From Pseudobdellovibrionaceae bacterium (GTDB lineage: Bacteria > Bdellovibrionota > Bdellovibrionia > Bdellovibrionales > UBA1609), in the NCBI GenBank assembly GCA_030591685.1, contig JAUVAX010000002.1:1-64000 (forward strand): a stretch of DNA of 64,000 nt, written 5' to 3'. This document shows, piece by piece, positions 1 to 64,000 of this stretch. How positions within the stretch are numbered: the stretch's first letter is position 1; each line of letters begins with the position of its first letter. The position numbers and the translations under genes are program-made. The notes beneath the pieces were generated by a model. That model made no database searches. It worked only from the letters and a program-made list of their open reading frames with translations, and had not been told where the DNA came from.

Positions 1-92
1 CCATCTAAGAGCTTCTTCCTGTCCATCCTCGGATTTTTGAGTTATTGCATTGTTTTTCAAGGGTCATCAGGCAAAAGTCTAGCTGGTTTTGG

Positions 93-1442
93 TCAGCGAA
101 TCATTTTTAGGCCAATGGTCGCAATACCTAAGAATGAAAAAAAGCTAAATATATCTGTAACCATGGTTATAATGACGCCACTTCCGATAGCTGGGTCTCG
201 TTTCATTTTATGAAAAGTCAAAGGAACAACAACACCAAATAGCGATGCAACAAAAGAGTTCAACACCATAGAGACAAAAATGACGCCAGCAACAAGTGGT
301 TCACCTTTCCAAAAGTACACAAGAGCGGCCGCGCCAATACCTGTTATGATGCCTATACTGACCCCTACGTAAATCTCTTTAATTAGACTGTTGGCTTGAG
401 TTATAAAATTAAAATCCCCCGTTGCTAGCCCGCGGGTAACAACAGTCATAGTTTGAATGGCGGTGTTGCCGCCCATGCCTGCGACTATGTTTTTTAAAAC
501 AGCAAGGATTATAAGTTCTTGCATGGTGTTTTCAAATAAGCTCACAACAGAGCTAGCAAGAGCCGCCAGCACAAGGTTTAAGAGCATCCATGGTAATCTA
601 TTTTTAATTTTAAACTTAGCGGAGCTATAGACTCTGTCATCTTCTTGTAAGCCAGCTTGAGCATATATGTTGGCTGTGACTTGGTTTTGTATGATGTCGA
701 CAACGTCATCAATTGTAATAATACCGAGCAGTTGCCCCTCTTTATTAACCACAGGTAAAGCGATAAAATCATAATGAGAGACGATCTGTGCGACCTCTTC
801 TGATGAGTTTTCAGGCTGAGCCGTAACAAGGTCCTTTTTAATGAGGTCCTGAAGTGGCATTGTTGGTGGGGCTGTAGCCAGGGCTCTTAATGAAACAATC
901 CCCTCAAGGCGACGATCTTTATCGACACAGTATATATAGTAGATGGATTGCTCTTGAGCTGCTTGGCGCAGTATTTCAAGCCCTTGACCGGCATTAATGT
1001 CTGTGGGCAGGGAGAATGTGTCTGTCTGCATCATTCTGCCGGCTGAATTTTTAGGGTAGCTTAAAATTTGTTCAATTTTAGATTTTAACCCCTGGTCCAT
1101 CTGGGAGCACATGATGTTTTGCGAAGCATCATTGAGTAGGGACACAAAGTACGCCGCACTCTCCTCTGGGGCGGCAACAATGAGCCGCAAACACTTTTCG
1201 GGCTCCAGTTGAGCGAGCAGGGACTTAAGCTGTACCTCTGGGATCTCTAAGAGGGTGGGTGCCGCCTTATCAATTTTAATTAAGGCGCCTGTAAGAAGCC
1301 CTTTTTCGCGGTTATTAAACTGCCCAATAAGGCTCGCAAGGTCCGCAGGCTCTATTTTACTTAATATTGAGAGTAAGGGGCGACTGTTTCGCCCCGAAAG
1401 TAGCCGTTTTATAATAGAAGTGTTACTAGGATTTAGTTTCAT
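93..1442 (-). CDS. mgtE: MgtE-type magnesium transporter
   Basis: Inner-membrane magnesium channel. The 449-residue protein shows the MgtE order: a helical N domain (about 1-125), two CBS domains (about 130-265) that in characterised homologues sense cytosolic Mg, and five membrane helices (about 283-449). The membrane part carries MGGNTAIQT at residue 323 followed by TRGLATGD, and Asp430 in MVTD sits where the pore metal ligand of Thermus MgtE lies. Length is normal for the family. It is divergent from greA with 141 bp between them. No M-box-like leader fits in that gap. Identity is certain; ion preference is inferred from the family. Confidence 0.95.
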   Translation of the reverse strand: MKLNPSNTSIIKRLLSGRNSRPLLSILSKIEPADLASLIGQFNNREKGLLTGALIKIDKAAPTLLEIPEVQLKSLLAQLEPEKCLRLIVAAPEESAAYFVSLLNDASQNIMCSQMDQGLKSKIEQILSYPKNSAGRMMQTDTFSLPTDINAGQGLEILRQAAQEQSIYYIYCVDKDRRLEGIVSLRALATAPPTMPLQDLIKKDLVTAQPENSSEEVAQIVSHYDFIALPVVNKEGQLLGIITIDDVVDIIQNQVTANIYAQAGLQEDDRVYSSAKFKIKNRLPWMLLNLVLAALASSVVSLFENTMQELIILAVLKNIVAGMGGNTAIQTMTVVTRGLATGDFNFITQANSLIKEIYVGVSIGIITGIGAAALVYFWKGEPLVAGVIFVSMVLNSFVASLFGVVVPLTFHKMKRDPAIGSGVIITMVTDIFSFFSFLGIATIGLKMIR

Positions 1443-1583
1443 TCACACCCAACGTACAGTTAAAACCCTAAGTATAGTGATTTTAGGTATTTATAATAAA
1501 AATAAAAACATAATTGCGTTATCTCTTGTCGCCGTCAATGTATTTTATTAGGGTAACGTTCCTTAAAAATTTTAGGAGATTTT

Positions 1584-2057
1584 ATGGGTAAACAACCAAT
1601 GACTATTGAGGGCAAGCAAAAACTAGTTGAAGAGTTAAAACACTTAAAGACTGTCATGCGCCCACAAATTATAAAAGATATCGAAGTAGCTCGGGGTCAC
1701 GGTGACTTAAGTGAAAACGCTGACTACGACGCCGCCAAAGAAAAACAAGGTTTTACTGAAGCACGCATTGCTGACGTGGAGTCCAAAATAGCAGAGTCTG
1801 AAGCAATTGACCCGTCTAAAATTAAATCAGATAAAATCGTATTTGGAGCCACAGTAGTATTAATGGATTTAGATAATGATCAAGAGGTGACCTACCAACT
1901 TGTTGGCGAGGAAGAGTCTGATGTGAAATTAGGTAAAATATCCGTGTTCTCTCCCCTAGCTCGTGCAATAATTGGTAAGAAAAAAGATGACATTGTGGAG
2001 TTTAGCAGCCCAAAGGGTGAAAAAGAGTACGAAGTTGTTCAATTTTTTTATAAGTAA
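1584..2057 (+). CDS. greA: Transcription elongation factor GreA
   Basis: Cleavage factor that rescues backtracked RNA polymerase. At 157 residues it has the normal length, with an N-terminal coiled-coil finger (about 1-75) and a C-terminal FKBP-like domain. The finger tip shows the expected acidic and aromatic pattern GDLSENADYDAAKE around residues 41-54, which includes the acidic pair that coordinates the catalytic Mg. A good ribosome site (AGGAG) lies 5 bases before the ATG. The next gene starts 2 bases after the stop, so the two are probably cotranscribed. Confidence 0.97.
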   Translation: MGKQPMTIEGKQKLVEELKHLKTVMRPQIIKDIEVARGHGDLSENADYDAAKEKQGFTEARIADVESKIAESEAIDPSKIKSDKIVFGATVVLMDLDNDQEVTYQLVGEEESDVKLGKISVFSPLARAIIGKKKDDIVEFSSPKGEKEYEVVQFFYK

Positions 2058-2059
2058 TC

Positions 2060-4141
2060 ATGTCTAAAAACACTAATGGAGTTGGCGCTCCGTGGATATT
2101 GTTTTTATTAGGCATACTTGTTAGCGTTTTTTGGGGGGGAGCGGTTCGTACCGTATTGCTCCCTGACAGCAAGGCCCGGACCTTACTTGAACAAAAATTA
2201 ATAACAGCTGTGACAGATTATAAAGTGACAGTGCAAAGTGCTCGTGTGTTTTTCTCTCAAGGCCTTGTCCCTGTTTTAGGCGTTAGTGCTGAGGTGGAGT
2301 TGGACCCTTTGTATCCATGTCAAGGAGCCTGGGGGATTCATTCCGCTCAAGTTGTGGTGCCCATTGAGCTTTTTAAGAGTATTTATCAGAAAAAAATTAT
2401 TGTTGATCAAATAAAAATAAACAGGCTTGTTGTAAGAAATTACGATCACTTGTGCTCTAAAAGTACGGCTGAAAGTACCAGCCTTTTGACTAAAAAAACT
2501 CAGCCCATCAAAACACCTCATGGCATAGAGGCTTCAAAAAGTATTCATGAGAATAAAAAACCACATCAACTTCAAGAGGCCATGAATAGGGCTCTGAAAG
2601 ACCTCAATGAATTACCTTTAAAGACTGTTGAAATTCAAGATCTATGGGTCGAGGATCAAAACACAGTACTAAGAATTAATAATATCAAGATCGAAAAGAG
2701 CGTGAATCACTTTGAGGCTTCGTTTTATGTTGATGTTTCTAGAGTGCACGCGTCGGTTGTAGATGTGCCTCCTGTTTTTGTGAGCGTTGTTTTGTCAGAT
2801 CAGGGGTTCACCTTAAGTTCAAAGAGTAAGTATAAAGAGGGTGAGGTTTTAATTACAGCGGCTTCAAAACCTGAGGACTTGGATGTAAAAATTCTTTTTA
2901 AGAACTTTCCTTTTAGAAAAATTGTAAGTATTTCCCCTGCAATTAAAAACAAGAGCCTTTCAAGATTGCCCATGTGGATTGATTGCCAGGTGTCGGTAAG
3001 GTTAGATTTAAATTTTAAGGGAGAGGCTAAAGCAAGCCCTTGTGTGCTCAAAGGCCGAAAATTTAAGTTCAAAATCCAAGAGTTAGAGGCACACATTGAA
3101 AGAAAAAAAATAAAGATATCCCCCTATAAGGTTTCAATGAAAGATTTGCCGATAAATTATATTCTTAAGGCCATTGGTAAAGAGGGGCTCAGTGGAGTGT
3201 TCTCAGATTTTGGGGTTATGTCAGGAGAGTTGTCTGTCGAAAATAAAGAGTTTACTTTAGATTACTCTGTTAAGGAGGCGAGCTTATATTTTTCAAAAAA
3301 GGGGAGCTTTTCCCAACAAAAAATTGACCTGTTTTCAGGGCGCTTAAATTATTCATCAGGTCGAGTTTCTGGTGTGGTGGATAAAATCGCATTAGATCAA
3401 GGGGTATTCAAGGGCGACCTGTCGTTTAATTTTGATTCTAAGTTTCAAAAAGGAGTTCTTCAAACAGCAATTCCTGAGATTCAATTTTCACCTACAATTC
3501 AGAGGTTAGTATCCGAAGGCTCTTTAGGTGGTATGAGTTTGTTTTTAAGAGCAGAGATTGATCGAGGTCAAATGACAACAATAAAAGGAGTGGTTGGCAT
3601 TAATAGTGTTTTGACCCCCTCATGGGACATGAAGGGGGCTAGCTTAAAGTTTATTTATAAAAACAAAAAATCAAACCTTCAGGTACGTGTGAAACAAGCT
3701 TCTGTTAGGGGAGAGGGGGCTTTAAAAAGTGCATTACAAGAAGTTTTTGTAAGTAAAGAACTAGAGCTTTCAAAGCTAAGGGCAAAGTTACTGATCAATC
3801 AAAACGGTTTTGAGTGGAGCTCTTTAAGAGCGCAATTAAATAAGCCTAAGGCATCATCAACTCTTAAATCACATGGTGTTTGGTCAGAAAAAAATAAAAA
3901 AGGGACTTTTAAATTTTCGCCGGGCAATAAGGTGCTGACCTTTTTTAACAAAGAGTCGGGGTTATATTTGTCGGCTAGCCCTTCTTTTTTCAAAAAATCA
4001 TCTCAAAAACTTCAATCTGTTTATGATAAAAACAGGGTTGTTCTTATAGAGAGTTACGAAAAAAAGCCAGGAGTTATCAAAGCTCTAGGTCAGAAGGTGA
4101 TCAATTCAGCAAAAGAAATAATAAAAATTAAAACTAATTAA
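2060..4141 (+). CDS. AsmA-like membrane-anchored envelope protein
   Basis: A 693-residue protein with a single N-terminal membrane helix (about 12-32) followed by a long, beta-rich, repetitive periplasmic region. The layout (anchor, early VTVQSARVFF-type strands, long soluble stretch without catalytic motifs) resembles AsmA/TamB/YhdP-type lipid-transfer or assembly proteins, but similarity is by pattern only. Two cysteines occur at about residues 81 and 132. It follows greA by 2 bases. Its stop interlocks with that of the convergent sohB through a shared TTAA. A G7 run lies in the codons of the membrane helix. It could also be an unrelated Bdellovibrio-type periplasmic protein. Confidence 0.55.
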   Translation: MSKNTNGVGAPWILFLLGILVSVFWGGAVRTVLLPDSKARTLLEQKLITAVTDYKVTVQSARVFFSQGLVPVLGVSAEVELDPLYPCQGAWGIHSAQVVVPIELFKSIYQKKIIVDQIKINRLVVRNYDHLCSKSTAESTSLLTKKTQPIKTPHGIEASKSIHENKKPHQLQEAMNRALKDLNELPLKTVEIQDLWVEDQNTVLRINNIKIEKSVNHFEASFYVDVSRVHASVVDVPPVFVSVVLSDQGFTLSSKSKYKEGEVLITAASKPEDLDVKILFKNFPFRKIVSISPAIKNKSLSRLPMWIDCQVSVRLDLNFKGEAKASPCVLKGRKFKFKIQELEAHIERKKIKISPYKVSMKDLPINYILKAIGKEGLSGVFSDFGVMSGELSVENKEFTLDYSVKEASLYFSKKGSFSQQKIDLFSGRLNYSSGRVSGVVDKIALDQGVFKGDLSFNFDSKFQKGVLQTAIPEIQFSPTIQRLVSEGSLGGMSLFLRAEIDRGQMTTIKGVVGINSVLTPSWDMKGASLKFIYKNKKSNLQVRVKQASVRGEGALKSALQEVFVSKELELSKLRAKLLINQNGFEWSSLRAQLNKPKASSTLKSHGVWSEKNKKGTFKFSPGNKVLTFFNKESGLYLSASPSFFKKSSQKLQSVYDKNRVVLIESYEKKPGVIKALGQKVINSAKEIIKIKTN

Positions 4142-5148
4142 TACCATCTTTTTTGTTGCACCTGCATAACCCAGTCCGGTAAGTTTTTGCTGATTGTTGC
4201 CCCTAGGCCACCGGCGAGCTTTTCAGTGAGAGATTTTTTACCTTTTATTTTAATCTGATAGATCTGTTTGTCGTGAGAGTTTTTTAATAGGTACTCGTCA
4301 CTTGTAGAAAGCTCATCAACAAGGCCCTTTTCTATTGCGACTTGGCCGTACCAATGCTCTCCGGTAGAGACAGCATCTATATTTAGACTTGGCCGGTTGT
4401 CAGAAACCCATTTTTTAAAAAGATCGTGTGTTAAGGTGATGTCTTCGAGAAATTTAGTCTTACCTTTTTCGCTAATTTCACCAAGAAGAGAAATAGTGCG
4501 CTTATACTCACCCGCAGTGTACTCATCATAGTCAATATTATTTTTCTTTAGCAGTCGATGCAGGTTGGGGACCTGTGCAAGAACCCCAATGGAGCCGACA
4601 ATGGCAAAAGGGGCTGCGACAATTTTATCAGCAACGCAGGCCATCATGTAGCCTCCACTTGCTGCCACCTTATCAACGCAAGCTGTGACGGGCACTCCGG
4701 CATTTTTAAGCCTTAGTATTTGAGCGGCGGCGAGGCCGTAGGTATGGACCATGCCTCCGGGGCTTTCAAGCCGGATAAGGACTTCGTCGGTTTTTTCAGC
4801 CACTGAGAGAACAGAGCTGATTTCATCCCTAAACTGCTCCACATGAGAGGCCTTAATATCGCCCTCAAAATCGATAACATAAATATTAGGTTGGTCCTCT
4901 TTGTTTTTTTTAAAAACTTTTTTAAGCTCTTTGAGCCTTTTTTTAAGGGCCTTCTTACTGAGTGTCGCTTGAAGGATCGTTGTTTCAAAGTCATTGAATT
5001 TTTCGTTTAAATTAATAATCTCTAGAGAATCTTTCGAGAGTTTATTTTTTGCAATTAAAGTGAAAAGAGTGACTAAAATTACAATAATTGAGATGACAGC
5101 AATAAGAGCTTTAAGTCCAAAGACGCCGGTTTCATAAAGATGTTCCAT
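4138..5148 (-). CDS. sohB: SohB-like inner-membrane serine protease (S49)
   Basis: Signal-peptide-peptidase-family protease anchored in the inner membrane by a helix at about residues 10-33. A charged coiled stretch (about 60-85) precedes the ClpP-like fold. Ser164 in AASGGYMMA and Lys216 in AGEYKRT form the family's Ser/Lys dyad; their 52-residue spacing equals that of Bacillus SppA. The 336-residue length fits the single-domain SohB class rather than double-domain SppA. It likely degrades misfolded or signal peptides at the membrane. Convergent with the AsmA-like gene. A 12-bp palindrome (5171-5182) lies 22 bases upstream of the start. Confidence 0.88.
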   Translation of the reverse strand: MEHLYETGVFGLKALIAVISIIVILVTLFTLIAKNKLSKDSLEIINLNEKFNDFETTILQATLSKKALKKRLKELKKVFKKNKEDQPNIYVIDFEGDIKASHVEQFRDEISSVLSVAEKTDEVLIRLESPGGMVHTYGLAAAQILRLKNAGVPVTACVDKVAASGGYMMACVADKIVAAPFAIVGSIGVLAQVPNLHRLLKKNNIDYDEYTAGEYKRTISLLGEISEKGKTKFLEDITLTHDLFKKWVSDNRPSLNIDAVSTGEHWYGQVAIEKGLVDELSTSDEYLLKNSHDKQIYQIKIKGKKSLTEKLAGGLGATISKNLPDWVMQVQQKRWY

Positions 5149-5256
5149 GTAAATCCTTTTTTTAGATATACCTTTATAAAGGGTCTTCGTAATTAGGTCG
5201 AGTAAAAAAGCCGGAGTCTGGCCAAAACTACATTTTTACGTCATAGTTAAGGGTAT

Positions 5257-5712
5257 ATGTTGCGTATAGGCTTTTATTTAGTACTAATATTTATAGCTGT
5301 CATCTTTTCTGAAGGCTCGAATGCTGATAGTGGGGTTGACCAAGAGTTTCAGGTTCGTAAAAAAATCATTGAAAACCGTTATATTGACTTTCGTAGGCAT
5401 AAAGTAAAAGCAAAAATATTTAATGAGCAGCGACTTAAAGGCCTTGAGGCCTATAAGGCGAAAAAATCCATTTATAAAAAGCGGCGGTCGCAAGCTCGAA
5501 AGAAGCGGGTTTCAGAGAGGACTCAGAAGTTTGACACCGAAGGTCTTCGATTAAAGTGGGAGCGCGCAAAAAAAGAGCAGATAGAAAAGCGAATTCTTAA
5601 TCAAAAACTCTATGTTAAAAAAAGAGATCAGTTGAGAGCTATGGAAGAAGGCTTAATGACCATGCCTGCCTATGAGGAACTCAACTTGCCCGAAGGGGCT
5701 GTTGGAAACTAA
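5257..5712 (+). CDS. Small exported, highly charged protein of unknown function
   Basis: The 151-residue product is not recognised. A hydrophobic N-terminus (about 5-19) followed by GSNADS looks like a cleavable signal peptide. The mature part is strongly basic, Lys/Arg/Glu-rich and probably helical throughout, with many KxR and EQ repeats typical of a long solvent-exposed helix. No cysteines or catalytic motifs are seen. It diverges from sohB, and its stop is interlocked with the next convergent gene through a shared CTAA. Periplasmic location is inferred. Confidence 0.6.
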   Translation: MLRIGFYLVLIFIAVIFSEGSNADSGVDQEFQVRKKIIENRYIDFRRHKVKAKIFNEQRLKGLEAYKAKKSIYKKRRSQARKKRVSERTQKFDTEGLRLKWERAKKEQIEKRILNQKLYVKKRDQLRAMEEGLMTMPAYEELNLPEGAVGN

Positions 5713-6422
5713 CCCTTTATAGAGGGAAATATCTCCTCAAGTTCCAAATGGGTGAGTTTCTTGAGCCCATTAACTAAGTGCATTAAGATGGCCCCTAAAA
5801 ATAGTGTTAATGGCAATGCTATAACAATATACCCCATCCAAGTCATTTGGGCGATTTGATCATTTAAAATAACAGTTTGTTCAAGCTCAGTCAGGCTTAC
5901 ATCTATTTTAGTGAAAATTACTTTTGCTAAAATAAAATTAAGTACAGCACTTATAAAAAATGAAACAGCTAGAAATTTTGTTGATTTTTTAAGATGGAGT
6001 TCAAATTTGTCTTCTGTTTTATTAACGGCCAGAGCCTCATTGACTTTATTAATATTCATTAAGCTCTTGTTATAAGCCATTAACTTCATAGCGGGTTTTT
6101 TTGTTGAGGCACTTATGTAAACACCGACTCCTATTATAAGCGGGAAAGCCGCCTCTTTAACAGCAAACCAAAAACCATCAAGTTTAAGTAAGGCTAAGCC
6201 CCCGGTGAAAAGGATGTTTATTATACCTAAAATAGAGATGTAATTTTTTTCACCCTTTTTTATATAATCATAAGCTCCATACCCTATAGGAAAAAGAAGA
6301 GCTACTACGAGTGCTATTGTGGGACCATTGTCGCCTAAACGTTTTGAGAGCTGGCTTAAAATCACAACAGGTATAACAATGTTAAAGGCGAGATTCATTA
6401 ATGGATTTTCTTGTTTTTTCAT
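5709..6422 (-). CDS. VC0807-like integral membrane protein
   Basis: A 237-residue membrane protein with about six hydrophobic segments. The first half (NIVIPVVILSQL, then PIGYGAYDYIKKGEKNYISILGIINILFTGGLALLKLDGFWFAVKEAAFPLI) matches the pattern of the VC0807 family, distantly related to intracellular septation proteins; no biochemical role is known. The C-terminal pair of helices is separated by a hydrophilic stretch and ends in a basic and acidic tail. It is convergent with the small exported protein. The family assignment is from pattern memory and should be treated as moderate. Confidence 0.6.
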   Translation of the reverse strand: MKKQENPLMNLAFNIVIPVVILSQLSKRLGDNGPTIALVVALLFPIGYGAYDYIKKGEKNYISILGIINILFTGGLALLKLDGFWFAVKEAAFPLIIGVGVYISASTKKPAMKLMAYNKSLMNINKVNEALAVNKTEDKFELHLKKSTKFLAVSFFISAVLNFILAKVIFTKIDVSLTELEQTVILNDQIAQMTWMGYIVIALPLTLFLGAILMHLVNGLKKLTHLELEEIFPSIKG

Positions 6423-6577
6423 TGAGCCCTCGGTTTGATTTAATGGTAATTCTAAATTTAAAATCCCTCTAGATCAAGGTCTGAATAGGGGTTTTTTTGT
6501 TGTGTAAAAAGCTTAGGATGTATATTTTATTATATAAAGAGAGGTCGTTAACCCCCATCATCTCTTACATAAGGCTT

Positions 6578-6970
6578 ATGTCAGAACTGATTTCAACAAT
6601 ATTTATCCTTTTAGTGGCCTTTCAAATAAAGCATTTTATTTGCGATTTTCCGTTGCAGCGTGAGTACATGTTGAAAAAAACGTTGCCTGGGTGGGAATTT
6701 TTTGTGCCCCTTTGTATGCACGCTGGTGTACATGCTTTGTTTACATTAATTCTCATGCTGTTCTTCGCCCCACACATGTGGTGGTTATGTCTTTGTGATT
6801 TTTTAATTCACTTTACTATGGATCGTATAAAATCAGGACCTAAGTACTTAGGTCGGTTTAATAACAAGAATCGCGCGAGCTATTGGAACTGCCTAGGCTT
6901 TGATCAGCTCGTTCATCACCTCACTCATTACCTTATCGTGTACATAGTTTTGGCAGATAGTATCTCATAG
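6578..6970 (+). CDS. DUF3307-family membrane protein
   Basis: The protein is about 130 residues with four hydrophobic segments. The N-terminus FQIKHFICDFPLQ and the later DFLIHFTMDRIK and DQLVHHLTHY are the conserved His/Asp-rich signature of the DUF3307 family, small membrane proteins of unknown role. Conserved His and Asp lining the helices could bind a metal, but this is inference. The frame is open from 6497, but the ATG at 6578 begins directly before the family's conserved N-terminus and is preferred. No strong ribosome site is visible for either start. Confidence 0.72.
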   Translation: MSELISTIFILLVAFQIKHFICDFPLQREYMLKKTLPGWEFFVPLCMHAGVHALFTLILMLFFAPHMWWLCLCDFLIHFTMDRIKSGPKYLGRFNNKNRASYWNCLGFDQLVHHLTHYLIVYIVLADSIS

Positions 6971-7074
6971 GCGACTCCCCATTTCCTCCAATTTAGTAAT
7001 GAGCTCTGTTCAGGGGGTTATTGTCACCTGAGTTAAGGAGAAAGGTTCTCTGTTTGCGACATTACGAAGCCTTG

Positions 7075-7105
7075 ACTATGAGAGAGTCGTGGAGCCTCTC
7101 ATAGT
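7075..7105. repeat. Perfect 10-bp inverted repeat in the gap before the HD-GYP gene
   Basis: Arms ACTATGAGAG (7075-7084) and CTCTCATAGT (7096-7105) are perfect complements around an 11-base loop. No T run follows, so a simple intrinsic terminator is unlikely. It lies 105 bp after the DUF3307 gene and 101 bp before the HD-GYP start, so an RNA structure in the leader or an operator are both possible. Confidence 0.5.
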
Positions 7106-7205
7106 GAAACACTTTGAGGTGAAGATTTTGTTAATACTAGGGGCTGAGTTATTTTAGTTGGCCTTTTGTGCTTCCGATAGGCTTTCATTACCGTTGGAGG
7201 TTTAG

Positions 7206-7853
7206 TTGTCTTGGGGTGACGTACCAAGTTGGTCAGACTCAATTGCTGAGGCACTTCTTAATAGTGTAAAAGTAAAAGATCCTTTTACTTTTTACCACTG
7301 TTGTCGTGTGGGGCGAGGGTCAAGAAGGCTCGCGCAGGCGATGGGGTTGAATGAGTACGACCAGATTAGACTGGAGTACGCGGGTATCTTTCATGATATT
7401 GGCAAAGTCGGAATCCCTGATAATATTTTACTAAAGCCCGGCAAACTCACAAATGCCGAATATGAAACCATGAAATCTCATGCTTTAATAAGCGCTCTTG
7501 TATTGGACCCTTTAAAGGAATATGAATTTTTTAAATCACTATTTCCTGGGATAAGAGCTCACCATGAAAGAATAGATGGTCGAGGATACCCCTATGGTTT
7601 AGAGGGTGAACAAATACCTTTAGCCGGTCGAATTATTACAGTTATTGATTCTGTGGATGCCATGATGAACACCAGGCCCTACAGGAAGGCTCTTACTTTT
7701 GATGTGGTAAAGTCTGAACTTTTAGATTACTCAGGAACTCAATTTGATGCTTCGATTGTAAACGTTTACTTAGATGCCGTTCGCTTTTGGAGAAATTTAG
7801 AAGATGATGACCCTGAAGATCAAGTTGTGGCTCGCATAATGAAAGCGGGATAA
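7206..7853 (+). CDS. HD-GYP domain protein (cyclic-di-GMP phosphodiesterase)
   Basis: A stand-alone HD-GYP domain of 215 residues without receiver or membrane helix. It retains all hallmark residues: His31 (YHCCRVG), the HD pair at 63-64 (FHDIGKVGIP), HHE at 119-121, and DGRGYP ending in the GYP at 127-129. These form the di- or tri-iron site that hydrolyses cyclic-di-GMP in characterised members, so an active enzyme is expected. The start is TTG at 7206, chosen because a perfect GGAGG (7196-7200) sits 5 bases before it. A GGDEF cyclase lies about 51 kb away in this window. Confidence 0.9.
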   Translation: MSWGDVPSWSDSIAEALLNSVKVKDPFTFYHCCRVGRGSRRLAQAMGLNEYDQIRLEYAGIFHDIGKVGIPDNILLKPGKLTNAEYETMKSHALISALVLDPLKEYEFFKSLFPGIRAHHERIDGRGYPYGLEGEQIPLAGRIITVIDSVDAMMNTRPYRKALTFDVVKSELLDYSGTQFDASIVNVYLDAVRFWRNLEDDDPEDQVVARIMKAG

Positions 7854-7880
7854 AAAAAGATCATCAGAATTTTGAAGAGA

Positions 7881-8861
7881 TTATTGATTTAAAATCTTAG
7901 CCGCACTCATTGCAAAATAAGTAAATATAACATTTGCACCAGCTCGTTTTATTGACATGAGTGTTTCTAGTAGGGCCTGATCTTCGTCAATCCAACCTTT
8001 CTCTGAAGCCGCTTTGATGAGTGAGTACTCTCCACTCACGTTGTATGCGGCCACGGGCACTGAAGAGTGCTTTTTAAATAAAGAGATGATGTCTAAGTAA
8101 GCGAGAGCTGGCTTTACCATAACAATATCGGCCCCCTCATCGAGGTCCAGCTGAAGTTCTCTGAGGGCATCTTTAGTATTTGCGGGGTTCATTTGGTAGG
8201 TTTTTTTATCTCCAAATTTTGGAGCGGAGTTCAGGGCCTCCCTGAAGGGGCCGTAAAAACTAGAGGCATACTTAGCTGTGTAAGCAAGAATACCCACGTT
8301 TTCATGCCCACTTTCATCAAGAGCCTTTCTAATATAGCCCACTCGGCCATCCATCATATCAGAGGGGGCTACTAAATCAGCACCCGCTTGGGCTTGGCTG
8401 ATGGCCATTTTAGCAAGTATGTCCAACGTGGGGTCATTAAGGATTTCACCTTTCTCAACGACGCCATCATGACCCTCAGAGGAGTACGGGTCCATCGCCA
8501 CATCAGTGAAGAGTACCAAGTCAGGGAGTTTGTTTTTAAGCTCTTTTATTGTGCGTTGAAGTAACCCTTCAGGGTTAACGGACTCGCTTGCGGTCGGGTT
8601 TTTTAAATGCCCCTCAATACTGGGGAAAAGTGCAATCGATGTAATGCCGAGTGAGTAAGCCTCAGAGGCGGTCTTAACAATGTTATCTACAGAGAGCCTG
8701 TGATAGTCGGGCATAGATGAAATGGGCTCTTTGATATTATGACCTTCGACGACAAACAAGGGTAAAACAAAATCACTGGGGGTTAAGAGGTTTTCTTGAA
8801 GTAAATCTCTTAGGTTTTCAGATTTTCGATTTCGCCGGGGGCGATGAGTGAGTTTAGCCAT
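7881..8861 (-). CDS. hemB: Porphobilinogen synthase (delta-aminolevulinic acid dehydratase)
   Basis: Condenses two 5-aminolevulinate molecules to porphobilinogen in tetrapyrrole synthesis. The 326-residue protein carries both active-site lysine motifs (YTAKYASSFYGPFREA and MVKPALAYLD). The metal-site stretch FTDVAMDPYSSEGHDG has Asp where zinc enzymes have Cys, which marks the Asp-rich, Mg-stimulated, non-zinc class; RRNRKSENLR near the start is also typical. It is the downstream gene of a two-gene unit with maf (7 bases apart). No terminator is evident between it and the convergent HD-GYP gene. Confidence 0.97.
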   Translation of the reverse strand: MAKLTHRPRRNRKSENLRDLLQENLLTPSDFVLPLFVVEGHNIKEPISSMPDYHRLSVDNIVKTASEAYSLGITSIALFPSIEGHLKNPTASESVNPEGLLQRTIKELKNKLPDLVLFTDVAMDPYSSEGHDGVVEKGEILNDPTLDILAKMAISQAQAGADLVAPSDMMDGRVGYIRKALDESGHENVGILAYTAKYASSFYGPFREALNSAPKFGDKKTYQMNPANTKDALRELQLDLDEGADIVMVKPALAYLDIISLFKKHSSVPVAAYNVSGEYSLIKAASEKGWIDEDQALLETLMSIKRAGANVIFTYFAMSAAKILNQ

Positions 8862-8868
8862 TAAGTCC

Positions 8869-9462
8869 TCAAATTTGTTTACGAAAGAAAGGTAAAGGGT
8901 AATTGATTTTATTTAATATATCAACTAATGCCATGAGAGGCAGGCCCTGGATGCTTGTGAAATCGTCGGTTGTAATTTTATCAAATAAAGCAATGCCTGA
9001 GCGTTCAATTTTATACCCCCCCGCACAGACATGGGATTTTTCATGGTCGACATAGTTTTGACACTGCTCTGGAGTCAACGCCTTCATGCTCATAAGAGTT
9101 TTATTTTGATGTTCATAGTGCTTGTCTTTATAAATCACACACAGCCCCGTAATGAGCTCGTGAGTGTGGCCGGAGAGTTTATAAAGCTGCTGGGCGCATT
9201 CAGACAAAGAGTTGGTTTTGCCAAGAAGTTCATTATTAAAACAAATCAGTTGATCTGAGCCTATAGTGATTTGGTCAGAGTTTTTTTGATGGACGGCCTG
9301 AGCCTTTAGGCGACTGAGTTTTTTTGCTAATTCAATGGGGGGGAGAGTCTCTTTTTTGGTGATGTCTTCATTAACGTTTGAAGCCGTACACTTAAACTCT
9401 AAACCAAGGCTTGATAATTGCTGCTGACGAAAAACAGAACGGCTCGCGAGGACTATGTTCAT
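8869..9462 (-). CDS. maf: Maf/YceF-type nucleotide pyrophosphatase
   Basis: Maf-fold nucleoside triphosphate pyrophosphatase that cleans non-canonical or methylated nucleotides. LASRSVFRQQQLSSLG is the N-terminal phosphate-binding loop, IGSDQL (about 67-72) carries the catalytic Asp, and CAGGYKIERSGIALFDKITTDDFTSIQGLPL follows the C-terminal pattern of the YceF (7-methyl-GTP) branch rather than the dTTP branch. Length, 197 residues, is normal. The first gene of a pair with hemB. A ribosome site (AAGGATC) precedes the ATG, and a perfect 17-bp palindrome lies 16-32 bases upstream. Confidence 0.88.
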   Translation of the reverse strand: MNIVLASRSVFRQQQLSSLGLEFKCTASNVNEDITKKETLPPIELAKKLSRLKAQAVHQKNSDQITIGSDQLICFNNELLGKTNSLSECAQQLYKLSGHTHELITGLCVIYKDKHYEHQNKTLMSMKALTPEQCQNYVDHEKSHVCAGGYKIERSGIALFDKITTDDFTSIQGLPLMALVDILNKINYPLPFFRKQI

Positions 9463-9477
9463 GAGGGATCCTTAAGA

Positions 9478-9494
9478 AAATTGAAGTTCAATTT
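9478..9494. promoter_or_regulatory. Perfect 17-bp palindrome between maf and lgt
   Basis: Arms AAATTGAA and TTCAATTT flank a single central G, with no mismatch. It starts 16 bases upstream of the maf ATG and 139 bases upstream of lgt. The size and symmetry suit a dimeric repressor site over the maf-hemB promoter or leader. No regulator can be named from the sequence. Confidence 0.45.
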
Positions 9495-9632
9495 CTATTT
9501 CAAGCCCTCATAGGTCAATGGGTTGAGTTATATTTATGTTGAAATAACGTGCGGCAGCAAAAATGAGTGCATCAAAGTATTCTTGTGTCCGATGTTTTAG
9601 GATATACTCTCTAAAAGTTTTAAGGAGCATAA

Positions 9633-10709
9633 ATGACCTACGTACACAGCATGGACCCTTTCATTTTTGAGTTCTCAAATTCAGGCCTAGGTATTCGGTG
9701 GTACGGAATGGCTTATTTAACGGCTTTTGCGACGGCTTTTTTTGTTGTTCGCTATATGGCGAAAAAGCAAACCATAGCCCTGAAGGTCCAACAGGTGGGT
9801 GACTTTGTTACTTATGTAGCCATCGGCATTATGGTGGGGGGGCGCCTGGGGTATTGTTTGTTCTACAAACCAGAGTCTCTTGTTCAGTTTACAAGTGAGT
9901 TTCCTTTTTGGGAGGTTTTGAGCGTTCATAAAGGGGGGATGGCCAGTCATGGTGGAATTATGGGTATTGTGGTCGTTTGCTTTTGGTACGGCTGGAAGAA
10001 CAAGTACTCTAAATTACAGCTTGTAGACTTGGCCAGTGTTGTGGGGGGCTTAGGTATTTTTTATGGTCGCATGGCGAACTTTATAAATGGCGAGCTATTT
10101 GGAAGAGCCAGCTCTGTGGGTTACAAATGGGCCGTAAAGTTCCCAACAGAACTGCACTACTGGGCCAATTATAAGGCCCACAAACTTAAACTCATGACGC
10201 CCTTTTTTGATAGGCTAAAAGGCTTTCAGTTTCAGGATATGGTTGTTACCTCCTCTCAGTGGTTAGATTTACTCAGTGAGTATTCATACAGTTCAGTGGC
10301 TCGATTTAAAGTGTCGGGCATTATTGACAGTATTATATTGGCCACCCAAGAGGGAAACCAAAAAATAATTACGGCACTAGAGCCCGTATTAACAGCAAGG
10401 TATCCATCTCAAATATTTCAAGGTCTTATGGAGGGCCTAGGGGTGTGTTTGGTATGTTGCTTACTATGGTTGACCCCCAAAAAACCAGGGGTCATTTCGG
10501 GCGCTTTTGGGATTACCTACTCTTTGATGCGCATACTCGGGGAGCAGTACAGAATGCCGGACGCTCACATTGGGTTTGATTTTTTAGGACTCACTCGCGG
10601 GCAGTGGTTGTCTGTTGGGCTACTGACTTTTGCAATTGGGTTTTTAGTGGTTTCTTTAAAACAACCCACTGAACCCTCAGGTGGCTTTGGGTTTGGCAAA
10701 AAAAAATAA
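9633..10709 (+). CDS. lgt: Prolipoprotein diacylglyceryl transferase with an internal insertion
   Basis: Transfers diacylglycerol from phosphatidylglycerol to the lipobox cysteine of prolipoproteins. Signature elements are present in order: SHGG (105-108), the Lgt motif GRMANFINGELFGR (145-158) and RYPSQ (256-260), all set among membrane helices. At 358 residues it is about 80 longer than usual; the excess lies between the KFP at 169-171 and RYPSQ, at the place where family members have a short periplasmic loop. It is transcribed away from maf, and its stop codon is inside the left arm of a strong terminator. The window holds many lipoprotein substrates. Confidence 0.95.
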   Translation: MTYVHSMDPFIFEFSNSGLGIRWYGMAYLTAFATAFFVVRYMAKKQTIALKVQQVGDFVTYVAIGIMVGGRLGYCLFYKPESLVQFTSEFPFWEVLSVHKGGMASHGGIMGIVVVCFWYGWKNKYSKLQLVDLASVVGGLGIFYGRMANFINGELFGRASSVGYKWAVKFPTELHYWANYKAHKLKLMTPFFDRLKGFQFQDMVVTSSQWLDLLSEYSYSSVARFKVSGIIDSIILATQEGNQKIITALEPVLTARYPSQIFQGLMEGLGVCLVCCLLWLTPKKPGVISGAFGITYSLMRILGEQYRMPDAHIGFDFLGLTRGQWLSVGLLTFAIGFLVVSLKQPTEPSGGFGFGKKK

Positions 10710-10735
10710 GGCTTCGTTATTGAAGCCTTATTTTT
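10706..10735. terminator. Bidirectional intrinsic terminator between lgt and nrdB
   Basis: A perfect 10-bp stem (10706-10715 with 10722-10731, core AAGGCTTC/GAAGCCTT) around a 6-base loop is followed by a T run and preceded by an A run, so it can work on both strands. The left arm includes the lgt TAA stop. It separates convergent lgt and nrdB. Confidence 0.9.
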
Positions 10736-10768
10736 GATAATAAATCTTTTTACAAATCTAAAAATAAA

Positions 10769-11767
10769 TTAAAAGCTTTCATCAAAGCTCACGTCCCCAG
10801 AGACGCCGATTTGATAAGCTGAAACTCGGCGTTCAAAAAAGTTAGTGAGCTCTTGGGTGTCTTGTAGGTCCATAAAATCAAATGGGTTTTTCTTGTTGTG
10901 CATAGGCATAATACCTAAACGCTCAAGGCGTAAATCCCCGATATACTGTAAATACGTTCGCATATCTTTTTCAGACAGCCCGGCAAAACCATGGGCTAAA
11001 ATATCTTGTGCAAATTCCATCTCACACTCTATGGCTTCGCTGATCATGACTTTGATCATTTCTTTCATTCGATCATCTAATAAGTCGGGCTCTTCGCGGA
11101 TGGCTGTTTCAGCTACCGAAAAAGCAAACTCTATGTGGCAGCTTTCATCTCGAAACACCCAGTTCGTCCCTGAGGCCAGGCCATTTAAGAGCCCCTTTGA
11201 CCTTAAAAAATAAACATAAGCAAAGGCGGCAAAAAAGAAAAGCCCTTCGATGGCACCAGCAAAGCATAAAAGGTTTAGTAAAAACTTTCTTCGGTCCTCT
11301 TTGGTCTCTAATCTTTCGAGATTGTTAATGGAGTCGATCCATTTAAATGCAAAATCACCCTTTTTTGCGATAGAGGGGATATTGTGAATGGCTGCGAAGG
11401 CCTTTTCACGCTCCTTCATATCGGGTATGTAATTGTCCAGAAGGGTGAGGTAAAATTGCACATGTAACGCCTCTTCGTAAAGTTGTCGTGAAAGATAAAG
11501 CCGGGCCTCGGGGGAGTTGATGTGCTTATAGAGGTTAATCACTAAGTTGTTGCCAACAATAGAGTCTCCTGTGGCAAAAAAAGCGACAAGCCTATGGATT
11601 AAAAACTTTTCGGCCGTACTTAATTTGTTATTTAGATCGGCTAAGTCTGAGGTGAAATCAATTTCGTCAACGGTCCATGTGTTTTTAATGGCATCTTTAT
11701 ACATATCGTAATAGTCAGGGTATTTCATAGGTCGTAAAGTAAGGTCAAATCCAGGGCTAAGTATCAT
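10769..11767 (-). CDS. nrdB: Class Ia ribonucleotide reductase, small (radical) subunit
   Basis: Houses the diiron-tyrosyl radical used by NrdA for dNTP synthesis. The ligand pattern is intact: Asp68, then Glu99-x-x-His102, and Tyr106 exactly four residues after the His, as for Tyr122 of the E. coli enzyme; the second EExxH-like set (DESCHIEFAF) follows. Retention of the Tyr argues for class Ia/b rather than the radical-Tyr-less class Ic. The 332-residue length and C-terminal tail SGDVSFDESF are normal. It lies downstream of nrdA, with a terminator-like hairpin in the 97-bp gap. Confidence 0.95.
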   Translation of the reverse strand: MILSPGFDLTLRPMKYPDYYDMYKDAIKNTWTVDEIDFTSDLADLNNKLSTAEKFLIHRLVAFFATGDSIVGNNLVINLYKHINSPEARLYLSRQLYEEALHVQFYLTLLDNYIPDMKEREKAFAAIHNIPSIAKKGDFAFKWIDSINNLERLETKEDRRKFLLNLLCFAGAIEGLFFFAAFAYVYFLRSKGLLNGLASGTNWVFRDESCHIEFAFSVAETAIREEPDLLDDRMKEMIKVMISEAIECEMEFAQDILAHGFAGLSEKDMRTYLQYIGDLRLERLGIMPMHNKKNPFDFMDLQDTQELTNFFERRVSAYQIGVSGDVSFDESF

Positions 11768-11811
11768 GTGTTCTCCAAGAGGTGGTGTTAACAGTATGTT
11801 TTTTAATGATT

Positions 11812-11846
11812 AAAAAAAAGTAAAGAGCGAGGGCCTACCCTCGCTC
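11812..11846 (-). terminator. Terminator-like hairpin between nrdA and nrdB
   Basis: GAGCGAGGG (11825-11833) and CCCTCGCTC (11838-11846) form a perfect GC-rich 9-bp stem with a CCTA loop. Read on the minus strand, in the nrdA to nrdB direction, it is followed by TTTAC and then a long T run. This fits a partial terminator or attenuator that would set the nrdB to nrdA ratio, or separate transcription units. Confidence 0.75.
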
Positions 11847-11864
11847 GAGTGAAAGGGGCTCGTA

Positions 11865-14306
11865 TTATTGGCAGGCCTCACATTCTTCAGGGTTTTCAAG
11901 TGAACAGGCCAAGGCCTCCTCATCTGTGTAATTTTTGGGTGCTGATGGGCTGCCAGACACTGTAACTTTAGCAATTTTTGTCGCCGGGCGAGACCTTAAA
12001 TAGTAGGTTGTTTTAATGCCCTTCTTCCAGGCATACATATACATACTTGAAAGTTTGCCAATAGTGGGGCTTTCGATAAATAAATTGAGTGACTGGGACT
12101 GGTCTATAAAAGCACCGCGACCGGCGGCCATATCAATTAAAGATTTTTGCGGAAGCTCCCATACGGTTCTGTAGATCTCTTTTAAATCAGCAGGGATTTC
12201 TTGGATATCTTGAATGGAGCCTTCACTGGTTTTAATTTTATCACGAATGGCCTCTGTCCAAAGGCCACGACCTTTAAGGTCCTCAACGAGATATTTGTTC
12301 ACCTGAATAAACTCACCGCTTAAGGTTTCACGTTTAAAAAAGTTAGATAACTGGGGCTCTGTGGCCTCATAAACACCTGTTATAGAGGCAATGGTAGCCG
12401 TGGGGGCAATGGCAATCATGAGTGAGTTTCTAAGCCCGTACTGTTTGATCTCACGTCTTAAATGTTCCCACCTTTCGATGTCTTCAGGTACAACGCCCCA
12501 GCTGTCAAACTGCAACTCGCCTTGGGCAGCACGGGTCTCTTTAAATGCGTTATGTGCTCCGTGAGTTTTTGCCAGTTCCACAGAGGCTTTAAGGGAGTGG
12601 TAGTAAATTTCTTCTTGAATTTTAGCACTTAATTTTTGAGCCTCGGGGCTATCAAAGGGGATTTTCATTTTAAAAAACACATCTTGCAGGCCCATGATCC
12701 CAAGGCCAACAGGTCTCCAGCGGCTGTTAGAGTCGGCAGCGGTGTTGATGGGGTAAAAATTAATATCGATCACTCGATCTAAGTACTTGATGGCGGTTCG
12801 CACGGTGTGTTCGAGTTTTTTAAAATTAAAGGTCCCGTTTTCAAAGTGATTACTGAGGTTAACAGAGCCCAGGTTACACACGGCCGTTTCGTTATCAGAG
12901 GTGACCTCTAATATTTCGGTACATAGATTTGATAAATGGATGACGTTATTTTTTTTACCCGTCTGGTTGGCTTTATTGTTACAAGAATCTTTAAAGGTCA
13001 TCCACCCGTTGCCGGTTTGAGCTAGAGTTTTCATCATTCGACTATAAAGGTCACGAGCACTCACTTGCTTTTGATAGAGGTTATTTTTTTCAGCATCTAA
13101 GTAGATAGTTTCAAATTCGTCGCCGAAAGTATCAATAAAGGCGGGGACTGTTTTAGGGTCAAATAAAGACCACTTTTCGTCGGACTCCACTCTTTTCATA
13201 AATAAATCAGGGACCCAGTTGGAAAGGTTTAAATTGTGAGTGCGTTGGGCTTCGTCGCCAGTGTTATCTCTGAGTTGTAGGAACTCCTCAATATCAGCGT
13301 GCCAGGTTTCTAAGTAGATACAGGCCGCTCCCTTGCGCCGGCCACCTTGGTTAACAGCCTGAACTGAAGAATCAAGAGTTTTTAACCATGGAACAAGCCC
13401 ATTAGAGTGACCATTGGTCCCTTTTATTAAAGACCCTCTGGAGCGCACGCGAGAAAAACTAACTCCAATGCCTCCGGCGTATTTTGAGAGAAGGGCAATA
13501 TCTTTATACTTATCATAAATGCTAGAGAGGTCGTCTAAGGGAGAGTCTAATAAATAACATGATGATAGTTGAGGCCTATTGGTGGCCGAATTAAAAAGTG
13601 TTGGGGAGCTCGACATAAAGCTTTGGCTCGAAACAAGGTCATAGTACTCCTTAGCTTCTTGAAAGTTATTGGCTAAACCACAAGCGACTCTTAAAAAGAA
13701 ATATTGTGGGGTTTCAATGACATGTCGAGTTTCTGGATGCTTCAAGAGGTAACGATCATAAACAGTTTTAATACCAAAGTATTCAAACTTATGAGTTCTC
13801 GTTTTATCAACAATAATATTTAGGGCCTCTTTGTTATCAATAACAAAATCAAGCTTTTCATCAGAGATGAGGCCCAGTTTATGGCCCACGCGAACTGAGT
13901 CTAAAAAGCAGTGAATGCCCTCTGTTCGGACCTCCTCTTCAATAAATCGAGCCAATAGGCGGGCCGCAAGTTTAGAATACTCGGGCTCCTCTGTGATGAG
14001 CATGGATGCGGTTCGGATGCACAGCTCATCAAGCTCCTTAGTTGTGGCCCCATCATAGAGGCCGCTAATGGCCTTAGAGGCCACCCGCATAGGGTCTACT
14101 TCAGGCAGCCCTGTCGAACAGGCCAGAGCCACATTAACTATTTTATTAACATCAACAGGGTGTAGGCTGCCATCGCGTTTTTTAACTCGCATTACTTTGT
14201 GGCCCGACTCATTGTCGACGTCATGATTTTGAGTTTCCTGAGCCAGGGGGGTGCCTGTAGCTATTGTTTGTACTGGGTTTTGATGTGGATCTGTCCTTGT
14301 TTCCAT
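11865..14306 (-). CDS. nrdA: Class I ribonucleotide reductase, large (catalytic) subunit
   Basis: Reduces ribonucleoside diphosphates to deoxyribonucleotides. The 813-residue protein begins with a roughly 35-residue leader, then an ATP-cone (about 38-130, starting VKKRDGSLHPVDVNKIV) that senses dATP/ATP. The barrel includes the redox cysteine in SSCYLL, NLCTEI with the radical cysteine, and AVCNLGSVNLS with the second redox cysteine. The tail ENPEECEACQ supplies the CxxC shuttle for thioredoxin or glutaredoxin. AGGAG precedes the ATG. A 22-bp near-perfect palindrome lies 65 bases upstream. Identity is certain; class Ia is inferred from the NrdB partner. Confidence 0.97.
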   Translation of the reverse strand: METRTDPHQNPVQTIATGTPLAQETQNHDVDNESGHKVMRVKKRDGSLHPVDVNKIVNVALACSTGLPEVDPMRVASKAISGLYDGATTKELDELCIRTASMLITEEPEYSKLAARLLARFIEEEVRTEGIHCFLDSVRVGHKLGLISDEKLDFVIDNKEALNIIVDKTRTHKFEYFGIKTVYDRYLLKHPETRHVIETPQYFFLRVACGLANNFQEAKEYYDLVSSQSFMSSSPTLFNSATNRPQLSSCYLLDSPLDDLSSIYDKYKDIALLSKYAGGIGVSFSRVRSRGSLIKGTNGHSNGLVPWLKTLDSSVQAVNQGGRRKGAACIYLETWHADIEEFLQLRDNTGDEAQRTHNLNLSNWVPDLFMKRVESDEKWSLFDPKTVPAFIDTFGDEFETIYLDAEKNNLYQKQVSARDLYSRMMKTLAQTGNGWMTFKDSCNNKANQTGKKNNVIHLSNLCTEILEVTSDNETAVCNLGSVNLSNHFENGTFNFKKLEHTVRTAIKYLDRVIDINFYPINTAADSNSRWRPVGLGIMGLQDVFFKMKIPFDSPEAQKLSAKIQEEIYYHSLKASVELAKTHGAHNAFKETRAAQGELQFDSWGVVPEDIERWEHLRREIKQYGLRNSLMIAIAPTATIASITGVYEATEPQLSNFFKRETLSGEFIQVNKYLVEDLKGRGLWTEAIRDKIKTSEGSIQDIQEIPADLKEIYRTVWELPQKSLIDMAAGRGAFIDQSQSLNLFIESPTIGKLSSMYMYAWKKGIKTTYYLRSRPATKIAKVTVSGSPSAPKNYTDEEALACSLENPEECEACQ

Positions 14307-14370
14307 TTTGTCTCCTGGTCCATGAATTAATAATCGCTAAAAGTTTAAATATGAGAATACAGTCTCTCTT

Positions 14371-14392
14371 CATAGCATTTTAAAATGTTATG
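14371..14392. promoter_or_regulatory. Near-perfect 22-bp palindrome upstream of nrdA
   Basis: The arms begin CATAGCATTTT and end AAAATGTTATG; 10 of 11 base pairs match. Outer ACAGT (14359-14363) and ACTGT (14394-14398) add a flanking complementary pair. It lies 65-86 bases upstream of the nrdA start, a plausible operator position. It does not resemble the NrdR box consensus as I know it. Confidence 0.5.
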
Positions 14393-14522
14393 AACTGTAG
14401 GCTCTTAATAAGTTGTTTTTACTCAGTTAAGAAAGCTTTTTAATTAGGGCTTCCCTCCTTGGTATTCACTTTTTGCACGTCCGTTATGCAAAGACTTTAA
14501 ATTTTTTAGTTGGAGACCAATG

Positions 14523-14542
14523 CTTAAGTATAAACACTTAAG
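14523..14542. repeat. Inverted repeat CTTAAGT/ACTTAAG
   Basis: Two perfect 7-base arms separated by 6 bases, in the long gap between nrdA and the next gene. No T run follows. Function unknown; could be an operator or part of an RNA fold. Confidence 0.35.
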
Positions 14543-15064
14543 AGGTCCTCAAAAAAAAGGGGGCTAAAGTCGGGCCACCCTTTGTGCCTACGATATGTAG
14601 TGCTTTAAAAACATAAAACAGCTGCATGTCGTTACAAGAAGGATAGGAGACCTCTAAATTTCTGTCAATGGCATTTACATAAATGAATTAAAAATTTTCT
14701 TAAAAAGACTTTTATATCCTTTTATCAAGTGCTGATACGGACTTAACAAATGTCCACGAGTGTTAAGAGCTGTAGTCTGCAACATAATTTTTTAAAATGC
14801 CCCCATGAAGATGCGCAAAGAATAGGCTTTGTAAATTAAGATGATGTAAGGAGTGCTTGAGTGAGACGCCCTCTTTGCCTATAGGTATAAACGCCGTTTT
14901 AAAAAAGTTTAATCTTAGCAGCACAGGGCCCATGAAAGCCTTAAAATATTGCAAAAAATGCCGGTTACCTTTTGCTTAACGAGGGCATTAGTGTATATTT
15001 CGGCCTGTAAATAGTTCATGGGTTCAACAGAAAATTGTTACTCATATTCGTATTTTTCATATAA

Positions 15065-15074
15065 GGGGGGGGGG
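15065..15074 (+). repeat. G10 homopolymer tract upstream of an outer-membrane protein gene
   Basis: Ten consecutive G residues in otherwise AT-rich intergenic DNA, 112 bases before the TTG start of the outer-membrane protein. TATAAG lies immediately upstream of it. Tracts of this length are prone to slipped-strand change, so promoter spacing or leader length may vary between cells. Confidence 0.8.
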
Positions 15075-15185
15075 TTGCTGTTTTACAGGAATTTTAACTT
15101 GTAATTACAGCACGTTAGAAACTAAACTGCAGCGTTTTTTGGCTTGATTACTGCACCTTGGTTATTGACTTGATAAAGGGATGTT

Positions 15186-16625
15186 TTGTTGATTCAGAGT
15201 AAGTTAAAAAGGTTTATTATAAGTTTTAATATAGCAATGGCATCGTTGAGTGTTTCTGTTTGTGCTATGGCTGCAGTTTCTCACCAGCCGTTGAATCAGC
15301 TTATGGAGTTTTCTCAAACGACGTCCACTGTCGATGAGGGGACGGGTGTGAGTTATCTACTCGCAGGGGTTTCATTTTTTACGGGTCAAAAAGTAGAAGG
15401 CACTCACTCTTTAAGGCAATCAGAAATTAATTTTTTGTATTCTAAAGCATCAGAAAAGGGCTGGAACTTTGATGCGGGTTTTATCTATACCAATGAGTCT
15501 GAGAGCTTACCTTACCCCAATGTCCAGCAAGCCTATTATAAGATGGGTCAAGACAAGTCTCGAGTAGAGTGGGGGCTTGGTCGCAAGCTTGAGAACTGGA
15601 GCTTATTTGATCGAACTTGGCAAATGGGGTTGTGGCAACCTAATGTTGCGACAAACCTAATGCGCCCCTATGAGCAAGGCTTAACAGGTTTGTTTGTGGA
15701 CTTTAAAACTGACGCGTTTAAATTCACAGGTTTTTTATCCCCCATTTTTGTACCCACATTTGGACCTCAGTTTAAAGTTAAAGAGGGGCAGCTGCTGAGC
15801 TCGAACAGGTGGTTTCAAAGTCCGATATCTAGAGTTCAAATAAAAGACGTTGATGTGGATGTTTCTTACGATATTAAAACCCCAAAAGTTATGGATGTTG
15901 TAAATAATATGAGTGTGGCATTTAAGGGGCTTTGGGGGGCTAAAAGGGGGCCTTTTGCTCAGGTAGCCATGGCCTTTAAACCGATGAATGCTTTACACGT
16001 TCAGTTTAAGAGACCCAGCATAATACTAGATGAGAACGATGAGCTCATTGCCCCCATAGTTATTTACCCAAAAGTAGTCATGCACAGCGTGACCACTTTA
16101 GAGTTAGGCTGGAAAAGTCGTCGGTTTAACAGCTGGATGAGCATTAGTGATGAAAGGCCTTCAGAGCCAGAGCTAGAGGCCGACATGAACCAGCCTAAAA
16201 TTGTTAAAAATCAATTTTTTGCCATTCACCTAGAGCACGACTTGAAACTCATAGGTCAGCAGACTTGGCAGATGCAGTGGGGGGCCTTTAAGCGGGTAGA
16301 CAACATTGCTGTGAGCGAAGTTATAGATGATGATTTAAATGTTGATTTTTCAGAGCTAAGATACCCCTACTCCGAAGCTGTAATGGTAGGGATTAATATG
16401 GACCTGCATTTAGGTTGGCCTGTTAAAGTGAGTGCTAAGCTCACGCACTCCCCTTCTAACAGTGGTACGGCATTGACGGCTGATATTCAAACTATAACTC
16501 CGGCCGGGTACGGCCTTATCTTATCTATGGACGTGATTGGGGCCGAGGATCAAGAGTCAGAAAGCTTTTTTAATCGCTACCGTAATAACGATCGTTTTTT
16601 TGGAGGCATAAGTTATGTCTTTTAA
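15186..16625 (+). CDS. Outer-membrane beta-barrel protein of unknown function
   Basis: A 479-residue protein with a signal peptide (about 1-30, cleavage near CAMAA) and alternating hydrophobic/polar strands throughout. It ends in GGISYVF, with the terminal aromatic residue typical of Bam-assembled outer-membrane barrels. No named porin family is recognised. The start is TTG at 15186 or 15189: AAAGGG (15175-15180) precedes it, and the nearby ATG at 15181 stops after three codons. Its end overlaps the start of the next lipoprotein gene by 11 bases, so translation is probably coupled. The G10 tract upstream suggests variable expression. Confidence 0.7.
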   Translation: MLIQSKLKRFIISFNIAMASLSVSVCAMAAVSHQPLNQLMEFSQTTSTVDEGTGVSYLLAGVSFFTGQKVEGTHSLRQSEINFLYSKASEKGWNFDAGFIYTNESESLPYPNVQQAYYKMGQDKSRVEWGLGRKLENWSLFDRTWQMGLWQPNVATNLMRPYEQGLTGLFVDFKTDAFKFTGFLSPIFVPTFGPQFKVKEGQLLSSNRWFQSPISRVQIKDVDVDVSYDIKTPKVMDVVNNMSVAFKGLWGAKRGPFAQVAMAFKPMNALHVQFKRPSIILDENDELIAPIVIYPKVVMHSVTTLELGWKSRRFNSWMSISDERPSEPELEADMNQPKIVKNQFFAIHLEHDLKLIGQQTWQMQWGAFKRVDNIAVSEVIDDDLNVDFSELRYPYSEAVMVGINMDLHLGWPVKVSAKLTHSPSNSGTALTADIQTITPAGYGLILSMDVIGAEDQESESFFNRYRNNDRFFGGISYVF

Positions 16626-19365
16626 AGCAAAAGGGTTCTTACTTATCGGTTTAGTTTTTTTGAGCTTAATGATTGCCGCTTGCAGCTTAGACATGGGTGA
16701 AGAGCCATTTGTAGCTAAAATTCCAAAAATTAATAGTGATATTTCATGTATTGATAATGTGGGCCTTAAGTTTGAAAAGTATTTTGAGGGAGAACTTGAC
16801 GCTAATGGGGTCATTGAGTTTTTTAACTGCGCTAAAAATGCAATGAAGACTTTTAAAGACCGAACAGACGGTCGAGACAGTGGGTCTTATACTCCAGAGG
16901 AGTTAAGGCAGTATTTATATAAGTTTTTTATTAAAAACAATACCATTTCAGACAAGCTTCTTGTGGAGGCCATGAAAGTAAAACAGACCATGGTTGGAGG
17001 AAGCCTTTATAAATTGACAAAGGACGAGTTGATACGTGGTATTGAGTTGTTAGATATTATAAAATCAAAAGCATTAATGGCCTTGCCCTACCTTGATATT
17101 TATACCTTTAAAAGGGCCAACCCTGCGAGCACGGCGGGAATAACAAAGAGAATCAATAAAGCTCTTGAGATATTACAAAACATAGCCGGTGACTTTGGCA
17201 AAGAACTTTTAAAAAATAAGCAATCCTATAGCTTTGAATCGTTTAAAGAATTTACACGTGAGTTTAGGCGTTTTTTAAATTGGGATAAGCATGATTATAC
17301 AAGTGAAAAGTTTCACAGCTTAGACAACTGGATTGAACTGGCAAAGTCTTTTAAAAACTTAGCTTTTAGTAGCAATGCTATGAAGGTTCAAGCCTCTGAG
17401 TGGCCTCCTTTTTTAAGCCAATCTATGGGTTGGTTTGGTATTGTATTAAGGTTTAAGTATACCGTTAGAAATTGGGACCTATTGATAGGTAAAGGGCTTT
17501 CAAACCTTAATTTATTTGTTGAAGAGTCGTTGTTGTTGTTAAAAAAATTGCTCATTCATAGAGAAAATCCCTATGTTGAATTTCACAATATTAATGTATT
17601 TGCTTATGCTTTAGAGAGACTGGAGTTAATGCCTTTTGATATTCAAGCTTCGACGATAGAGTCTATTATCCCAGAGTACATAAAAAGAGGATTTATTGAT
17701 ATTGACAAGCCCTTAAAGGAGAGAGTGGCAAAGGGTTTGAATTTAGAAGCGATTAATAATATTGAGTATGAATACAACTTATGGGCTTCAGTGCAAAATA
17801 TCTTGATTGAAAACAGAAACAAAGAGGGCAATGTTGAATTTCCAGCAAAGAACTTACTCGTAGATGTGAATGCTTGCGCAAACAAAAGGGTGCCGACAAG
17901 ATATGTGACAGCAGAGTGTGAGTTGGCAAGACTCATTGCTGAACGACCGATGTTTAAGGAGGGCTATAGTACGGCCTACCTTATACAGGGTAGTTTAATG
18001 GGGGATGGCTATAATTTTGTTAACTTATCAATGCTAAATGTGGTTCGTATTGCGGTACGAACTTTAATACTTACTTTCGGCAACTATGATACCGAGGCTG
18101 ACAGAAATAGAACCTTTAGCCAAAAAGGGGTCACCGAAGAGGAGCTTGAAAAGTTTTATGTCACGAGTAAACTTTTGGGTGTGGATCTTAAATTTATGGA
18201 CCCGATGGGTAAAAACGTAGGCCGAAGGTCTTTTAAAGAGGGCAAGCTTTTTACATATGCCGGCCGAGGCATTGGTAAAAACAACCCTGGTAGTTTAATT
18301 AACTATTCAGAGTTAACTCAGTTAGCGAGCTTATTATACTCTGGTGGTAACATTGGTACGACGGCCTTTGACCAGATGTTAGCGGAGGTTTGCCCTGACT
18401 CTGGAGTTTCTGATGTGTTTGGCGAGCCCACTATGTACTACACATGTTTTCAGAGGGAGTTTGGTGGTTATTTTAAACAGCAATTTCAAACCCTGCCGGG
18501 AATGAGTGAGTACTTAGGGCAAATGTCTATAATTGAGTACGACCAGTTTATTAAATTCTTTTACTTAAACTCTTTTGGGAAGCGCTTTGATAATGTCCAT
18601 GTGGAGTATTCTGATTTTACTTTTATGTTCACGATTATGCATTATATTGAAGCCACAATGACACATTTTGACTCTGAGCCCATGGATGGGGTCATTACTT
18701 TTTCTGAGGCCGACAAAGCCTTTCAGCGATTTAGGACCTTGTTTGAATCATTGGCGCCATCAACTCAAAAGGCTCAGGACTATTTAGTGGGGCAATTTGT
18801 TGGTATGACTCTTCAAACAAACAAAATTGTTAATCAGGCCTCGACAGCTATAGACAATACACTTAAAGACTTTACCGAGTTTTTTAATGAACTCTTTAAT
18901 ACTCAGTTTGGTGTAGTGAGCACAAAGGAATTTGACGCTTCAACTATGAACTTTCAACTTGAAAGCACGGAACCTTTAGTTCAAAAGGATATCGAAGTTT
19001 CGGATCAAAAATTATTAGACTTGAGTGAGGAAAGAAAACTCATAGAGGAGAATAAAGAAATCATTCAATCAAAGGGCTTTGAGGATGAAATGATAAAAGT
19101 GGGGTTCTTTTTAGCTTTGATTAATGGTGAAATGCCGGGGGCAACAAGAGTACTGTACGAAACTATTAGAAAAAAAATGGGTCTCGGGTATAGCTCAAAA
19201 ATTAAAAACCTTAAAGTGGATCGAAGAAAGTTAGTTCGAGTGTTTATGATGATTGTGAATTTTTTGACAAAAAATGGCTCTGATGAAGAGAACCCTCCGA
19301 CCAATGAGTGGCCCTACGAACCTCCTGTCGAACGAGATTTTCGTAACGAAGGGGCTAAAAAATAA
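16615..19365 (+). CDS. Large lipoprotein with EF-hand-like loops
   Basis: A 916-residue predicted lipoprotein: the signal ends in the lipobox MIAAC with Cys23 followed by Ser, which favours export to the outer membrane. EF-hand-like calcium loops are visible: DGRDSGSYTPEE (about 82-93) fits the Dx(R)DSGxYxxxE spacing, DANGVIEFF just before it could be its partner, and a degenerate MDGVITFSE occurs near residue 690. The remainder is helical without known motifs. It overlaps the upstream outer-membrane protein gene by 11 bases. The two products probably act together at the outer membrane; the role is unknown. Confidence 0.65.
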   Translation: MSFKAKGFLLIGLVFLSLMIAACSLDMGEEPFVAKIPKINSDISCIDNVGLKFEKYFEGELDANGVIEFFNCAKNAMKTFKDRTDGRDSGSYTPEELRQYLYKFFIKNNTISDKLLVEAMKVKQTMVGGSLYKLTKDELIRGIELLDIIKSKALMALPYLDIYTFKRANPASTAGITKRINKALEILQNIAGDFGKELLKNKQSYSFESFKEFTREFRRFLNWDKHDYTSEKFHSLDNWIELAKSFKNLAFSSNAMKVQASEWPPFLSQSMGWFGIVLRFKYTVRNWDLLIGKGLSNLNLFVEESLLLLKKLLIHRENPYVEFHNINVFAYALERLELMPFDIQASTIESIIPEYIKRGFIDIDKPLKERVAKGLNLEAINNIEYEYNLWASVQNILIENRNKEGNVEFPAKNLLVDVNACANKRVPTRYVTAECELARLIAERPMFKEGYSTAYLIQGSLMGDGYNFVNLSMLNVVRIAVRTLILTFGNYDTEADRNRTFSQKGVTEEELEKFYVTSKLLGVDLKFMDPMGKNVGRRSFKEGKLFTYAGRGIGKNNPGSLINYSELTQLASLLYSGGNIGTTAFDQMLAEVCPDSGVSDVFGEPTMYYTCFQREFGGYFKQQFQTLPGMSEYLGQMSIIEYDQFIKFFYLNSFGKRFDNVHVEYSDFTFMFTIMHYIEATMTHFDSEPMDGVITFSEADKAFQRFRTLFESLAPSTQKAQDYLVGQFVGMTLQTNKIVNQASTAIDNTLKDFTEFFNELFNTQFGVVSTKEFDASTMNFQLESTEPLVQKDIEVSDQKLLDLSEERKLIEENKEIIQSKGFEDEMIKVGFFLALINGEMPGATRVLYETIRKKMGLGYSSKIKNLKVDRRKLVRVFMMIVNFLTKNGSDEENPPTNEWPYEPPVERDFRNEGAKK

Positions 19366-19401
19366 TGAGGTGGCTTTTGAGCGCCTGTTTTTGGGGCCCC
19401 T

Positions 19402-19424
19402 ATTGGTCGTAATGAGCGACCAAT
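19402..19424 (+). repeat. Stable hairpin after the large lipoprotein gene
   Basis: ATTGGTCG (19402-19409) and CGACCAAT (19417-19424) are perfect complements around TAATGAG, 37 bases after the stop. No T run follows, so it could be an RNA 3-prime end stabiliser or a factor-dependent termination site rather than a classical terminator. Confidence 0.5.
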
Positions 19425-19629
19425 GTTTAGTCAGCTAAAAAAACTAGTAAAATCAAATAGTTAGATTTAATCTCCTATTGAGACAGTCTTGTCTGATGTG
19501 AACTCTAAACAGTAGACGGGGCTCATAGGATCTGAGGCGTATAAATTAAATGAGTGATTTCAGTCAGTTAGGCATTTCAAACATCGGCACAAGGCTTGCC
19601 TTAGAAGATAGGTAAGGAGACCGTTTAAT

Positions 19630-20268
19630 TTGAGAACAATAGCCGATTATAAAAGCATTATATTAGCCTACACCGTTGTGATTATGGCCTTCGTTATTCA
19701 GGCCTGTGGCCGTAACCTGTCCCCTGAGGAGCCGTGTAACTTTGTACAAACAAAGCAGCTGCAAAGAGTCTCGTGGGAGCATAATACGCCTGCAAAGCTC
19801 TATATAGACGAGTCAGTCCCAAGGGAGTATTGGGAAACCATACAAAAATCAGCAGAAGTTTGGAATACATTAGCCCGAAAGACGATTATTGAGGTCTACC
19901 CTAATAGCGGCAGAGCCTCAAATATGGAGGTGGCTGATAACCGATCTATCATATATATGAAAGAGGAGTGGGAGGCCAATAAACCAGAGGAACAGGCCAA
20001 AACTCAGGTGCGCTGGAGAGGGAGCCAAATTATGGAGGCCGATATTTTTTTAAACGGTGCCATTTATGACTTTTCAATTCTAGGTGACACTCCTGATGAC
20101 GGGGTTGATCTAGAGAGTTTAATGATCCATGAGATGGGTCATGTTTTGGGGTTGAATCATTTTAGTGACCCCGAAACAGTCATGTTTAAAACCCTTAAAA
20201 AGGGACAGGAGAGGCGAGACTTTTCAAAAAGCCATGAGGAGTACAACTCTTTAAAATGTGAGTATTGA
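19630..20268 (+). CDS. Metzincin-type metalloprotease lipoprotein
   Basis: A 212-residue lipoprotein: the signal ends at Cys26 (FVIQAC) followed by Gly. The zinc site HEMGHVLGLNH (167-177) is the metzincin HExxHxxGxxH motif, and Met185 in TVMF is placed as the Met-turn, so this is a matrixin-like (M10/M12-type) endopeptidase catalytic domain without a recognisable propeptide. The start is TTG at 19630; GGAG (19616-19619) lies 10 bases before it. It follows the barrel/lipoprotein pair by 264 bp, so separate transcription is likely. It probably cleaves envelope or external proteins; the substrate is unknown. Confidence 0.85.
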   Translation: MRTIADYKSIILAYTVVIMAFVIQACGRNLSPEEPCNFVQTKQLQRVSWEHNTPAKLYIDESVPREYWETIQKSAEVWNTLARKTIIEVYPNSGRASNMEVADNRSIIYMKEEWEANKPEEQAKTQVRWRGSQIMEADIFLNGAIYDFSILGDTPDDGVDLESLMIHEMGHVLGLNHFSDPETVMFKTLKKGQERRDFSKSHEEYNSLKCEY

Positions 20269-20350
20269 GCCTAAGGCAGGTTTAAAGTGACTCTGGAGCC
20301 TATGAGCGGCGAGTTAAATTTGTAAGATAATTTAAGTATTTAATTAACTC

Positions 20351-20366
20351 ATTCTATGGATAGAAT
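20351..20366. promoter_or_regulatory. Palindrome ATTCTAT-GG-ATAGAAT upstream of a small gene
   Basis: Two perfect 7-base arms separated by GG, 46 bases before the ATG at 20412. A plausible operator for a dimeric regulator; the regulator is not identified. Confidence 0.45.
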
Positions 20367-20411
20367 GTATAAACAACCAAACAAAAGGATTTTAGGTTGC
20401 AGGAGAAGAGC

Positions 20412-20666
20412 ATGAGAACAAAGGAACAACAAAACACCCCCTCGATAGCACCACTACAAAGTGTTCGTGAGCCTTTGATGATCCACCATCAAAAAAGAGA
20501 GTATATCGAAGTTCCAGGGTCCTCTTCTGCAGATGTTGATGTGCTGGCTCAATTTAAAGCCAACATAAAACAGCTCGCTGATTCTCAGGCCCGAATGGGG
20601 TTTATGCTCAAAGAAGTTGTAAGCCTCGGTGACCGATCACTTTTTGATACCGAAACGCACTCATAG
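20412..20666 (+). CDS. Small soluble protein of unknown function
   Basis: An 84-residue product without signal peptide or membrane helix. A polar, Gln/Pro-containing N-terminus is followed by a likely helix (about 48-75, DVLAQFKANIKQLADSQARM). Not recognised. The ATG at 20412 is chosen because AGGAG sits 7 bases before it; an in-frame TTG at 20397 would add five residues without a ribosome site. A perfect palindrome lies upstream. It could be an adaptor or DNA-associated protein, but nothing proves this. Confidence 0.5.
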   Translation: MRTKEQQNTPSIAPLQSVREPLMIHHQKREYIEVPGSSSADVDVLAQFKANIKQLADSQARMGFMLKEVVSLGDRSLFDTETHS

Positions 20667-20758
20667 TAATAACCTTAAAATATCATGGGCGAGCCCCTAA
20701 AAAATCAAATTAAAACTGCCTATTTCATGGCTCATTAAAAATGATGGTTATAAGCTTA

Positions 20759-22375
20759 TTATTTTTTAATGCTACTTGATACATGAAACCCAACTTTAAA
20801 GTCAGTATCAGGGCCTGAGGATCCAATTTTTGGTATGGAGATTTTTAACTTACCGTCCTCATAGTGGCGACTGATTAGTTTTTCACTCACTGGGGAGTCG
20901 AGTTTGATCTCTTCTCTAAAGGTCTCATAGTTGTTGGCACTGAGTGAGCGATTTTTTGTAGAGAGCTTTTCGCTGAAACTTCTCTTTGAGCTCACCATGA
21001 TTTTATTGCCCTTAACATTAACGCTAACATTGTCTTTTTCGTACTCTGGGATTTCGATTTCAAAAAAATAGGCTTTTGGTGACTCTGTAAGGGTGTTAGG
21101 GGTTGATTTAACAGAGTAAAAGGGGTCGTCTTTGGCCTCACTATGGGGGAAGAGCTCTTTAGTCATGGATTGCTTCTGCTCAACCGCTTTATGTATAAAT
21201 CGCTCTCGTTGACCTTTAAGGGACCCTGTAAAGACTTTGTCGTTTTCATTAAAAGATTTTTGATACTCTTGTTTTTGATGACTCAATGATTTTTTATAAG
21301 TCTTATCATTGTCGGCCATCTTTTTTTGATTTGTACTCTGTGCCTGTGCCTGCTGGTCGGCATGAGTCTTTCTTTGCTCTTTTAACTCATTGTTATTTCG
21401 AACCTGATTGTGTTCATATTTTTTTTGAAAATCTGTTTGTTGCCCACTTAATTTTGAGTCTCCGAGTTTGTGAGACCTCTTGATTTCTTCTCGGTACTGG
21501 GCCCTTATTTTTTTTAAGCTGCGGACATTTTTTTTATTCTCAGATTCAAATTGAGATTGGTGAGTTTTCTTTAAATCAGAAATATTGTGATCATTTTGTT
21601 GTTGCAAAAGAACCTCTTGTTCTTTTGTTTGATCCCTAAGCTTATTGAGGTCATAGTTTGACTTCTGTCTTTCAAGTTCCATATGCTTATTGCTAGACTG
21701 CTGAATAGTTTCAAGTTGAGATTTTGATTTTTGATTAGACTTAAGCAAAGTCTCATTATTAGTTTTTTGTTGTTTACTAATTTTAGCCTGATGAGACGTT
21801 GTCATGTCATTGAGTTCTTTATTTAAACTATTTTGAGTTTTCAGTTGTTCTTGTTGTGACTCTCTGTGTATTTTTCTGATATTAGTATTGTGACTCTCGC
21901 GGGTTTCTTTTTGTTTCTTAAGACTCTGTTTTTGGGCTTCAACAGTGTTCTCTTTGTAGGCACTTATTATTTTAGCCTCTCTTTTGCCGGTGACCTCTAT
22001 TTGATGATCTATATTTTTTTTAACAGTTTGGTAAGCCTCTTTTTGCTGGCGTATTTTACTAGCGTTGCCCTCTTTTAGATTATTGTGCTCGCGACGATTT
22101 TTAATATTCTCTTGAAATATTTTTGTGGACTGCTTCTCTTGAAGGTCTTTTATTTTTTCACGACTTTGACGGCTAATATGTGAAATGGCAGCATCGTTAG
22201 TTTCTTTGATTTTATGAATGCGCTCTTTATGCTGCCCTTTTATGTTTTTAATTTGATCTTCATTTTGTTCGACGAGTTGCTTTTTTTGTTTTTTATACTT
22301 GCTTTGCAAATCATGCAGCTCATTGCGGTTGTCTTGCATTTTTTGCTGAACGGGTGTGGACACTGTGCTCTCCAA
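20759..22375 (-). CDS. Long coiled-coil protein with a C-terminal alpha-crystallin (Hsp20) domain
   Basis: A 538-residue protein with no signal peptide. Residues 1 to about 395 are almost pure Lys/Glu/Gln/Asn-rich coiled coil with irregular repeats such as KIKETNDAAI, REHNNLKEG and KSLSHQKQEY. Residues about 430-525 match the alpha-crystallin domain: FFEIEIPEYEKDNVSVNVKGNKIMVSSKR, a central FREEIKLDSPV, and YEDGKLKISIPK. Small heat-shock proteins are normally 140-180 residues with short N arms, so this is a strongly enlarged fusion. A filament-tethered chaperone or cytoskeletal role is possible but unproven. Flanking genes give no functional hint. Confidence 0.75.
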   Translation of the reverse strand: MESTVSTPVQQKMQDNRNELHDLQSKYKKQKKQLVEQNEDQIKNIKGQHKERIHKIKETNDAAISHISRQSREKIKDLQEKQSTKIFQENIKNRREHNNLKEGNASKIRQQKEAYQTVKKNIDHQIEVTGKREAKIISAYKENTVEAQKQSLKKQKETRESHNTNIRKIHRESQQEQLKTQNSLNKELNDMTTSHQAKISKQQKTNNETLLKSNQKSKSQLETIQQSSNKHMELERQKSNYDLNKLRDQTKEQEVLLQQQNDHNISDLKKTHQSQFESENKKNVRSLKKIRAQYREEIKRSHKLGDSKLSGQQTDFQKKYEHNQVRNNNELKEQRKTHADQQAQAQSTNQKKMADNDKTYKKSLSHQKQEYQKSFNENDKVFTGSLKGQRERFIHKAVEQKQSMTKELFPHSEAKDDPFYSVKSTPNTLTESPKAYFFEIEIPEYEKDNVSVNVKGNKIMVSSKRSFSEKLSTKNRSLSANNYETFREEIKLDSPVSEKLISRHYEDGKLKISIPKIGSSGPDTDFKVGFHVSSSIKK

Positions 22376-22450
22376 GTAAAATGACCTTCTTTTTATTTTA
22401 CCAAAGAAAACCTCATTAATTAAATGTATCGATAGAGTCTTAAGATAATT

Positions 22451-22486
22451 GGACTTTAAAACTAGGCAAAAAATGCCCTAGAGTCC
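22451..22486 (-). repeat. Interrupted hairpin overlapping the 3-prime end of a small gene
   Basis: GGACT (22451-22455) pairs with AGTCC (22482-22486), and an inner CTAGGCA pairs with TGCC-CTAG with one bulged base. It covers the stop codon of the small exported protein gene. There is no T run on the minus strand, so it is a doubtful terminator. Confidence 0.35.
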
Positions 22487-22756
22487 GTTTATAGGCTTTA
22501 TTATGGGGTTCGGGTTGGGGCAGATTTTTTTATAGTAACTGGAGTTATTATAACAATTCCAGCTATCGACGAGTTGGATGGTCTCCCCAGTGTTGAGAGG
22601 GTAGTACTCAGGGTACTGAAGGTGGTCTAGGGTTGAGATGAAAGGTTTTTGGAGCTTTTTTTTATCGCTATTTATCAACAACTCATAGGCTCTGTAATCA
22701 GAAAAACCAAATTCAACACTAAAGGCCAGGGCGACTAATATTTTTAATATGAACAT
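22478..22756 (-). CDS. Small exported protein of unknown function
   Basis: A 92-residue product with a short signal-like N-terminus (FILKILVALAFSVEFGFS). The mature part is Tyr/Asn-rich, contains DSWNCYNNSSYYKKICPNPNP with two cysteines that could form a disulfide, and has no known motif. There is no clear ribosome site before the ATG, so confidence is limited. It lies between the coiled-coil/Hsp20 gene and the next small gene, on the same strand. Confidence 0.4.
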   Translation of the reverse strand: MFILKILVALAFSVEFGFSDYRAYELLINSDKKKLQKPFISTLDHLQYPEYYPLNTGETIQLVDSWNCYNNSSYYKKICPNPNPIIKPINGL

Positions 22757-22972
22757 AAGCTTTTATCGGTAGATTCATTTTTAATTTAAATTTGAAAGCC
22801 ATTATGCATAGTGGCGACTCAAGGGGCATTTTTTAATAGAACACGAGTGCATTGTTTTTTAAACTCTAAAGTATAATCAGTAATGAACCATAGAGAATGG
22901 GTAATTAGAAGTATCAAACGGGAGACTTTTTTAAAAACTAATAAGTTTCAGTCCTTAAGAAACGACAATTAA

Positions 22973-23281
22973 TTAATGCTCATAGTTTGAGGCCATAAGG
23001 ACTGTGTTGTCTACAATATGAAAGTAAGCCCGCAAAAGTAGTTCATAGGATTCTTGATCTAAAGAGGAGAGGAAAACTTTTTTTTCTGAAAAGGTGCTGT
23101 TTTCGATGAGTTTATTGAAGAGATCCTGGATTCGACCTATTTTATGGCCTTCAAAGAGGTTGAGCTCCTCAGTTGGGATTTTTAAAATATTAGCTATATG
23201 TTCGCGATCAAAGAGTAAGTGAATACCGTTTAATGACTGAGTCAGTAATAGTTCAATTTGTTTTAGGTGTTGCTCTTCCAT
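22973..23281 (-). CDS. Small soluble protein of unknown function
   Basis: A 102-residue helical, acidic protein without cysteines or export signal; not recognised. The regular heptad-like leucine spacing (KQIELLLTQSLNGIHLLF, then LFNKLIENSTFSEKKVFLSSLDQESYELLLRAYF) suggests a compact helical bundle. A 10-bp palindrome ATGTCGACAT (23321-23330) and a hairpin AGGCAT/ATGCCT (23342-23358) lie in the 155-bp divergent gap upstream, which it shares with the acidic protein gene. Confidence 0.55.
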   Translation of the reverse strand: MEEQHLKQIELLLTQSLNGIHLLFDREHIANILKIPTEELNLFEGHKIGRIQDLFNKLIENSTFSEKKVFLSSLDQESYELLLRAYFHIVDNTVLMASNYEH

Positions 23282-23382
23282 GGCCCCTAATTATATCGTC
23301 AATGATATTTTTTTGTTAAAATGTCGACATCTATTATTTTGAGGCATTAGTGATGCCTAGGGCAAGAGTATTTTGTAACTCG

Positions 23383-23412
23383 TTGACACAATTTGTCGTA
23401 GTTAAGTAGTAT
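23383..23412 (+). promoter_or_regulatory. Candidate sigma-70 promoter for the acidic duplicated protein
   Basis: A perfect -35 TTGACA (23383-23388) is followed after 18 bases by TAGTAT (23407-23412), 24 bases upstream of the ATG at 23437. The -35 is strong and the -10 is a four-of-six match. Confidence 0.5.
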
Positions 23413-23436
23413 GTAGAGGCATGGGGAGAGCTTAAA

Positions 23437-24267
23437 ATGGCAAAACCAACCATAAGTAAGAGTAAAATAGTCATTGATGCTGACAAGGGTTTAACTTTTA
23501 AGTCTGAAGATGAGTTATTTAAACACTTTAAGCCTGAAATTGATGGGCTTGAGGATCAATATTTTAAATGGAAGCGTAAGAATGATATTTTAGATGAGAG
23601 CTTTGACCAGTATGAGGGCTGTTTAGAGGAAACTCTAGAAGATCCCGATGAAATATGGCGAGATAATGAGCAACTCATAGACAAGCCAATCACTGTGTAC
23701 TTAAAAGTCTATGAAGATGAAGAGTCAGGCGAGGTGGAGTATTACATCGCCCTAACCTACTTAACTGAAGACATTCCAAGTTTTATATACTTACACTTTC
23801 CCACAAATGACCTAGACCTTGTGGAGCGTTATAGAGATGGTGAAATCGTATTCTCAAAAGCAATGAGTGATGCGCCAACAGGGGCCCTAGATGGGGATGC
23901 TCTCAGCGAGTCGGATGAGTTTGCTTTAGGCCTTTACGAGGCTATGCGAGTCCTTCAAAGCAGTACAGATATACCAGAGAGCGAGTATAGAGATTATGAA
24001 GACTACAGGGAGGAGACCGTAGAAGAGGCTGATGAAATTTGGCGTCGAGCCGACTCTATGGGCAACATGCTCGTCACTTTTATTAAGGATTTTTCTGAAG
24101 GTGAAGAGGGTGAACTTTTCTATTTAGCGGTAACTCTAGAGGACACCCCTTCAAACTCTCACGTATTGTTGTTTTCTTTTCCCACAACGGATAAGTCTCT
24201 AGTTGATAGGTATCGATCGGGTGAAAACCTACATGCTGAAGAAGTCGTTCAAGAGTCCAGTCATTAA
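23437..24267 (+). CDS. Acidic protein with two tandem copies of one domain
   Basis: A 276-residue, strongly acidic cytosolic protein that is an internal duplication. Copy 1 (about 57-138) and copy 2 (about 188-264) share YEDYREET.EEADEIWR, a run of beta strands with YYIAL/FYLAV, and end in FPT.D..LVDRYRSGE. The pattern, especially DEIW followed by short strands, resembles small barnase/RelE-like nuclease-fold (PBECR-type) domains, but I hold this weakly. It ends in a two-way hairpin with the convergent lipoprotein gene. No toxin or antitoxin partner is evident. Confidence 0.6.
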   Translation: MAKPTISKSKIVIDADKGLTFKSEDELFKHFKPEIDGLEDQYFKWKRKNDILDESFDQYEGCLEETLEDPDEIWRDNEQLIDKPITVYLKVYEDEESGEVEYYIALTYLTEDIPSFIYLHFPTNDLDLVERYRDGEIVFSKAMSDAPTGALDGDALSESDEFALGLYEAMRVLQSSTDIPESEYRDYEDYREETVEEADEIWRRADSMGNMLVTFIKDFSEGEEGELFYLAVTLEDTPSNSHVLLFSFPTTDKSLVDRYRSGENLHAEEVVQESSH

Positions 24268-24308
24268 TTAGTTTTTTTCGTATTTTAAGCGAATAAAAAC
24301 TAATTAAT
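24263..24308. terminator. Bidirectional hairpin containing the stop codons of both convergent genes
   Basis: Outer arms ATTAATTAGTTTTT (24263-24276) and AAAAACTAATTAAT (24295-24308) are perfectly complementary over 14 bp, and an inner TTCG/CGAA extends the stem. The plus-strand stop (24265-24267) and the minus-strand stop (24300-24302) lie in opposite arms. T-rich arms allow termination on both strands. Confidence 0.75.
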
Positions 24309-25094
24309 CATAGCATTACAAAATTGATTCATGTCTGTGTGGTACTGATCGTCAGAGGATCCACTTGAGGAAATGTTAAGTAAGGGATGTAATGAAATGA
24401 GCTCAGAAGTAAAATGTGTAGATTGATAAGTGAGTGGATTAGCATAAAAGGGAGTCAGTAAAAAATTAAGGCTCTCAATAGCCTGCCCACCAGCCGAGGG
24501 AAAGTGGCCTAGGTATACAGCTTGATCAGAGTTAGACAGATTGACTAAAGTTATAAAATAATCATTTGCAAAACTCTCAGGTGCTGTGCCAAATAAATTA
24601 CTCGCCTCGTTAATAGAGTTTAAATCAAGAGACGTATAGACTTTAGCATACTGTAAAGAGCTACTTTTGATGACCCCATTACTGCTTTCGCCTAAAAACA
24701 GGCCAGCATCAGCATTGGATTTTTTTTGAATTACAAATTGTTGAGCACTCGGAGATAAAACTTTAGTGTCGTTACATCTCTCATGCCACGTGTACATTTC
24801 TAAAAGCGAATCTCCTGAGATAACCCCCGCAGGTATTGAAGAGAGTTGAACTCTTAAGGCCGTATAATCGGGCTGTTGATTAATCGGGTCATAAAAAACA
24901 GCCACTTCGCCTGAAATAAACCCAGTAAACCCACTGCATAAGGCCTGAGGCGAGAGTTGTGAAACACGCTCCTTAATACATGAGCCTCCGTCGTCAGTAG
25001 AGGATAAAATTATACTGCGGTTTTCTTTACTGCTGCCACAAGAGGTGAGTAAAAAAAATGTAGATATAATTAAGTATAAATTTAAACTTTTCAT
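24300..25094 (-). CDS. Lipoprotein of unknown function
   Basis: About 264 residues. The signal peptide ends in the lipobox LLTSC followed by Gly. The start at 25094 is chosen because GGGGGT lies just before it and the lipoprotein signal begins there; the open frame extends 21 codons further upstream without such support. Mature part: low-charge, Ser-rich beta sandwich-like sequence with SADAGLFLGESSNGVIKSS-type strands and a Ser-rich loop near the end, plus cysteines that could form disulfides. No family recognised. The gene shares a terminator hairpin with the acidic protein gene. Confidence 0.6.
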   Translation of the reverse strand: MKSLNLYLIISTFFLLTSCGSSKENRSIILSSTDDGGSCIKERVSQLSPQALCSGFTGFISGEVAVFYDPINQQPDYTALRVQLSSIPAGVISGDSLLEMYTWHERCNDTKVLSPSAQQFVIQKKSNADAGLFLGESSNGVIKSSSLQYAKVYTSLDLNSINEASNLFGTAPESFANDYFITLVNLSNSDQAVYLGHFPSAGGQAIESLNFLLTPFYANPLTYQSTHFTSELISLHPLLNISSSGSSDDQYHTDMNQFCNAMIN

Positions 25095-25351
25095 TATGAC
25101 CCCCAATTGAAAAACCCTAAAGCTGTTACATCTTAAATAATGCAAGCAGGGTGCCAATTTATGCCGTTAATTATTTAGTAAAGCCATGTAATATCAGTAG
25201 TTTAAGATTTCTAAGGATGTATTAAAATGAGGCGGGTGTTAGATTATGGGTTAATATTTGTAAAATAAAGTAAAGTTGGTATACTTTTTTAGAGCTAACA
25301 TAATGACTTTATTGACCTTTAAAGAAAAGTGTAAATAACTTAGGCGGGTGT

Positions 25352-26185
25352 ATGAGGTGTATTTGGTTTTTTTTAATTATAACGCTTCAGTGGGGCTGTG
25401 TGAGCCCTCCAGGGTTAAAACCTTTAGGAGAGAAAGCAGTTTCATTACAGCTTAAAGGTGGGCAGAGCACAACACACTCCTACTCTTCAATTAGTAATTC
25501 AAAGTTTTACGAACAGGGGGAGCTTGTTCGAGAAAAACAAGATGCCGTTGATTTTACCGTGCAAACAGAGTTTTTAGGGGTTGAGGGTAAGGGCTTTAGC
25601 TTTAATGTGAAAACCATAAAAAAAGAGGGGACTGTTTTATTAAATGGTTTGGGCTTTCCTGAACTAGGGGAGGTTATTAAAATGACCTATGGCCCTGAGT
25701 ATAAAGTTTTAAATGTTGTAGGAAAACCTCGAGGGGGTCTGTTTTATGTCCCCCCGGTATCACTGCCTAAAAAAAATGTAAAAAAAGGGGATACGTGGAT
25801 TTTATCGGCCGAATGGGAGGGTAAAAACAAACTCCCCTTACAAATAAATATAGTGAGTATTTTAAAAAACCGTTATCTTTGCCCTGTATTTGGAGAGTGT
25901 GTAGAGATTGAAATATCGGGCCATGTGAATGTTAAAAACGACATTAAAATGAATGTTAAACTTTTAAGCAAAGTCCGTGGTCGTTTTTTATTAAACTTAA
26001 ATAATGCAGATGTGATTTGGTCAGAGGTGGGGAGTCAGGAGTGGGTCTATACAAAGTCGGGTCGTATAGAAGTGAATTCATGTGTGGCCTCAAAAATTCA
26101 TAGTGAAAAAGCCCTATTTTTAAACTCAACCCCTTTAAGTTGTGACCCTATATCTAAAGAGTCAGGGCCCCTACCGGGGCTTTAA
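25352..26185 (+). CDS. Lipoprotein of unknown function
   Basis: A 277-residue predicted lipoprotein: short signal WFFLIITLQWGC, with Cys16 followed by Val and Ser. The mature protein is beta-rich (repeated short strands with Gly and Lys) and has paired cysteines in CPVFGECVEIEIS and again near the end. It resembles the general style of secreted beta-sandwich or DUF6263-like proteins, but no family is claimed. Its stop interlocks with that of convergent mutS2 by a shared TTAA, with no terminator between them. Confidence 0.6.
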   Translation: MRCIWFFLIITLQWGCVSPPGLKPLGEKAVSLQLKGGQSTTHSYSSISNSKFYEQGELVREKQDAVDFTVQTEFLGVEGKGFSFNVKTIKKEGTVLLNGLGFPELGEVIKMTYGPEYKVLNVVGKPRGGLFYVPPVSLPKKNVKKGDTWILSAEWEGKNKLPLQINIVSILKNRYLCPVFGECVEIEISGHVNVKNDIKMNVKLLSKVRGRFLLNLNNADVIWSEVGSQEWVYTKSGRIEVNSCVASKIHSEKALFLNSTPLSCDPISKESGPLPGL

Positions 26186-28497
26186 AGTTCAGCCCAAGTG
26201 ACGCCGTCACCACCTTGTTGGCTGTTGGCCGCGTACCACTTTTTTATATACATGCTTCTTGAAAGGTACTGTCGAACCGTGCGTTTAAGGGTGTTTGTGC
26301 CAAAGCCATGAATGATTTTAATTCGGTCTTCTTCGTTTAAAACAGCAGTGTCTAGTTGGGCCTCTAATTGATTGATGGCGTCTTCAGCACTGAGCCCCCT
26401 TAAATCGACAAGACGATCTGAGTCTACAGGGCTTACGCTAAAGGGTGTTTTGTGAAGGATCTTACTTGTTTTGTTTTGATTTTTCTTAGAGAGCTTTATA
26501 GACCTCCAAGGGACCGCTATTTGCATGGATCCCGAGAACACCGTGACTTCACCTTTGTTATTGAGTTTTGATTGTATAATGGCGTCTTTACCAAGTGAAT
26601 CAACAAAAACTTTAGTGCCCGGGGGGAAGTGCTGAGAGAACTCTTCAGAAGTTAAGGCCTCCGTTGGGGGCTCTTTAGATTTTATAATACTCGGTAGCTT
26701 GGCTTGCATTTTTAAAAGTGTTTCATGGTTTTTAAAGGCTTTATCAACATTAGCATGTTCAATCATCGTACTAATTTGACTTTGCGCTTTTTGCACTTCT
26801 TGAGTGAGTAAATGTTGTTTTTCACGATCAAAGTTTTCTGTGAGTTCAGCATATTTAAGCTTTTCTTTTTGAGCGAGCATTAGTTCTTGTTCAAGATTTG
26901 ATTTAACCGTTAAGAGCTCCTTTCTGAGCTCTTCGGATTCAGACATACTTTTTTGGCGTTCTTTGGTTTCTGGTGAAAGAAAATTAAGAGCTTGAGCAAT
27001 AATATTGGGGTCAACGCCAACCCTTTTAGCTGTTTGTAGAGCCAGGGAATCGCCCGGAACCCCCATAATAAATTGATAAGTAGGCCGGCCTGTTTTTGCA
27101 TTGTACTCTAAGCTGCCATTAACAACGGAGTCTTGAGCACTCCATCCCGATTTTAGGGGTGAAAGGTGAGAGGTGATCACAGCAAAACAGTTATTCTTAC
27201 TGTATTGAGTAATAAAACTTCGGGCTAAAGCGGAGCCCTCTTCAGGGTCAGTGGAGCCACAAATCTCATCAATGAGTAATAGTTGATCATGCCCCTTTGC
27301 ATTGAGTGACTCATTGAGGACTTTTAAATGGCCAGCAAACGTACTTAAGCTCTCATCAATATTTTGCAAATCCCCTACGGCCATGTGTAGGTTTTTGAAA
27401 AAAGGGAGGCGGGAGTCTTTTTTAGCACAAATAAGTAGCCCATGCCGAGACATTTGGGCTGCTAACCCCACGGCTTTAAGCAATACTGTTTTGCCCCCGG
27501 CATTGGGGCCTGTTAGTAGCAGTATTCTTTGCTCTTCCATAAGTGTAACGCTGTTGGCGACAACGGATTCGCCATTTAATATTAAAAGGGGATGCCGTAA
27601 ATTTTTTAAATCAATTTTTTTCTCATCAAAGGTAACGGCACAGGCGTTTGTGAGTAATGCAAGCTTTGCTTTTGAAAAGAGCACGTCTGCGTTGAGGAGT
27701 GTTTCTTGAGTCAACTCAAACTCAGCAGTCAGGCTATGTAGGTAGTCAGAGAGTTCTCTTAGGAGCCGCTCAATTTCGTCGAGTATACCTTGTTCGATTT
27801 GTTTTAGTTTATTATTCATGGGCACAACAATTTGAGGCTCCATAAAAACAGTTTGTCGACTGTGACTAGAGGCATGAATAATGCCCTCAATGTTGTGCTG
27901 CATGCCGCTTTTAACGGGGATCACTAGCCGACCCTCTCGTGCGGTCACATATTTATCTTGTATAATGGTCTCTAGTTGATGTTTTTTGACTAATTTTTCA
28001 AGTGTATGCTCTACAGACTTAGTGAGGCGTTGTTTTTCAAGGTAAAGTTTGTAGAGCTTTTCACTGGCATCATTTTTAATGCTTCCGCTGGGGGTAATGA
28101 TTTTATCAATGGCAAAAAGGGGTTCGCTTGTATTTAATATACAGGCTATAAACTCTTTAGTCTCAGGGCTTTCTGATGATGAGAGGTACTCACTCAAGCT
28201 TAAGGCTTCGACTAAGAAGTGTCGAATGTCTTTAAGCTCTAGAGTTTTCATAAGGGCCTTTTTTTTAAGGCGAGTAAACCAGGAGTAATAGAGGTCTAAA
28301 CTCTCCATAAAGGGGCGGTTGCCAGTGGCCAATAGACTTTGAAAGGCCTGTATCTTGCTAAAGCTCTTAAGGGCCTCTGCTTCGCTTAAAAAAGGTTCTA
28401 TTTGGTTTATTTTTTGCTGTGCTAATTCACTGGTACAGAACTCCTTGAGTTGAATTATTATTTGTGGCCAATCAATTGAGTTATTTTTTAGATCCAT
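26182..28497 (-). CDS. mutS2: MutS2 (Smr-domain MutS-family ATPase)
   Basis: MutS-family ATPase of the recombination and ribosome-rescue type, not mismatch repair. The 771-residue protein has a lever/core region, the Walker A LTGPNAGGKT, the Walker B LLIDEICGSTDPEEGSAL, a KOW-like linker (FPPGTKVFVDSLG), and a C-terminal Smr nuclease domain (DLRGLSAEDAINQLE to HGFGTNTLKRTVRQYL). The usual HGxGTG is HGFGTN here, a minor change. Length is normal. The start overlaps the end of lnt by 17 bases on the same strand, so the two are probably translationally coupled. Confidence 0.95.
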   Translation of the reverse strand: MDLKNNSIDWPQIIIQLKEFCTSELAQQKINQIEPFLSEAEALKSFSKIQAFQSLLATGNRPFMESLDLYYSWFTRLKKKALMKTLELKDIRHFLVEALSLSEYLSSSESPETKEFIACILNTSEPLFAIDKIITPSGSIKNDASEKLYKLYLEKQRLTKSVEHTLEKLVKKHQLETIIQDKYVTAREGRLVIPVKSGMQHNIEGIIHASSHSRQTVFMEPQIVVPMNNKLKQIEQGILDEIERLLRELSDYLHSLTAEFELTQETLLNADVLFSKAKLALLTNACAVTFDEKKIDLKNLRHPLLILNGESVVANSVTLMEEQRILLLTGPNAGGKTVLLKAVGLAAQMSRHGLLICAKKDSRLPFFKNLHMAVGDLQNIDESLSTFAGHLKVLNESLNAKGHDQLLLIDEICGSTDPEEGSALARSFITQYSKNNCFAVITSHLSPLKSGWSAQDSVVNGSLEYNAKTGRPTYQFIMGVPGDSLALQTAKRVGVDPNIIAQALNFLSPETKERQKSMSESEELRKELLTVKSNLEQELMLAQKEKLKYAELTENFDREKQHLLTQEVQKAQSQISTMIEHANVDKAFKNHETLLKMQAKLPSIIKSKEPPTEALTSEEFSQHFPPGTKVFVDSLGKDAIIQSKLNNKGEVTVFSGSMQIAVPWRSIKLSKKNQNKTSKILHKTPFSVSPVDSDRLVDLRGLSAEDAINQLEAQLDTAVLNEEDRIKIIHGFGTNTLKRTVRQYLSRSMYIKKWYAANSQQGGDGVTWAEL

Positions 28498-30037
28498 ATT
28501 TATCCCAAAATAAAAGAGTTACTAAGCTGAGACATAAAAAAAGCGTTATGAGCCAGGGGAACTTTTGATAAAACGTAGCTGTATTATTTTTATAGTAGGG
28601 GACTTTATAAATATGTGTCCACTCTTTAAAAAGGGGCGAGGTTTTAAGTATTTGCCCTTTTGGGGTCATGACGGTGGTAAAACCCGTATTTGTAGACCGA
28701 ATGACCGGCCTTCTGTGCTCAATGCCCCGAGCCAGAGTTGAGTATAAATTTTGATAGGGCTCGCTGGCGGGCCCAAACCAAGAGTCATTAGTGAAGTTTA
28801 TAAAAACTTGTGCCCCGGCTTTGGCCAGGTCAATTGAGAAGTCTTCAAAAAGACTTTCATAACATATTTGTGGGCCAAATTTCACACCATTTACGTTATA
28901 GGCCTCGGGGCCATTGCCGGCCTCAAACTCGCTGATATTGAGGCTCTCGGCGAGTTTTGGAAAGTACTTGGCCCCAGGTACATACTCGCCAAAGGCTAAA
29001 AGATGAGTTTTTTTATAAGGCTCATGTATCACCTCACCATTAGGATTAAAAAAATAAACAGAGTTGGCTGTCCGGCCATTTTTTTTATTGTAATGGTAGC
29101 TGCCCGATATGAGGTGGGCCTTAGTGGGGGCTAAGACTTTTTGAATTAACCTTTGTGTAAAAAGGGGCGTTTTTTTGCCAGTAAGAGGTAGTGGGATAGC
29201 TGTTTCAGGCCACAATACATAGTCAACATTGTGATTCTCTTTTAAGGCCTTATGCGTGAGCTGGGTATACTTATCAATTATTTCTGTACGAAATTTACGG
29301 CCTCTCTGGGCCGCCTCTTTAGCCAGGTTTCCGATGTTGGCCTGCACAGTAAGAACATTAATAAAGGCGTCTGTGTCTTTGAGCTGCGAGGCTCTCAGCG
29401 CGCCAAGAAGGTTAAGAGTTACAGAGATTAAGAACACTAAGAAGAGCGGGCGGAGAAATTTCTTTTTATTTTTATATAAATAAAACCCATATAAACTCAG
29501 TGCATTTATAAGTAGGGTCAATGTGCTTAGCCCGTTAAACCCAATGATGTCCGCTAGTTGGTAGATGGGTAATTGGGCCGAGAGGTAAGTGTATCCAAAA
29601 TTCCAGGCAAATAAAGTAACATAAAAACGCTCTGTTAAGGCTGTAATTAGAGCTATACATATTATTTTAGAAAGAGGGGACTTTAAATACTTTTGAAGGT
29701 AATGCCATATTAAGCCGGCCAACGGGATATAATACCCACTTAAGGCCGCGCAGAGAAGCATGACTAGTATAGCAACCGGCCAGGGTAAATGAGCGTGTTC
29801 TCGCGCCACGTAGGCAACCCAGTAAGCTCCAATGAGGTTGAGAACAAAGGAGGAGATCCACCCACTGATTAAAATTTTCTTTAAAGAAGAGCTATTATTA
29901 AGCCAGTACCACCAAAGAGGTACAAAAAAAAAGATCACAGCCCAAGGCAAAAAAGGTATAAAACTTGTGCCCAGAAGAAGGCCCGCAAAAAAAGAAGATT
30001 TGTACTCTTGAAAAAGAGAGTGAAATCGGTTTATCAT
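28481..30037 (-). CDS. lnt: Apolipoprotein N-acyltransferase
   Basis: Adds the third acyl chain to lipoproteins after Lgt and LspA have acted. The 518-residue protein has about six N-terminal membrane helices (to about residue 210), then a nitrilase-like periplasmic domain. The catalytic triad is visible: Glu in LWPETAIPLPL, Lys in the YKKTHLLAFGEYVPG stretch, and Cys in FGPQICYESLF. A last helix precedes a basic tail. The upstream gene of a pair with mutS2. Divergent from the zinc-ribbon gene by 38 bp. Confidence 0.95.
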   Translation of the reverse strand: MINRFHSLFQEYKSSFFAGLLLGTSFIPFLPWAVIFFFVPLWWYWLNNSSSLKKILISGWISSFVLNLIGAYWVAYVAREHAHLPWPVAILVMLLCAALSGYYIPLAGLIWHYLQKYLKSPLSKIICIALITALTERFYVTLFAWNFGYTYLSAQLPIYQLADIIGFNGLSTLTLLINALSLYGFYLYKNKKKFLRPLFLVFLISVTLNLLGALRASQLKDTDAFINVLTVQANIGNLAKEAAQRGRKFRTEIIDKYTQLTHKALKENHNVDYVLWPETAIPLPLTGKKTPLFTQRLIQKVLAPTKAHLISGSYHYNKKNGRTANSVYFFNPNGEVIHEPYKKTHLLAFGEYVPGAKYFPKLAESLNISEFEAGNGPEAYNVNGVKFGPQICYESLFEDFSIDLAKAGAQVFINFTNDSWFGPASEPYQNLYSTLARGIEHRRPVIRSTNTGFTTVMTPKGQILKTSPLFKEWTHIYKVPYYKNNTATFYQKFPWLITLFLCLSLVTLLFWDKYGSKK

Positions 30038-30075
30038 GTATTTAAGATTATCATTGTTTGCTTTACGGGAGAAGC

Positions 30076-30936
30076 ATGGAGTTTAGTAAAGATCAGTCAT
30101 TACCCACTCAAAACACACAGGTGTTGGTGACTCCGCATATAAACGTGCGTTGCCCCAGTTGTTTTAAACTCTATAATGTCGACTCTAAAGATATATCCAC
30201 TAAAAAACCAAAATTTAAATGCACAAAGTGTGAGCAAAAATTTTGGGTCTCTTACCCTGAATGTTTAGGTGTAGATGAGTTTTTAGGTTACCCAGAGTTA
30301 GCTCCGAAGACGTCTTTCGACGACCTGCAACAGACCTCTGAGGAGCTTTTTTCAAAGCAAGCCTCTTTGGGCGTTGAACCATTGCAGGCGAAGGGCCTTG
30401 ATTTCGACAAAAGCTATGAGACCCCCACTCAACTGTGCTCGAAATGTAATACTTCCTACTTGATAGATCAAAAAGACTGCCATGTCTGTGGTGTTGTTAT
30501 TGAAAAAACAAAGAACCTTGATAGTTTTAAATCTGAAACCCCTGTGCCAAAACACGTAAAGTTAGCTTGGCAGGCTGTTTTGGACACCTATGAAGACCCT
30601 TCTTTGCATGATGCCTTCATTAAAACCTGTAAAGACACTCATCAACTTGAGTTTGCAGCCCATAAATACACTAAAATCTTAAAGGCCTATCCTATTGATG
30701 AAGAGTCTCAAAAGCGAGTTCGCCAAATAGAAAATATAGTCATTGTGAAATCAGGGTTAGGTCTAACGCCAAGGCTGAAAACAAAAAGTCGTCGTTTTCG
30801 TTGGAATTTTTTATTTATGTCTATTGGTCTAAGTATGATCTTGATTGGTTATGTCATCCCTCAACTTAGAAACATGGTCGGAGTCGGGGTAGCTATGACA
30901 TTTCTAACTCTAGCCCTTCGGTTTTATTTTAAATAA
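30076..30936 (+). CDS. Zinc-ribbon protein with C-terminal membrane helices
   Basis: About 286 residues. The N-terminus has an MJ0042-like zinc ribbon (RCPSCFKLYNV to FKCTKCEQKFWV), typical of Deltaproteobacteria and Bdellovibrionota regulators and membrane proteins. A second CxxC pair occurs at LCSKCNTSYLIDQKDCHVCG (about 131-150). Two hydrophobic segments close the protein (WNFLFMSIGLSMILIGYVI and VGVAMTFLTLALRFYF). The ATG at 30076 has GGGAG just upstream; an in-frame TTG at 30058 is less likely. Role unknown; cytosolic zinc domain anchored to the inner membrane. Confidence 0.7.
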   Translation: MEFSKDQSLPTQNTQVLVTPHINVRCPSCFKLYNVDSKDISTKKPKFKCTKCEQKFWVSYPECLGVDEFLGYPELAPKTSFDDLQQTSEELFSKQASLGVEPLQAKGLDFDKSYETPTQLCSKCNTSYLIDQKDCHVCGVVIEKTKNLDSFKSETPVPKHVKLAWQAVLDTYEDPSLHDAFIKTCKDTHQLEFAAHKYTKILKAYPIDEESQKRVRQIENIVIVKSGLGLTPRLKTKSRRFRWNFLFMSIGLSMILIGYVIPQLRNMVGVGVAMTFLTLALRFYFK

Positions 30937-30959
30937 ACCTATTTTTGGCAAACGTAACT

Positions 30960-31049
30960 ATGAGCTTAAAGACATCAAAAATTGTTTTTCTCTTTGTTGT
31001 GACGACATTAGGGGGGAGCGGCTGTTTTTTCTTTTCAGAAAAAGCATAA
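30960..31049 (+). CDS. Possible 29-residue hydrophobic peptide
   Basis: Short open frame starting 24 bases after the zinc-ribbon gene. The product has a basic start (MSLKTSK), a hydrophobic core (IVFLFVVTTLGGSG), a cysteine and FFFSEKA. It resembles a truncated lipoprotein signal or a small membrane peptide. There is no ribosome site, so it may be spurious. Confidence 0.25.
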   Translation: MSLKTSKIVFLFVVTTLGGSGCFFFSEKA

Positions 31050-31086
31050 GACTTCCCTAAATTAACTCGTATCACAGAGGATCCTT

Positions 31087-32406
31087 TTATAAATTTGGTT
31101 TTTTAGGCTTCTTTTTATTGGCTAAACGGCGTGTATTGCCATTAGTTTTAATGTGTGAAAGTAGAGTTTTACTAAATTTTGAAAACTGCCCTGCAGAGTC
31201 TCCGTTATAAATATTTTGTTGAGAGGCGGCTTCCACAGTAAATTGGCTCGGCTTCATGGCCGTCGTGTTTTCAGCAACCACCCCTGTAAGACCAACACCT
31301 TGATCTAACGTAGTGAGGGCATTATAGGTGTTTATTTTTCTTTGATACCTGGTTTTACCAATAAGTGTAGGTTCTTTATCCCCAGTGAACTTTAAATATT
31401 TAATTATGGCTGCGGCTTTAAGCGTTGGGTTATTGGCCTTAATGAGTGCTGCGACTCCGCTGACAAAAGCTGTGGCCTGAGAGGTGCCGGTCATAAGCCC
31501 ATAGCTCCCCTTGCTTCTAGGGATTGTAGAGTAAATACTATGCCCTGGGGCTGCTATGTCTACTGAGTTAAGCCCGTAGTTGCTGCTTGCGAGTACGGTT
31601 TTACTTTTATTAATGGCCGTGACTGAGATAATATTATCAAGCTTATAGTCGGCCGGGTAATAGCCATGAAGGTCTGAGTTTGAGCTTTCGTTACCGGCCG
31701 CAGCCACCACAAGGATACCAAGTCTTTGAGCTTTAGCTATGACGGCTTTTTCTTTTGGGCTGGGTGATGTGCCTCCGCCAGAGTAGTTAATAATGTCAGC
31801 CCCATTTTGAATGGCATACTCAAAAGCAAGAATAGTATTTTTTAAATTATTATTATGAGTAGACAGAGGGTCATAGTATTTTAAGATCATAAGGCTCACT
31901 TTTGGGGCAACGCCACTAATGCCTATTCCGTTACCCCCGACAGCACCTATAATTCCGGCTATATGAGTGCCGTGTCCGTGGTTATCAGTGAGATTGCTAT
32001 TGTTGTCGACAAAGTTCCAGCCATGAATATCTCCCACAAACCCAAGGCGATTGTTTTTAGACTCGTTTTTATTAACCCAAAGGTTGGCTTTAATATCAGG
32101 GTGGTTTACATCAACACCTGTATCAATGACGGCGACGGTGATTTTTTTGCTCCCTTGAGTGATTCTCCAAGCTTTTTGAGTGTCTATTGAGGAGTTCCCC
32201 CATGACTTTTTCATATTAGGGTCGTTCATTAAAACCATGGTTTCTTTTTTATTTTTCTTCTGACTGGTTTTAAGTGGGCCTAACTGTGTTGACCGGCTTG
32301 CCATTTCATAGCTTTGAGTTTGCCGTGGGGTTGAAACATGTGCTGCCCCAAGCCCTACGCAGACAATTAATAATACTAATGCAGATAATCCTCGGTTTTT
32401 GCTCAT
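31087..32406 (-). CDS. Secreted subtilisin-like serine protease (S8)
   Basis: A 439-residue secreted subtilase. Signal peptide at about residues 8-24 (ALVLLIVCVGLGAAHVS), a short propeptide-like linker, then the catalytic domain with Asp95 (VAVIDTGVD), His145 (GHGTHIAG), oxyanion Asn239 (AAGN) and Ser309 (MTGTSQATA). The triad is complete, so activity is expected. The roughly 90-residue tail after about 350 is basic and low complexity and ends in KKPKKPN. Bdellovibrio-like predators encode many such proteases for host protein digestion; a similar role is inferred. Confidence 0.93.
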   Translation of the reverse strand: MSKNRGLSALVLLIVCVGLGAAHVSTPRQTQSYEMASRSTQLGPLKTSQKKNKKETMVLMNDPNMKKSWGNSSIDTQKAWRITQGSKKITVAVIDTGVDVNHPDIKANLWVNKNESKNNRLGFVGDIHGWNFVDNNSNLTDNHGHGTHIAGIIGAVGGNGIGISGVAPKVSLMILKYYDPLSTHNNNLKNTILAFEYAIQNGADIINYSGGGTSPSPKEKAVIAKAQRLGILVVAAAGNESSNSDLHGYYPADYKLDNIISVTAINKSKTVLASSNYGLNSVDIAAPGHSIYSTIPRSKGSYGLMTGTSQATAFVSGVAALIKANNPTLKAAAIIKYLKFTGDKEPTLIGKTRYQRKINTYNALTTLDQGVGLTGVVAENTTAMKPSQFTVEAASQQNIYNGDSAGQFSKFSKTLLSHIKTNGNTRRLANKKKPKKPNL

Positions 32407-32837
32407 CTTTTGACCCCTTTAATGTTCCCTTTAGACATTAATAAGAGCAATTAAGGTGCCAAGGCTGATCTTTTCAACCCACTGTAATAATTAATGAAAT
32501 ATAAAATTTGAACCCTGAAAAGTGAACATAAACTATATGAGTGTCTAACAACTATACAATTCTTTGTATCGGCCTCATACTTCTGGTGACTCTCCGTTAA
32601 TTCCCCGTGACGGCCATGATAGCATTGAAGACCTCACGGGTGAGGGCCCCATTTCAATGACATAAAATGGCCTTTTTCGCACTTAATTTTCATCTTTTTA
32701 ATGGTTTACTCAGGGGTAAGGTTAAAAACGCATTGCAATACTAAAAAGTGACCTATCGCTTGAGAAAAAAGTAGTTGCTCAATGGTTGGGTGGGCATTTA
32801 GAATTACGGTTCTTGAGAGTCAGGTACTGGGGGGTTC
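32407..32837. other. Non-coding gap with a terminator-like hairpin
   Basis: No gene is seen in 431 bases. CCATTT (32649-32654) and AAATGG (32665-32670) form a short stem followed by CC and T5, terminator-like on the plus strand, and CCTCA/TGAGG pairs just upstream. A small RNA ending here is possible but not demonstrated. The rest holds the promoters of the two divergent genes. Confidence 0.4.
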
Positions 32838-35198
32838 ATGGTTTTTTTTCAGGCAGCAAAAAGAGTCTTTGTTTTAATTTTTTTTATTTTCAGTCTAATA
32901 TCTTGTGATGAAGAAAATAAAGCTCAAATAGCTGGGGATTTAATACAGTCCTTCGGGGCCTCTTGTTCATCTTATGGTTCTTGGTCAAAGGTGGCTTCTA
33001 AAAACACACAAAGTTTAATTCATCAGTATGAGCAGCTAAAACACAATGACTCTTGTGCCGAGTTTTCTAAAGACTTAGAGGCCCTAAACCAACTAGCAAC
33101 AAGTATTCATAATGTGTATTCGGATCAAGGCTATATTAATTACCGTCAAACTCAAGAGGAACTACAAGAGTTGGCCTTAGCCAGCTCGTCAGCAGTGGAC
33201 CCTGTACTTATAGATGCTTTAAAAGAAGAAATGATTTCTCGGCAAGTAGACTTGGCGAGGCTGCGCGCTGAAGACACTGTGAGTGGTATTTCTCAAGACA
33301 AGGTGGGGTATCAAGATCGCTATTCTGTTTATACAAATGAGTTAAACCAACAGTTTGAAAGTATGTTTATGAAAACCCAAAGTTTATCGGCATGCTTACA
33401 GCAATCCCCAGGGGCCGTGGTGACTTTGTACTCCTCCATTGTATCTATAGCGGGGAGTTTCGTAAGCCCTATTGTGGGAACAAATATGCATATACTCTCA
33501 GGGATGATGGCGAGCTTGATGAGGTTTTTAAGGCAAAATAAACTTAATAAAGCCATTTGGGAGCTTTATGAGGCCCAAATGCCCACCGCTGTCACCTGCT
33601 CTTTAGAGCTAATGAGTAACTTTACCTGCCAAGCCGAAGATGCGGCTGATATTATAAAACTACAGGTAGAGCACATCAGTAACCCCAGCTTGCCCTCTGA
33701 TTTTTGGCAAGGGATTAATATAATTAACACCCACTTGCCGGTGATTAATGATTGGATACTTAAAGTAAAGTCAGGCACAGAGCCTCAAAACAAAGAAGAT
33801 GCCGACAGAAAAAATGTAGTTTTAGAAAAGCGTCACCTGCTGGACTCTAAGACCTCACTTGTTCGCTCTCTTTTTAATGAGTACGAAAGGCGAATTGAAA
33901 GAACAAAAGACACTAATATTCAACAAGAGCTGTTAGTTGACATGATCGACACTATATCGACGAGCTTAGCTCCGTTTAATGGTCATGTCTCTCAGAATGA
34001 CCCTTTTTATGAATTTCGCTCCAACGCTTTTGACTTTGCCTGCTACCTTGTTTTTGGAGTTGTTAGCGATTGTGATTATGATATGCAGGGTGAGAATCTT
34101 AAAGCTTACATTTTAAGGTCTGTTGCGACTAACCCAAGAACACCAAAGACCATTAGAGATATTTACTGGCCCCAAATTTATAATAATGTAAAAAGTAAAG
34201 TTGATATAGAGTTTGATGAAGTTATTTTTGTAGGCTCTAGAAGGTTAATGGCTAAGGCTCATGAGGACACCTTAGGTGAGGTCTCCCCCCGTGAAGCTTT
34301 AATGTTAATAAATGAGTTTTTAATAAACTTTAAACAAAGAAGTGAGGCGGACCACTCGACAAGAATTCCGATAATTACAGAGCGTATTTTAGAAATAAAA
34401 ACGGTGATAGAGATTATGGACAATTATGAGGGGTACTACGCAAATAAAATTAAATGCGACAATAATTTAAGCGAAGATGAGGATGAGTGTGATGAACTCA
34501 GAAACCCCCTAAGAGAAATTTATGAAATATTTCGACTGACACAAGGGGAGAGCTACTTTAATGAAATGCTTTTTGATTTTGTAAATTGGGACTTAAATGA
34601 TCGCATTAAAAACGATGAGATCCCCGAGGACATTAAAAAAATAATCTTTCAAGCCAGCAGCGAGATGTTTAGGCGTCTTATAGCCGCAGGGCATGATAAC
34701 TACTATAATATTATGCGTGATTTAGATACCGCTCGTATTGAATCAGAGGCCAACATAAACAGTTTTAGAAAGTTCATGTTTGATTCGTTACCTAAAATGA
34801 TCAAAAGCCTTAGCGACAAGGCTAAAGAAAACGGTGAGACCAATGAAGATGCTTTTAACCGAAAGTACTCTCAACAATTAGCTCACCTGTGCACTATGAT
34901 ATTTGTTACCGGTCAAGATTGGCCAGATAAATCGAGTAAAAAAATATGTAACCGCTCTGTTTTAATGTCCCCCAATGTAGGGTTAGACCGCGAGTTGAGT
35001 ATTAAAATATCAAGTTTACGAGGCGAGCTCGAAAAAATTAAAAAACCTGTTCAAAGAAAAAAGGCACGAAGCTGCATTTATTATAATTTTCTACGAGCCA
35101 ATCGTATAGCTGAAGTGATGGCTAAGGCCTTGCCCCGAAAGGGCGCCGGTGAACTTTTAGAGTCTCTTTACTTAAACCTTGAGAGCGTAAACCCCTAA
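32838..35198 (+). CDS. Large lipoprotein of unknown function
   Basis: A 786-residue predicted lipoprotein. The signal ends in FSLISC with Asp next; in enterobacteria a +2 Asp retains lipoproteins at the inner membrane, though the rule may differ here. The mature protein is almost entirely helical, with charged repeats and a strongly acidic stretch (NLSEDEDECDEL). A hydrophobic region around residues 197-232 (VVTLYSSIVSIAGSFVSPIVG) could insert in a membrane. A run of six Gs upstream serves as the ribosome site. It is a lineage-type orphan, similar in style to the 916-residue lipoprotein of this window but not obviously homologous. Confidence 0.6.
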   Translation: MVFFQAAKRVFVLIFFIFSLISCDEENKAQIAGDLIQSFGASCSSYGSWSKVASKNTQSLIHQYEQLKHNDSCAEFSKDLEALNQLATSIHNVYSDQGYINYRQTQEELQELALASSSAVDPVLIDALKEEMISRQVDLARLRAEDTVSGISQDKVGYQDRYSVYTNELNQQFESMFMKTQSLSACLQQSPGAVVTLYSSIVSIAGSFVSPIVGTNMHILSGMMASLMRFLRQNKLNKAIWELYEAQMPTAVTCSLELMSNFTCQAEDAADIIKLQVEHISNPSLPSDFWQGINIINTHLPVINDWILKVKSGTEPQNKEDADRKNVVLEKRHLLDSKTSLVRSLFNEYERRIERTKDTNIQQELLVDMIDTISTSLAPFNGHVSQNDPFYEFRSNAFDFACYLVFGVVSDCDYDMQGENLKAYILRSVATNPRTPKTIRDIYWPQIYNNVKSKVDIEFDEVIFVGSRRLMAKAHEDTLGEVSPREALMLINEFLINFKQRSEADHSTRIPIITERILEIKTVIEIMDNYEGYYANKIKCDNNLSEDEDECDELRNPLREIYEIFRLTQGESYFNEMLFDFVNWDLNDRIKNDEIPEDIKKIIFQASSEMFRRLIAAGHDNYYNIMRDLDTARIESEANINSFRKFMFDSLPKMIKSLSDKAKENGETNEDAFNRKYSQQLAHLCTMIFVTGQDWPDKSSKKICNRSVLMSPNVGLDRELSIKISSLRGELEKIKKPVQRKKARSCIYYNFLRANRIAEVMAKALPRKGAGELLESLYLNLESVNP

Positions 35199-35201
35199 GG
35201 C

Positions 35202-35900
35202 TTAGTAAGTTAGGTTTTCGTAGTACTTAATGATAGCTTGTAGAGCCTGTTTTTTGGGGCCTTGAGCTTTTTTAACATCCTCGTAAATGGATATTTTAGT
35301 GTACCCTAAAAATATATGTCGCTGAGTTATTTTTTGTAAAAAATCACTCATGCTGGCTCTTCTCCAGGCTTGGTCAAACTCTCTAACACTCGAGTGGGTG
35401 CTGCGAGGAAACCAGTTTATTTTTTCTTTAGGGTTGTCCACATAGTCGTGACTATTAGGTGAACCCAGTTCAAACCAGTGTTGAGCGGCCTTAATTATTT
35501 GAATATGAGAGCGCTCGTAATAGTTTTTAAGGTCATACACTCCGTACTTTGCAGCGATTAAAAGAACTTTATAATCAGCCAGGGCCTGTGCCAGGGCCCA
35601 TGAGATATAAACAGGGGAGGCTGCCATAAGGTGCTGGTTGTAAGTGAGGCTAAATTTATTTGAGCTTAAAGATACAGAGAAAAGTTTTTTATTGCTTATG
35701 TCGTCAAAAAAAAGAGTATCGAAAAGTTTTTCGTACCCATTTTCAGATACAGGGCTTAAAAGTTCACGCCCTGTTGGGGTTTGTTGCACATTATAGATAG
35801 ATAGACGTACTTGCCTTCTTGGCAACGTGTCAGCAGCTGCAAAATTGGACTGAAAAATAAGACCCGCAAAAATAATACATGTAGATATAATAAGCTTCAT
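35202..35900 (-). CDS. Exported protein of unknown function
   Basis: A 232-residue protein with a clear signal peptide (LIISTCIIFAGLIFQSNFAAA, cleavage near AAA-D). The mature part is mixed alpha/beta without cysteines or known catalytic motifs; YNVQQTPTGRELLSPVSENGYEKLFDTLFF and a basic, aromatic second half (SHIQIIKAAQHWFELG) are its most distinctive parts. Not recognised. It is convergent with the large lipoprotein gene with only 3 bases between the stops, and its start lies 72 bp from the end of the next minus-strand gene. Confidence 0.6.
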   Translation of the reverse strand: MKLIISTCIIFAGLIFQSNFAAADTLPRRQVRLSIYNVQQTPTGRELLSPVSENGYEKLFDTLFFDDISNKKLFSVSLSSNKFSLTYNQHLMAASPVYISWALAQALADYKVLLIAAKYGVYDLKNYYERSHIQIIKAAQHWFELGSPNSHDYVDNPKEKINWFPRSTHSSVREFDQAWRRASMSDFLQKITQRHIFLGYTKISIYEDVKKAQGPKKQALQAIIKYYENLTY

Positions 35901-35972
35901 TTACCCAGCCCCCTGAAAGTAAGTATTTAAAAAATTAATACATCGAGTCAGGCTGGTCGTCAAGGGAGATAG

Positions 35973-36629
35973 CTATAATTTAATCACAACCCATGCGGAG
36001 GCGGTCATAATAAAGGCGTTTTTCCACTCTGCGCCTAAATCACGGGCGAGGTTATCAAGGTTAAACTGAGAGTCTGCAAAGCCCTCAACGGTCACAGTGG
36101 CGTTGAGGGGCTTTATAATCCCCGCTTCAAAAGCCATTTGCATTTTTTGACTGACCTTGTATCTCATGCCCACGTGGACATTTAAGCTGTGCAAGTTGGA
36201 CTTCACCGTAAAATCATCATTTAAAAAATATTTATTAAAATCGATAAAATCATTCATCATGCCACCGTCGGCATGACCCTTGCCGCCAATAAAACCAGTG
36301 TAGCCCCCGTCGATGTAAAACTTTGTTGAGCTTTTTGATCGCCATCCCCCGCGAAGGTCAATGACAATACTGTCTCCAATAGATTTACTGTTAATTTTAC
36401 TGGCCTCTACAGTTGTGCCCAATGTAAAGGTATCAACCATTCCGGAATAAAATTCAGGTAAATATCCAACTCCCGCAGAGGCATAAAAGGAGTCGTTAAT
36501 GTCCCCATGGGCTCGGATTCCGATTTGTATGGGTAGTTCTGTGCCCATTTCAACCGTGAGCTTGTCTAAAAACTGAGCCTGAGAAATATGACAAAATAAA
36601 AGTAACATAACAGTGAGCCATTTGTTCAT
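35973..36629 (-). CDS. Small outer-membrane beta-barrel-like protein
   Basis: A 218-residue protein with a signal peptide (KWLTVMLLLFCHISQA) and alternating strand pattern, e.g. VEMGTELPIQIGIRAHGD, FYASAGVGYLPEF and LNVHVGMRYKV. It resembles 8-stranded OmpA-like barrels without a peptidoglycan domain, and ends in SAWVVIKL. No family is named. It lies upstream of and on the same strand as the exported protein gene (72 bp apart) and could be cotranscribed with it. Confidence 0.6.
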   Translation of the reverse strand: MNKWLTVMLLLFCHISQAQFLDKLTVEMGTELPIQIGIRAHGDINDSFYASAGVGYLPEFYSGMVDTFTLGTTVEASKINSKSIGDSIVIDLRGGWRSKSSTKFYIDGGYTGFIGGKGHADGGMMNDFIDFNKYFLNDDFTVKSNLHSLNVHVGMRYKVSQKMQMAFEAGIIKPLNATVTVEGFADSQFNLDNLARDLGAEWKNAFIMTASAWVVIKL

Positions 36630-36770
36630 ACTTAAAACCCCATTAAAAATAGTGTTAAAAAAATATTAGATCATAATATTGGGTTAAAGATAAATTAATT
36701 TCAATTGACCACGCGTTGTATTATGTTTTACTGCCGCTTCTATGAATTTTTTTCTTCTGCGAGGCCCCTA

Positions 36771-37415
36771 ATGGTAGATATTCATCCACATTTAAAAAAC
36801 ATTGACCATGTTATATGGGATTGGAATGGAACCCTTTTTAACGACATGGACACCGTTATGGTCGCCTTGTCACAAATTATGACAAAGTATAGCTTAAAGC
36901 CACTTTCAAGAGAGCAGTACTTAGAGCACTTTGGGTTTCCCATAGTAGATTTTTATAAAAAGGTGGGTTTTAATTTAACAGACGTTGATTTTAATACAGT
37001 GAGCGAGGAGTTTCATAAAGTTTACGCAGAACATATTCATTTAAGCCAAATCTTTACGGGGGCCGAAAACACTTTAAGCCTTGTAAAAAAACTAAACTTA
37101 AAGCAGTCGGTGTTAACAGCGGCCTTTCAAAACCACATTGAGTATTGGTTAAATAAATATAACCTTGAAAAGTACTTTGACCATGTTTTCGGCCTGTCTG
37201 ATAAATTAGCTCATAGTAAAATGGCAAGGGGTGAGGAGCTGATGAGGGCTTCGGGCTCAACCCCTGAGAGAACCCTTCTTTTGGGAGATACGGATCATGA
37301 CCTTGAGGTGGGTCAACACTTAGGGGTAAAGGTTATACTTTTAACTCAAGGCCATCAGTGCCCTCAGCGTTTAAAAGCAAAACATAAAATGGTATTGCAT
37401 CGTAAAACTATTTAA
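36771..37415 (+). CDS. HAD-superfamily phosphatase (phosphoglycolate phosphatase-like)
   Basis: About 214 residues. Motif I is WDWNGTLFND (the first Asp is the nucleophile; DWNGT is a common Gph-like variant of DxDGT), motif II is VLTAAFQ, motif III Lys is in AHSKMARG, and motif IV is LLGDTDHDLEV. An alpha-helical cap follows motif I, as in subclass I enzymes. A phosphoglycolate or other small phosphate ester is a likely substrate, not proven. The ATG at 36771 has GAGG (36761-36764) six bases before it and is preferred over an open frame from 36705. Confidence 0.85.
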   Translation: MVDIHPHLKNIDHVIWDWNGTLFNDMDTVMVALSQIMTKYSLKPLSREQYLEHFGFPIVDFYKKVGFNLTDVDFNTVSEEFHKVYAEHIHLSQIFTGAENTLSLVKKLNLKQSVLTAAFQNHIEYWLNKYNLEKYFDHVFGLSDKLAHSKMARGEELMRASGSTPERTLLLGDTDHDLEVGQHLGVKVILLTQGHQCPQRLKAKHKMVLHRKTI

Positions 37416-37420
37416 AGATA

Positions 37421-40189
37421 TTAAAATTCACGTTGAGTGCCAACCCACCACTGGTGGTTTAATTTATTGTCATAGGAGCTTCTGCCGCTGAGGGTTTCAA
37501 GGGTTAACTCAAACTTATGTGCCAAAAGTAATGTTAATTCGAGGCCTAATAGGTGTTCATTTATTTGAGTATATTCTTTAGTGTTTGGTTTTCTGTAGGC
37601 AAGAAGCGTTTCAGAAATAAAGGGGACCACCTTTTTAATACCAAAGGGTATTTTATTAAAATAAAAATCCCAAGGTAGTGGTTTAGTCAATTTTAGTTGA
37701 GCTTTATAGGCGGCTGTTGTTTTGATAGGGACTCCCAACGAGGGCAATCTGAAATCGGTGAGGCTAGAGGCCGTAGAACTAATTCGAATATCTGATGAGT
37801 CGGCTTCGGCGTAACTTAACTGACCCGTGAGGTAATCTTGTGAGTAGACGTCATGAGTGGTCGTAAGGTGCAAAGTGTATACGGGGCGTAAATTGACCTC
37901 ACGGTACTTTATAGATGTAAAATAATAATGCTTAGGTAAATGAGCAAGTCGGTATTTAATGGAGTGACTTAAATTTAAACTCGCCTCGTAAGTATTTTCA
38001 TAGTCGCTAAAAAACTCGTCCTCAAGCCAAGAGTAGTCGAGTAAAAAATCACCCTTCCAGTGCCCTTTGCGAAGCCAAGGATATTTTGTTTGAACTTCAA
38101 AGAGGGTGTTGTTGTAGGCTTTTATTAGCTGACCATCTAATGTGACATCTAACTGCGGGTCATTTGTGTACCGCACACTCCAGCCCCATCTATAAAGGGA
38201 GTTTTTGTACAAGGCTGAGTACCCAGAGGTATCAACATTTGTTTTAAAGCCACTTACAGATACTGACTGTGTTAGCAGTGGGTCGTTGAAGTTTGCTCCG
38301 ATGAGTGCTTTGAAGACGTTATTATATGAGCTTAAAGAGGCCAGTAAATAACTATATCGCAATTGATAAATAGAGTTGTAGGGCTTTAATTGGTCAGGGT
38401 TAATTTTAATGGATTTAAAAGTCGAGTTGCTGATTTCGTTATTATCAAAACTAAAGCGTTTATTAAAGGGCTGAGAGAGTTCGTTCAGGTCGGCGCTGGC
38501 CACAAAAGTTGTATATCCTGAACCGGTGGCTTGAGTAATGACAAACCTTTGATCTTGTATGTGTTTTGCACCAACAACTGTATCAGCTGTAAATAGTCTA
38601 TGGGTCTTATCTGATTTTAAGTTGTACTTATATAAGCTAGACCCATATGGGGTTGGTGCTGTAAAAAAGATATCTCCGTTTGGGGCAATGTCTTGTAGTT
38701 CAAAAGAGTACCCCTTGTATATTGCCAATACGGCTTTGTTTTTTAAAAGAAGTGTTGATTGACCCTTTCGTTGAAAGTAATAAATGTGCCCTTGAGGGCC
38801 AAACATAGGCTCGCCAAAACTTGAGTCATATGCCTTATCATCTAAGTAAAAATGATTATTTAAAAAGCCGTGAGTTAAATTAAAAGATAAAACTCGTGGC
38901 TTTGAGGGGGCGAGAGCCTCTGCTGTGGGCTCTTTACTTGGTCCCAAGTTAACATTGGTAAGGGCTGCGGGTGGGTGCGAGCCAGGGCCCATTTGGGGTG
39001 GTAAAAAGTGAAAGTCTACATTCACTTGGTTAAAATATTTATCAAGCCGATGGTAGCCCGGCTTATAAAGGCCTGAGTAGGTTCCGAGGCCTTTATAATC
39101 TTGCTGCACCTGAGCTTGAGAGACGTATTTATTTTCGAACTCAAAAACTCGGCCCACAGGCAAATCGGTTACACGGCTTGACCATTGGTTTTTGAGTAGT
39201 GAGTACGCATGCAATCGCTTATATACCCTGTGGTCTGTAGAAATAAAAACAATTTTATTGTGAGCCTTATTAAGTTTTGGTATGTGTACCGAGTGTACAG
39301 ATTCTAAGGTGTTGGGGATAGATTTTTGATGAAGGCTGAGTTTATTATAAAACTCAGTGAATTCATTAAAAAGTTGAGTAAAAGATTTACCAAATTGTCT
39401 AAGGTGAGACTTATTAATTAATAGAGGGTTGATCCATCGCTTGGCGTGTTCTTTAAAAAATTGATTAGTTTTAACTTCGCCGTATTGTTCGGCAAGGTAA
39501 GCAAAGTAAAGCCCTCCAATGCTGTATTTTTCGCGTCCGTAGGGATATCTGTCGTGGTTATTTAAAAATAAATCTTCGTTGACGGCACGGGCTTTAAAAA
39601 GGGCTAATGTGTGAGCCCATATTGAGGCGGTGTACAATCGCCCACCAAGCCCAAACCGGGACTCATTAAAAACGGCATTTCCCTCTAAAAAGGCATTTGG
39701 TAAAAAGATATTAGGAAGAGTAAAAAAAGGAAGAGGCAGAGGCATCATATTGTTGCCAAATATTTTTTTGAAGACAGCTGGCAGGGTGTCTTTAACGTTT
39801 AATTGGTAAAGATGTGCCGTTTCATGAACGACGAGAGCGTCGACCCATGACCTCATTGAGAAATGAGCATTGTCCCCAATCCCTCCGGGGTAAAAGAGGG
39901 TGAGGTTATTAGGTAAAACCGTTGCAAAGGCATTTTTAATTTGTTGCCTTGATGAGGCTAGCGCCAGCGATGTTTGCTCATCAAGCGCCCAGTTATAGGA
40001 TTGCTCATATTCAAATTTTAACCACCGATTGAAGGGCGCAATAAGTTTAAGGTTTTGTTGGTCGCTTTGAGAAACGATGTAGTTGTAATTATCACTGAAG
40101 TAGCTTTTATAGCTCACATCGGAGGGGGCTATTTGGGCTTGTACCAGTGGAGCGATAAAAAATAAGAATCCTAGTGCCATAAATTTCAT
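37421..40189 (-). CDS. HExxH peptidase-like, beta-propeller and outer-membrane barrel protein
   Basis: A 922-residue exported protein (signal peptide 1-18, cleaved near VQAQ). Residues 122-126 are HETAH, and 43 residues later LEGNAVFNES supplies Glu169 in the gluzincin-like xEGxAxxxE pattern, so the first domain looks like a zinc peptidase. The middle (about 295-580) has short strands with aspartates and aromatic residues spaced like TolB/PD40 propeller blades. The last third reads as an outer-membrane barrel and ends in WWVGTQREF with a terminal Phe. This suggests a surface or periplasm-facing protease carried by its own barrel; function is inferred. Confidence 0.65.
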   Translation of the reverse strand: MKFMALGFLFFIAPLVQAQIAPSDVSYKSYFSDNYNYIVSQSDQQNLKLIAPFNRWLKFEYEQSYNWALDEQTSLALASSRQQIKNAFATVLPNNLTLFYPGGIGDNAHFSMRSWVDALVVHETAHLYQLNVKDTLPAVFKKIFGNNMMPLPLPFFTLPNIFLPNAFLEGNAVFNESRFGLGGRLYTASIWAHTLALFKARAVNEDLFLNNHDRYPYGREKYSIGGLYFAYLAEQYGEVKTNQFFKEHAKRWINPLLINKSHLRQFGKSFTQLFNEFTEFYNKLSLHQKSIPNTLESVHSVHIPKLNKAHNKIVFISTDHRVYKRLHAYSLLKNQWSSRVTDLPVGRVFEFENKYVSQAQVQQDYKGLGTYSGLYKPGYHRLDKYFNQVNVDFHFLPPQMGPGSHPPAALTNVNLGPSKEPTAEALAPSKPRVLSFNLTHGFLNNHFYLDDKAYDSSFGEPMFGPQGHIYYFQRKGQSTLLLKNKAVLAIYKGYSFELQDIAPNGDIFFTAPTPYGSSLYKYNLKSDKTHRLFTADTVVGAKHIQDQRFVITQATGSGYTTFVASADLNELSQPFNKRFSFDNNEISNSTFKSIKINPDQLKPYNSIYQLRYSYLLASLSSYNNVFKALIGANFNDPLLTQSVSVSGFKTNVDTSGYSALYKNSLYRWGWSVRYTNDPQLDVTLDGQLIKAYNNTLFEVQTKYPWLRKGHWKGDFLLDYSWLEDEFFSDYENTYEASLNLSHSIKYRLAHLPKHYYFTSIKYREVNLRPVYTLHLTTTHDVYSQDYLTGQLSYAEADSSDIRISSTASSLTDFRLPSLGVPIKTTAAYKAQLKLTKPLPWDFYFNKIPFGIKKVVPFISETLLAYRKPNTKEYTQINEHLLGLELTLLLAHKFELTLETLSGRSSYDNKLNHQWWVGTQREF

Positions 40190-40242
40190 TTTGATGTTAG
40201 TAATGGATTAATTACAATAATACAAATAGTTCTGGAGGTAAG

Positions 40243-40614
40243 TTGTCATTAGCCATTTTAATAGCAGTCTTTGGTGCCTTTGGAGCTGTTAGTCGTTATT
40301 TTGTTTCTTTGTATTTTTCACAAACTCAATTTCCCCTGGGGACGCTGTCAGTTAACTTGCTGGGAAGTGTTTTGATTGGAGTTTTATTTGCGTTACGGCA
40401 AAATCATGTCGTGTTGGGTTCAGAGGCTGTACATATGGCTGTGATAGTGGGGTTTTTAGGGGCTTTTACTACTTTTTCGGCATTTAGTATGGAGTCGGTG
40501 AATTTGCTTAATTCAGGGGCTTACACGTATTTTTCGTTGAACATATTACTAAATGTTGCCCTGTGCCTTTTAGGCACTTTTTTAGGGCATAAGTTCACTT
40601 CTATTTTAATATAA
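40243..40614 (+). CDS. crcB: Fluoride channel FluC/CrcB
   Basis: A dual-topology dimeric fluoride exporter of 123 residues with four membrane helices. Family signatures are intact: FGAFGAVSRYF near the start, NLLGSVLIGVLFAL, and GFLGAFTTFSAFSMES with the conserved TTFS and Phe residues that line the pore. The start is TTG, supported by GGAGG (40234-40238) four bases upstream. No fluoride riboswitch could be seen in the 53 bases between it and the divergent 922-residue protein gene. Confidence 0.95.
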   Translation: MSLAILIAVFGAFGAVSRYFVSLYFSQTQFPLGTLSVNLLGSVLIGVLFALRQNHVVLGSEAVHMAVIVGFLGAFTTFSAFSMESVNLLNSGAYTYFSLNILLNVALCLLGTFLGHKFTSILI

Positions 40615-40709
40615 TTTATATTTTTTATGATCTGCCGGTTTTATTTTAGGGAGAATTTTAGAGTTTAAAAAAATTATACGCTCAGTTCCATAGGGGCCCT
40701 ATAATAAAT

Positions 40710-40832
40710 TTGCAGTTTAAGAAAGAATTTTCTAAATTCCTCAAGGTATTGATGTTTTTGTTTTTTTGCGTTATGGTGCCCTCACTAAACAAGAAGCTTA
40801 TGCGAATGAAAGGGAGGTCCAGGCGTGGATAA
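40710..40832 (+). CDS. Possible 40-residue membrane-basic peptide
   Basis: Open frame starting at TTG (or ATG at 40752, where AAGG lies five bases upstream). The product has a hydrophobic core (VLMFLFFCVMVP) and a strongly basic tail (KKLMRMKGRSRRG). It overlaps the GTG start of the next gene by 8 bases and contains that gene's ribosome site, so it could be a leader peptide. It may also be chance. Confidence 0.25.
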   Translation: MQFKKEFSKFLKVLMFLFFCVMVPSLNKKLMRMKGRSRRG

Positions 40833-41460
40833 CCTCACTCCAGAAATGGAAAATGAAAACGGAAGTGAAACTGTAAACTTTGTTGAAGAAGTGAACGAAG
40901 TTGAGGCTGGTGTGACCAACCCTATTGAAGCGGCAGGGTCAGAGGTAGAAAACTCTGAAAACGTGACTCAAGAGACTTTGGCTGAAGAGCCTAAAGCTGT
41001 CGATGATTATCCAGAACAGTTTCATGTTGCTGCAGTGCCATTTGTTGAAGAAGAATTAGCTATTTTCGACGAAGAAATAACGGCAATTGATGAGGATTTA
41101 AAAAAATTAGATGAAGTAGATAATATTTTATCTCTAAAAGAGTCTGAGTATCCGGTGTTTACTTTAGCAAAAAACAAGGCTCGCTTTTTAAGAATGCTTT
41201 CTTGGTATAAAGGCAAAGAGGAGTGGTTAGATGTGGCTCCATTAAGCGGAGCTTCAAAGCTTTTTAAACAGCAGAGTAAAGAGCTTGAGGGTATTCGCTC
41301 CAACAAACTTGATTATGAAATGGAGCTTGAAACAGGTACTCTTACGCCCAGCCAACGCTCTTACCGAAAAGATGAGCTTAAAATGTGTAAAGTTCACGAA
41401 AAAATGGCCGTTCATTTGATTTCAAGAATGCAAATAAAAATTAAATCAGGTCGCAGGTAA
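40825..41460 (+). CDS. Protein with acidic N-terminus and helical C-terminus, function unknown
   Basis: A 211-residue soluble protein not recognised by family. The first 85 residues are Glu/Asn-rich and probably disordered; the rest is helical with a basic end (MQIKIKSGRR). No cysteines in the acidic region and no signal peptide. The start is GTG at 40825, supported by GGGAGG (40812-40817) seven bases before it. The charge asymmetry is reminiscent of nucleic-acid or ribosome-associated proteins, but there is no direct evidence. Confidence 0.55.
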   Translation: MDNLTPEMENENGSETVNFVEEVNEVEAGVTNPIEAAGSEVENSENVTQETLAEEPKAVDDYPEQFHVAAVPFVEEELAIFDEEITAIDEDLKKLDEVDNILSLKESEYPVFTLAKNKARFLRMLSWYKGKEEWLDVAPLSGASKLFKQQSKELEGIRSNKLDYEMELETGTLTPSQRSYRKDELKMCKVHEKMAVHLISRMQIKIKSGRR

Positions 41461-41820
41461 GGCGACCTTTCAGCTAAGACTGTGCTGATTTATGTTGAGT
41501 CTCTGTTGTTAATCACTGAGTGTTTTAGTTCTAAGGCGCTCATCATATTGGATCATTTTTTAGTGAAAGCTCTATCAATGTGAGGCGAAGAGCCTCAGGT
41601 TATGTTTAATTTTGAGTGCCCTAGGGCTTCAGGCTCCACAGGTGACTTTTTTGATACATTTGTTCAAGCAAAATCTTAATAAAATCGATATGTTATAGCT
41701 TAGCCCCTCATCTCATAAAAATACCCCTTTATTTCTCAAACTGAACCGCCGAAGAGGTGTTGTGAGTCAGAGATAGGACTTAAAATTTAAAATGGACGTT
41801 AACAATGTCGGAGGTTATAA
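41461..41820. other. Non-coding gap before the Fis-type regulator gene
   Basis: No gene is seen in 360 bases. A hairpin GAGGC-GAAGA-GCCTC lies at about 41582-41596. A candidate regulatory region of the downstream gene, without a promoter I can assign with confidence. Confidence 0.4.
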
Positions 41821-42243
41821 ATGGCGCGTAATACTTTATATATGGTCAGCGAGGACTATACACTAACACAACGATTTAAAATGTTTTGTGAGCAAAATGG
41901 AGTAGACTGTGAAGTCTTCACTCATCAGGAGTGGGAGGCACACAGAAGTACAGCTCAACCCAAGTTGTCTCAAGGACAAAGCCCTATTGAGCAACAGGGG
42001 GCTACGATAATTCCGTTTCCAAATGTTGGGAATTTTTCAGGTCCAGTCACCACTAAAGTTGAAGGCAAAGTGCGTACTATTAACGAGCTTGAAAGTATAG
42101 CTATCGAAAATGCAATTCATGAGTTTAACGGTAACCTTACAGAAGCGGCAAAGGCTTTAGGGATTGGTCGAGCGACTCTGTATAGAAAAGTAAAGCAATA
42201 TAATATTGACCCTTCTTCTGCGAGAAGAAAGAGAGCTTCATAA
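41821..42243 (+). CDS. Fis/NtrC-type helix-turn-helix DNA-binding protein
   Basis: A 140-residue protein. The C-terminal 45 residues (LESIAIENAIHEFNGNLTEAAKALGIGRATLYRKVKQYNI) are the Fis-type helix-turn-helix found at the end of sigma-54 activators; the recognition helix is GIGRATLYRKVK. The N-terminus (about 1-45, LYMVSEDYTLTQRFKMFCEQNGVDCEVFTHQEW) resembles a short receiver-like beginning, followed by a Gln/Pro-rich linker, but there is no ATPase domain. It is thus a stand-alone regulator. GGAGG (41810-41814) precedes the ATG, and a strong terminator follows. Confidence 0.82.
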   Translation: MARNTLYMVSEDYTLTQRFKMFCEQNGVDCEVFTHQEWEAHRSTAQPKLSQGQSPIEQQGATIIPFPNVGNFSGPVTTKVEGKVRTINELESIAIENAIHEFNGNLTEAAKALGIGRATLYRKVKQYNIDPSSARRKRAS

Positions 42244-42271
42244 AGTATAATTGCTTTAATCAAATAAAGGT

Positions 42272-42306
42272 AAAAAGGCTAAGAGTTCAACTTGGCCTTT
42301 TTTTTT
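42272..42306 (+). terminator. Strong intrinsic terminator after the Fis-type gene
   Basis: A 12-bp stem AAAAAGGCTAAG/CTTGGCCTTTTT (one G-T wobble) with loop AGTTCAA, ending in a T run. It lies immediately before the start codon of the S41 protease gene (42312). Confidence 0.88.
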
Positions 42307-42311
42307 AATAT

Positions 42312-43541
42312 ATGAGAAATATAATTTTAGCTTTTATTTTGATCTTACTATGTGTTTTTTCAGGCTTTTCGTGGGCAAAGTATAGGCTTTATCAGGCGGG
42401 GTATAAGTCAGTTTGCTCACTTGTGTATAAAAAAATATTTTTACACAAAGAGATAACAGCTCCATGGTATAAGGAGTGCCTCAGCTCATCAAAGGCTGTG
42501 GCTCTAACAGACTCTAAGCAAAACATAATTACATATATTCAATCAAGTTTAGATCAGTTGAACTCTTCTCATTTATACGTTCAAACGCCAATTCAAAGAA
42601 ATTATCAAGAGCGGGGAGAGGTGCTTTCAACGGGTATTAAGGCTCATTGGGTAGAGGATGTGCTTGTTGTTAAAAAGGTAATCATTGGTTCAAGTGCTTA
42701 TAACAGGGGCCTTTTAAGGGGGGATATATTAGTTTCCGTGAATGGGGCACCCATGACAGACTCTTATGAAAGCTTTTATAAACAGGGACACTATATAATT
42801 AAAAGAGTCAGAGAGGGTGAGTCTAGAGAGCTTAAGTTTAATATTAAAAAAACAAAAAATCATGAAAGCATGAATCTTGAGCTGACAGAGCTAAACTCAT
42901 CACTGGCTCTGCTGAAGGTTCCTAGTTTTTACTCTAAAATTTTACAAAAAAAAGGCATTATAAAAATGGGAAAATCCTTGTCGGGTAAAAACCATATTAT
43001 TATAGACTGGAGGGGCAATGGGGGGGGGCATGTACTGTCGGCACTACGTCTGTTATCTCTTTTTACTTGTAAGGGGCAAATTGTTGGTGAAATGATTAAA
43101 CCGCACTCTCCATTAAATAAATTTGAACTCTTAAAGGACTTAGATGATTTTGGTGAGCAATATTTTAACTTTTATAATTTAAAAAAAATAAAACTACAGA
43201 CCTTTGGTGGGTATGGGTGTTTTAAGGGCAAGGTCAGTGTGGTCGTTGATGAGGAGACAGGTTCGGCAGCTGAAATTTTTGCTTTGGGCCTGCAAGAGCT
43301 CAAGCAGGCAAAGGTCTGGGGCTCAGAATCCTCAGGTCAAGCCGTTATGGCATTGAGGTACTCATTAAGTGAGCTGGGGCAGGGCTTTGCTGTTACGGTG
43401 CCTGAGGCTATGTACAGGTCTGATTCTGGCGCTGTCATTGAAGGACAGGGGGTCTACATTGATGAACATTATGACTTAAGTTTAACTAATGCCGTTTCAG
43501 GCAAGGATGCGCTTATTGAGGAAGTGGTAAACTCAAATTAA
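42312..43541 (+). CDS. S41-family C-terminal-processing-like peptidase with PDZ domain
   Basis: A 409-residue membrane-anchored or secreted protease. N-terminal hydrophobic stretch (IILAFILILLCVFSGFSWA), PDZ-like region (about 115-170, with SSAYNRGLLRGDILVSVNG), then the S41 domain. IDWRGNGGGHV is the conserved glycine-rich loop, and TGSAAEIFALGL carries the nucleophilic Ser. The Lys of CtpA-type enzymes is replaced by Gln in ESSGQAV, so the S41B branch (different general base) is more likely. A G9 run lies in the glycine loop. The start codon is 6 bases after a terminator, with no ribosome site; translation start is uncertain. Confidence 0.85.
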   Translation: MRNIILAFILILLCVFSGFSWAKYRLYQAGYKSVCSLVYKKIFLHKEITAPWYKECLSSSKAVALTDSKQNIITYIQSSLDQLNSSHLYVQTPIQRNYQERGEVLSTGIKAHWVEDVLVVKKVIIGSSAYNRGLLRGDILVSVNGAPMTDSYESFYKQGHYIIKRVREGESRELKFNIKKTKNHESMNLELTELNSSLALLKVPSFYSKILQKKGIIKMGKSLSGKNHIIIDWRGNGGGHVLSALRLLSLFTCKGQIVGEMIKPHSPLNKFELLKDLDDFGEQYFNFYNLKKIKLQTFGGYGCFKGKVSVVVDEETGSAAEIFALGLQELKQAKVWGSESSGQAVMALRYSLSELGQGFAVTVPEAMYRSDSGAVIEGQGVYIDEHYDLSLTNAVSGKDALIEEVVNSN

Positions 43542-43584
43542 GGTCTTAATTATTTACTTTTAAGCACTCAAAAATAAACTAATG

Positions 43585-43613
43585 TTGATGATCCTAGAAC
43601 CTCGTTATACTAT
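43585..43613 (+). promoter_or_regulatory. Candidate sigma-70 promoter for the REC-CheX gene
   Basis: TTGATG (43585-43590) and TACTAT (43608-43613) with a 17-base spacer, 52 bases upstream of the ATG at 43665. Each hexamer matches four of six consensus bases. Confidence 0.4.
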
Positions 43614-43664
43614 GATATAAGAATGTCACTGTAGACGGACTTTTGTCTGCTCTTGTAGGAGAAA

Positions 43665-44543
43665 ATGGGTAAAGGTAAGCAAATATTAGTTGTTGATGAT
43701 GATAATGACATTTTGGATTTATATACCGAAGTGATCGGCTCGGTATCCGGATTTCATATAGTTACAGCTCAAGATGGTGTTGATGCCTATAGAAAAGCCA
43801 GAATTGTAAAGTATGATTTAATTTGTACAGATTTTAAAATGCCAAAGCTTAATGGTGTTCAGCTGATCTCAGCACTTCGTGAAAATGATTTTAACAAATC
43901 AACTCCTATAATTATTGCAACAGGGTACTCCACAGAGGCGAGAACTCTTTGTAAACAATCAGGGGTTAGAAATATCCAGTTTTTAGAAAAACCTTTTGAT
44001 AAAGAGATGTTAAAGGCTGTTATTAATCAACTCACAACAGAAAGCGCAAAGGGCCCTAGCCAAGCTAAATTTAAGGTCACAGCCGAGTTTTTAGCCGCCT
44101 TTGTTGAGGCAACAAAAGAGCTATTTACTAAAATGTTGGACGCTAAGGATATAAAAATATTATCTAAAGAAGCGGTGGATTTTAATAATCTACAAATTGA
44201 TATTACTTCTAATATGCAAATGATTACAGAGAAGTATCATATTTATATTGTACTCGCCTTCCCTAAAGAGACGTTCTTTAAAGTTGTTGAAAGCATGTTA
44301 GGTGAGGTTTATACCGAAATTGAGCCAGACATTGAAGACGCTATTGCTGAAGTGTTAAATATTCTTTACTGCAATGCTCAAAAATCATTTTTAACAAGTG
44401 ATTTAGTAGTGAGTAAAACTCCTCCAAAAGCGACCTCTGGTAGTGCGGCATGGATTGAGGCCAGTCAGGGTAAATTTATACCCATTGCTTTTGAGAGCAG
44501 CATTGGTCAGTTTTACATTGGTTTTAATGTAAAAGCCGTTTGA
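43665..44543 (+). CDS. Response regulator with a CheX-like phosphatase domain
   Basis: A 292-residue protein. The N-terminal receiver (about 5-125) has DDD at 11-13, the phospho-acceptor Asp56 (CTDFKMP), a Thr in IIATGYS and the Lys in LEKPF. The C-terminal part (about 145-290) has the CheX pattern: FLAAFVEATKELF at its start and DAIAEVLNILYCNAQ, where ExxN are the catalytic residues that dephosphorylate CheY-P. CheX normally acts alone or in flagellar switch proteins; fused to a receiver it could dephosphorylate its own or another receiver. No chemotaxis genes are adjacent. Confidence 0.85.
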   Translation: MGKGKQILVVDDDNDILDLYTEVIGSVSGFHIVTAQDGVDAYRKARIVKYDLICTDFKMPKLNGVQLISALRENDFNKSTPIIIATGYSTEARTLCKQSGVRNIQFLEKPFDKEMLKAVINQLTTESAKGPSQAKFKVTAEFLAAFVEATKELFTKMLDAKDIKILSKEAVDFNNLQIDITSNMQMITEKYHIYIVLAFPKETFFKVVESMLGEVYTEIEPDIEDAIAEVLNILYCNAQKSFLTSDLVVSKTPPKATSGSAAWIEASQGKFIPIAFESSIGQFYIGFNVKAV

Positions 44544-44835
44544 TCCTTAGTCCTAAACACGCAAATTTTAAATTAAATGAGTATTCTTTACTTAAGTACA
44601 CTGGCCTGCCTTTTAAGTATAATATGCTGTCATTCTCTAAGTGGGCTTAAAATACTAAAAAATAGGGTTTCTAAGGGCAATAAAATGGGCATAGACATTG
44701 TTTTTAAGCTGAAGGCCCATAAATTTTAACTAAAACATTATAAAGTGCATGGACGAACACTGTGCCTTTCGTGTAAGGTAGGTCCTTTAATAGTAATTGT
44801 ATAGTTTAACTTTTTTTGGCGGGAGCCGTTTTCAA

Positions 44836-45996
44836 TTGTCATCGATTTCAAAAACAACTAAAACCTATTGGCCTTATATTATTGCAGCCTATGGATCTTT
44901 ATTGGCCTTTGGGTTTATGGATAATATACGCGGCCCCTTTTACGATGACATTCTAACAGGTCTTCAATTAACTCCCGCGAAGGGGGCGTTGTTTTTTTCA
45001 GTGACCTCATTTATGGGTTTTATAACCTGTAATTTTACGCCCTTTTTACTCCGTCGCTACTCCGTACTCAATGTTTTAAGAGCAGCCCTATTACTGATGT
45101 TCATTGGTTTTTTTGGTTATGGATTTGTTGAAAACTTAAGTGACATGATTATTTGTAGCTTTATTTACGGTAGCGGATTTGGGATCAACAGTGTCGTTCA
45201 TAACTATGCCATACAGGTTGGAGCGGCCCCAAAGGCGAGAAAAAAGCTATTCTCTGGCCTACATGCAAACTTTGCTTTTGCTTCGATTATAGCGCCTTTG
45301 ATTGCTAGTTTTTTATCAGGGTACTCTTGGAACAAAGTTTTTATGGTGTTTGCGCTGCTCCCACTTGTTGCTTTTATAGCTACTTTTATGGCAAAAGATC
45401 GGCCCAAAGTTGAGGAGTCATCTTTAAAGCCCGTGTTTTCTAAGAGGCTTTACTTGCATGCGTTATTTTTTGCACTCTTGTTTTCTCTATATTTGTGGGG
45501 AGAGTTAAGCGTGGCCACTCGATTGGTTTTGTATTTAAAAACAAGCGCTGAGTACAGTCACCAAGAGGCGAATTTATTTTTAACATTATTTTTTGTGGGG
45601 CTGTTTGTGGGGCGCCTCATAACAACAAAATATCAGCCCCCATTATCAACTCTTTGGTTTTTGATAATATGTCTCTTTGTTTCAGCATTAAGTTATTATT
45701 TAGGGCTTGTGCTGTCGCCATTATGGATATGCGCGAGCGGGCTATTTATGGCCCCCTGTTTCCCTCTTTATATGGAGTATTTATCTCAAAAATTTGGGGC
45801 ACTCTCGGGCTCCGCCATGGCCCTGTCTATGGCGATAAGCTCTCTTGGGATAGTAGTTATGCATAGTGTGATTGGAGCTCTTTCAGAGGAGTATTCTTTA
45901 AAAACAGCTCTCTATGTGGGGCCTGCCGCTCTCACCGTATTAGCTTTGGGACTAGTTATCCACCGAATTATATTTAAAGACAAAGATCTGGTTTAA
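44836..45996 (+). CDS. Major facilitator superfamily transporter
   Basis: A protein of about 386 residues with about twelve hydrophobic segments, typical of the superfamily. It begins TYWPYIIAAYGSLLAFGFMDNIRGPFYDDIL, a pattern shared with sugar and fucose-type or glycerol-3-phosphate-type MFS members, but the substrate cannot be stated. The loop between helices 2 and 3 has TPFLLRRYS, a loose A-motif. The TTG at 44836 is chosen because GGGAG (44821-44825) precedes it and the upstream codons add no conserved sequence; the open frame begins at 44797. Confidence 0.8.
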   Translation: MSSISKTTKTYWPYIIAAYGSLLAFGFMDNIRGPFYDDILTGLQLTPAKGALFFSVTSFMGFITCNFTPFLLRRYSVLNVLRAALLLMFIGFFGYGFVENLSDMIICSFIYGSGFGINSVVHNYAIQVGAAPKARKKLFSGLHANFAFASIIAPLIASFLSGYSWNKVFMVFALLPLVAFIATFMAKDRPKVEESSLKPVFSKRLYLHALFFALLFSLYLWGELSVATRLVLYLKTSAEYSHQEANLFLTLFFVGLFVGRLITTKYQPPLSTLWFLIICLFVSALSYYLGLVLSPLWICASGLFMAPCFPLYMEYLSQKFGALSGSAMALSMAISSLGIVVMHSVIGALSEEYSLKTALYVGPAALTVLALGLVIHRIIFKDKDLV

Positions 45997-46114
45997 AAAA
46001 TAAACTCATTTTTAGTAGGGTGCTTTTAGAGCCATAACGGTAGTGAACTTTTATTTTTGACGAGGTTCATTTTTAATAATAATATTTTAATGTGTCAAAA
46101 TTTTGGTTTTTAAT

Positions 46115-46327
46115 TCATTGAAGTGTATGGTTCTTGACTCTGGTTTTAATTTTACAACTTGGGCAGCTGGCTTGTTCAGTAAGTGAGAGATCTTCTAGAT
46201 TAAGTTCAAACACCTGTATATAGATATCAGATCCGCACAATGCGCACACATGCTGGTTTTCAATAAAAGCAAGATGCTTGAGGTTGTTTTTGCTTCCCTT
46301 GTTTGTCCATATATTTTCTTGATTCAT
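46115..46327 (-). CDS. Small zinc-ribbon protein
   Basis: A 70-residue soluble protein with CALCG (33-37) and CPSCK (55-59), a CxxC-CxxC pair suggesting a zinc ribbon. Not recognised beyond this. An ATG start with an in-frame N-terminus QENIWTNKGSKNN and no signal peptide suggests a cytosolic accessory protein. It lies between the MFS gene and a degenerate HD-GYP gene, 216 bp from the latter. Confidence 0.6.
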   Translation of the reverse strand: MNQENIWTNKGSKNNLKHLAFIENQHVCALCGSDIYIQVFELNLEDLSLTEQASCPSCKIKTRVKNHTLQ

Positions 46328-46543
46328 TAGTTCCTCGTTTGAAAAATGTTAATCACCCACCTATTATGCAAAGTTGGTTGCAGCACCTTGGGCTAGAGAT
46401 AAATTAGGAGTCTATGAGTGCAAATTAGAGGTATTGAGGCACTCCAATAGGAGAGCCAATAGACCCTATTATTTAAAGGCGATAGTTTTTAGTACAACAC
46501 TGCTGAAGGTAACTTGGCTGTGGGTGAGGTCAAAACGGCCCTT

Positions 46544-47512
46544 TTATAGGGACACAATTTTTTTTAAGGCACTTATTGCGGCTATGCTAAAGGTGAGACC
46601 TAAGTTTTCGCTCAAGTGAATAAAGGCCTCTTTGGGGGTCATTGGGTTTAGGTACTCAGGTGTTTTAACGGTGAAGTCGGCAAATAGACCCGCTATAATA
46701 ACAATCTCAGATAAGGGGTGAATATGAGTGGCCTTAAGGTGTCTTGGAAACCCTGAACCATCCGGAAGCTCCTCATGCTGTAAAACGATATCGAGTGCTT
46801 TTTTGTCAATAGCGGGGATTTGACTGAGCATCTTGTGCCCAACAATAGGGTGAGACAGGTAAAGGTTTCTGTTATTAAGGTTCATGTCTTCAAATGACAT
46901 TTTTAAAATAGCTTTAGGCAGTTGAGTTAGGCCTACATCACGAAGAAGAGAACCTGTCGCCAATGAATTAAGAGCATAGGTAGATACATGACTTATTTGA
47001 TCGCCCATCATCACAGAAACAAAGGATGTAGCCACTGATTTTTTAAATAACAAACTATCAAAGTTGGTTAGGAGGTTAATAACCTCAGAGACATTTTTAT
47101 AACTGTGCAAGTACTCTTGATTAACCTGTATAAGAGCTTTGGCTCTTAAGTAGGTGTGTGGTGAAAAACCAATATTAGAAATTTCTGAAAATAAAGAGTT
47201 GGAGGCTTTTAATACGAGTTTTGTTTTTTGCTTATCTGTGACTTTAGGGTGCTTAAGCGCGGCACCTGCGAATGAAATATTTCTTAAAGTGAACAAATGA
47301 AGACTTTGTTTTTTGACCCAATAATGATTTAGCTCTCGTCGTTGGTGAGACTCTATCTGATCCATGTCAGGGTTTTCACCATGTTTATAAAGTCGCACGT
47401 ATTTTGTGTCAGAAAGTTTTACATAAATATCAGTAAGGTTAGGACGGCCAGGGATAAGGTCGTTAATTGAAATAGGGGCCATGCTTTGGGGGTCAACAAT
47501 CATCTGATTCAT
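46544..47512 (-). CDS. Degenerate HD-GYP-like protein
   Basis: A 322-residue protein with a non-catalytic-looking HD-GYP domain. The HD position is Arg191-Asp192 (LLRDVGLTQLPKAIL) instead of HD; the HHE position is QHE (245-247); the GYP motif is DGSGFP (251-256). HPxxG (221-225) and overall spacing are kept, so the fold is likely intact. Loss of the HD histidine argues against hydrolysis; it may be a receptor or a scaffold. The N-terminal 90 residues have no recognised domain. It contrasts with the intact HD-GYP at 7.2 kb. Confidence 0.72.
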   Translation of the reverse strand: MNQMIVDPQSMAPISINDLIPGRPNLTDIYVKLSDTKYVRLYKHGENPDMDQIESHQRRELNHYWVKKQSLHLFTLRNISFAGAALKHPKVTDKQKTKLVLKASNSLFSEISNIGFSPHTYLRAKALIQVNQEYLHSYKNVSEVINLLTNFDSLLFKKSVATSFVSVMMGDQISHVSTYALNSLATGSLLRDVGLTQLPKAILKMSFEDMNLNNRNLYLSHPIVGHKMLSQIPAIDKKALDIVLQHEELPDGSGFPRHLKATHIHPLSEIVIIAGLFADFTVKTPEYLNPMTPKEAFIHLSENLGLTFSIAAISALKKIVSL

Positions 47513-47712
47513 ACCTCATTTGTTTTGCAGACTCCATGCCAGGGCAAAAGCCTTGATTACTCTATTAATGGCTGTCAATGGCATAAAAAGATTACAAAAA
47601 AAGTCACTCTTTTAAAACCAATCAACAGGCCGCATTTTAAACACCTTTAAAGGTATTTTGAGTAAAAGTTTTGTTGATTTATTTTCTCTTAATAGAGTAC
47701 CTTTATCAAGCG

Positions 47713-48225
47713 ATGCTCATAAAACCTGGTATTAATAATTATGCTATTTTGAAAACTCCCTGGAATGTAAACTTATGTATAATTTGGTCTATGAAGGGAG
47801 TGAGTGAGTGTCGGTTTTTAAAAGCGTCGCTGGTCAAAAAAACTCGACTTAAGTTCATTGAGTCTGGGTTTGTTGAGAATGGTAAGCATGCACGCAAACT
47901 TTTAGATAATGCCTTAAGTGTTCAAACGAATGATTTAAAATTTGACCTTGCCGGAAGCGTATTTCAAAAAAAAGTATGGAGGGCTCTTTTAAAAATCCCG
48001 TTTGGGGAGACCTTCTCTTATAAAGAACTCTCTCAAATAATTAGTCAGCCTAAAGCCAGTCGAGCTGTGGGGCAGGCGTTAAATAAAAACCCAGTTTGTT
48101 TACTTTTACCCTGTCATCGAATTATAAAAAGCGATGGTCAAGTGGGCGGGTTTGCAGGGGGCGTCCTGTTAAAAAAACGAATACTGTTATGGGAAAAGAG
48201 CAAAAAAAACGCCAACAATAAGTAG
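47713..48225 (+). CDS. ogt: O6-methylguanine-DNA methyltransferase
   Basis: Suicidal repair enzyme that transfers alkyl groups from O6-guanine to its own cysteine. The active site PCHRII is intact, preceded by the DNA-binding helix RAVGQALNKNP and the family sequence FQKKVWRALLKIPFGETFSY. It has about 170 residues with the ATG at 47713, which keeps the N-terminal TP motif (KTPWNV) that the family shows; no strong ribosome site is seen. The last codons overlap a bidirectional terminator with convergent rpsD. No Ada-type regulatory domain is present. Confidence 0.9.
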   Translation: MLIKPGINNYAILKTPWNVNLCIIWSMKGVSECRFLKASLVKKTRLKFIESGFVENGKHARKLLDNALSVQTNDLKFDLAGSVFQKKVWRALLKIPFGETFSYKELSQIISQPKASRAVGQALNKNPVCLLLPCHRIIKSDGQVGGFAGGVLLKKRILLWEKSKKNANNK

Positions 48226-48236
48226 GCGTTTTTTTT
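48202..48236. terminator. Bidirectional terminator between ogt and rpsD
   Basis: A stem AAAAAAAACGCC (48202-48213)/GGCGTTTTTTTT (48225-48236) with an 11-base loop. The ogt stop codon is in the loop and the first base of the right arm. A-rich and T-rich arms serve both strands. Confidence 0.88.
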
Positions 48237-48262
48237 AATTCTATTTTTATAAAATGAGCGAA

Positions 48263-48901
48263 CTAAGCTTTTCTTGCCGCATAGTACTCTGTGAACAGGC
48301 CTGAATCAAAAGGGAATGGGACGTGCTCAAGATTTGGGACAGTTAAAATGGTACCGACCTCTTTGCCGTCTTCGTCATCTTTTTTTACATAGTCAGGTGT
48401 TTCTAAGCGCTGATTTTGCTGGGCATAAAGGTACGTTTGCCCTTCATAGGCTTTATCGATAAGGCTAATCTTAGAGCCTGTCGGCGCTACAAATGAGGAG
48501 ATGTTAACAACCTTACCATCCACCTTTACGTGGCCATGACTTACAATTTGTCGAGCCGCTCTCATGCTCGGGGCAAAGCCCAATCTAAAAACTAAGTTAT
48601 CTAATCGGCACTCTAAACGGCCAATAAGTTTTGTGACCCAGGCATCCTTGCCGGACCCTTTTTTAGAGTCACGAATAAAACGACGAAGCTGTTTTTCTCT
48701 TAAAGCATAGTGCTGGCGAATTTTTTGTTTTTCTTCAAGGCGAAGGGCAAAATCAGAATACTTTCGTCTTCTGTTGCCGTTTTCTCCGGGGGGGTAGGGT
48801 CGTCTTTCGAGAGCTCCTGGCTTTCCGAGCCCAGGGATCTCAATACCGAGACGCCTTTGAATTTTAAATCTAGCAACACTGCTGGAGGTTTTTTTTGACA
48901 T
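48263..48901 (-). CDS. rpsD: 30S ribosomal protein S4 (cysteine-free form)
   Basis: A primary 16S rRNA-binding protein, 212 residues. The N-terminus ARFKIQRRLGIEIPGLGK-ALERRPYPPGENG is the S4 pattern, and an S4 RNA-binding domain follows (about 100-165, RLECRLDNLVFRLGFAPSMRAARQIVSHGHVKVDGKVV). The four zinc cysteines of the C+ form are absent. The gene stands alone, outside a rpsM-rpsK-rpoA operon. A ribosome site AAGGA lies 8 bases upstream. It may be the only S4 or a second copy; the window cannot tell. Confidence 0.95.
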   Translation of the reverse strand: MSKKTSSSVARFKIQRRLGIEIPGLGKPGALERRPYPPGENGNRRRKYSDFALRLEEKQKIRQHYALREKQLRRFIRDSKKGSGKDAWVTKLIGRLECRLDNLVFRLGFAPSMRAARQIVSHGHVKVDGKVVNISSFVAPTGSKISLIDKAYEGQTYLYAQQNQRLETPDYVKKDDEDGKEVGTILTVPNLEHVPFPFDSGLFTEYYAARKA

Positions 48902-49303
48902 AGTTTTAATCCTTGTTTGGTGTATTGGTGAGTTTGTTGTCCTTCATTAGTTTTGCCAATACTTTCAGATCAAAAGCTAAGAAGGTGATGTCCCCAAATG
49001 GTCCATCAAAACCTGTAAGTGTAAGCTTATAGGGGATTTTTAGGGCGAGGGCAATGAGTATTTAGCCCCATTCCTCTAAAAACAGGAGCGCCCATTAGCA
49101 GTGGAGCCTTAATTTGAAACAAGTCAGGGGGCTTTATTATGGGGAGTTACACCAGTGAGACACGCTAACTGCATGTAACCACAGGTTATTTATTGATCCC
49201 GAGGAAAGTGTCGAACTTTTAGTGATTCATTTCTCTTAATGCACCTAAGACCCTTTAAGAAGCGGGTTTGAGCAGGTAAAATTAAATAATAAGGGAGGCC
49301 TGC
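48902..49303. other. Non-coding gap between rpsD and the PA14-like lipoprotein gene
   Basis: 402 bases with promoters of two divergent genes. On the minus strand about 51 codons stay open up to a stop 8 bases before rpsD, but there is no ATG and no ribosome site. No riboswitch or r-protein leader is recognised. Confidence 0.4.
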
Positions 49304-50449
49304 TTGAAAGATGCTCGTTTGCTGTTGGTCTTATTACTATGGATATTTACCTTTCCAGGGTGTTTACTCTCTGGAGGGGGTGACAGTCTCAGTGTGGGGC
49401 CTACTGTTATTACAGAGCTCCCCGATCCAGACACCTATACCTGTAACCCTTTAACTGATTATTCTGAAGACGGTTCACTGAGCGAGGGCCATGGTGTTCT
49501 CGCCAACCTTTTTTACTTAACAGATGATATGCCGCACTTTCGTACGGTCTATGATTATTTTGATTTTGGCGTGCCTGTAGAGGGTTTAAATTTATACTTT
49601 AATAAAATTGATATTCGTACAAGACCCTTTGATCGAGGTTTTGTAACTCGTTCCGGTTTAACAGTAACTAATGAACAGGACAACACGCTCTACGAATACT
49701 TTGCCCTAAATTTTAATGGCCAAATACAGCTTTCAGAGAATATGCCTGATGGTGATTACCAAATGGCACTTTTGGCTGACGATGGAGCCGTACTGTCACT
49801 TGATACCGGCGAGGGGCAAGAGGTATTAATTGATAATGATGGCAATCATCCCACGCAAATGGGTTGTTCTACTCAGAGAGTGACTTTTGAAAAGGGAGTG
49901 CCCAGGTCATTTAACTTAAAGTACTACCAAGGACCTAGGTTTCACATTGCACTTGTTGTTATGTGGCGCCCTTGGCCTGAAAATGAAGACGATGTTGATG
50001 ACCATCTTTGTGGCCAAAGAGGCAATGGTTTATTTTATGACTCTAGACAAGACCCTCCAAAACCAGAGGCGGCTTTTTTTGACCTACAGAGTAGAGGGTG
50101 GTCAGTGATTGGAGATGATAATTATTATTTACCCGGTTGGGACACCTCAAACCCTTGTAATGCTCCGGCTCCCGTTGTCAGCTCTTATCAGGTCCAAGAA
50201 ACAACGGTCAGTTCAGTTACAGTAAAGTGGCTCACGGACATACCGGCCTCAAGTGACCTTGTTGTTAAAAATGTAATTACAGGTGAAATTGTCACTACAA
50301 CTGAAGCTCCTGAATTTGTAACTGAGCACATTTACACAGTAGAGGGGCTAACGAGTTATACCCTTTATGATATTTTTGTGGTTTCAAAATCAACCTCCGG
50401 CTTAGAGGGTCAGTCGTCATCTTTTAGAGTTCGAACCAAGTACGAGTAA
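49304..50449 (+). CDS. PA14/Fn3-type lipoprotein
   Basis: A 381-residue predicted lipoprotein: signal FTFPGC with Cys20 next to Leu. The middle (about 100-215) resembles a PA14-type carbohydrate or adhesin domain with LADDGAVLSLD and FNLKYYQGPRFHIALVVMWRPW. The C-terminal 90 residues (VSSYQVQETTVSSVTVKWLTDIPASSDLVV to SFRVRT) fit a fibronectin type III fold. Cysteines at DTYTCNP, MGCST, DHLCGQRG and NPCNA may form disulfides. The start is TTG, with GGGAGG (49293-49298) five bases upstream. A surface adhesin or glycan-binding role is suggested by domains only. Confidence 0.72.
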   Translation: MKDARLLLVLLLWIFTFPGCLLSGGGDSLSVGPTVITELPDPDTYTCNPLTDYSEDGSLSEGHGVLANLFYLTDDMPHFRTVYDYFDFGVPVEGLNLYFNKIDIRTRPFDRGFVTRSGLTVTNEQDNTLYEYFALNFNGQIQLSENMPDGDYQMALLADDGAVLSLDTGEGQEVLIDNDGNHPTQMGCSTQRVTFEKGVPRSFNLKYYQGPRFHIALVVMWRPWPENEDDVDDHLCGQRGNGLFYDSRQDPPKPEAAFFDLQSRGWSVIGDDNYYLPGWDTSNPCNAPAPVVSSYQVQETTVSSVTVKWLTDIPASSDLVVKNVITGEIVTTTEAPEFVTEHIYTVEGLTSYTLYDIFVVSKSTSGLEGQSSSFRVRTKYE

Positions 50450-50863
50450 GACTTTAAGCGTAGGGCCTTGATACCTTATGGGTAAAGGACTTAAGAGTAA
50501 TGCCTGTGTAAATAGAACTCGCTTTGTCGGGCACAGCTTACAATCGGTTTTCTAAAAATTATATTTTAACACCAAAAAACTAAAGGTCCAGTTTTTGTGT
50601 TTAGGCCTTAATCAATAAGTGAGGCTCATTGGTATTTTCTGTCTTACATGAGCGACCTTTTCTTTGCCTATGGCCTTAGTGCTTTAGATGATTATACTTT
50701 TGTATGTAAAATCAGAGGGATATAAGTAGCGGTGAAAACTGGAGAGGCAAATATCTAGAACGAGCAAAAAAAGTTTAATTTATAGTCAAAATTTTAAACA
50801 GTTTCCAGATCAAAGTCGAGCTTAATATATTCACTTAGGACTGCCTAGTGCCGATAAGTAAAT
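50450..50863. other. Non-coding gap upstream of the phosphorelay operon
   Basis: No gene is seen in 414 bases. An imperfect inverted repeat (CACCAAAAAAC with GTTTTTGTG near 50570-50602) is present but lacks a T run. The promoter of the downstream three-gene operon is probably here. Confidence 0.4.
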
Positions 50864-53002
50864 GTGGAAAACAGTAACAAAAACATAAGGCTACATAATA
50901 AATTCTCGATTCGCTATAAATTTTTGGCGGTCACTACAATACTATTACTTTTAAGTGTCTCAGCTTATCTTTATGCCGTTGATGTTGTATTCACTGAAGA
51001 TAAAACACATTTAGTTTATGAGTATAACTTAGCAGCGGTAAAAAACATTTCAAGTGACCTTAATAAAACTTTAGAGAAAGTAGAAGACAAGTTAAGGCTT
51101 GTGTCATGGAGTTATGATCAAAGTGAAAATAAAAAGAAAGCCTTTATAAAACAAATACTAGAGGGTGATAAAAATATAATTATGCTCTCAGAGAGTATGA
51201 ACTATAAAACCATTACAAAAAATTTGTACACTAAAATTAATTACCTAAAAACATATGAGTTCACAAGTTCGAGTTTAGAAAAATCACTCAGTGAGCAACA
51301 GCCGGTACCCTTTGAAGAAATTAGGGTTAAAGGCACTTCCATATGGAATGCTTATGTAAAAAACGGCCCCCCCTTATTGGGGATGGCAAAAACAGTAGTG
51401 TTGCAGACACCCTCTGGAAAACCATATAAGCAGTTTGTTCTGATCGCTTATGTAAAGCTAGATAGCTTGCTAGGCTCTTTAAAGGAGCAGGATTTAGATG
51501 AAATTTTTGTTATTAATAGTTCGGGTGACATTTTACTTCATCCAAATTCAAAAATAATGATGTCAGAAAAAAGCATGCTCACTGATAAAATGGTTAAGCA
51601 GGCTTTGTCCAGTTCAGTACAGGCGAGTACTCTTAAGTTCACTGGTGCCGGTAAAAAAGATTCATTTTTAGGGGCCTTCGCTAAATCGTACAGCAGTAAG
51701 GCTGTTGTAATATCAAAGGTTTCATTAACTTCTGCCTTTGCCGTGGTGGATAGGTTTATATCAAGATCCTTGCTCTTTGCTATGATAGTTTTAACAATTA
51801 CATTTATTGCGGCCATACTTTTTTCGAGATCTTTAGTCAGGCCACTTGAGCACCTCACAGACGGCATGAAAAAGGTTTCACAAGGAGAGTGGGACACACA
51901 AATACACGTTACCACAAATGATGAAATTGAGGTTTTAGCCACCTCATTTAATTATATGATTAGGGACTTAAAAAGTTCAAGGCAACAGTTAATTGATATT
52001 AACCTGAACCTTGAAAACAAGGTCAAGGACAGAACCCTTCAGTTGGAAGAGCAAAACCAGGCCGTAAAACAAGCTCAAGAGGCTCTTCTTCGAACAACGC
52101 GCCTTGCTGCTGTTGGTGAAATTGCGGGTCAGGCCGCCCATGAAGTTTTGAACCCGTTGACGAGTATAATTTCACGGCTCCATAAAATTAGTGATAGGCA
52201 TGCCCATAAAACAGAAGATGAATTAGGTCTTTTAACAGATATAACTAAGTCGTGGGCTTCGGACTATAAAGAGGGAGGGTTTACAGGCCTTGTTACTGAA
52301 TGGGAGAGGCCCTCAAAAGTTCAGTCTTCAGAAAATTTATTCACAGAGGATATGAAGAACATCAATGAAGTTTCATTGAATATAATAAATCAAATTGAAA
52401 ACACAAATCAAGACACTCAATTTTTACTTAAAGAAAGTCAGAGGATAAATAAAATTATTCAAACCATGCGAAGTATGAATATGATCACTTCAGAGAAAAA
52501 ACAGATGAATATTCATGAGGTCATAAAAGATGGCGTTAATGTTATGGCTGATTTGGCAGACGAATTAAAAGTAGAAATAAAACTATTCGTTAATGCTGAA
52601 GATGACATGGTCTATGTTGATGGTGATGAGTTTCTTCAGGCTTTTACAAACCTACTTAGAAATTCAATTCAAGCCGTTCATACAAAAAGTAAAAAAACAA
52701 AAGACCCACATTTTTCACCTTGCGTGGTGATTACTACACTTAGTCAGGGTCATGAAATTGAAATTCAAATACAGGACAACGGAGTGGGTGTTTTAGAAAA
52801 AAACCAAGAAAAATTATTTAATACGCAGTTTACAACCAAGCCTAAATCAGAGGGTACAGGGTTAGGGTTAAGTATCAGCCGCCGATTTATTAGAGCTTTT
52901 GGGGGAGACATTTATTTATTAAACTCAGCACACGAAAAAGGGAGCACTTTTGTGATCACCTTGCCATTGTGTGAGGTCGAACATTCAGGGGTTAGCGCAT
53001 GA
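50864..53002 (+). CDS. Membrane sensor histidine kinase with an enlarged dimerisation domain
   Basis: A 712-residue inner-membrane kinase: TM1 (about 20-38), a periplasmic Cache-like sensor (about 40-298), TM2 (about 300-320), HAMP (about 322-373), coiled coil, then DHp and ATPase. His426 in QAAHEVLNPLTSI is the phospho-acceptor. Between this and the second DHp helix (QRINKIIQTMR) lies an extra stretch of about 60 residues, unusual for HisKA. The ATPase has NLLRNSIQAVH, DNGVGV and GTGLGLSISRR. The start is GTG with no strong ribosome site. It overlaps the next gene by ATGA; the operon encodes its probable partners. Confidence 0.9.
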   Translation: MENSNKNIRLHNKFSIRYKFLAVTTILLLLSVSAYLYAVDVVFTEDKTHLVYEYNLAAVKNISSDLNKTLEKVEDKLRLVSWSYDQSENKKKAFIKQILEGDKNIIMLSESMNYKTITKNLYTKINYLKTYEFTSSSLEKSLSEQQPVPFEEIRVKGTSIWNAYVKNGPPLLGMAKTVVLQTPSGKPYKQFVLIAYVKLDSLLGSLKEQDLDEIFVINSSGDILLHPNSKIMMSEKSMLTDKMVKQALSSSVQASTLKFTGAGKKDSFLGAFAKSYSSKAVVISKVSLTSAFAVVDRFISRSLLFAMIVLTITFIAAILFSRSLVRPLEHLTDGMKKVSQGEWDTQIHVTTNDEIEVLATSFNYMIRDLKSSRQQLIDINLNLENKVKDRTLQLEEQNQAVKQAQEALLRTTRLAAVGEIAGQAAHEVLNPLTSIISRLHKISDRHAHKTEDELGLLTDITKSWASDYKEGGFTGLVTEWERPSKVQSSENLFTEDMKNINEVSLNIINQIENTNQDTQFLLKESQRINKIIQTMRSMNMITSEKKQMNIHEVIKDGVNVMADLADELKVEIKLFVNAEDDMVYVDGDEFLQAFTNLLRNSIQAVHTKSKKTKDPHFSPCVVITTLSQGHEIEIQIQDNGVGVLEKNQEKLFNTQFTTKPKSEGTGLGLSISRRFIRAFGGDIYLLNSAHEKGSTFVITLPLCEVEHSGVSA

Positions 53003-54264
53003 GTGTGGCCAAGAAAATTCAAACAGGCATTCAGCACGAAAGTGAGTTATGGAATCACCGTATACTTATTGTTGATGATGAAAAAGCTATTGCTGAGTCT
53101 TACAAAGACATTTTGTGCCCGGAGGATGATAACGTTATACCAATGAGTAGTCGTTCGAGCCGATCTAAAACTAAACCTCTAGACGTTGAACAATTAGGTT
53201 ATAAATTTAAACTTGTAGTGGTGTATTCAGCTGAAGAGGCCTTAAAGGCGGTAAAAAAATCAGTTTTAGAGGGAGCGCCATTTGCGATGGGCTTTTTTGA
53301 TGTTAAACTAGGCTCGGGCATTGATGGCGTAGAACTTGTTAAAGAAATCAGAAAATTAAGCCCAGATATGCTAACGGTCTTCGTCACAGCACATAACGAT
53401 AGGACCATTGAGAGTATTCAAAATATCTTAGGTAAAAATCATGCTAACAAATGGGATTATTTAAGCAAACCCTTTTCGAGGGGTGAAATCATTCAAAAGG
53501 CTCGAAATTTTACAAGCCTATGGAACCTAAACAAACAGCGTGAAATTCATGAGCAGCAAATACTAACCCTTAGTGATCGACTTCTCGGTATGGAGCGTAC
53601 AAATTCAGCCTCTGCCGTTGCGAGAGGTGTAGGTCATGAGTTCGGAAATATTTTAATGCAAATTATGGGTAAAGCTGAGCTGAGTTTAAATAAAAATGAA
53701 GAGGGGATGCGACTAGGGTTAGAAAAAGTGGTCGAGGCATCACAACGGGCCATGGAGATTTTGGATCGATTTAAAGACTTAACTGATCACGGAGATCTGG
53801 AGTTACAAAAGCAGTCCTGTTCCCTTAGAGAAATTATTCATGGAACATTGGATCTTATGGAGCATCAAATAAAAATTTCTGGGTTAAAGATAAATTTAAA
53901 CACAGACTCCGATTATGATGTTTGGGCCAATTCAACTTCACTTATGCAAGTATTAGTAAATTTAATAATTAATGCAAACCATGCTATGGGTAATGGGGGG
54001 CGGATAGATATTTGTATTTCATCAGAATCCGACGACGTAATTATGACCTTCAGAGACTACGGGCCAGGCATCGCAGATGAGTTACTGTACAAAGTGACAG
54101 AACCACTATTTTCAACAAAGGGTGAAAAGGGGACTGGCTTAGGTTTAGCTATATGTAAAGAAATCATTGAGATAGAGCATAGAGGATCGTTTAAGCTTAA
54201 AAACCACTCTAATGGTGGTCTTGTTGTTGAAGTTAAGTTGTCAAAATTATTGAGGGGGAGCTAA
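52999..54264 (+). CDS. Receiver-histidine kinase hybrid (soluble)
   Basis: A 421-residue soluble protein with an N-terminal receiver (about 20-175) and a C-terminal kinase. The receiver has VDDEKAIAE, phospho-acceptor Asp in FFDVKLGSG, and Lys in LSKPFS; it also holds a roughly 30-residue insertion (DDNVIPMSSRSSRSKTKP) after its first helix. The kinase His is in VGHEFGNILMQ, followed by NLIINANHAM, DYGPGI and GTGLGLAICK. It likely receives a phosphate from the upstream membrane kinase and relays it. It overlaps both neighbours by 4 and 1 bases. Confidence 0.9.
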   Translation: MSVAKKIQTGIQHESELWNHRILIVDDEKAIAESYKDILCPEDDNVIPMSSRSSRSKTKPLDVEQLGYKFKLVVVYSAEEALKAVKKSVLEGAPFAMGFFDVKLGSGIDGVELVKEIRKLSPDMLTVFVTAHNDRTIESIQNILGKNHANKWDYLSKPFSRGEIIQKARNFTSLWNLNKQREIHEQQILTLSDRLLGMERTNSASAVARGVGHEFGNILMQIMGKAELSLNKNEEGMRLGLEKVVEASQRAMEILDRFKDLTDHGDLELQKQSCSLREIIHGTLDLMEHQIKISGLKINLNTDSDYDVWANSTSLMQVLVNLIINANHAMGNGGRIDICISSESDDVIMTFRDYGPGIADELLYKVTEPLFSTKGEKGTGLGLAICKEIIEIEHRGSFKLKNHSNGGLVVEVKLSKLLRGS

Positions 54265-54680
54265 TGAGTCAGGTGTACACTTTAAATATACTCGTTATAG
54301 ATGATGATGCCATGGTTCGTGAGATTGTAGTTGAATATTTAAAAAGCTTTGGCTTCGTTAATATTACTGAGTTCAGTGAGTCGCGCGAGGCGCTTAAAAT
54401 GATCCAAGACACAAATGTAAATATTGATTTAATTATTTCAGATTGGGAAATGCCTTCACCCAGTGGGGTTGAGCTTTTAAGTGCCGTTAAAAACAATCAG
54501 CAAAGGAAGGACGTTGATTTTATTATGATAACCAGTCAGAAATCTATGGAAAGGCTTAAGATTGCAAAAGCTGCATCCCTTGGGGTCAATGCTTATTTAG
54601 TGAAGCCATTTCGGTCGCAAATTTTAAAGGATAAAATTTGGCAAGTTCTTGGGTGGGACAATGATTCAAAGTCCGCTTAG
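54264..54680 (+). CDS. CheY-like single-domain response regulator
   Basis: A 138-residue receiver without output domain. Phospho-acceptor Asp in ISDWEMP, the acidic pair in VIDDDA, the conserved Ser/Thr in MITSQKS and the Lys in VKPFR are intact. It is the last member of the kinase, receiver-kinase, receiver operon and shares one base with the gene before it. The next gene (glycine-rich protein) starts inside its 3-prime end. A shuttle in a phosphorelay is the likely role; the final target is not visible. Confidence 0.92.
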   Translation: MSQVYTLNILVIDDDAMVREIVVEYLKSFGFVNITEFSESREALKMIQDTNVNIDLIISDWEMPSPSGVELLSAVKNNQQRKDVDFIMITSQKSMERLKIAKAASLGVNAYLVKPFRSQILKDKIWQVLGWDNDSKSA

Positions 54681-56232
54681 AGTCATTTTTTATATTTTTA
54701 ATTTTCTTATGTGCTCTCAAGCCTACGGAGCAACAGGTGTTATTGGCCCCCCCTTTGGTTCAAGTATTTCAAACTCAACTTTTATATATAACCGTGTTGA
54801 AAATAACCTTCACCCTCCCTTAAAGGTATTTAACTATGATAATGGGGCTGGTTTAGAGGAGTTTAATGTAGACATTGGCGATGGCACTCATGGAGTATTT
54901 GATGTGACCACATATGCTCAGTTTTCTGTAAATAACGATATTACCGGGCAAATTATTGTGATCGATACAGATGTGTACCCCGAATTAAAGTTCACAAATT
55001 TTATTTTATCGGCCGGCTGGAGTATTCAGCCTGTAGGGTCAAATCCCTTAATTATTAGAAGCCAGTCGGGTGTAGAGATTTTTGGTATTATCGATTGCTC
55101 TGGAGAAAGGGGGGGGGATTCAAACCCCTCTGACCTCGTTGAAACTATTGCCGGCCAAGGGCGCTGCTCTGGGCGCAGTGGGGGTAATGGTGGGACTCAA
55201 GCACAAGACGGCCAAGCGGGAGTGAATAGCGCAGGTATTGTGACTGGTGGTGGTGGAGCTACGGGTATTGATTCAGGCGGTGGCGGTGGCGGGGCTTTTA
55301 ATGGCTCCGGTCTTCCGGCTTTACCTGGAAATGGAGCTACAGCTGGTGCAGCTGGTGTTATTGATGGTACGGATTTAGACTTTACTAATCTCTTTGGTGC
55401 AAGTGGTGGTGGGGGCGGAAGTCGCGGGTCTGACAATACCAGTGGTGCTGCCGGAGGGGCCGGCGGTGGAGTTGTGCTCATAATAGCCAAAGGGGATGTC
55501 ACGATATATGCCACAGGGAGTGTTCTTTCAAGCGGTGGTGATGGTGGTGATCAATTGGCTTTATCAGACGGTGGCGGTGGTGGTGCTGGAGGCGGTGGAT
55601 CGATCGCTGTTTTTTCTGCCGGAAACGTAACTGTTGCGGGCAATATAAGTGCTGTCGCCGGAATCGGTGGATCAGGCGGGACAGGCGCTGAGGGCGGTAA
55701 CAGCGCAGAAGGTCGGACCTGGGTGACTGATTTTGACCAAGTCTTTGTCCCAGTAAATATCAATCCAGGAACGTTGCTAATAGACCGTGGTTTTATTAAA
55801 TACCAAACAGGTAATTTTGTTGTCGCATTTAACTCGATAGATACATTAACAACTGGGCCCACTTATCTTTCTCATACAATAAATAGAACAACACCTCCAG
55901 GGAGCTCTGACTTGTTGGAGTTTGTATTTGATACTGAGCCGAATATTGACCCCTCAGCCTCATGGGCTAACGCGAATACTTTTATAAATATTAAGCAAAA
56001 AAGATACCTCTACTCACAAGTCACAGTGACGAGTACTGATGTTTCCTTGCCTGTAATTTTAAATTCGGTAAGTGTTGTTTATGACCCTAACCAGGGGACA
56101 GATTTTGATTTGGTTTCAGCCTGCGGGGTAACAACATCTAGTGGTGGTGGCTCATCAGGGCTCCTACTGCTTCTGCCTATTTTTTGTTTAATGGTTTTTA
56201 GGGTTTACCAGTTCGCGCCAATAAATAACTGA
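54661..56232 (+). CDS. Glycine-rich exported protein with GlyGly-CTERM-like C-terminus
   Basis: A 523-residue protein with a signal peptide (LRVIFYIFNFLMCSQAYGA). The middle (about 150-360) is extremely Gly-rich, with GGGGG runs separated by short Ala/Ser turns and VVLIIAKGDVTIYATGSVLSSGG-like beta-solenoid repeats. The C-terminus, SSGGGSSG followed by LLLLLPIFCLMVF and Arg, looks like a GlyGly-CTERM sorting signal (rhombosortase-type). The ATG at 54661 overlaps the end of the CheY-like gene by 20 bases. A G9 tract (55109-55117) is in the coding sequence. Its 3-prime end overlaps a convergent gene by 28 bases. Confidence 0.72.
   Translation: MIQSPLRVIFYIFNFLMCSQAYGATGVIGPPFGSSISNSTFIYNRVENNLHPPLKVFNYDNGAGLEEFNVDIGDGTHGVFDVTTYAQFSVNNDITGQIIVIDTDVYPELKFTNFILSAGWSIQPVGSNPLIIRSQSGVEIFGIIDCSGERGGDSNPSDLVETIAGQGRCSGRSGGNGGTQAQDGQAGVNSAGIVTGGGGATGIDSGGGGGGAFNGSGLPALPGNGATAGAAGVIDGTDLDFTNLFGASGGGGGSRGSDNTSGAAGGAGGGVVLIIAKGDVTIYATGSVLSSGGDGGDQLALSDGGGGGAGGGGSIAVFSAGNVTVAGNISAVAGIGGSGGTGAEGGNSAEGRTWVTDFDQVFVPVNINPGTLLIDRGFIKYQTGNFVVAFNSIDTLTTGPTYLSHTINRTTPPGSSDLLEFVFDTEPNIDPSASWANANTFINIKQKRYLYSQVTVTSTDVSLPVILNSVSVVYDPNQGTDFDLVSACGVTTSSGGGSSGLLLLLPIFCLMVFRVYQFAPINN
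55109..55117 (+). repeat. G9 tract inside the glycine-rich protein gene
   Basis: Nine consecutive G in codons for Arg-Gly-Gly-Asp near residue 150. It could slip and shift the reading frame, turning the surface protein on or off. Confidence 0.75.
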
Positions 56233-58604
56233 AGTTGCAGGAGTGTGGCGTTATATTTTTTTTCAAACTCATATTTAACGTTCAGTGAAAGCCCATAGTT
56301 AAAATTTTTAAAACGTTTAGAAAACTTTCGTTTAATTGAATTTCGGCTTTCAACGGACCAGTATGTCCCATTCGTTGCGACGTTAAGGTCAAGAGCGACA
56401 TGGTCATTTAAAAAAAACCAAGTGAGCCCTGTGCCAAAAAGACGCTGAGGCTTAAGGGTTAGATTTTCGCCAGAGATTCGCACAACCTTATTCACTTGTT
56501 GAAAGCTACCATTTACTTTACTAGAGCGTAATAAACTATAGTTTCGCTCAAACTTAATGTTGTACCGTACGCTTGATATTTTCTTTTGAAAGGGCAAAAG
56601 CGAAGGGATATTAGCCTTCCAAGCATACGAGCTGGCCTCTAGAGAGTAAAAAATGGGCTTTTTATTAAAAAGTGTCGCGTACTGGGCCTTTAGAGAAAAA
56701 GTAGAAAGGCCCGAGAGGCTTGAGGTGAAATTTTCAGTGCCATTATTGATGGTTTTCTTCTCTATATTTTGAATGAATGAAAGCTCCCAAGGTTTTTTTA
56801 TAACAGGGATGGTCTTTAATACTTTAATGGGCTTGGCACTACCGAGGGTTTTAATGTCTTGTTTAAGCTTAATAGGAGGTAGGGGTTTCGGTGCTTTAGT
56901 AAATATTTTTTTGGTAACTGCTAAGGGTTTTTTGGCCTTAGGGGGCAATGTTTTGGCTAATTTAATGGCTGGAGTTTTTGTTTTTATGCGAGGTTTAACT
57001 TTTCGAGGTAATACGACACCTTTAGGAGGTAGTGACTGAGAGATCTTTTTTTTAGGCAGGTTTTTTTTTGTAACACTCTGCTTTAAGCCGACCCCGAGGC
57101 CTCCTGATAGGTTTTTTAAGTCCATTGTGTTGAACTCTTCAGATTTAGAAAACAAACCGAGTTGGGTTTCGCTTTGTCCGGCCACACGCCAATAATATTT
57201 ACCAGGTTTTGTGAGGGTCCATTCAAATTTATTTTCTGAAATATTTGTGCTTACCGTTGGGTTTGAAAAGCTCGCATTAGGGCTGACCTCAATGAGGTAT
57301 TCAGTGGCTCCCTTAACAGGGGACCACTTAAAAACTATTGTTTTACCCTCACTGGCCTGGGCCATTGGGGTGAACAGATGGAGCAGAAAATTAAAAAAAG
57401 AAGAGTCTTGGCTAGCGGGAGCTCTTAAGGACGGGCTATTAAGTCGAGGGGCCTCAAGGGCCTCTTGTAAGTAGTAAATTTCATTGTAATAGGGGGCTGG
57501 TGTAATATGATTGTTTTCATCGACAATACGAATGCGCCAAAACCCACGACCCCAAAAAGGTCTTTTAAGTTTCGCAAAGGGGTAGGCTGACTTTACAGAG
57601 GTCAGGTTTTCTTTGAATTCACGATCTGTTGATATTTCTAAAAGGTACGCCTTGGCGATATCGGCAGCAGACCAAGAGTATATGATTTCACTTTGCCCTA
57701 AATATCGATCTCTAGCTAAGGGGGAGAAGTACTGAATAAAAGGAGCCCTCATCACCTTAACAGTGAGGCTCTTTGAGACGGATTGGTTGTTCTCAAGACT
57801 AAATAAGTGCGTCCCAGGGTTTAGGTGAACATATTTTAAATTTTGACCAGCTGGCGGCTTTATAAATTTAACACCCCCCTTAGGGTCAACAACTCGAATG
57901 CGTTGGGCATTACCCCTCCATGTTAATTTATACTTTACAGGAAAGTGGTACTCATACACATGTTGTGGTGTTTGAGTAGACCAAGCGAGGGCATTAGAGA
58001 TTTTCATTTTCTCTGTAAGTTGATCGCGATTCACCGTAATTCGTTGATTTTTAAGTGCGGTGAGCGTTGAATGATTTTTTGTGTTTATAAGTTCTGCTGA
58101 CCCGTTATGAACCTCAAGTTCGAGTTGGTTGTTTTTTGCTCCTCTGATGTTAAGGTCTGTGCCGGGCTGCACTTTTACTCTCCATTCATTGTGAGCGAGG
58201 GTTAAGCTTTTATTTTTTGTATGCCCCCTTATAAACCCACGTCGGAATTTTAAAATAATTGAAGAGTCATCGTTGGCCCTTTCGGGCTCTATGATAATAA
58301 GTGTGTTCTCATGAAGGTTTATTGTGAGGTCATTATTGAGTTTTAAAATGGCAGAGCTTTCATCAAGGGTAATTAATGAATCGTAGGCGTAGAGTTTTTT
58401 GTGAAAGGTTGTGTCTTGCCATAAAATTGAGTTTTTATTTTTTTGCTTAACGTAATTTTGCTTATAAATAACTTTACCAATAACTTTTTGAGTATTTTTA
58501 TTTACTGACGTCGAGAGGAAAGGCAATACCTGTAAGTCAGCCAGTAAATACATGACTTGCGCAATGAGCAGTAAAATAGATCCAGATAACAATAAGCGTT
58601 CCAC
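56205..58604 (-). CDS. FecR-domain protein with Ig-like repeats, Lys/Pro linker and barrel-like end
   Basis: A 799-residue envelope protein. N-terminal anchor (about 4-24), FecR domain (about 65-190, with LYAYDSLITLDESSAILKLNNDLTINLHENTLI and WRVKVQPGTDLNI), several Ig/Fn3-like repeats (e.g. ATEYLIEVSPNASF and GKYYWRVAGQSE), a Lys/Pro-rich linker with KKPL, KAPKPLPPIKL repeats (about 510-610), and a beta-strand-rich end terminating in LQLFIGANW. The terminal Trp and strand pattern suggest an outer-membrane barrel; together with the anchor the protein could span the periplasm. Its tail overlaps the convergent glycine-rich gene by 28 bases. Confidence 0.72.
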   Translation of the reverse strand: MERLLLSGSILLLIAQVMYLLADLQVLPFLSTSVNKNTQKVIGKVIYKQNYVKQKNKNSILWQDTTFHKKLYAYDSLITLDESSAILKLNNDLTINLHENTLIIIEPERANDDSSIILKFRRGFIRGHTKNKSLTLAHNEWRVKVQPGTDLNIRGAKNNQLELEVHNGSAELINTKNHSTLTALKNQRITVNRDQLTEKMKISNALAWSTQTPQHVYEYHFPVKYKLTWRGNAQRIRVVDPKGGVKFIKPPAGQNLKYVHLNPGTHLFSLENNQSVSKSLTVKVMRAPFIQYFSPLARDRYLGQSEIIYSWSAADIAKAYLLEISTDREFKENLTSVKSAYPFAKLKRPFWGRGFWRIRIVDENNHITPAPYYNEIYYLQEALEAPRLNSPSLRAPASQDSSFFNFLLHLFTPMAQASEGKTIVFKWSPVKGATEYLIEVSPNASFSNPTVSTNISENKFEWTLTKPGKYYWRVAGQSETQLGLFSKSEEFNTMDLKNLSGGLGVGLKQSVTKKNLPKKKISQSLPPKGVVLPRKVKPRIKTKTPAIKLAKTLPPKAKKPLAVTKKIFTKAPKPLPPIKLKQDIKTLGSAKPIKVLKTIPVIKKPWELSFIQNIEKKTINNGTENFTSSLSGLSTFSLKAQYATLFNKKPIFYSLEASSYAWKANIPSLLPFQKKISSVRYNIKFERNYSLLRSSKVNGSFQQVNKVVRISGENLTLKPQRLFGTGLTWFFLNDHVALDLNVATNGTYWSVESRNSIKRKFSKRFKNFNYGLSLNVKYEFEKKYNATLLQLQLFIGANW

Positions 58605-58964
58605 ATATGATAAATCGGTATAAACCCTATGTTTATTAATACTTAGCCTATCTTCAGGACTATAGTTGAGTCGATGTGTTTAAAGTGAAATTTCTCTTAA
58701 AAAAGACGATGAGTACTTGTGTTTATAATAGGTCTGGTGGCGAATAAGCGATGCTCCCCCTAAGTCAAATCGAAAATAAATAGCAGTAGATGCAGAGTTA
58801 CGTATTTAAGTTTTTAAAGTGATGAGTTTTTTTGTTACTAATGAGTGACTCATCGTATTTACGCTGTGTAGGCCAAAGGTCTTGATGTTATTGAGAGGTG
58901 ATACCTCGGACCTTGAGATTTAAAAGGGGTTGTGAATGTACTTATTTATTCGTAGAATTAAACC
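58605..58964. other. Divergent regulatory gap between the FecR-barrel and GGDEF genes
   Basis: 360 bases without a gene. Inverted arms GATGAGT (58821-58827) and ACTCATC (58848-58854), with an 11-base palindrome TGAGTGACTCA overlapping the second arm, form a candidate operator. A promoter at 58930-58958 serves the GGDEF gene. Confidence 0.45.
58930..58958 (+). promoter_or_regulatory. Candidate promoter placing transcription start at the GGDEF start codon
   Basis: TTGTGA (58930-58935) and TAGAAT (58953-58958) with a 17-base spacer. Only 6 bases separate the -10 from the ATG, so the mRNA would be leaderless; no ribosome site is present. Confidence 0.45.
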
Positions 58965-59882
58965 ATGGGTGATAGCACTAAAAAAATACTAATTGTTGAA
59001 GATGATCCTTTGTCTATGGATGTTTTGGTGGAGGCCCTCCGCCGAGATAAATACCAAATTGAAACGGCATCTTCGGTAGATGAGGCCTACTCTAAGGTTA
59101 AGTTCTGGAAGCCTCATTTAGTATTGTCAGATCATGATATGCCAGGGACCTCGGGCATGGAGATGCTTAGAAAATTAAGAGAAAATAAATTTTACGTCAC
59201 TTTAGTTTTTGTGTCTGGTCGCAGTGATACAAAACTAGTTGTAGAAGCCCTCAAGGCTGGCGCTGATGATTATATTAAAAAGCCCTTTCGTGTGGAAGAG
59301 CTGTTGGCTCGAGTCGAGGCGAACTTAAGACACAACAAAGTTCACCAAGAGTTAATTGAGGCCAATAACAAGTTACAAGAACAAGTTGATATAGATCATT
59401 TAACCGGCCTTTATAATATGCGCTCAATGTATGACAAAATTGATTATGAATTAAAGAGGGCTAAGAGATATAAAAACAATGTGGCATGCGTGATGTTAGA
59501 TATGGATTTTTTTAAAACGGTCAATGATGATAACGACCACCTGTTCGGTAGTTTCGTCCTCAAAGAAGTAGGGCAAATAATATTAAGTAATATTCGAGAT
59601 ATTGATTTTGCTGCCCGGTATGGAGGGGATGAATTTTTAGTAGTCCTTGGCACAACCAATAAAGAAGGTGCCGGCGTGTTCTGCGAGCGAATGAGAAAAG
59701 TTATTGAAGACTATAATTTTGTAGATGGTGATAATCAAATTAAATTGACCGTAAGTTTGGGGTTTTCTGTTTCTGATTTCGGAAAAGTAGAGACGGCAAG
59801 AGAACTCGTGAGATCTGCTGATAAAGCATTATATTTAGCTAAAAGCAGGGGGCGTAATCAAGTAGCCCATATTGCAAATTAA
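58965..59882 (+). CDS. PleD-like diguanylate cyclase (receiver-GGDEF)
   Basis: A 305-residue protein. Receiver: acidic DD at 13-14, phospho-acceptor Asp56 (LSDHDMP), Ser84, Lys106. A linker helix precedes the cyclase, which has LTGLYNMR, the metal-binding DMDFFKTVND and the intact GGDEF at 220-224. The inhibitory I-site R211-D-I-D214 lies five residues before the motif, so feedback control by cyclic-di-GMP is expected. The start ATG has no ribosome site and lies next to a promoter -10. Soluble; phosphorylation likely controls dimerisation. Confidence 0.95.
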   Translation: MGDSTKKILIVEDDPLSMDVLVEALRRDKYQIETASSVDEAYSKVKFWKPHLVLSDHDMPGTSGMEMLRKLRENKFYVTLVFVSGRSDTKLVVEALKAGADDYIKKPFRVEELLARVEANLRHNKVHQELIEANNKLQEQVDIDHLTGLYNMRSMYDKIDYELKRAKRYKNNVACVMLDMDFFKTVNDDNDHLFGSFVLKEVGQIILSNIRDIDFAARYGGDEFLVVLGTTNKEGAGVFCERMRKVIEDYNFVDGDNQIKLTVSLGFSVSDFGKVETARELVRSADKALYLAKSRGRNQVAHIAN

Positions 59883-59954
59883 ATTCACTTAAGCAAGTGA
59901 TCCTGATCTAAAAAAAACCATTGAGTCATTTTATGTTTAATCATTTGATCGAAG

Positions 59955-59976
59955 AAATCAATCAATTGTTTGATTT
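59955..59976. promoter_or_regulatory. Near-perfect 22-bp palindrome overlapping the fadE promoter
   Basis: Arms AAATCAA and TTGATTT flank a CAATTG core; 10 of 11 base pairs match. It overlaps the -35 element of the promoter at 59970-59997 and lies 124-145 bases upstream of the ATG. A likely repressor site. Confidence 0.55.
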
Positions 59977-59997
59977 TACTAATAAATGTCCTATACT
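59970..59997 (+). promoter_or_regulatory. Candidate promoter of fadE
   Basis: TTGATT (59970-59975) and TATACT (59992-59997; five of six match) with a 16-base spacer, about 100 bases before the ATG. The -35 lies inside the 22-bp palindrome. Confidence 0.5.
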
Positions 59998-60099
59998 AAG
60001 TTGAAAAAACAATCATAAAGGGTGCGTTTAATAACAAACCTTAGTTTACGATTAAGATCAAATGAAAATGGTGTTTAGAGTTTACAGGAGGCAGAGAGA

Positions 60100-62526
60100 A
60101 TGAGTAACGTTTGGCACGGTTTATTAATGGAACACCCTATGTACTTTATAGCGGTATTTTTTGCGGCCACTTTTATAGGTTACTTGGGACTGCCGTTCTT
60201 TATGTGGACAATTTTTATACTTGCCTTGGGGTATGGCTTGGGCTTGTCAGTTGTAGCTCTCTCTATTTTAGGTGTTTTGTTGGCCATCTTTTTAACCCCG
60301 CCTTTAAGACGAATTTTTATAAGTTCTTTTTTAATGAAAATGATGAAGAACTTGGTCCCCAAGATTTCAGAAACTGAGAGGACCGCTTTAGAGGCTGGAG
60401 TTGTTTGGGTCGAGTCGGATTTGTTTTCGGGAAAGCCAGATTTTAAAAAATTAATCAATGAGGACTACTCTGTCCTGTCCTCAGAGGAACAGGAATTTTT
60501 AAATGGACCGACAAATGAACTCTGTAAACTTTTAAACGATTGGGAAATATGGAGAACTCGAAAACTCTCAGACGAATCCTTTAACTTTATTAAGGAGAAG
60601 GGCTTTTTAGGGATGATCATCCCTAAAAAGTATGGAGGGTTAGGGTTTTCAGCCTCTGCACATGCCGACGTGATTGCTAAAATTTCATCAAGATCTATTA
60701 CAGCAGCAATTACAGTAATGGTGCCCAATTCGTTGGGCCCAGCAGAACTTCTTTTGCATTATGGTACAGAAGAGCAAAAAAACACATGGTTACCAAAGTT
60801 AGCCTCCGGCGAAGTGGTCCCCTGTTTTGGCCTCACTGAGCCTAATGCGGGCAGTGATGCGGGAGCCATTACTTCTGAGGGAGTCTTATTTAAAGGCGAG
60901 GATGGGCGAGTTAAGATTCGTCTTAATTGGAATAAAAGATGGATTACTTTGGCCTCAATTTCTGATGTGATTGGTTTGGCTTTTAAGCTTAAAGACCCTG
61001 AAGGACTTATTGGAGATAATAAGGATATAGGGATCACCTGTGCCCTTATACCCTCTAAAGCTCAAGGGGTTCATCTGGGGCGTAGGCATGACCCCCTAAG
61101 CATCCCTTTTTATAATTGCCCCACTCAAGGCGTTGACGTCATTGTTGATGCTGAGAACTCCATTATAGGTGGTATTGAAAAAGCGGGGCACGGTTGGAAG
61201 ATGTTAATGGAGTCCTTAGGGGCCGGAAGAGGTGTTTCTTTGCCATCATTAAGCTGTGGGGGCAATGCACTTTGTGCTCGAGTGAGTTCTAACCACGCTA
61301 TGATTCGTAAGCAATTTGGAGTTTCTATTGGTCTGTTTGAGGGGGTTCAAGAGCCGTTGGCACGAATAGGTGCCAGTAATTACTACTTAGAGGCCATGCG
61401 AAGGTACACGCTAGGTGCTTTAGATAGGGGCATAGCGCCGCCAGTAGTAACGGCTATGTGTAAGTACTATGCCACTGAAAAATTTAGGGACGCCGTTAAC
61501 GACAGCATGGATGTTTTAGGCGGCGCCGGTATTTCATTAGGGCCTAAAAATTTAATTGGATCTGGCTTTATGGCATCACCCATTAGCATAACGGTTGAAG
61601 GGGCAAATATATTAACAAGGACTTTAATGATTTTTGGGCAGGGCGCTTTAAGGGCCCACCCTTTTGCATTTAAAGAGGTGGATGCTATAGGCAAGGGCGA
61701 CCTCGTGGGTTTTGATCATGCTTTTTGGGGGCATATTGGACATGTTGTAAGAAACACATGTCGAATTATTTTACTAAGTCTCACTCGGGGGCACTTAAGC
61801 AGTCGAGGCACTGGTGGAGCTGTGGGACGATATTATCAAAAACTTTCATGGGCCTCTACGGGGTTTGCTTTGCTCGCTGATATAGCCATGGGCCTACTCG
61901 GTGGAAAATTAAAATTTAAAGAAAAATTGGCAGGGCGATTTGCTGATATTTTATCTTGGATGTACATAGCTATGGCCACCTTAAGAAGGTTTGAGGCGGA
62001 GGGGAGCCTAAAAGAGGACCTCCCCCTTGTGCATTACTCATTGAGGCACGCCTTTTCACAAATCCAAAGATCCTTTGAGGGCATCCATGCAAATTTAGAA
62101 GTTCCAGTCATTGGTTGGATTTTCAAATACCCTATTCGTTGGTTAAGTCGTTTTAATCGCTTTGACTCGGCCATTAGCGATAGTTTAGGGACTGAGGTTG
62201 TTAAAATATACACTCAAGATAGCGCTCAACGGGATCGTTTAACGAGTGGTATATATATACCCACGGAGACGAGTGAAGCTCTTGGGTTTCAGGAGCAAGC
62301 GTTTAAAGCAACTATGGCCTCAAAGCCCATTGTTAAAAAAATAAAGAAAGCCATGAGGGCCAAGCAGCTTAAAAAGGGCAGTATAACAGACGCCCTTAAA
62401 GACGCAGTGAGTCAATCAATTATTACAAGCGACGAGATGCAAGCCCTTAAAAGGGCCGAGGAGCTTTGTTTTGAGGCCATCCAGGTGGATTGTTTTACTG
62501 AAGAGGAGTACGTCTCTCGCGTGTAG
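60100..62526 (+). CDS. fadE: FadE-type acyl-CoA dehydrogenase
   Basis: First step of beta-oxidation, membrane-associated flavoprotein. The 808-residue protein has two N-terminal hydrophobic segments (about 10-70), an acyl-CoA dehydrogenase core (about 120-540), and the FadE-specific C-terminal DUF1974 region. Flavin/substrate signature FGLTEPNAGSDAGAI and the catalytic Glu in VEGANILTRTLMIFGQGA are visible. Length is normal for FadE (E. coli 814). AGGAGG precedes the ATG. A strong palindrome in the promoter suggests repression, for example by a fatty-acid-sensing regulator, inferred only. Confidence 0.95.
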   Translation: MSNVWHGLLMEHPMYFIAVFFAATFIGYLGLPFFMWTIFILALGYGLGLSVVALSILGVLLAIFLTPPLRRIFISSFLMKMMKNLVPKISETERTALEAGVVWVESDLFSGKPDFKKLINEDYSVLSSEEQEFLNGPTNELCKLLNDWEIWRTRKLSDESFNFIKEKGFLGMIIPKKYGGLGFSASAHADVIAKISSRSITAAITVMVPNSLGPAELLLHYGTEEQKNTWLPKLASGEVVPCFGLTEPNAGSDAGAITSEGVLFKGEDGRVKIRLNWNKRWITLASISDVIGLAFKLKDPEGLIGDNKDIGITCALIPSKAQGVHLGRRHDPLSIPFYNCPTQGVDVIVDAENSIIGGIEKAGHGWKMLMESLGAGRGVSLPSLSCGGNALCARVSSNHAMIRKQFGVSIGLFEGVQEPLARIGASNYYLEAMRRYTLGALDRGIAPPVVTAMCKYYATEKFRDAVNDSMDVLGGAGISLGPKNLIGSGFMASPISITVEGANILTRTLMIFGQGALRAHPFAFKEVDAIGKGDLVGFDHAFWGHIGHVVRNTCRIILLSLTRGHLSSRGTGGAVGRYYQKLSWASTGFALLADIAMGLLGGKLKFKEKLAGRFADILSWMYIAMATLRRFEAEGSLKEDLPLVHYSLRHAFSQIQRSFEGIHANLEVPVIGWIFKYPIRWLSRFNRFDSAISDSLGTEVVKIYTQDSAQRDRLTSGIYIPTETSEALGFQEQAFKATMASKPIVKKIKKAMRAKQLKKGSITDALKDAVSQSIITSDEMQALKRAEELCFEAIQVDCFTEEEYVSRV

Positions 62527-62607
62527 AGAGAAGCGCGTAATATAAGTAAACTTAAAAAGGTCACTTAGTTATAGATTTGACATATTTTTGTTGATCTTTA
62601 GGCTCAA

Positions 62608-62637
62608 GTTCATTAAAACTCATTGGGTTAAATGAAC
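62608..62637 (+). repeat. Inverted repeat in the L31 leader
   Basis: Arms GTTCATT (62608-62614) and AATGAAC (62631-62637), perfect over 7 bp, 20 bases before the ribosomal protein gene start. A possible leader hairpin or operator. Confidence 0.35.
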
Positions 62638-62657
62638 AATAATATTGAGGCTATAAT

Positions 62658-62918
62658 ATGAAAAAAGATATCCATCCAGATCTTAGAGAAGTCGTTTTTC
62701 ACGATGTTTCCTGTGATTTTAAATACAAAACACTATCTACAGTTCGAACTAAACACGTTACCGACTGGGAAGATGGCAAAGAATACCCCTTAGTAAAGGT
62801 TGATATTTCAAGTGCTTCACATCCCTTTTATACGGGTCAACAACGAATTATAGACACAGAAGGCCGAGCCGAGAAATTTAAGAAAAAATTTGGTTCGCGC
62901 ATGTCTAAAAGAAACTAA
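62658..62918 (+). CDS. rpmE2: 50S ribosomal protein L31, type B (zinc-free form)
   Basis: An 86-residue L31 of type [28 protein letters not shown] has the paralog pattern without the CxxC zinc-binding set, and the C-terminal stretch [31 protein letters not shown] is the signature of L31. GAGG precedes the ATG by 8 bases. Monocistronic, with a terminator 26 bases after the stop. In many bacteria such a form replaces the zinc form under zinc limitation; here it may be the only copy. Confidence 0.95.
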
Positions 62919-62943
62919 CAGTACTTTTAAAATTCAAAGATTT

Positions 62944-62972
62944 AAGCCAGGCTTTTTGCTTGGCTTTTTTTT
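62944..62972 (+). terminator. Intrinsic terminator after L31
   Basis: AAGCCAGGC (62944-62952) and GCTTGGCTT (62958-62966), one G-T pair, loop TTTTT, followed by more T. Typical terminator. Confidence 0.9.
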
Positions 62973-63110
62973 GTCCGAAAACCTCAAACATTATTCGTTT
63001 TTCGAACCTCTATACAGTAGAGTTCGCTAAAAAGTGCCCTCTTGGGCTTGGCCTGAATATTTCATAGAGCTAAAGGTTAAGTTGAATAATAAAAAATGAG
63101 TGAGGCACTT

Positions 63111-63989
63111 ATGGCAAAAAAATCATTACTTATCGCAACACTTCCATGGCTTGGGGTTTCACTAAGCGGTGAGGAGTATATTTACTTAACTCATTTGTCT
63201 GAAAACTGTTCGCTAGAAAACTTACCTCGTCTGATAAAAGCAGAGGGTTTAAAACAAAAGTTAAGAGATGAAAAAAAATGGTGGGTACAGGCTCAAGGGT
63301 TCATCGACGGCATAGAAAAGTTAGGAGTCTCTTATACCTTGTTTAACGACCCCGACTACCCAAAGGGCTTTAAGCTGCTAGAGAACCCGCCTTTGATTTT
63401 AACCTATTTGGGGCTGCCCTGCTGGAAGTCATTACAGCTTTTGGCCGTAGTGGGGTCTCGTCAACCTCAAGCGCAAACGATGATTTGGTTAGATGAGGAT
63501 TTAGGACACTTTTTAACCACCTATGATATAGCTACAATTAGTGGGGGCGCTCGGGGGGTAGACCAAAAAGTACACCAAGTGAGTATAAGGGCCTCTTGCC
63601 CCACGATTTGTTTTTTGCCCTCAGGGCTTGGTGATATGTATCCAAAGTCACTCATCAACTGGCATCACCATATCATTGAGCAAGGGGGGGCAGTGGTGTC
63701 GCAGTTTTCCCCGTTTCAGCCGATGTATAAATCTCAGTTTCACGCTCGCAATCGTTTAATCGCGGGACTTTCAGATTATATGCTGATCGCAGAGGCAAAA
63801 CGAAAAAGTGGTAGTTTAATGACGGCAAGAATTGCCTTAGACCTGGGGCGACCCATTGGGGTTCTCCCTTGCTCGCCTGTTGGTGATACAGGGCAAGGGG
63901 GGCTTGACCTTATATATGATGGGGCTCAAATGATACGGGACTACAAAGACTTATACTTATCTATGGGTCGAGAGGGATACTGTTACTGA
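63111..63989 (+). CDS. dprA: DNA processing protein DprA
   Basis: Loads RecA on incoming single-stranded DNA during natural transformation. About 292 residues: an N-terminal SAM-like region (about 1-90) and a Rossmann-like core with VVGSRQPQ, SGGARGVDQKVHQ, LPSGLGDMYP, FHARNRLIAGLS and AKRKSGSLMTARIALDLGRPIG. No C-terminal winged-helix domain is present. The ATG at 63111 has GAGG (63102-63105) five bases upstream; an in-frame ATG at 63096 adds five residues without one. The stop lies 11 bases before the end of the window. Confidence 0.92.
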   Translation: MAKKSLLIATLPWLGVSLSGEEYIYLTHLSENCSLENLPRLIKAEGLKQKLRDEKKWWVQAQGFIDGIEKLGVSYTLFNDPDYPKGFKLLENPPLILTYLGLPCWKSLQLLAVVGSRQPQAQTMIWLDEDLGHFLTTYDIATISGGARGVDQKVHQVSIRASCPTICFLPSGLGDMYPKSLINWHHHIIEQGGAVVSQFSPFQPMYKSQFHARNRLIAGLSDYMLIAEAKRKSGSLMTARIALDLGRPIGVLPCSPVGDTGQGGLDLIYDGAQMIRDYKDLYLSMGREGYCY

Positions 63990-64000
63990 GTAAAAATTTT

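Follow-up and report, generated by a model that had tools for sequence, protein, structure and literature searches.

In the window, namely the whole stretch of 64,000 nucleotides analysed here, we find a single open frame of 538 amino acids on the minus strand, at 20759-22375; the strand had not been given in the earlier note on this DNA. The longest frame starts with TTG at 22375, however the gene probably starts with GTG at 22361-22363, since the starts of the family align to this codon (V5) and GGAGAG lies just upstream. So delimited, the gene spans 20759..22363 on the minus strand, and its product of 534 amino acids (62.7 kDa, pI 9.7) is referred to below as the rod-ACD protein, after its long rod and its C-terminal alpha-crystallin domain (ACD). 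The earlier note had allowed for a frameshifted or low-complexity frame. The frame is genuine, as orthologues at 17-30% identity keep it, with its exact length, over about 500 codons; with the hendecad phase also held among the orthologues, such an artefact is ruled out.

On the whole, the gene order around it is repeated in most of the genomes read, with c1 divergent from a co-directional series of c2, c3 and the rod-ACD gene, and with c8 and c4 downstream. The first gene of the operon is probably c2 (22973..23281, minus strand), which encodes a conserved and probably helical protein of 102 amino acids. Next to it, c3 (22478..22756, minus strand) encodes a small and probably secreted protein with a signal-peptide-like N-terminus, two invariant Cys and a motif YR...STLD..QY...W.C besides them; it has no database match. 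In most genomes c3 lies directly upstream of the rod-ACD gene in the same direction, while in some distant classes it is missing beside the gene, showing that it is not an obligate partner. The divergent neighbour c1 (23437..24267, plus strand), present in 283 of the 369 genomes searched in the phylum, carries two PBECR2 stretches in tandem (Pfam E=9.8e-15; barnase/RelE-like fold). Its AF2 model has a pLDDT of 86, and Foldseek gives a weak likeness to a contact-dependent-inhibition toxin fold, with a probability of 0.8 but E=0.07. In distant classes c1 has an N-terminal CxxC...FCxxxC stretch resembling a zinc knuckle, and a conserved C-terminal His usually ends both c1 and c2. Often kept downstream are the small convergent c8 (20397..20666, plus strand) and c4 (19630..20268, plus strand), a matrixin-type (M10) metallopeptidase (Pfam E=5.4e-10). 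The searches give no convincing match for c2, c3 and c8, no flagellar genes are recognised in the conserved neighbourhood, and none of the five neighbours gives the function of the rod-ACD protein.

An element CTTGCAA-N17-CACCAT is conserved before the operon in Bdellovibrio-type genomes, for example at 1203705-1203735 (locus L112) of the genome G072, which we take to be the B. bacteriovorus HD100 chromosome and which has its rod-ACD orthologue at 1201510-1202793 on the minus strand. In the same type of loci, a palindrome of the TGAC/GTCA type stands between c1 and c2. The element is rare, with only two exact copies in HD100, and it is not found before dnaK, groES or clpB, which speaks against a sigma-32 heat-shock promoter. 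No promoter element is common to the rod-ACD operon and these three genes, the heat-shock promoters of B. bacteriovorus being themselves not defined; Bd3314 has been judged unlikely as RpoH (PMC3464611).

The alpha-crystallin head and its tail

The earlier note had read an alpha-crystallin domain at the C-terminus, and this is borne out by both sequence and structure. Pfam HSP20 matches residues 431-517 (20825..21085, minus strand) with E=1.6e-9 and 38.2 bits against a cut-off of 20.8, HspA and Hsp16.9 are among the sequence matches in PDB, and a profile built from the family matches HspA with E=1.5e-11. The AF2 model of the C-terminus is a beta domain of seven strands, for which all 50 of the PDB matches listed by Foldseek are ACDs of small heat-shock proteins (sHSPs), the best with E=5.3e-6 and a probability of 1.00. 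The head begins with a DPFY linker motif (residues 417-420; 21116..21127, minus strand), in which D417, F419 and Y420 are invariant in three alignments.

Behind the domain follows a tail of 21 residues (20762..20824, minus strand) without the I-x-I anchor. Most orthologues terminate at or just beyond the last ACD strand: the tail has at most 20 amino acids past this strand in 82 of 95 family members, and I-x-I/V is present in only four of the 95 tails. In the same genomes, the ordinary sHSPs mostly carry I-x-I/V at their ends, in motifs such as QISVH or QIEI. They also separate in a FastTree of the ACDs, where 20 of 21 ordinary sHSPs fall into one clade without rod-ACD members (support 0.93), the lone misplaced tip being a truncated fragment. 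In one distant family (L077-L088 and L111), the rod-ACD protein does not end after the ACD and has a tail with a conserved FPxNLP-like motif.

Known sHSPs (HSP20/alpha-crystallin, PF00011), such as Hsp16.5, wheat Hsp16.9 and bacterial HspA, thus have the same ACD fold and sequence, while the rod-ACD protein differs from them in its mass of 62.7 kDa, its ordered hendecad rod of about 400 residues, its missing I-x-I tail and its separate clade. Typical sHSPs are of low molecular weight, and their N-terminal region is for the most part unstructured (PMC8155344), unlike the present protein of 534 amino acids, in which the N-terminal ~400 residues are predicted as helix. The departure from known sHSPs, which had been claimed on the ground of their short N arms, stands and extends to the tail.

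The hendecad rod and its length

The rod (residues 12-408; 21152..22342, minus strand) reads as a continuous hendecad coiled coil, which would be about 59 nm long if fully helical, at 0.15 nm per residue. Proline is absent from residue 9 to 409. In the AF2 model, run as a monomer with a pTM of 0.25, the rod forms two helices (12-264 and 278-408) with a gap of low confidence at 265-277. Since neither the alignment nor the hendecad phase shows an interruption there, we take this break for a by-product of modelling one chain alone.

Averaged across 41 orthologues, hydrophobicity and conservation have a period of 3.66-3.68 in every quarter of the rod, compared with 11/3 = 3.667 for hendecads. In 21 gap-free sequences the power is 43 at 3.66, where the maximum of 500 shuffles is 9.7, and only 0.23 at the heptad period of 3.5, which rules out an ordinary heptad coil. 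The phase is nearly constant, drifting by only about 0.7 residue over about 380 residues. Measured singly, 101 of 105 rods, including those from distant classes, peak at 3.62-3.71. The coiled coil of about 395 residues described in the earlier note is thus borne out as a long helix, with the correction that the coil is hendecad (period 3.66) and not an ordinary heptad one. Hendecads give very little supercoiling (PMC9858780), therefore the rod should be nearly straight. It is highly polar and charged, and its hydrophobic stripe is narrow, with one of 11 positions strongly hydrophobic (75%) and two weaker. The charges were also considered as a sign of staggered filaments; their periodicity peaks only at 5.4-5.5 residues, that is, half a hendecad, which gives no support to it.

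Between two anchors the length of the rod can be followed through the family. The N-terminal one is the motif GxAAINHI, here NDAAISHI (residues 60-67; 22175..22198, minus strand), in which A62 and H66 are each conserved in 85% of the 41 orthologues; the C-terminal one is DPFY. From H66 to D417, not one insertion or deletion occurs over 351 rod residues in 21 orthologues, whose mean rod identity is 18.9%. Without alignment, 31 proteins have the two motifs 351 residues apart and 21 have them 256 apart, this second set being mostly from Bdellovibrio-type genomes. Among the rarer spacings, 340, 318 and 307 each lie a multiple of 11 below 351, and 245 is 256 minus 11, while 253, 291, 63, 70 and 53 fit no whole turns, some of them perhaps being false motif hits. 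The length of the rod, measured mainly in two length classes of one order, is thus genetically fixed, at about 59 nm in the species of the window and about 45 nm in B. bacteriovorus.

Distribution and relation to flagellin

We then present an overall view of the gene in Bdellovibrionota. With ordinary sHSPs counted in, the window protein as query has matches in 87 of 99 relatives, and the family profile in 330 of the 369 genomes searched in the phylum. Several families and classes have rod-ACD proteins of about 360-565 amino acids, and the distant members still exceed the Pfam HSP20 cut-off. Some genera have short forms of 229-286 amino acids (L059, L063, L064, L070 and L071), in which most of the rod is gone. 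A first scan of contigs with a single protein query gave no match, and A1, a broad alignment, proved too divergent for use as a query. Two degenerate motifs, searched against a collection of 84,980 species genomes, give 24 confirmed loci, all in Bdellovibrionota and including B. bacteriovorus kdesi; the scan is limited by its patterns and does not prove absence elsewhere. The complete, single-contig genome G053, which is presumably Pseudobdellovibrio exovorus JSS, has ordinary sHSPs only, while other members of its genus keep the short form.

The architecture had been supposed to be rare or undescribed. Within the phylum it is not rare: the search for it, which the earlier note had proposed, finds it across Bdellovibrionota including B. 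bacteriovorus, conserved and alongside ordinary sHSPs. In the Bdellovibrio literature searched we found no description of the protein, nor any experiment on its localisation, expression or mutant. Interpolation places the orthologue of B. bacteriovorus near Bd1270, its distance from dnaK (Bd1298) being about 26 kb; Bd1167, a crescentin-like coiled-coil gene (PMC2797640), is a different gene mapping elsewhere.

In the two families tested, the presence of the gene goes with that of flagellin, the sole motility gene scored. At a completeness of at least 90%, the rod-ACD gene in its full or short form is present in 22 of 22 flagellin-positive and 0 of 9 flagellin-negative genomes of family f1 (Fisher p=5e-8), and in 68 of 73 and 0 of 4 respectively in family f12 of another class (p=9e-5), the tests ignoring shared ancestry, with independent losses possibly as few as two or three. 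For f12 a family-specific profile was used; the listed matches were judged by hand for presence or absence. The neighbour c1 shows no significant tracking of flagellin (p=0.06 in f1 and 0.50 in f12) and is retained by most genomes that lost the rod-ACD gene. Five f12 genomes are flagellin-positive yet without the gene, showing that it is not needed for flagellation as such. Genome size is confounded with the loss in f1, where all genomes of this completeness without the gene are at most 2.4 Mb, and less so in f12, where three of the four losers have 2.4-2.9 Mb but the gene is retained in flagellated genomes of 2.6-2.8 Mb; size alone therefore does not explain the loss. We read the association as linking the gene with a motile state and not as proof of a flagellar part. 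In a check of the pilus with PF13681, the control matched nowhere.

A possible role in swimming cells

To us the rod-ACD protein resembles a structural scaffold in swimming cells more than it does an ordinary heat-shock protein. We tentatively propose, at a likelihood only just short of even, a cytoplasmic rod of fixed length whose ACD head dimerises and which serves flagellated cells as a scaffold or spacer. Here we infer the parallel dimer, the cytoplasmic site, the capture of a partner by the ACD, the scaffold or spacer function and the flagellar or polar link. Parallel chains would come together in a hendecad coiled coil, nearly straight and of set length, and the C-terminal ACD, a domain which normally dimerises in sHSPs, would be the head that binds a partner or client. 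Without the I-x-I tail, the canonical anchor by which one ACD joins another in building a cage would be unusable; for this reason a rod, a spacer or one subunit of a lattice or filament is expected, and not a spherical holdase. The cells that the protein serves would be flagellated ones (attack-phase-like), and its site there possibly the flagellar or polar apparatus. The filament or cell-pole scaffold suggested in the earlier note may be right, and a structural role in flagellated cells is the better guess, given that the rod keeps its length so strictly and that the flagellin-negative genomes lack the gene. That the protein is a phylum-specific cytoskeletal or ruler protein of predatory bacteria, whose ACD and hendecad rod of fixed length scaffold the flagellar pole or some other structure of swimming cells, we consider rather unlikely.

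The main rival to the scaffold is an ATP-independent chaperone, a holdase or sequestrase whose hydrophilic rod would stand in for the usual disordered N-terminal arm and keep captured unfolded proteins soluble or spaced, by analogy with yeast Hsp42, whose long N-terminal region organises aggregates. The ACD is genuine, the well-studied ACD proteins of the sHSP type are chaperones, the polar and charged character of the rod would suit such an arm, and the resident ordinary sHSPs could co-assemble with it. A solubilising arm, however, should tolerate insertions and deletions, and the 21 orthologues have none over 351 residues; the missing I-x-I tail, a promoter sharing no element with dnaK, groES and clpB of B. 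bacteriovorus, and the association with flagellin also speak against a chaperone, which we hold to be doubtful. Much less probable is a membrane-bound sHSP, whose rod would lie on lipid as an amphipathic 11-mer helix in the manner of apolipoprotein A-I or alpha-synuclein. Apolipoprotein A-I does match the family profile over the rod (E ~1e-7), probably through the 11-residue period which it has in common with the rod-ACD protein and with ATP synthase subunit b; the same profile also matches the latter weakly, and this is a hendecad coiled coil. The rod-ACD protein shares no domain with either of these two, and its rod lacks the broad non-polar face of lipid-binding 11-mer helices, the narrow stripe being like that of a coiled coil; this and the fixed length argue against lipid binding, as helices on a surface need no exact length. 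A structural role is preferred over both of these readings because neither a disordered arm nor one lying on lipid needs an exact length.

The flagellar part of the proposal, not its scaffold part, competes with the view that the association with flagellin is incidental, the gene and the flagellum having been lost together with a change of lifestyle or genome streamlining, and the protein acting elsewhere, e.g. in cell shape, in the attack-phase cytoplasm or in predation. We give this view a substantial chance, though below an even one. The small genomes of the f1 losers, the flagellated genomes without the gene and the neighbourhood without recognised flagellar genes agree with it, while the overlap in size between losers and keepers in f12 and the retention of the adjoining c1 by most losers do not.

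To our knowledge, the ACD is hardly known except at the core of small chaperones that form cages. Here a phylum including the model predator B. bacteriovorus bears it on a rigid rod, without the cage-building tail and with a length that in many lineages has not shifted by even one residue, which would make it an ACD recruited for structure. The structural reading is directly testable in B. bacteriovorus, a tractable host, and if the flagellar association holds, the protein would be a new candidate among the components that make up the motile predator.

Among known systems, the FilP/Scy-type coiled-coil proteins of Streptomyces (DivIVA-like) also form long cytoplasmic rods rich in hendecads (PMC9858780). 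The rod-ACD protein differs from them in its rod, which is very polar rather than alanine-cored, in its ACD head and in its fixed length, and Pfam finds no DivIVA domain in it. In intermediate filament proteins, especially lamins, a coiled-coil rod whose length is strictly kept and falls into discrete classes is followed by a beta-sandwich domain. The rod-ACD protein likewise combines a length-classed rod with a beta domain; this likeness is an analogy only, with no homology claimed, as its rod is hendecad rather than heptad and its head is an ACD rather than a lamin tail domain.
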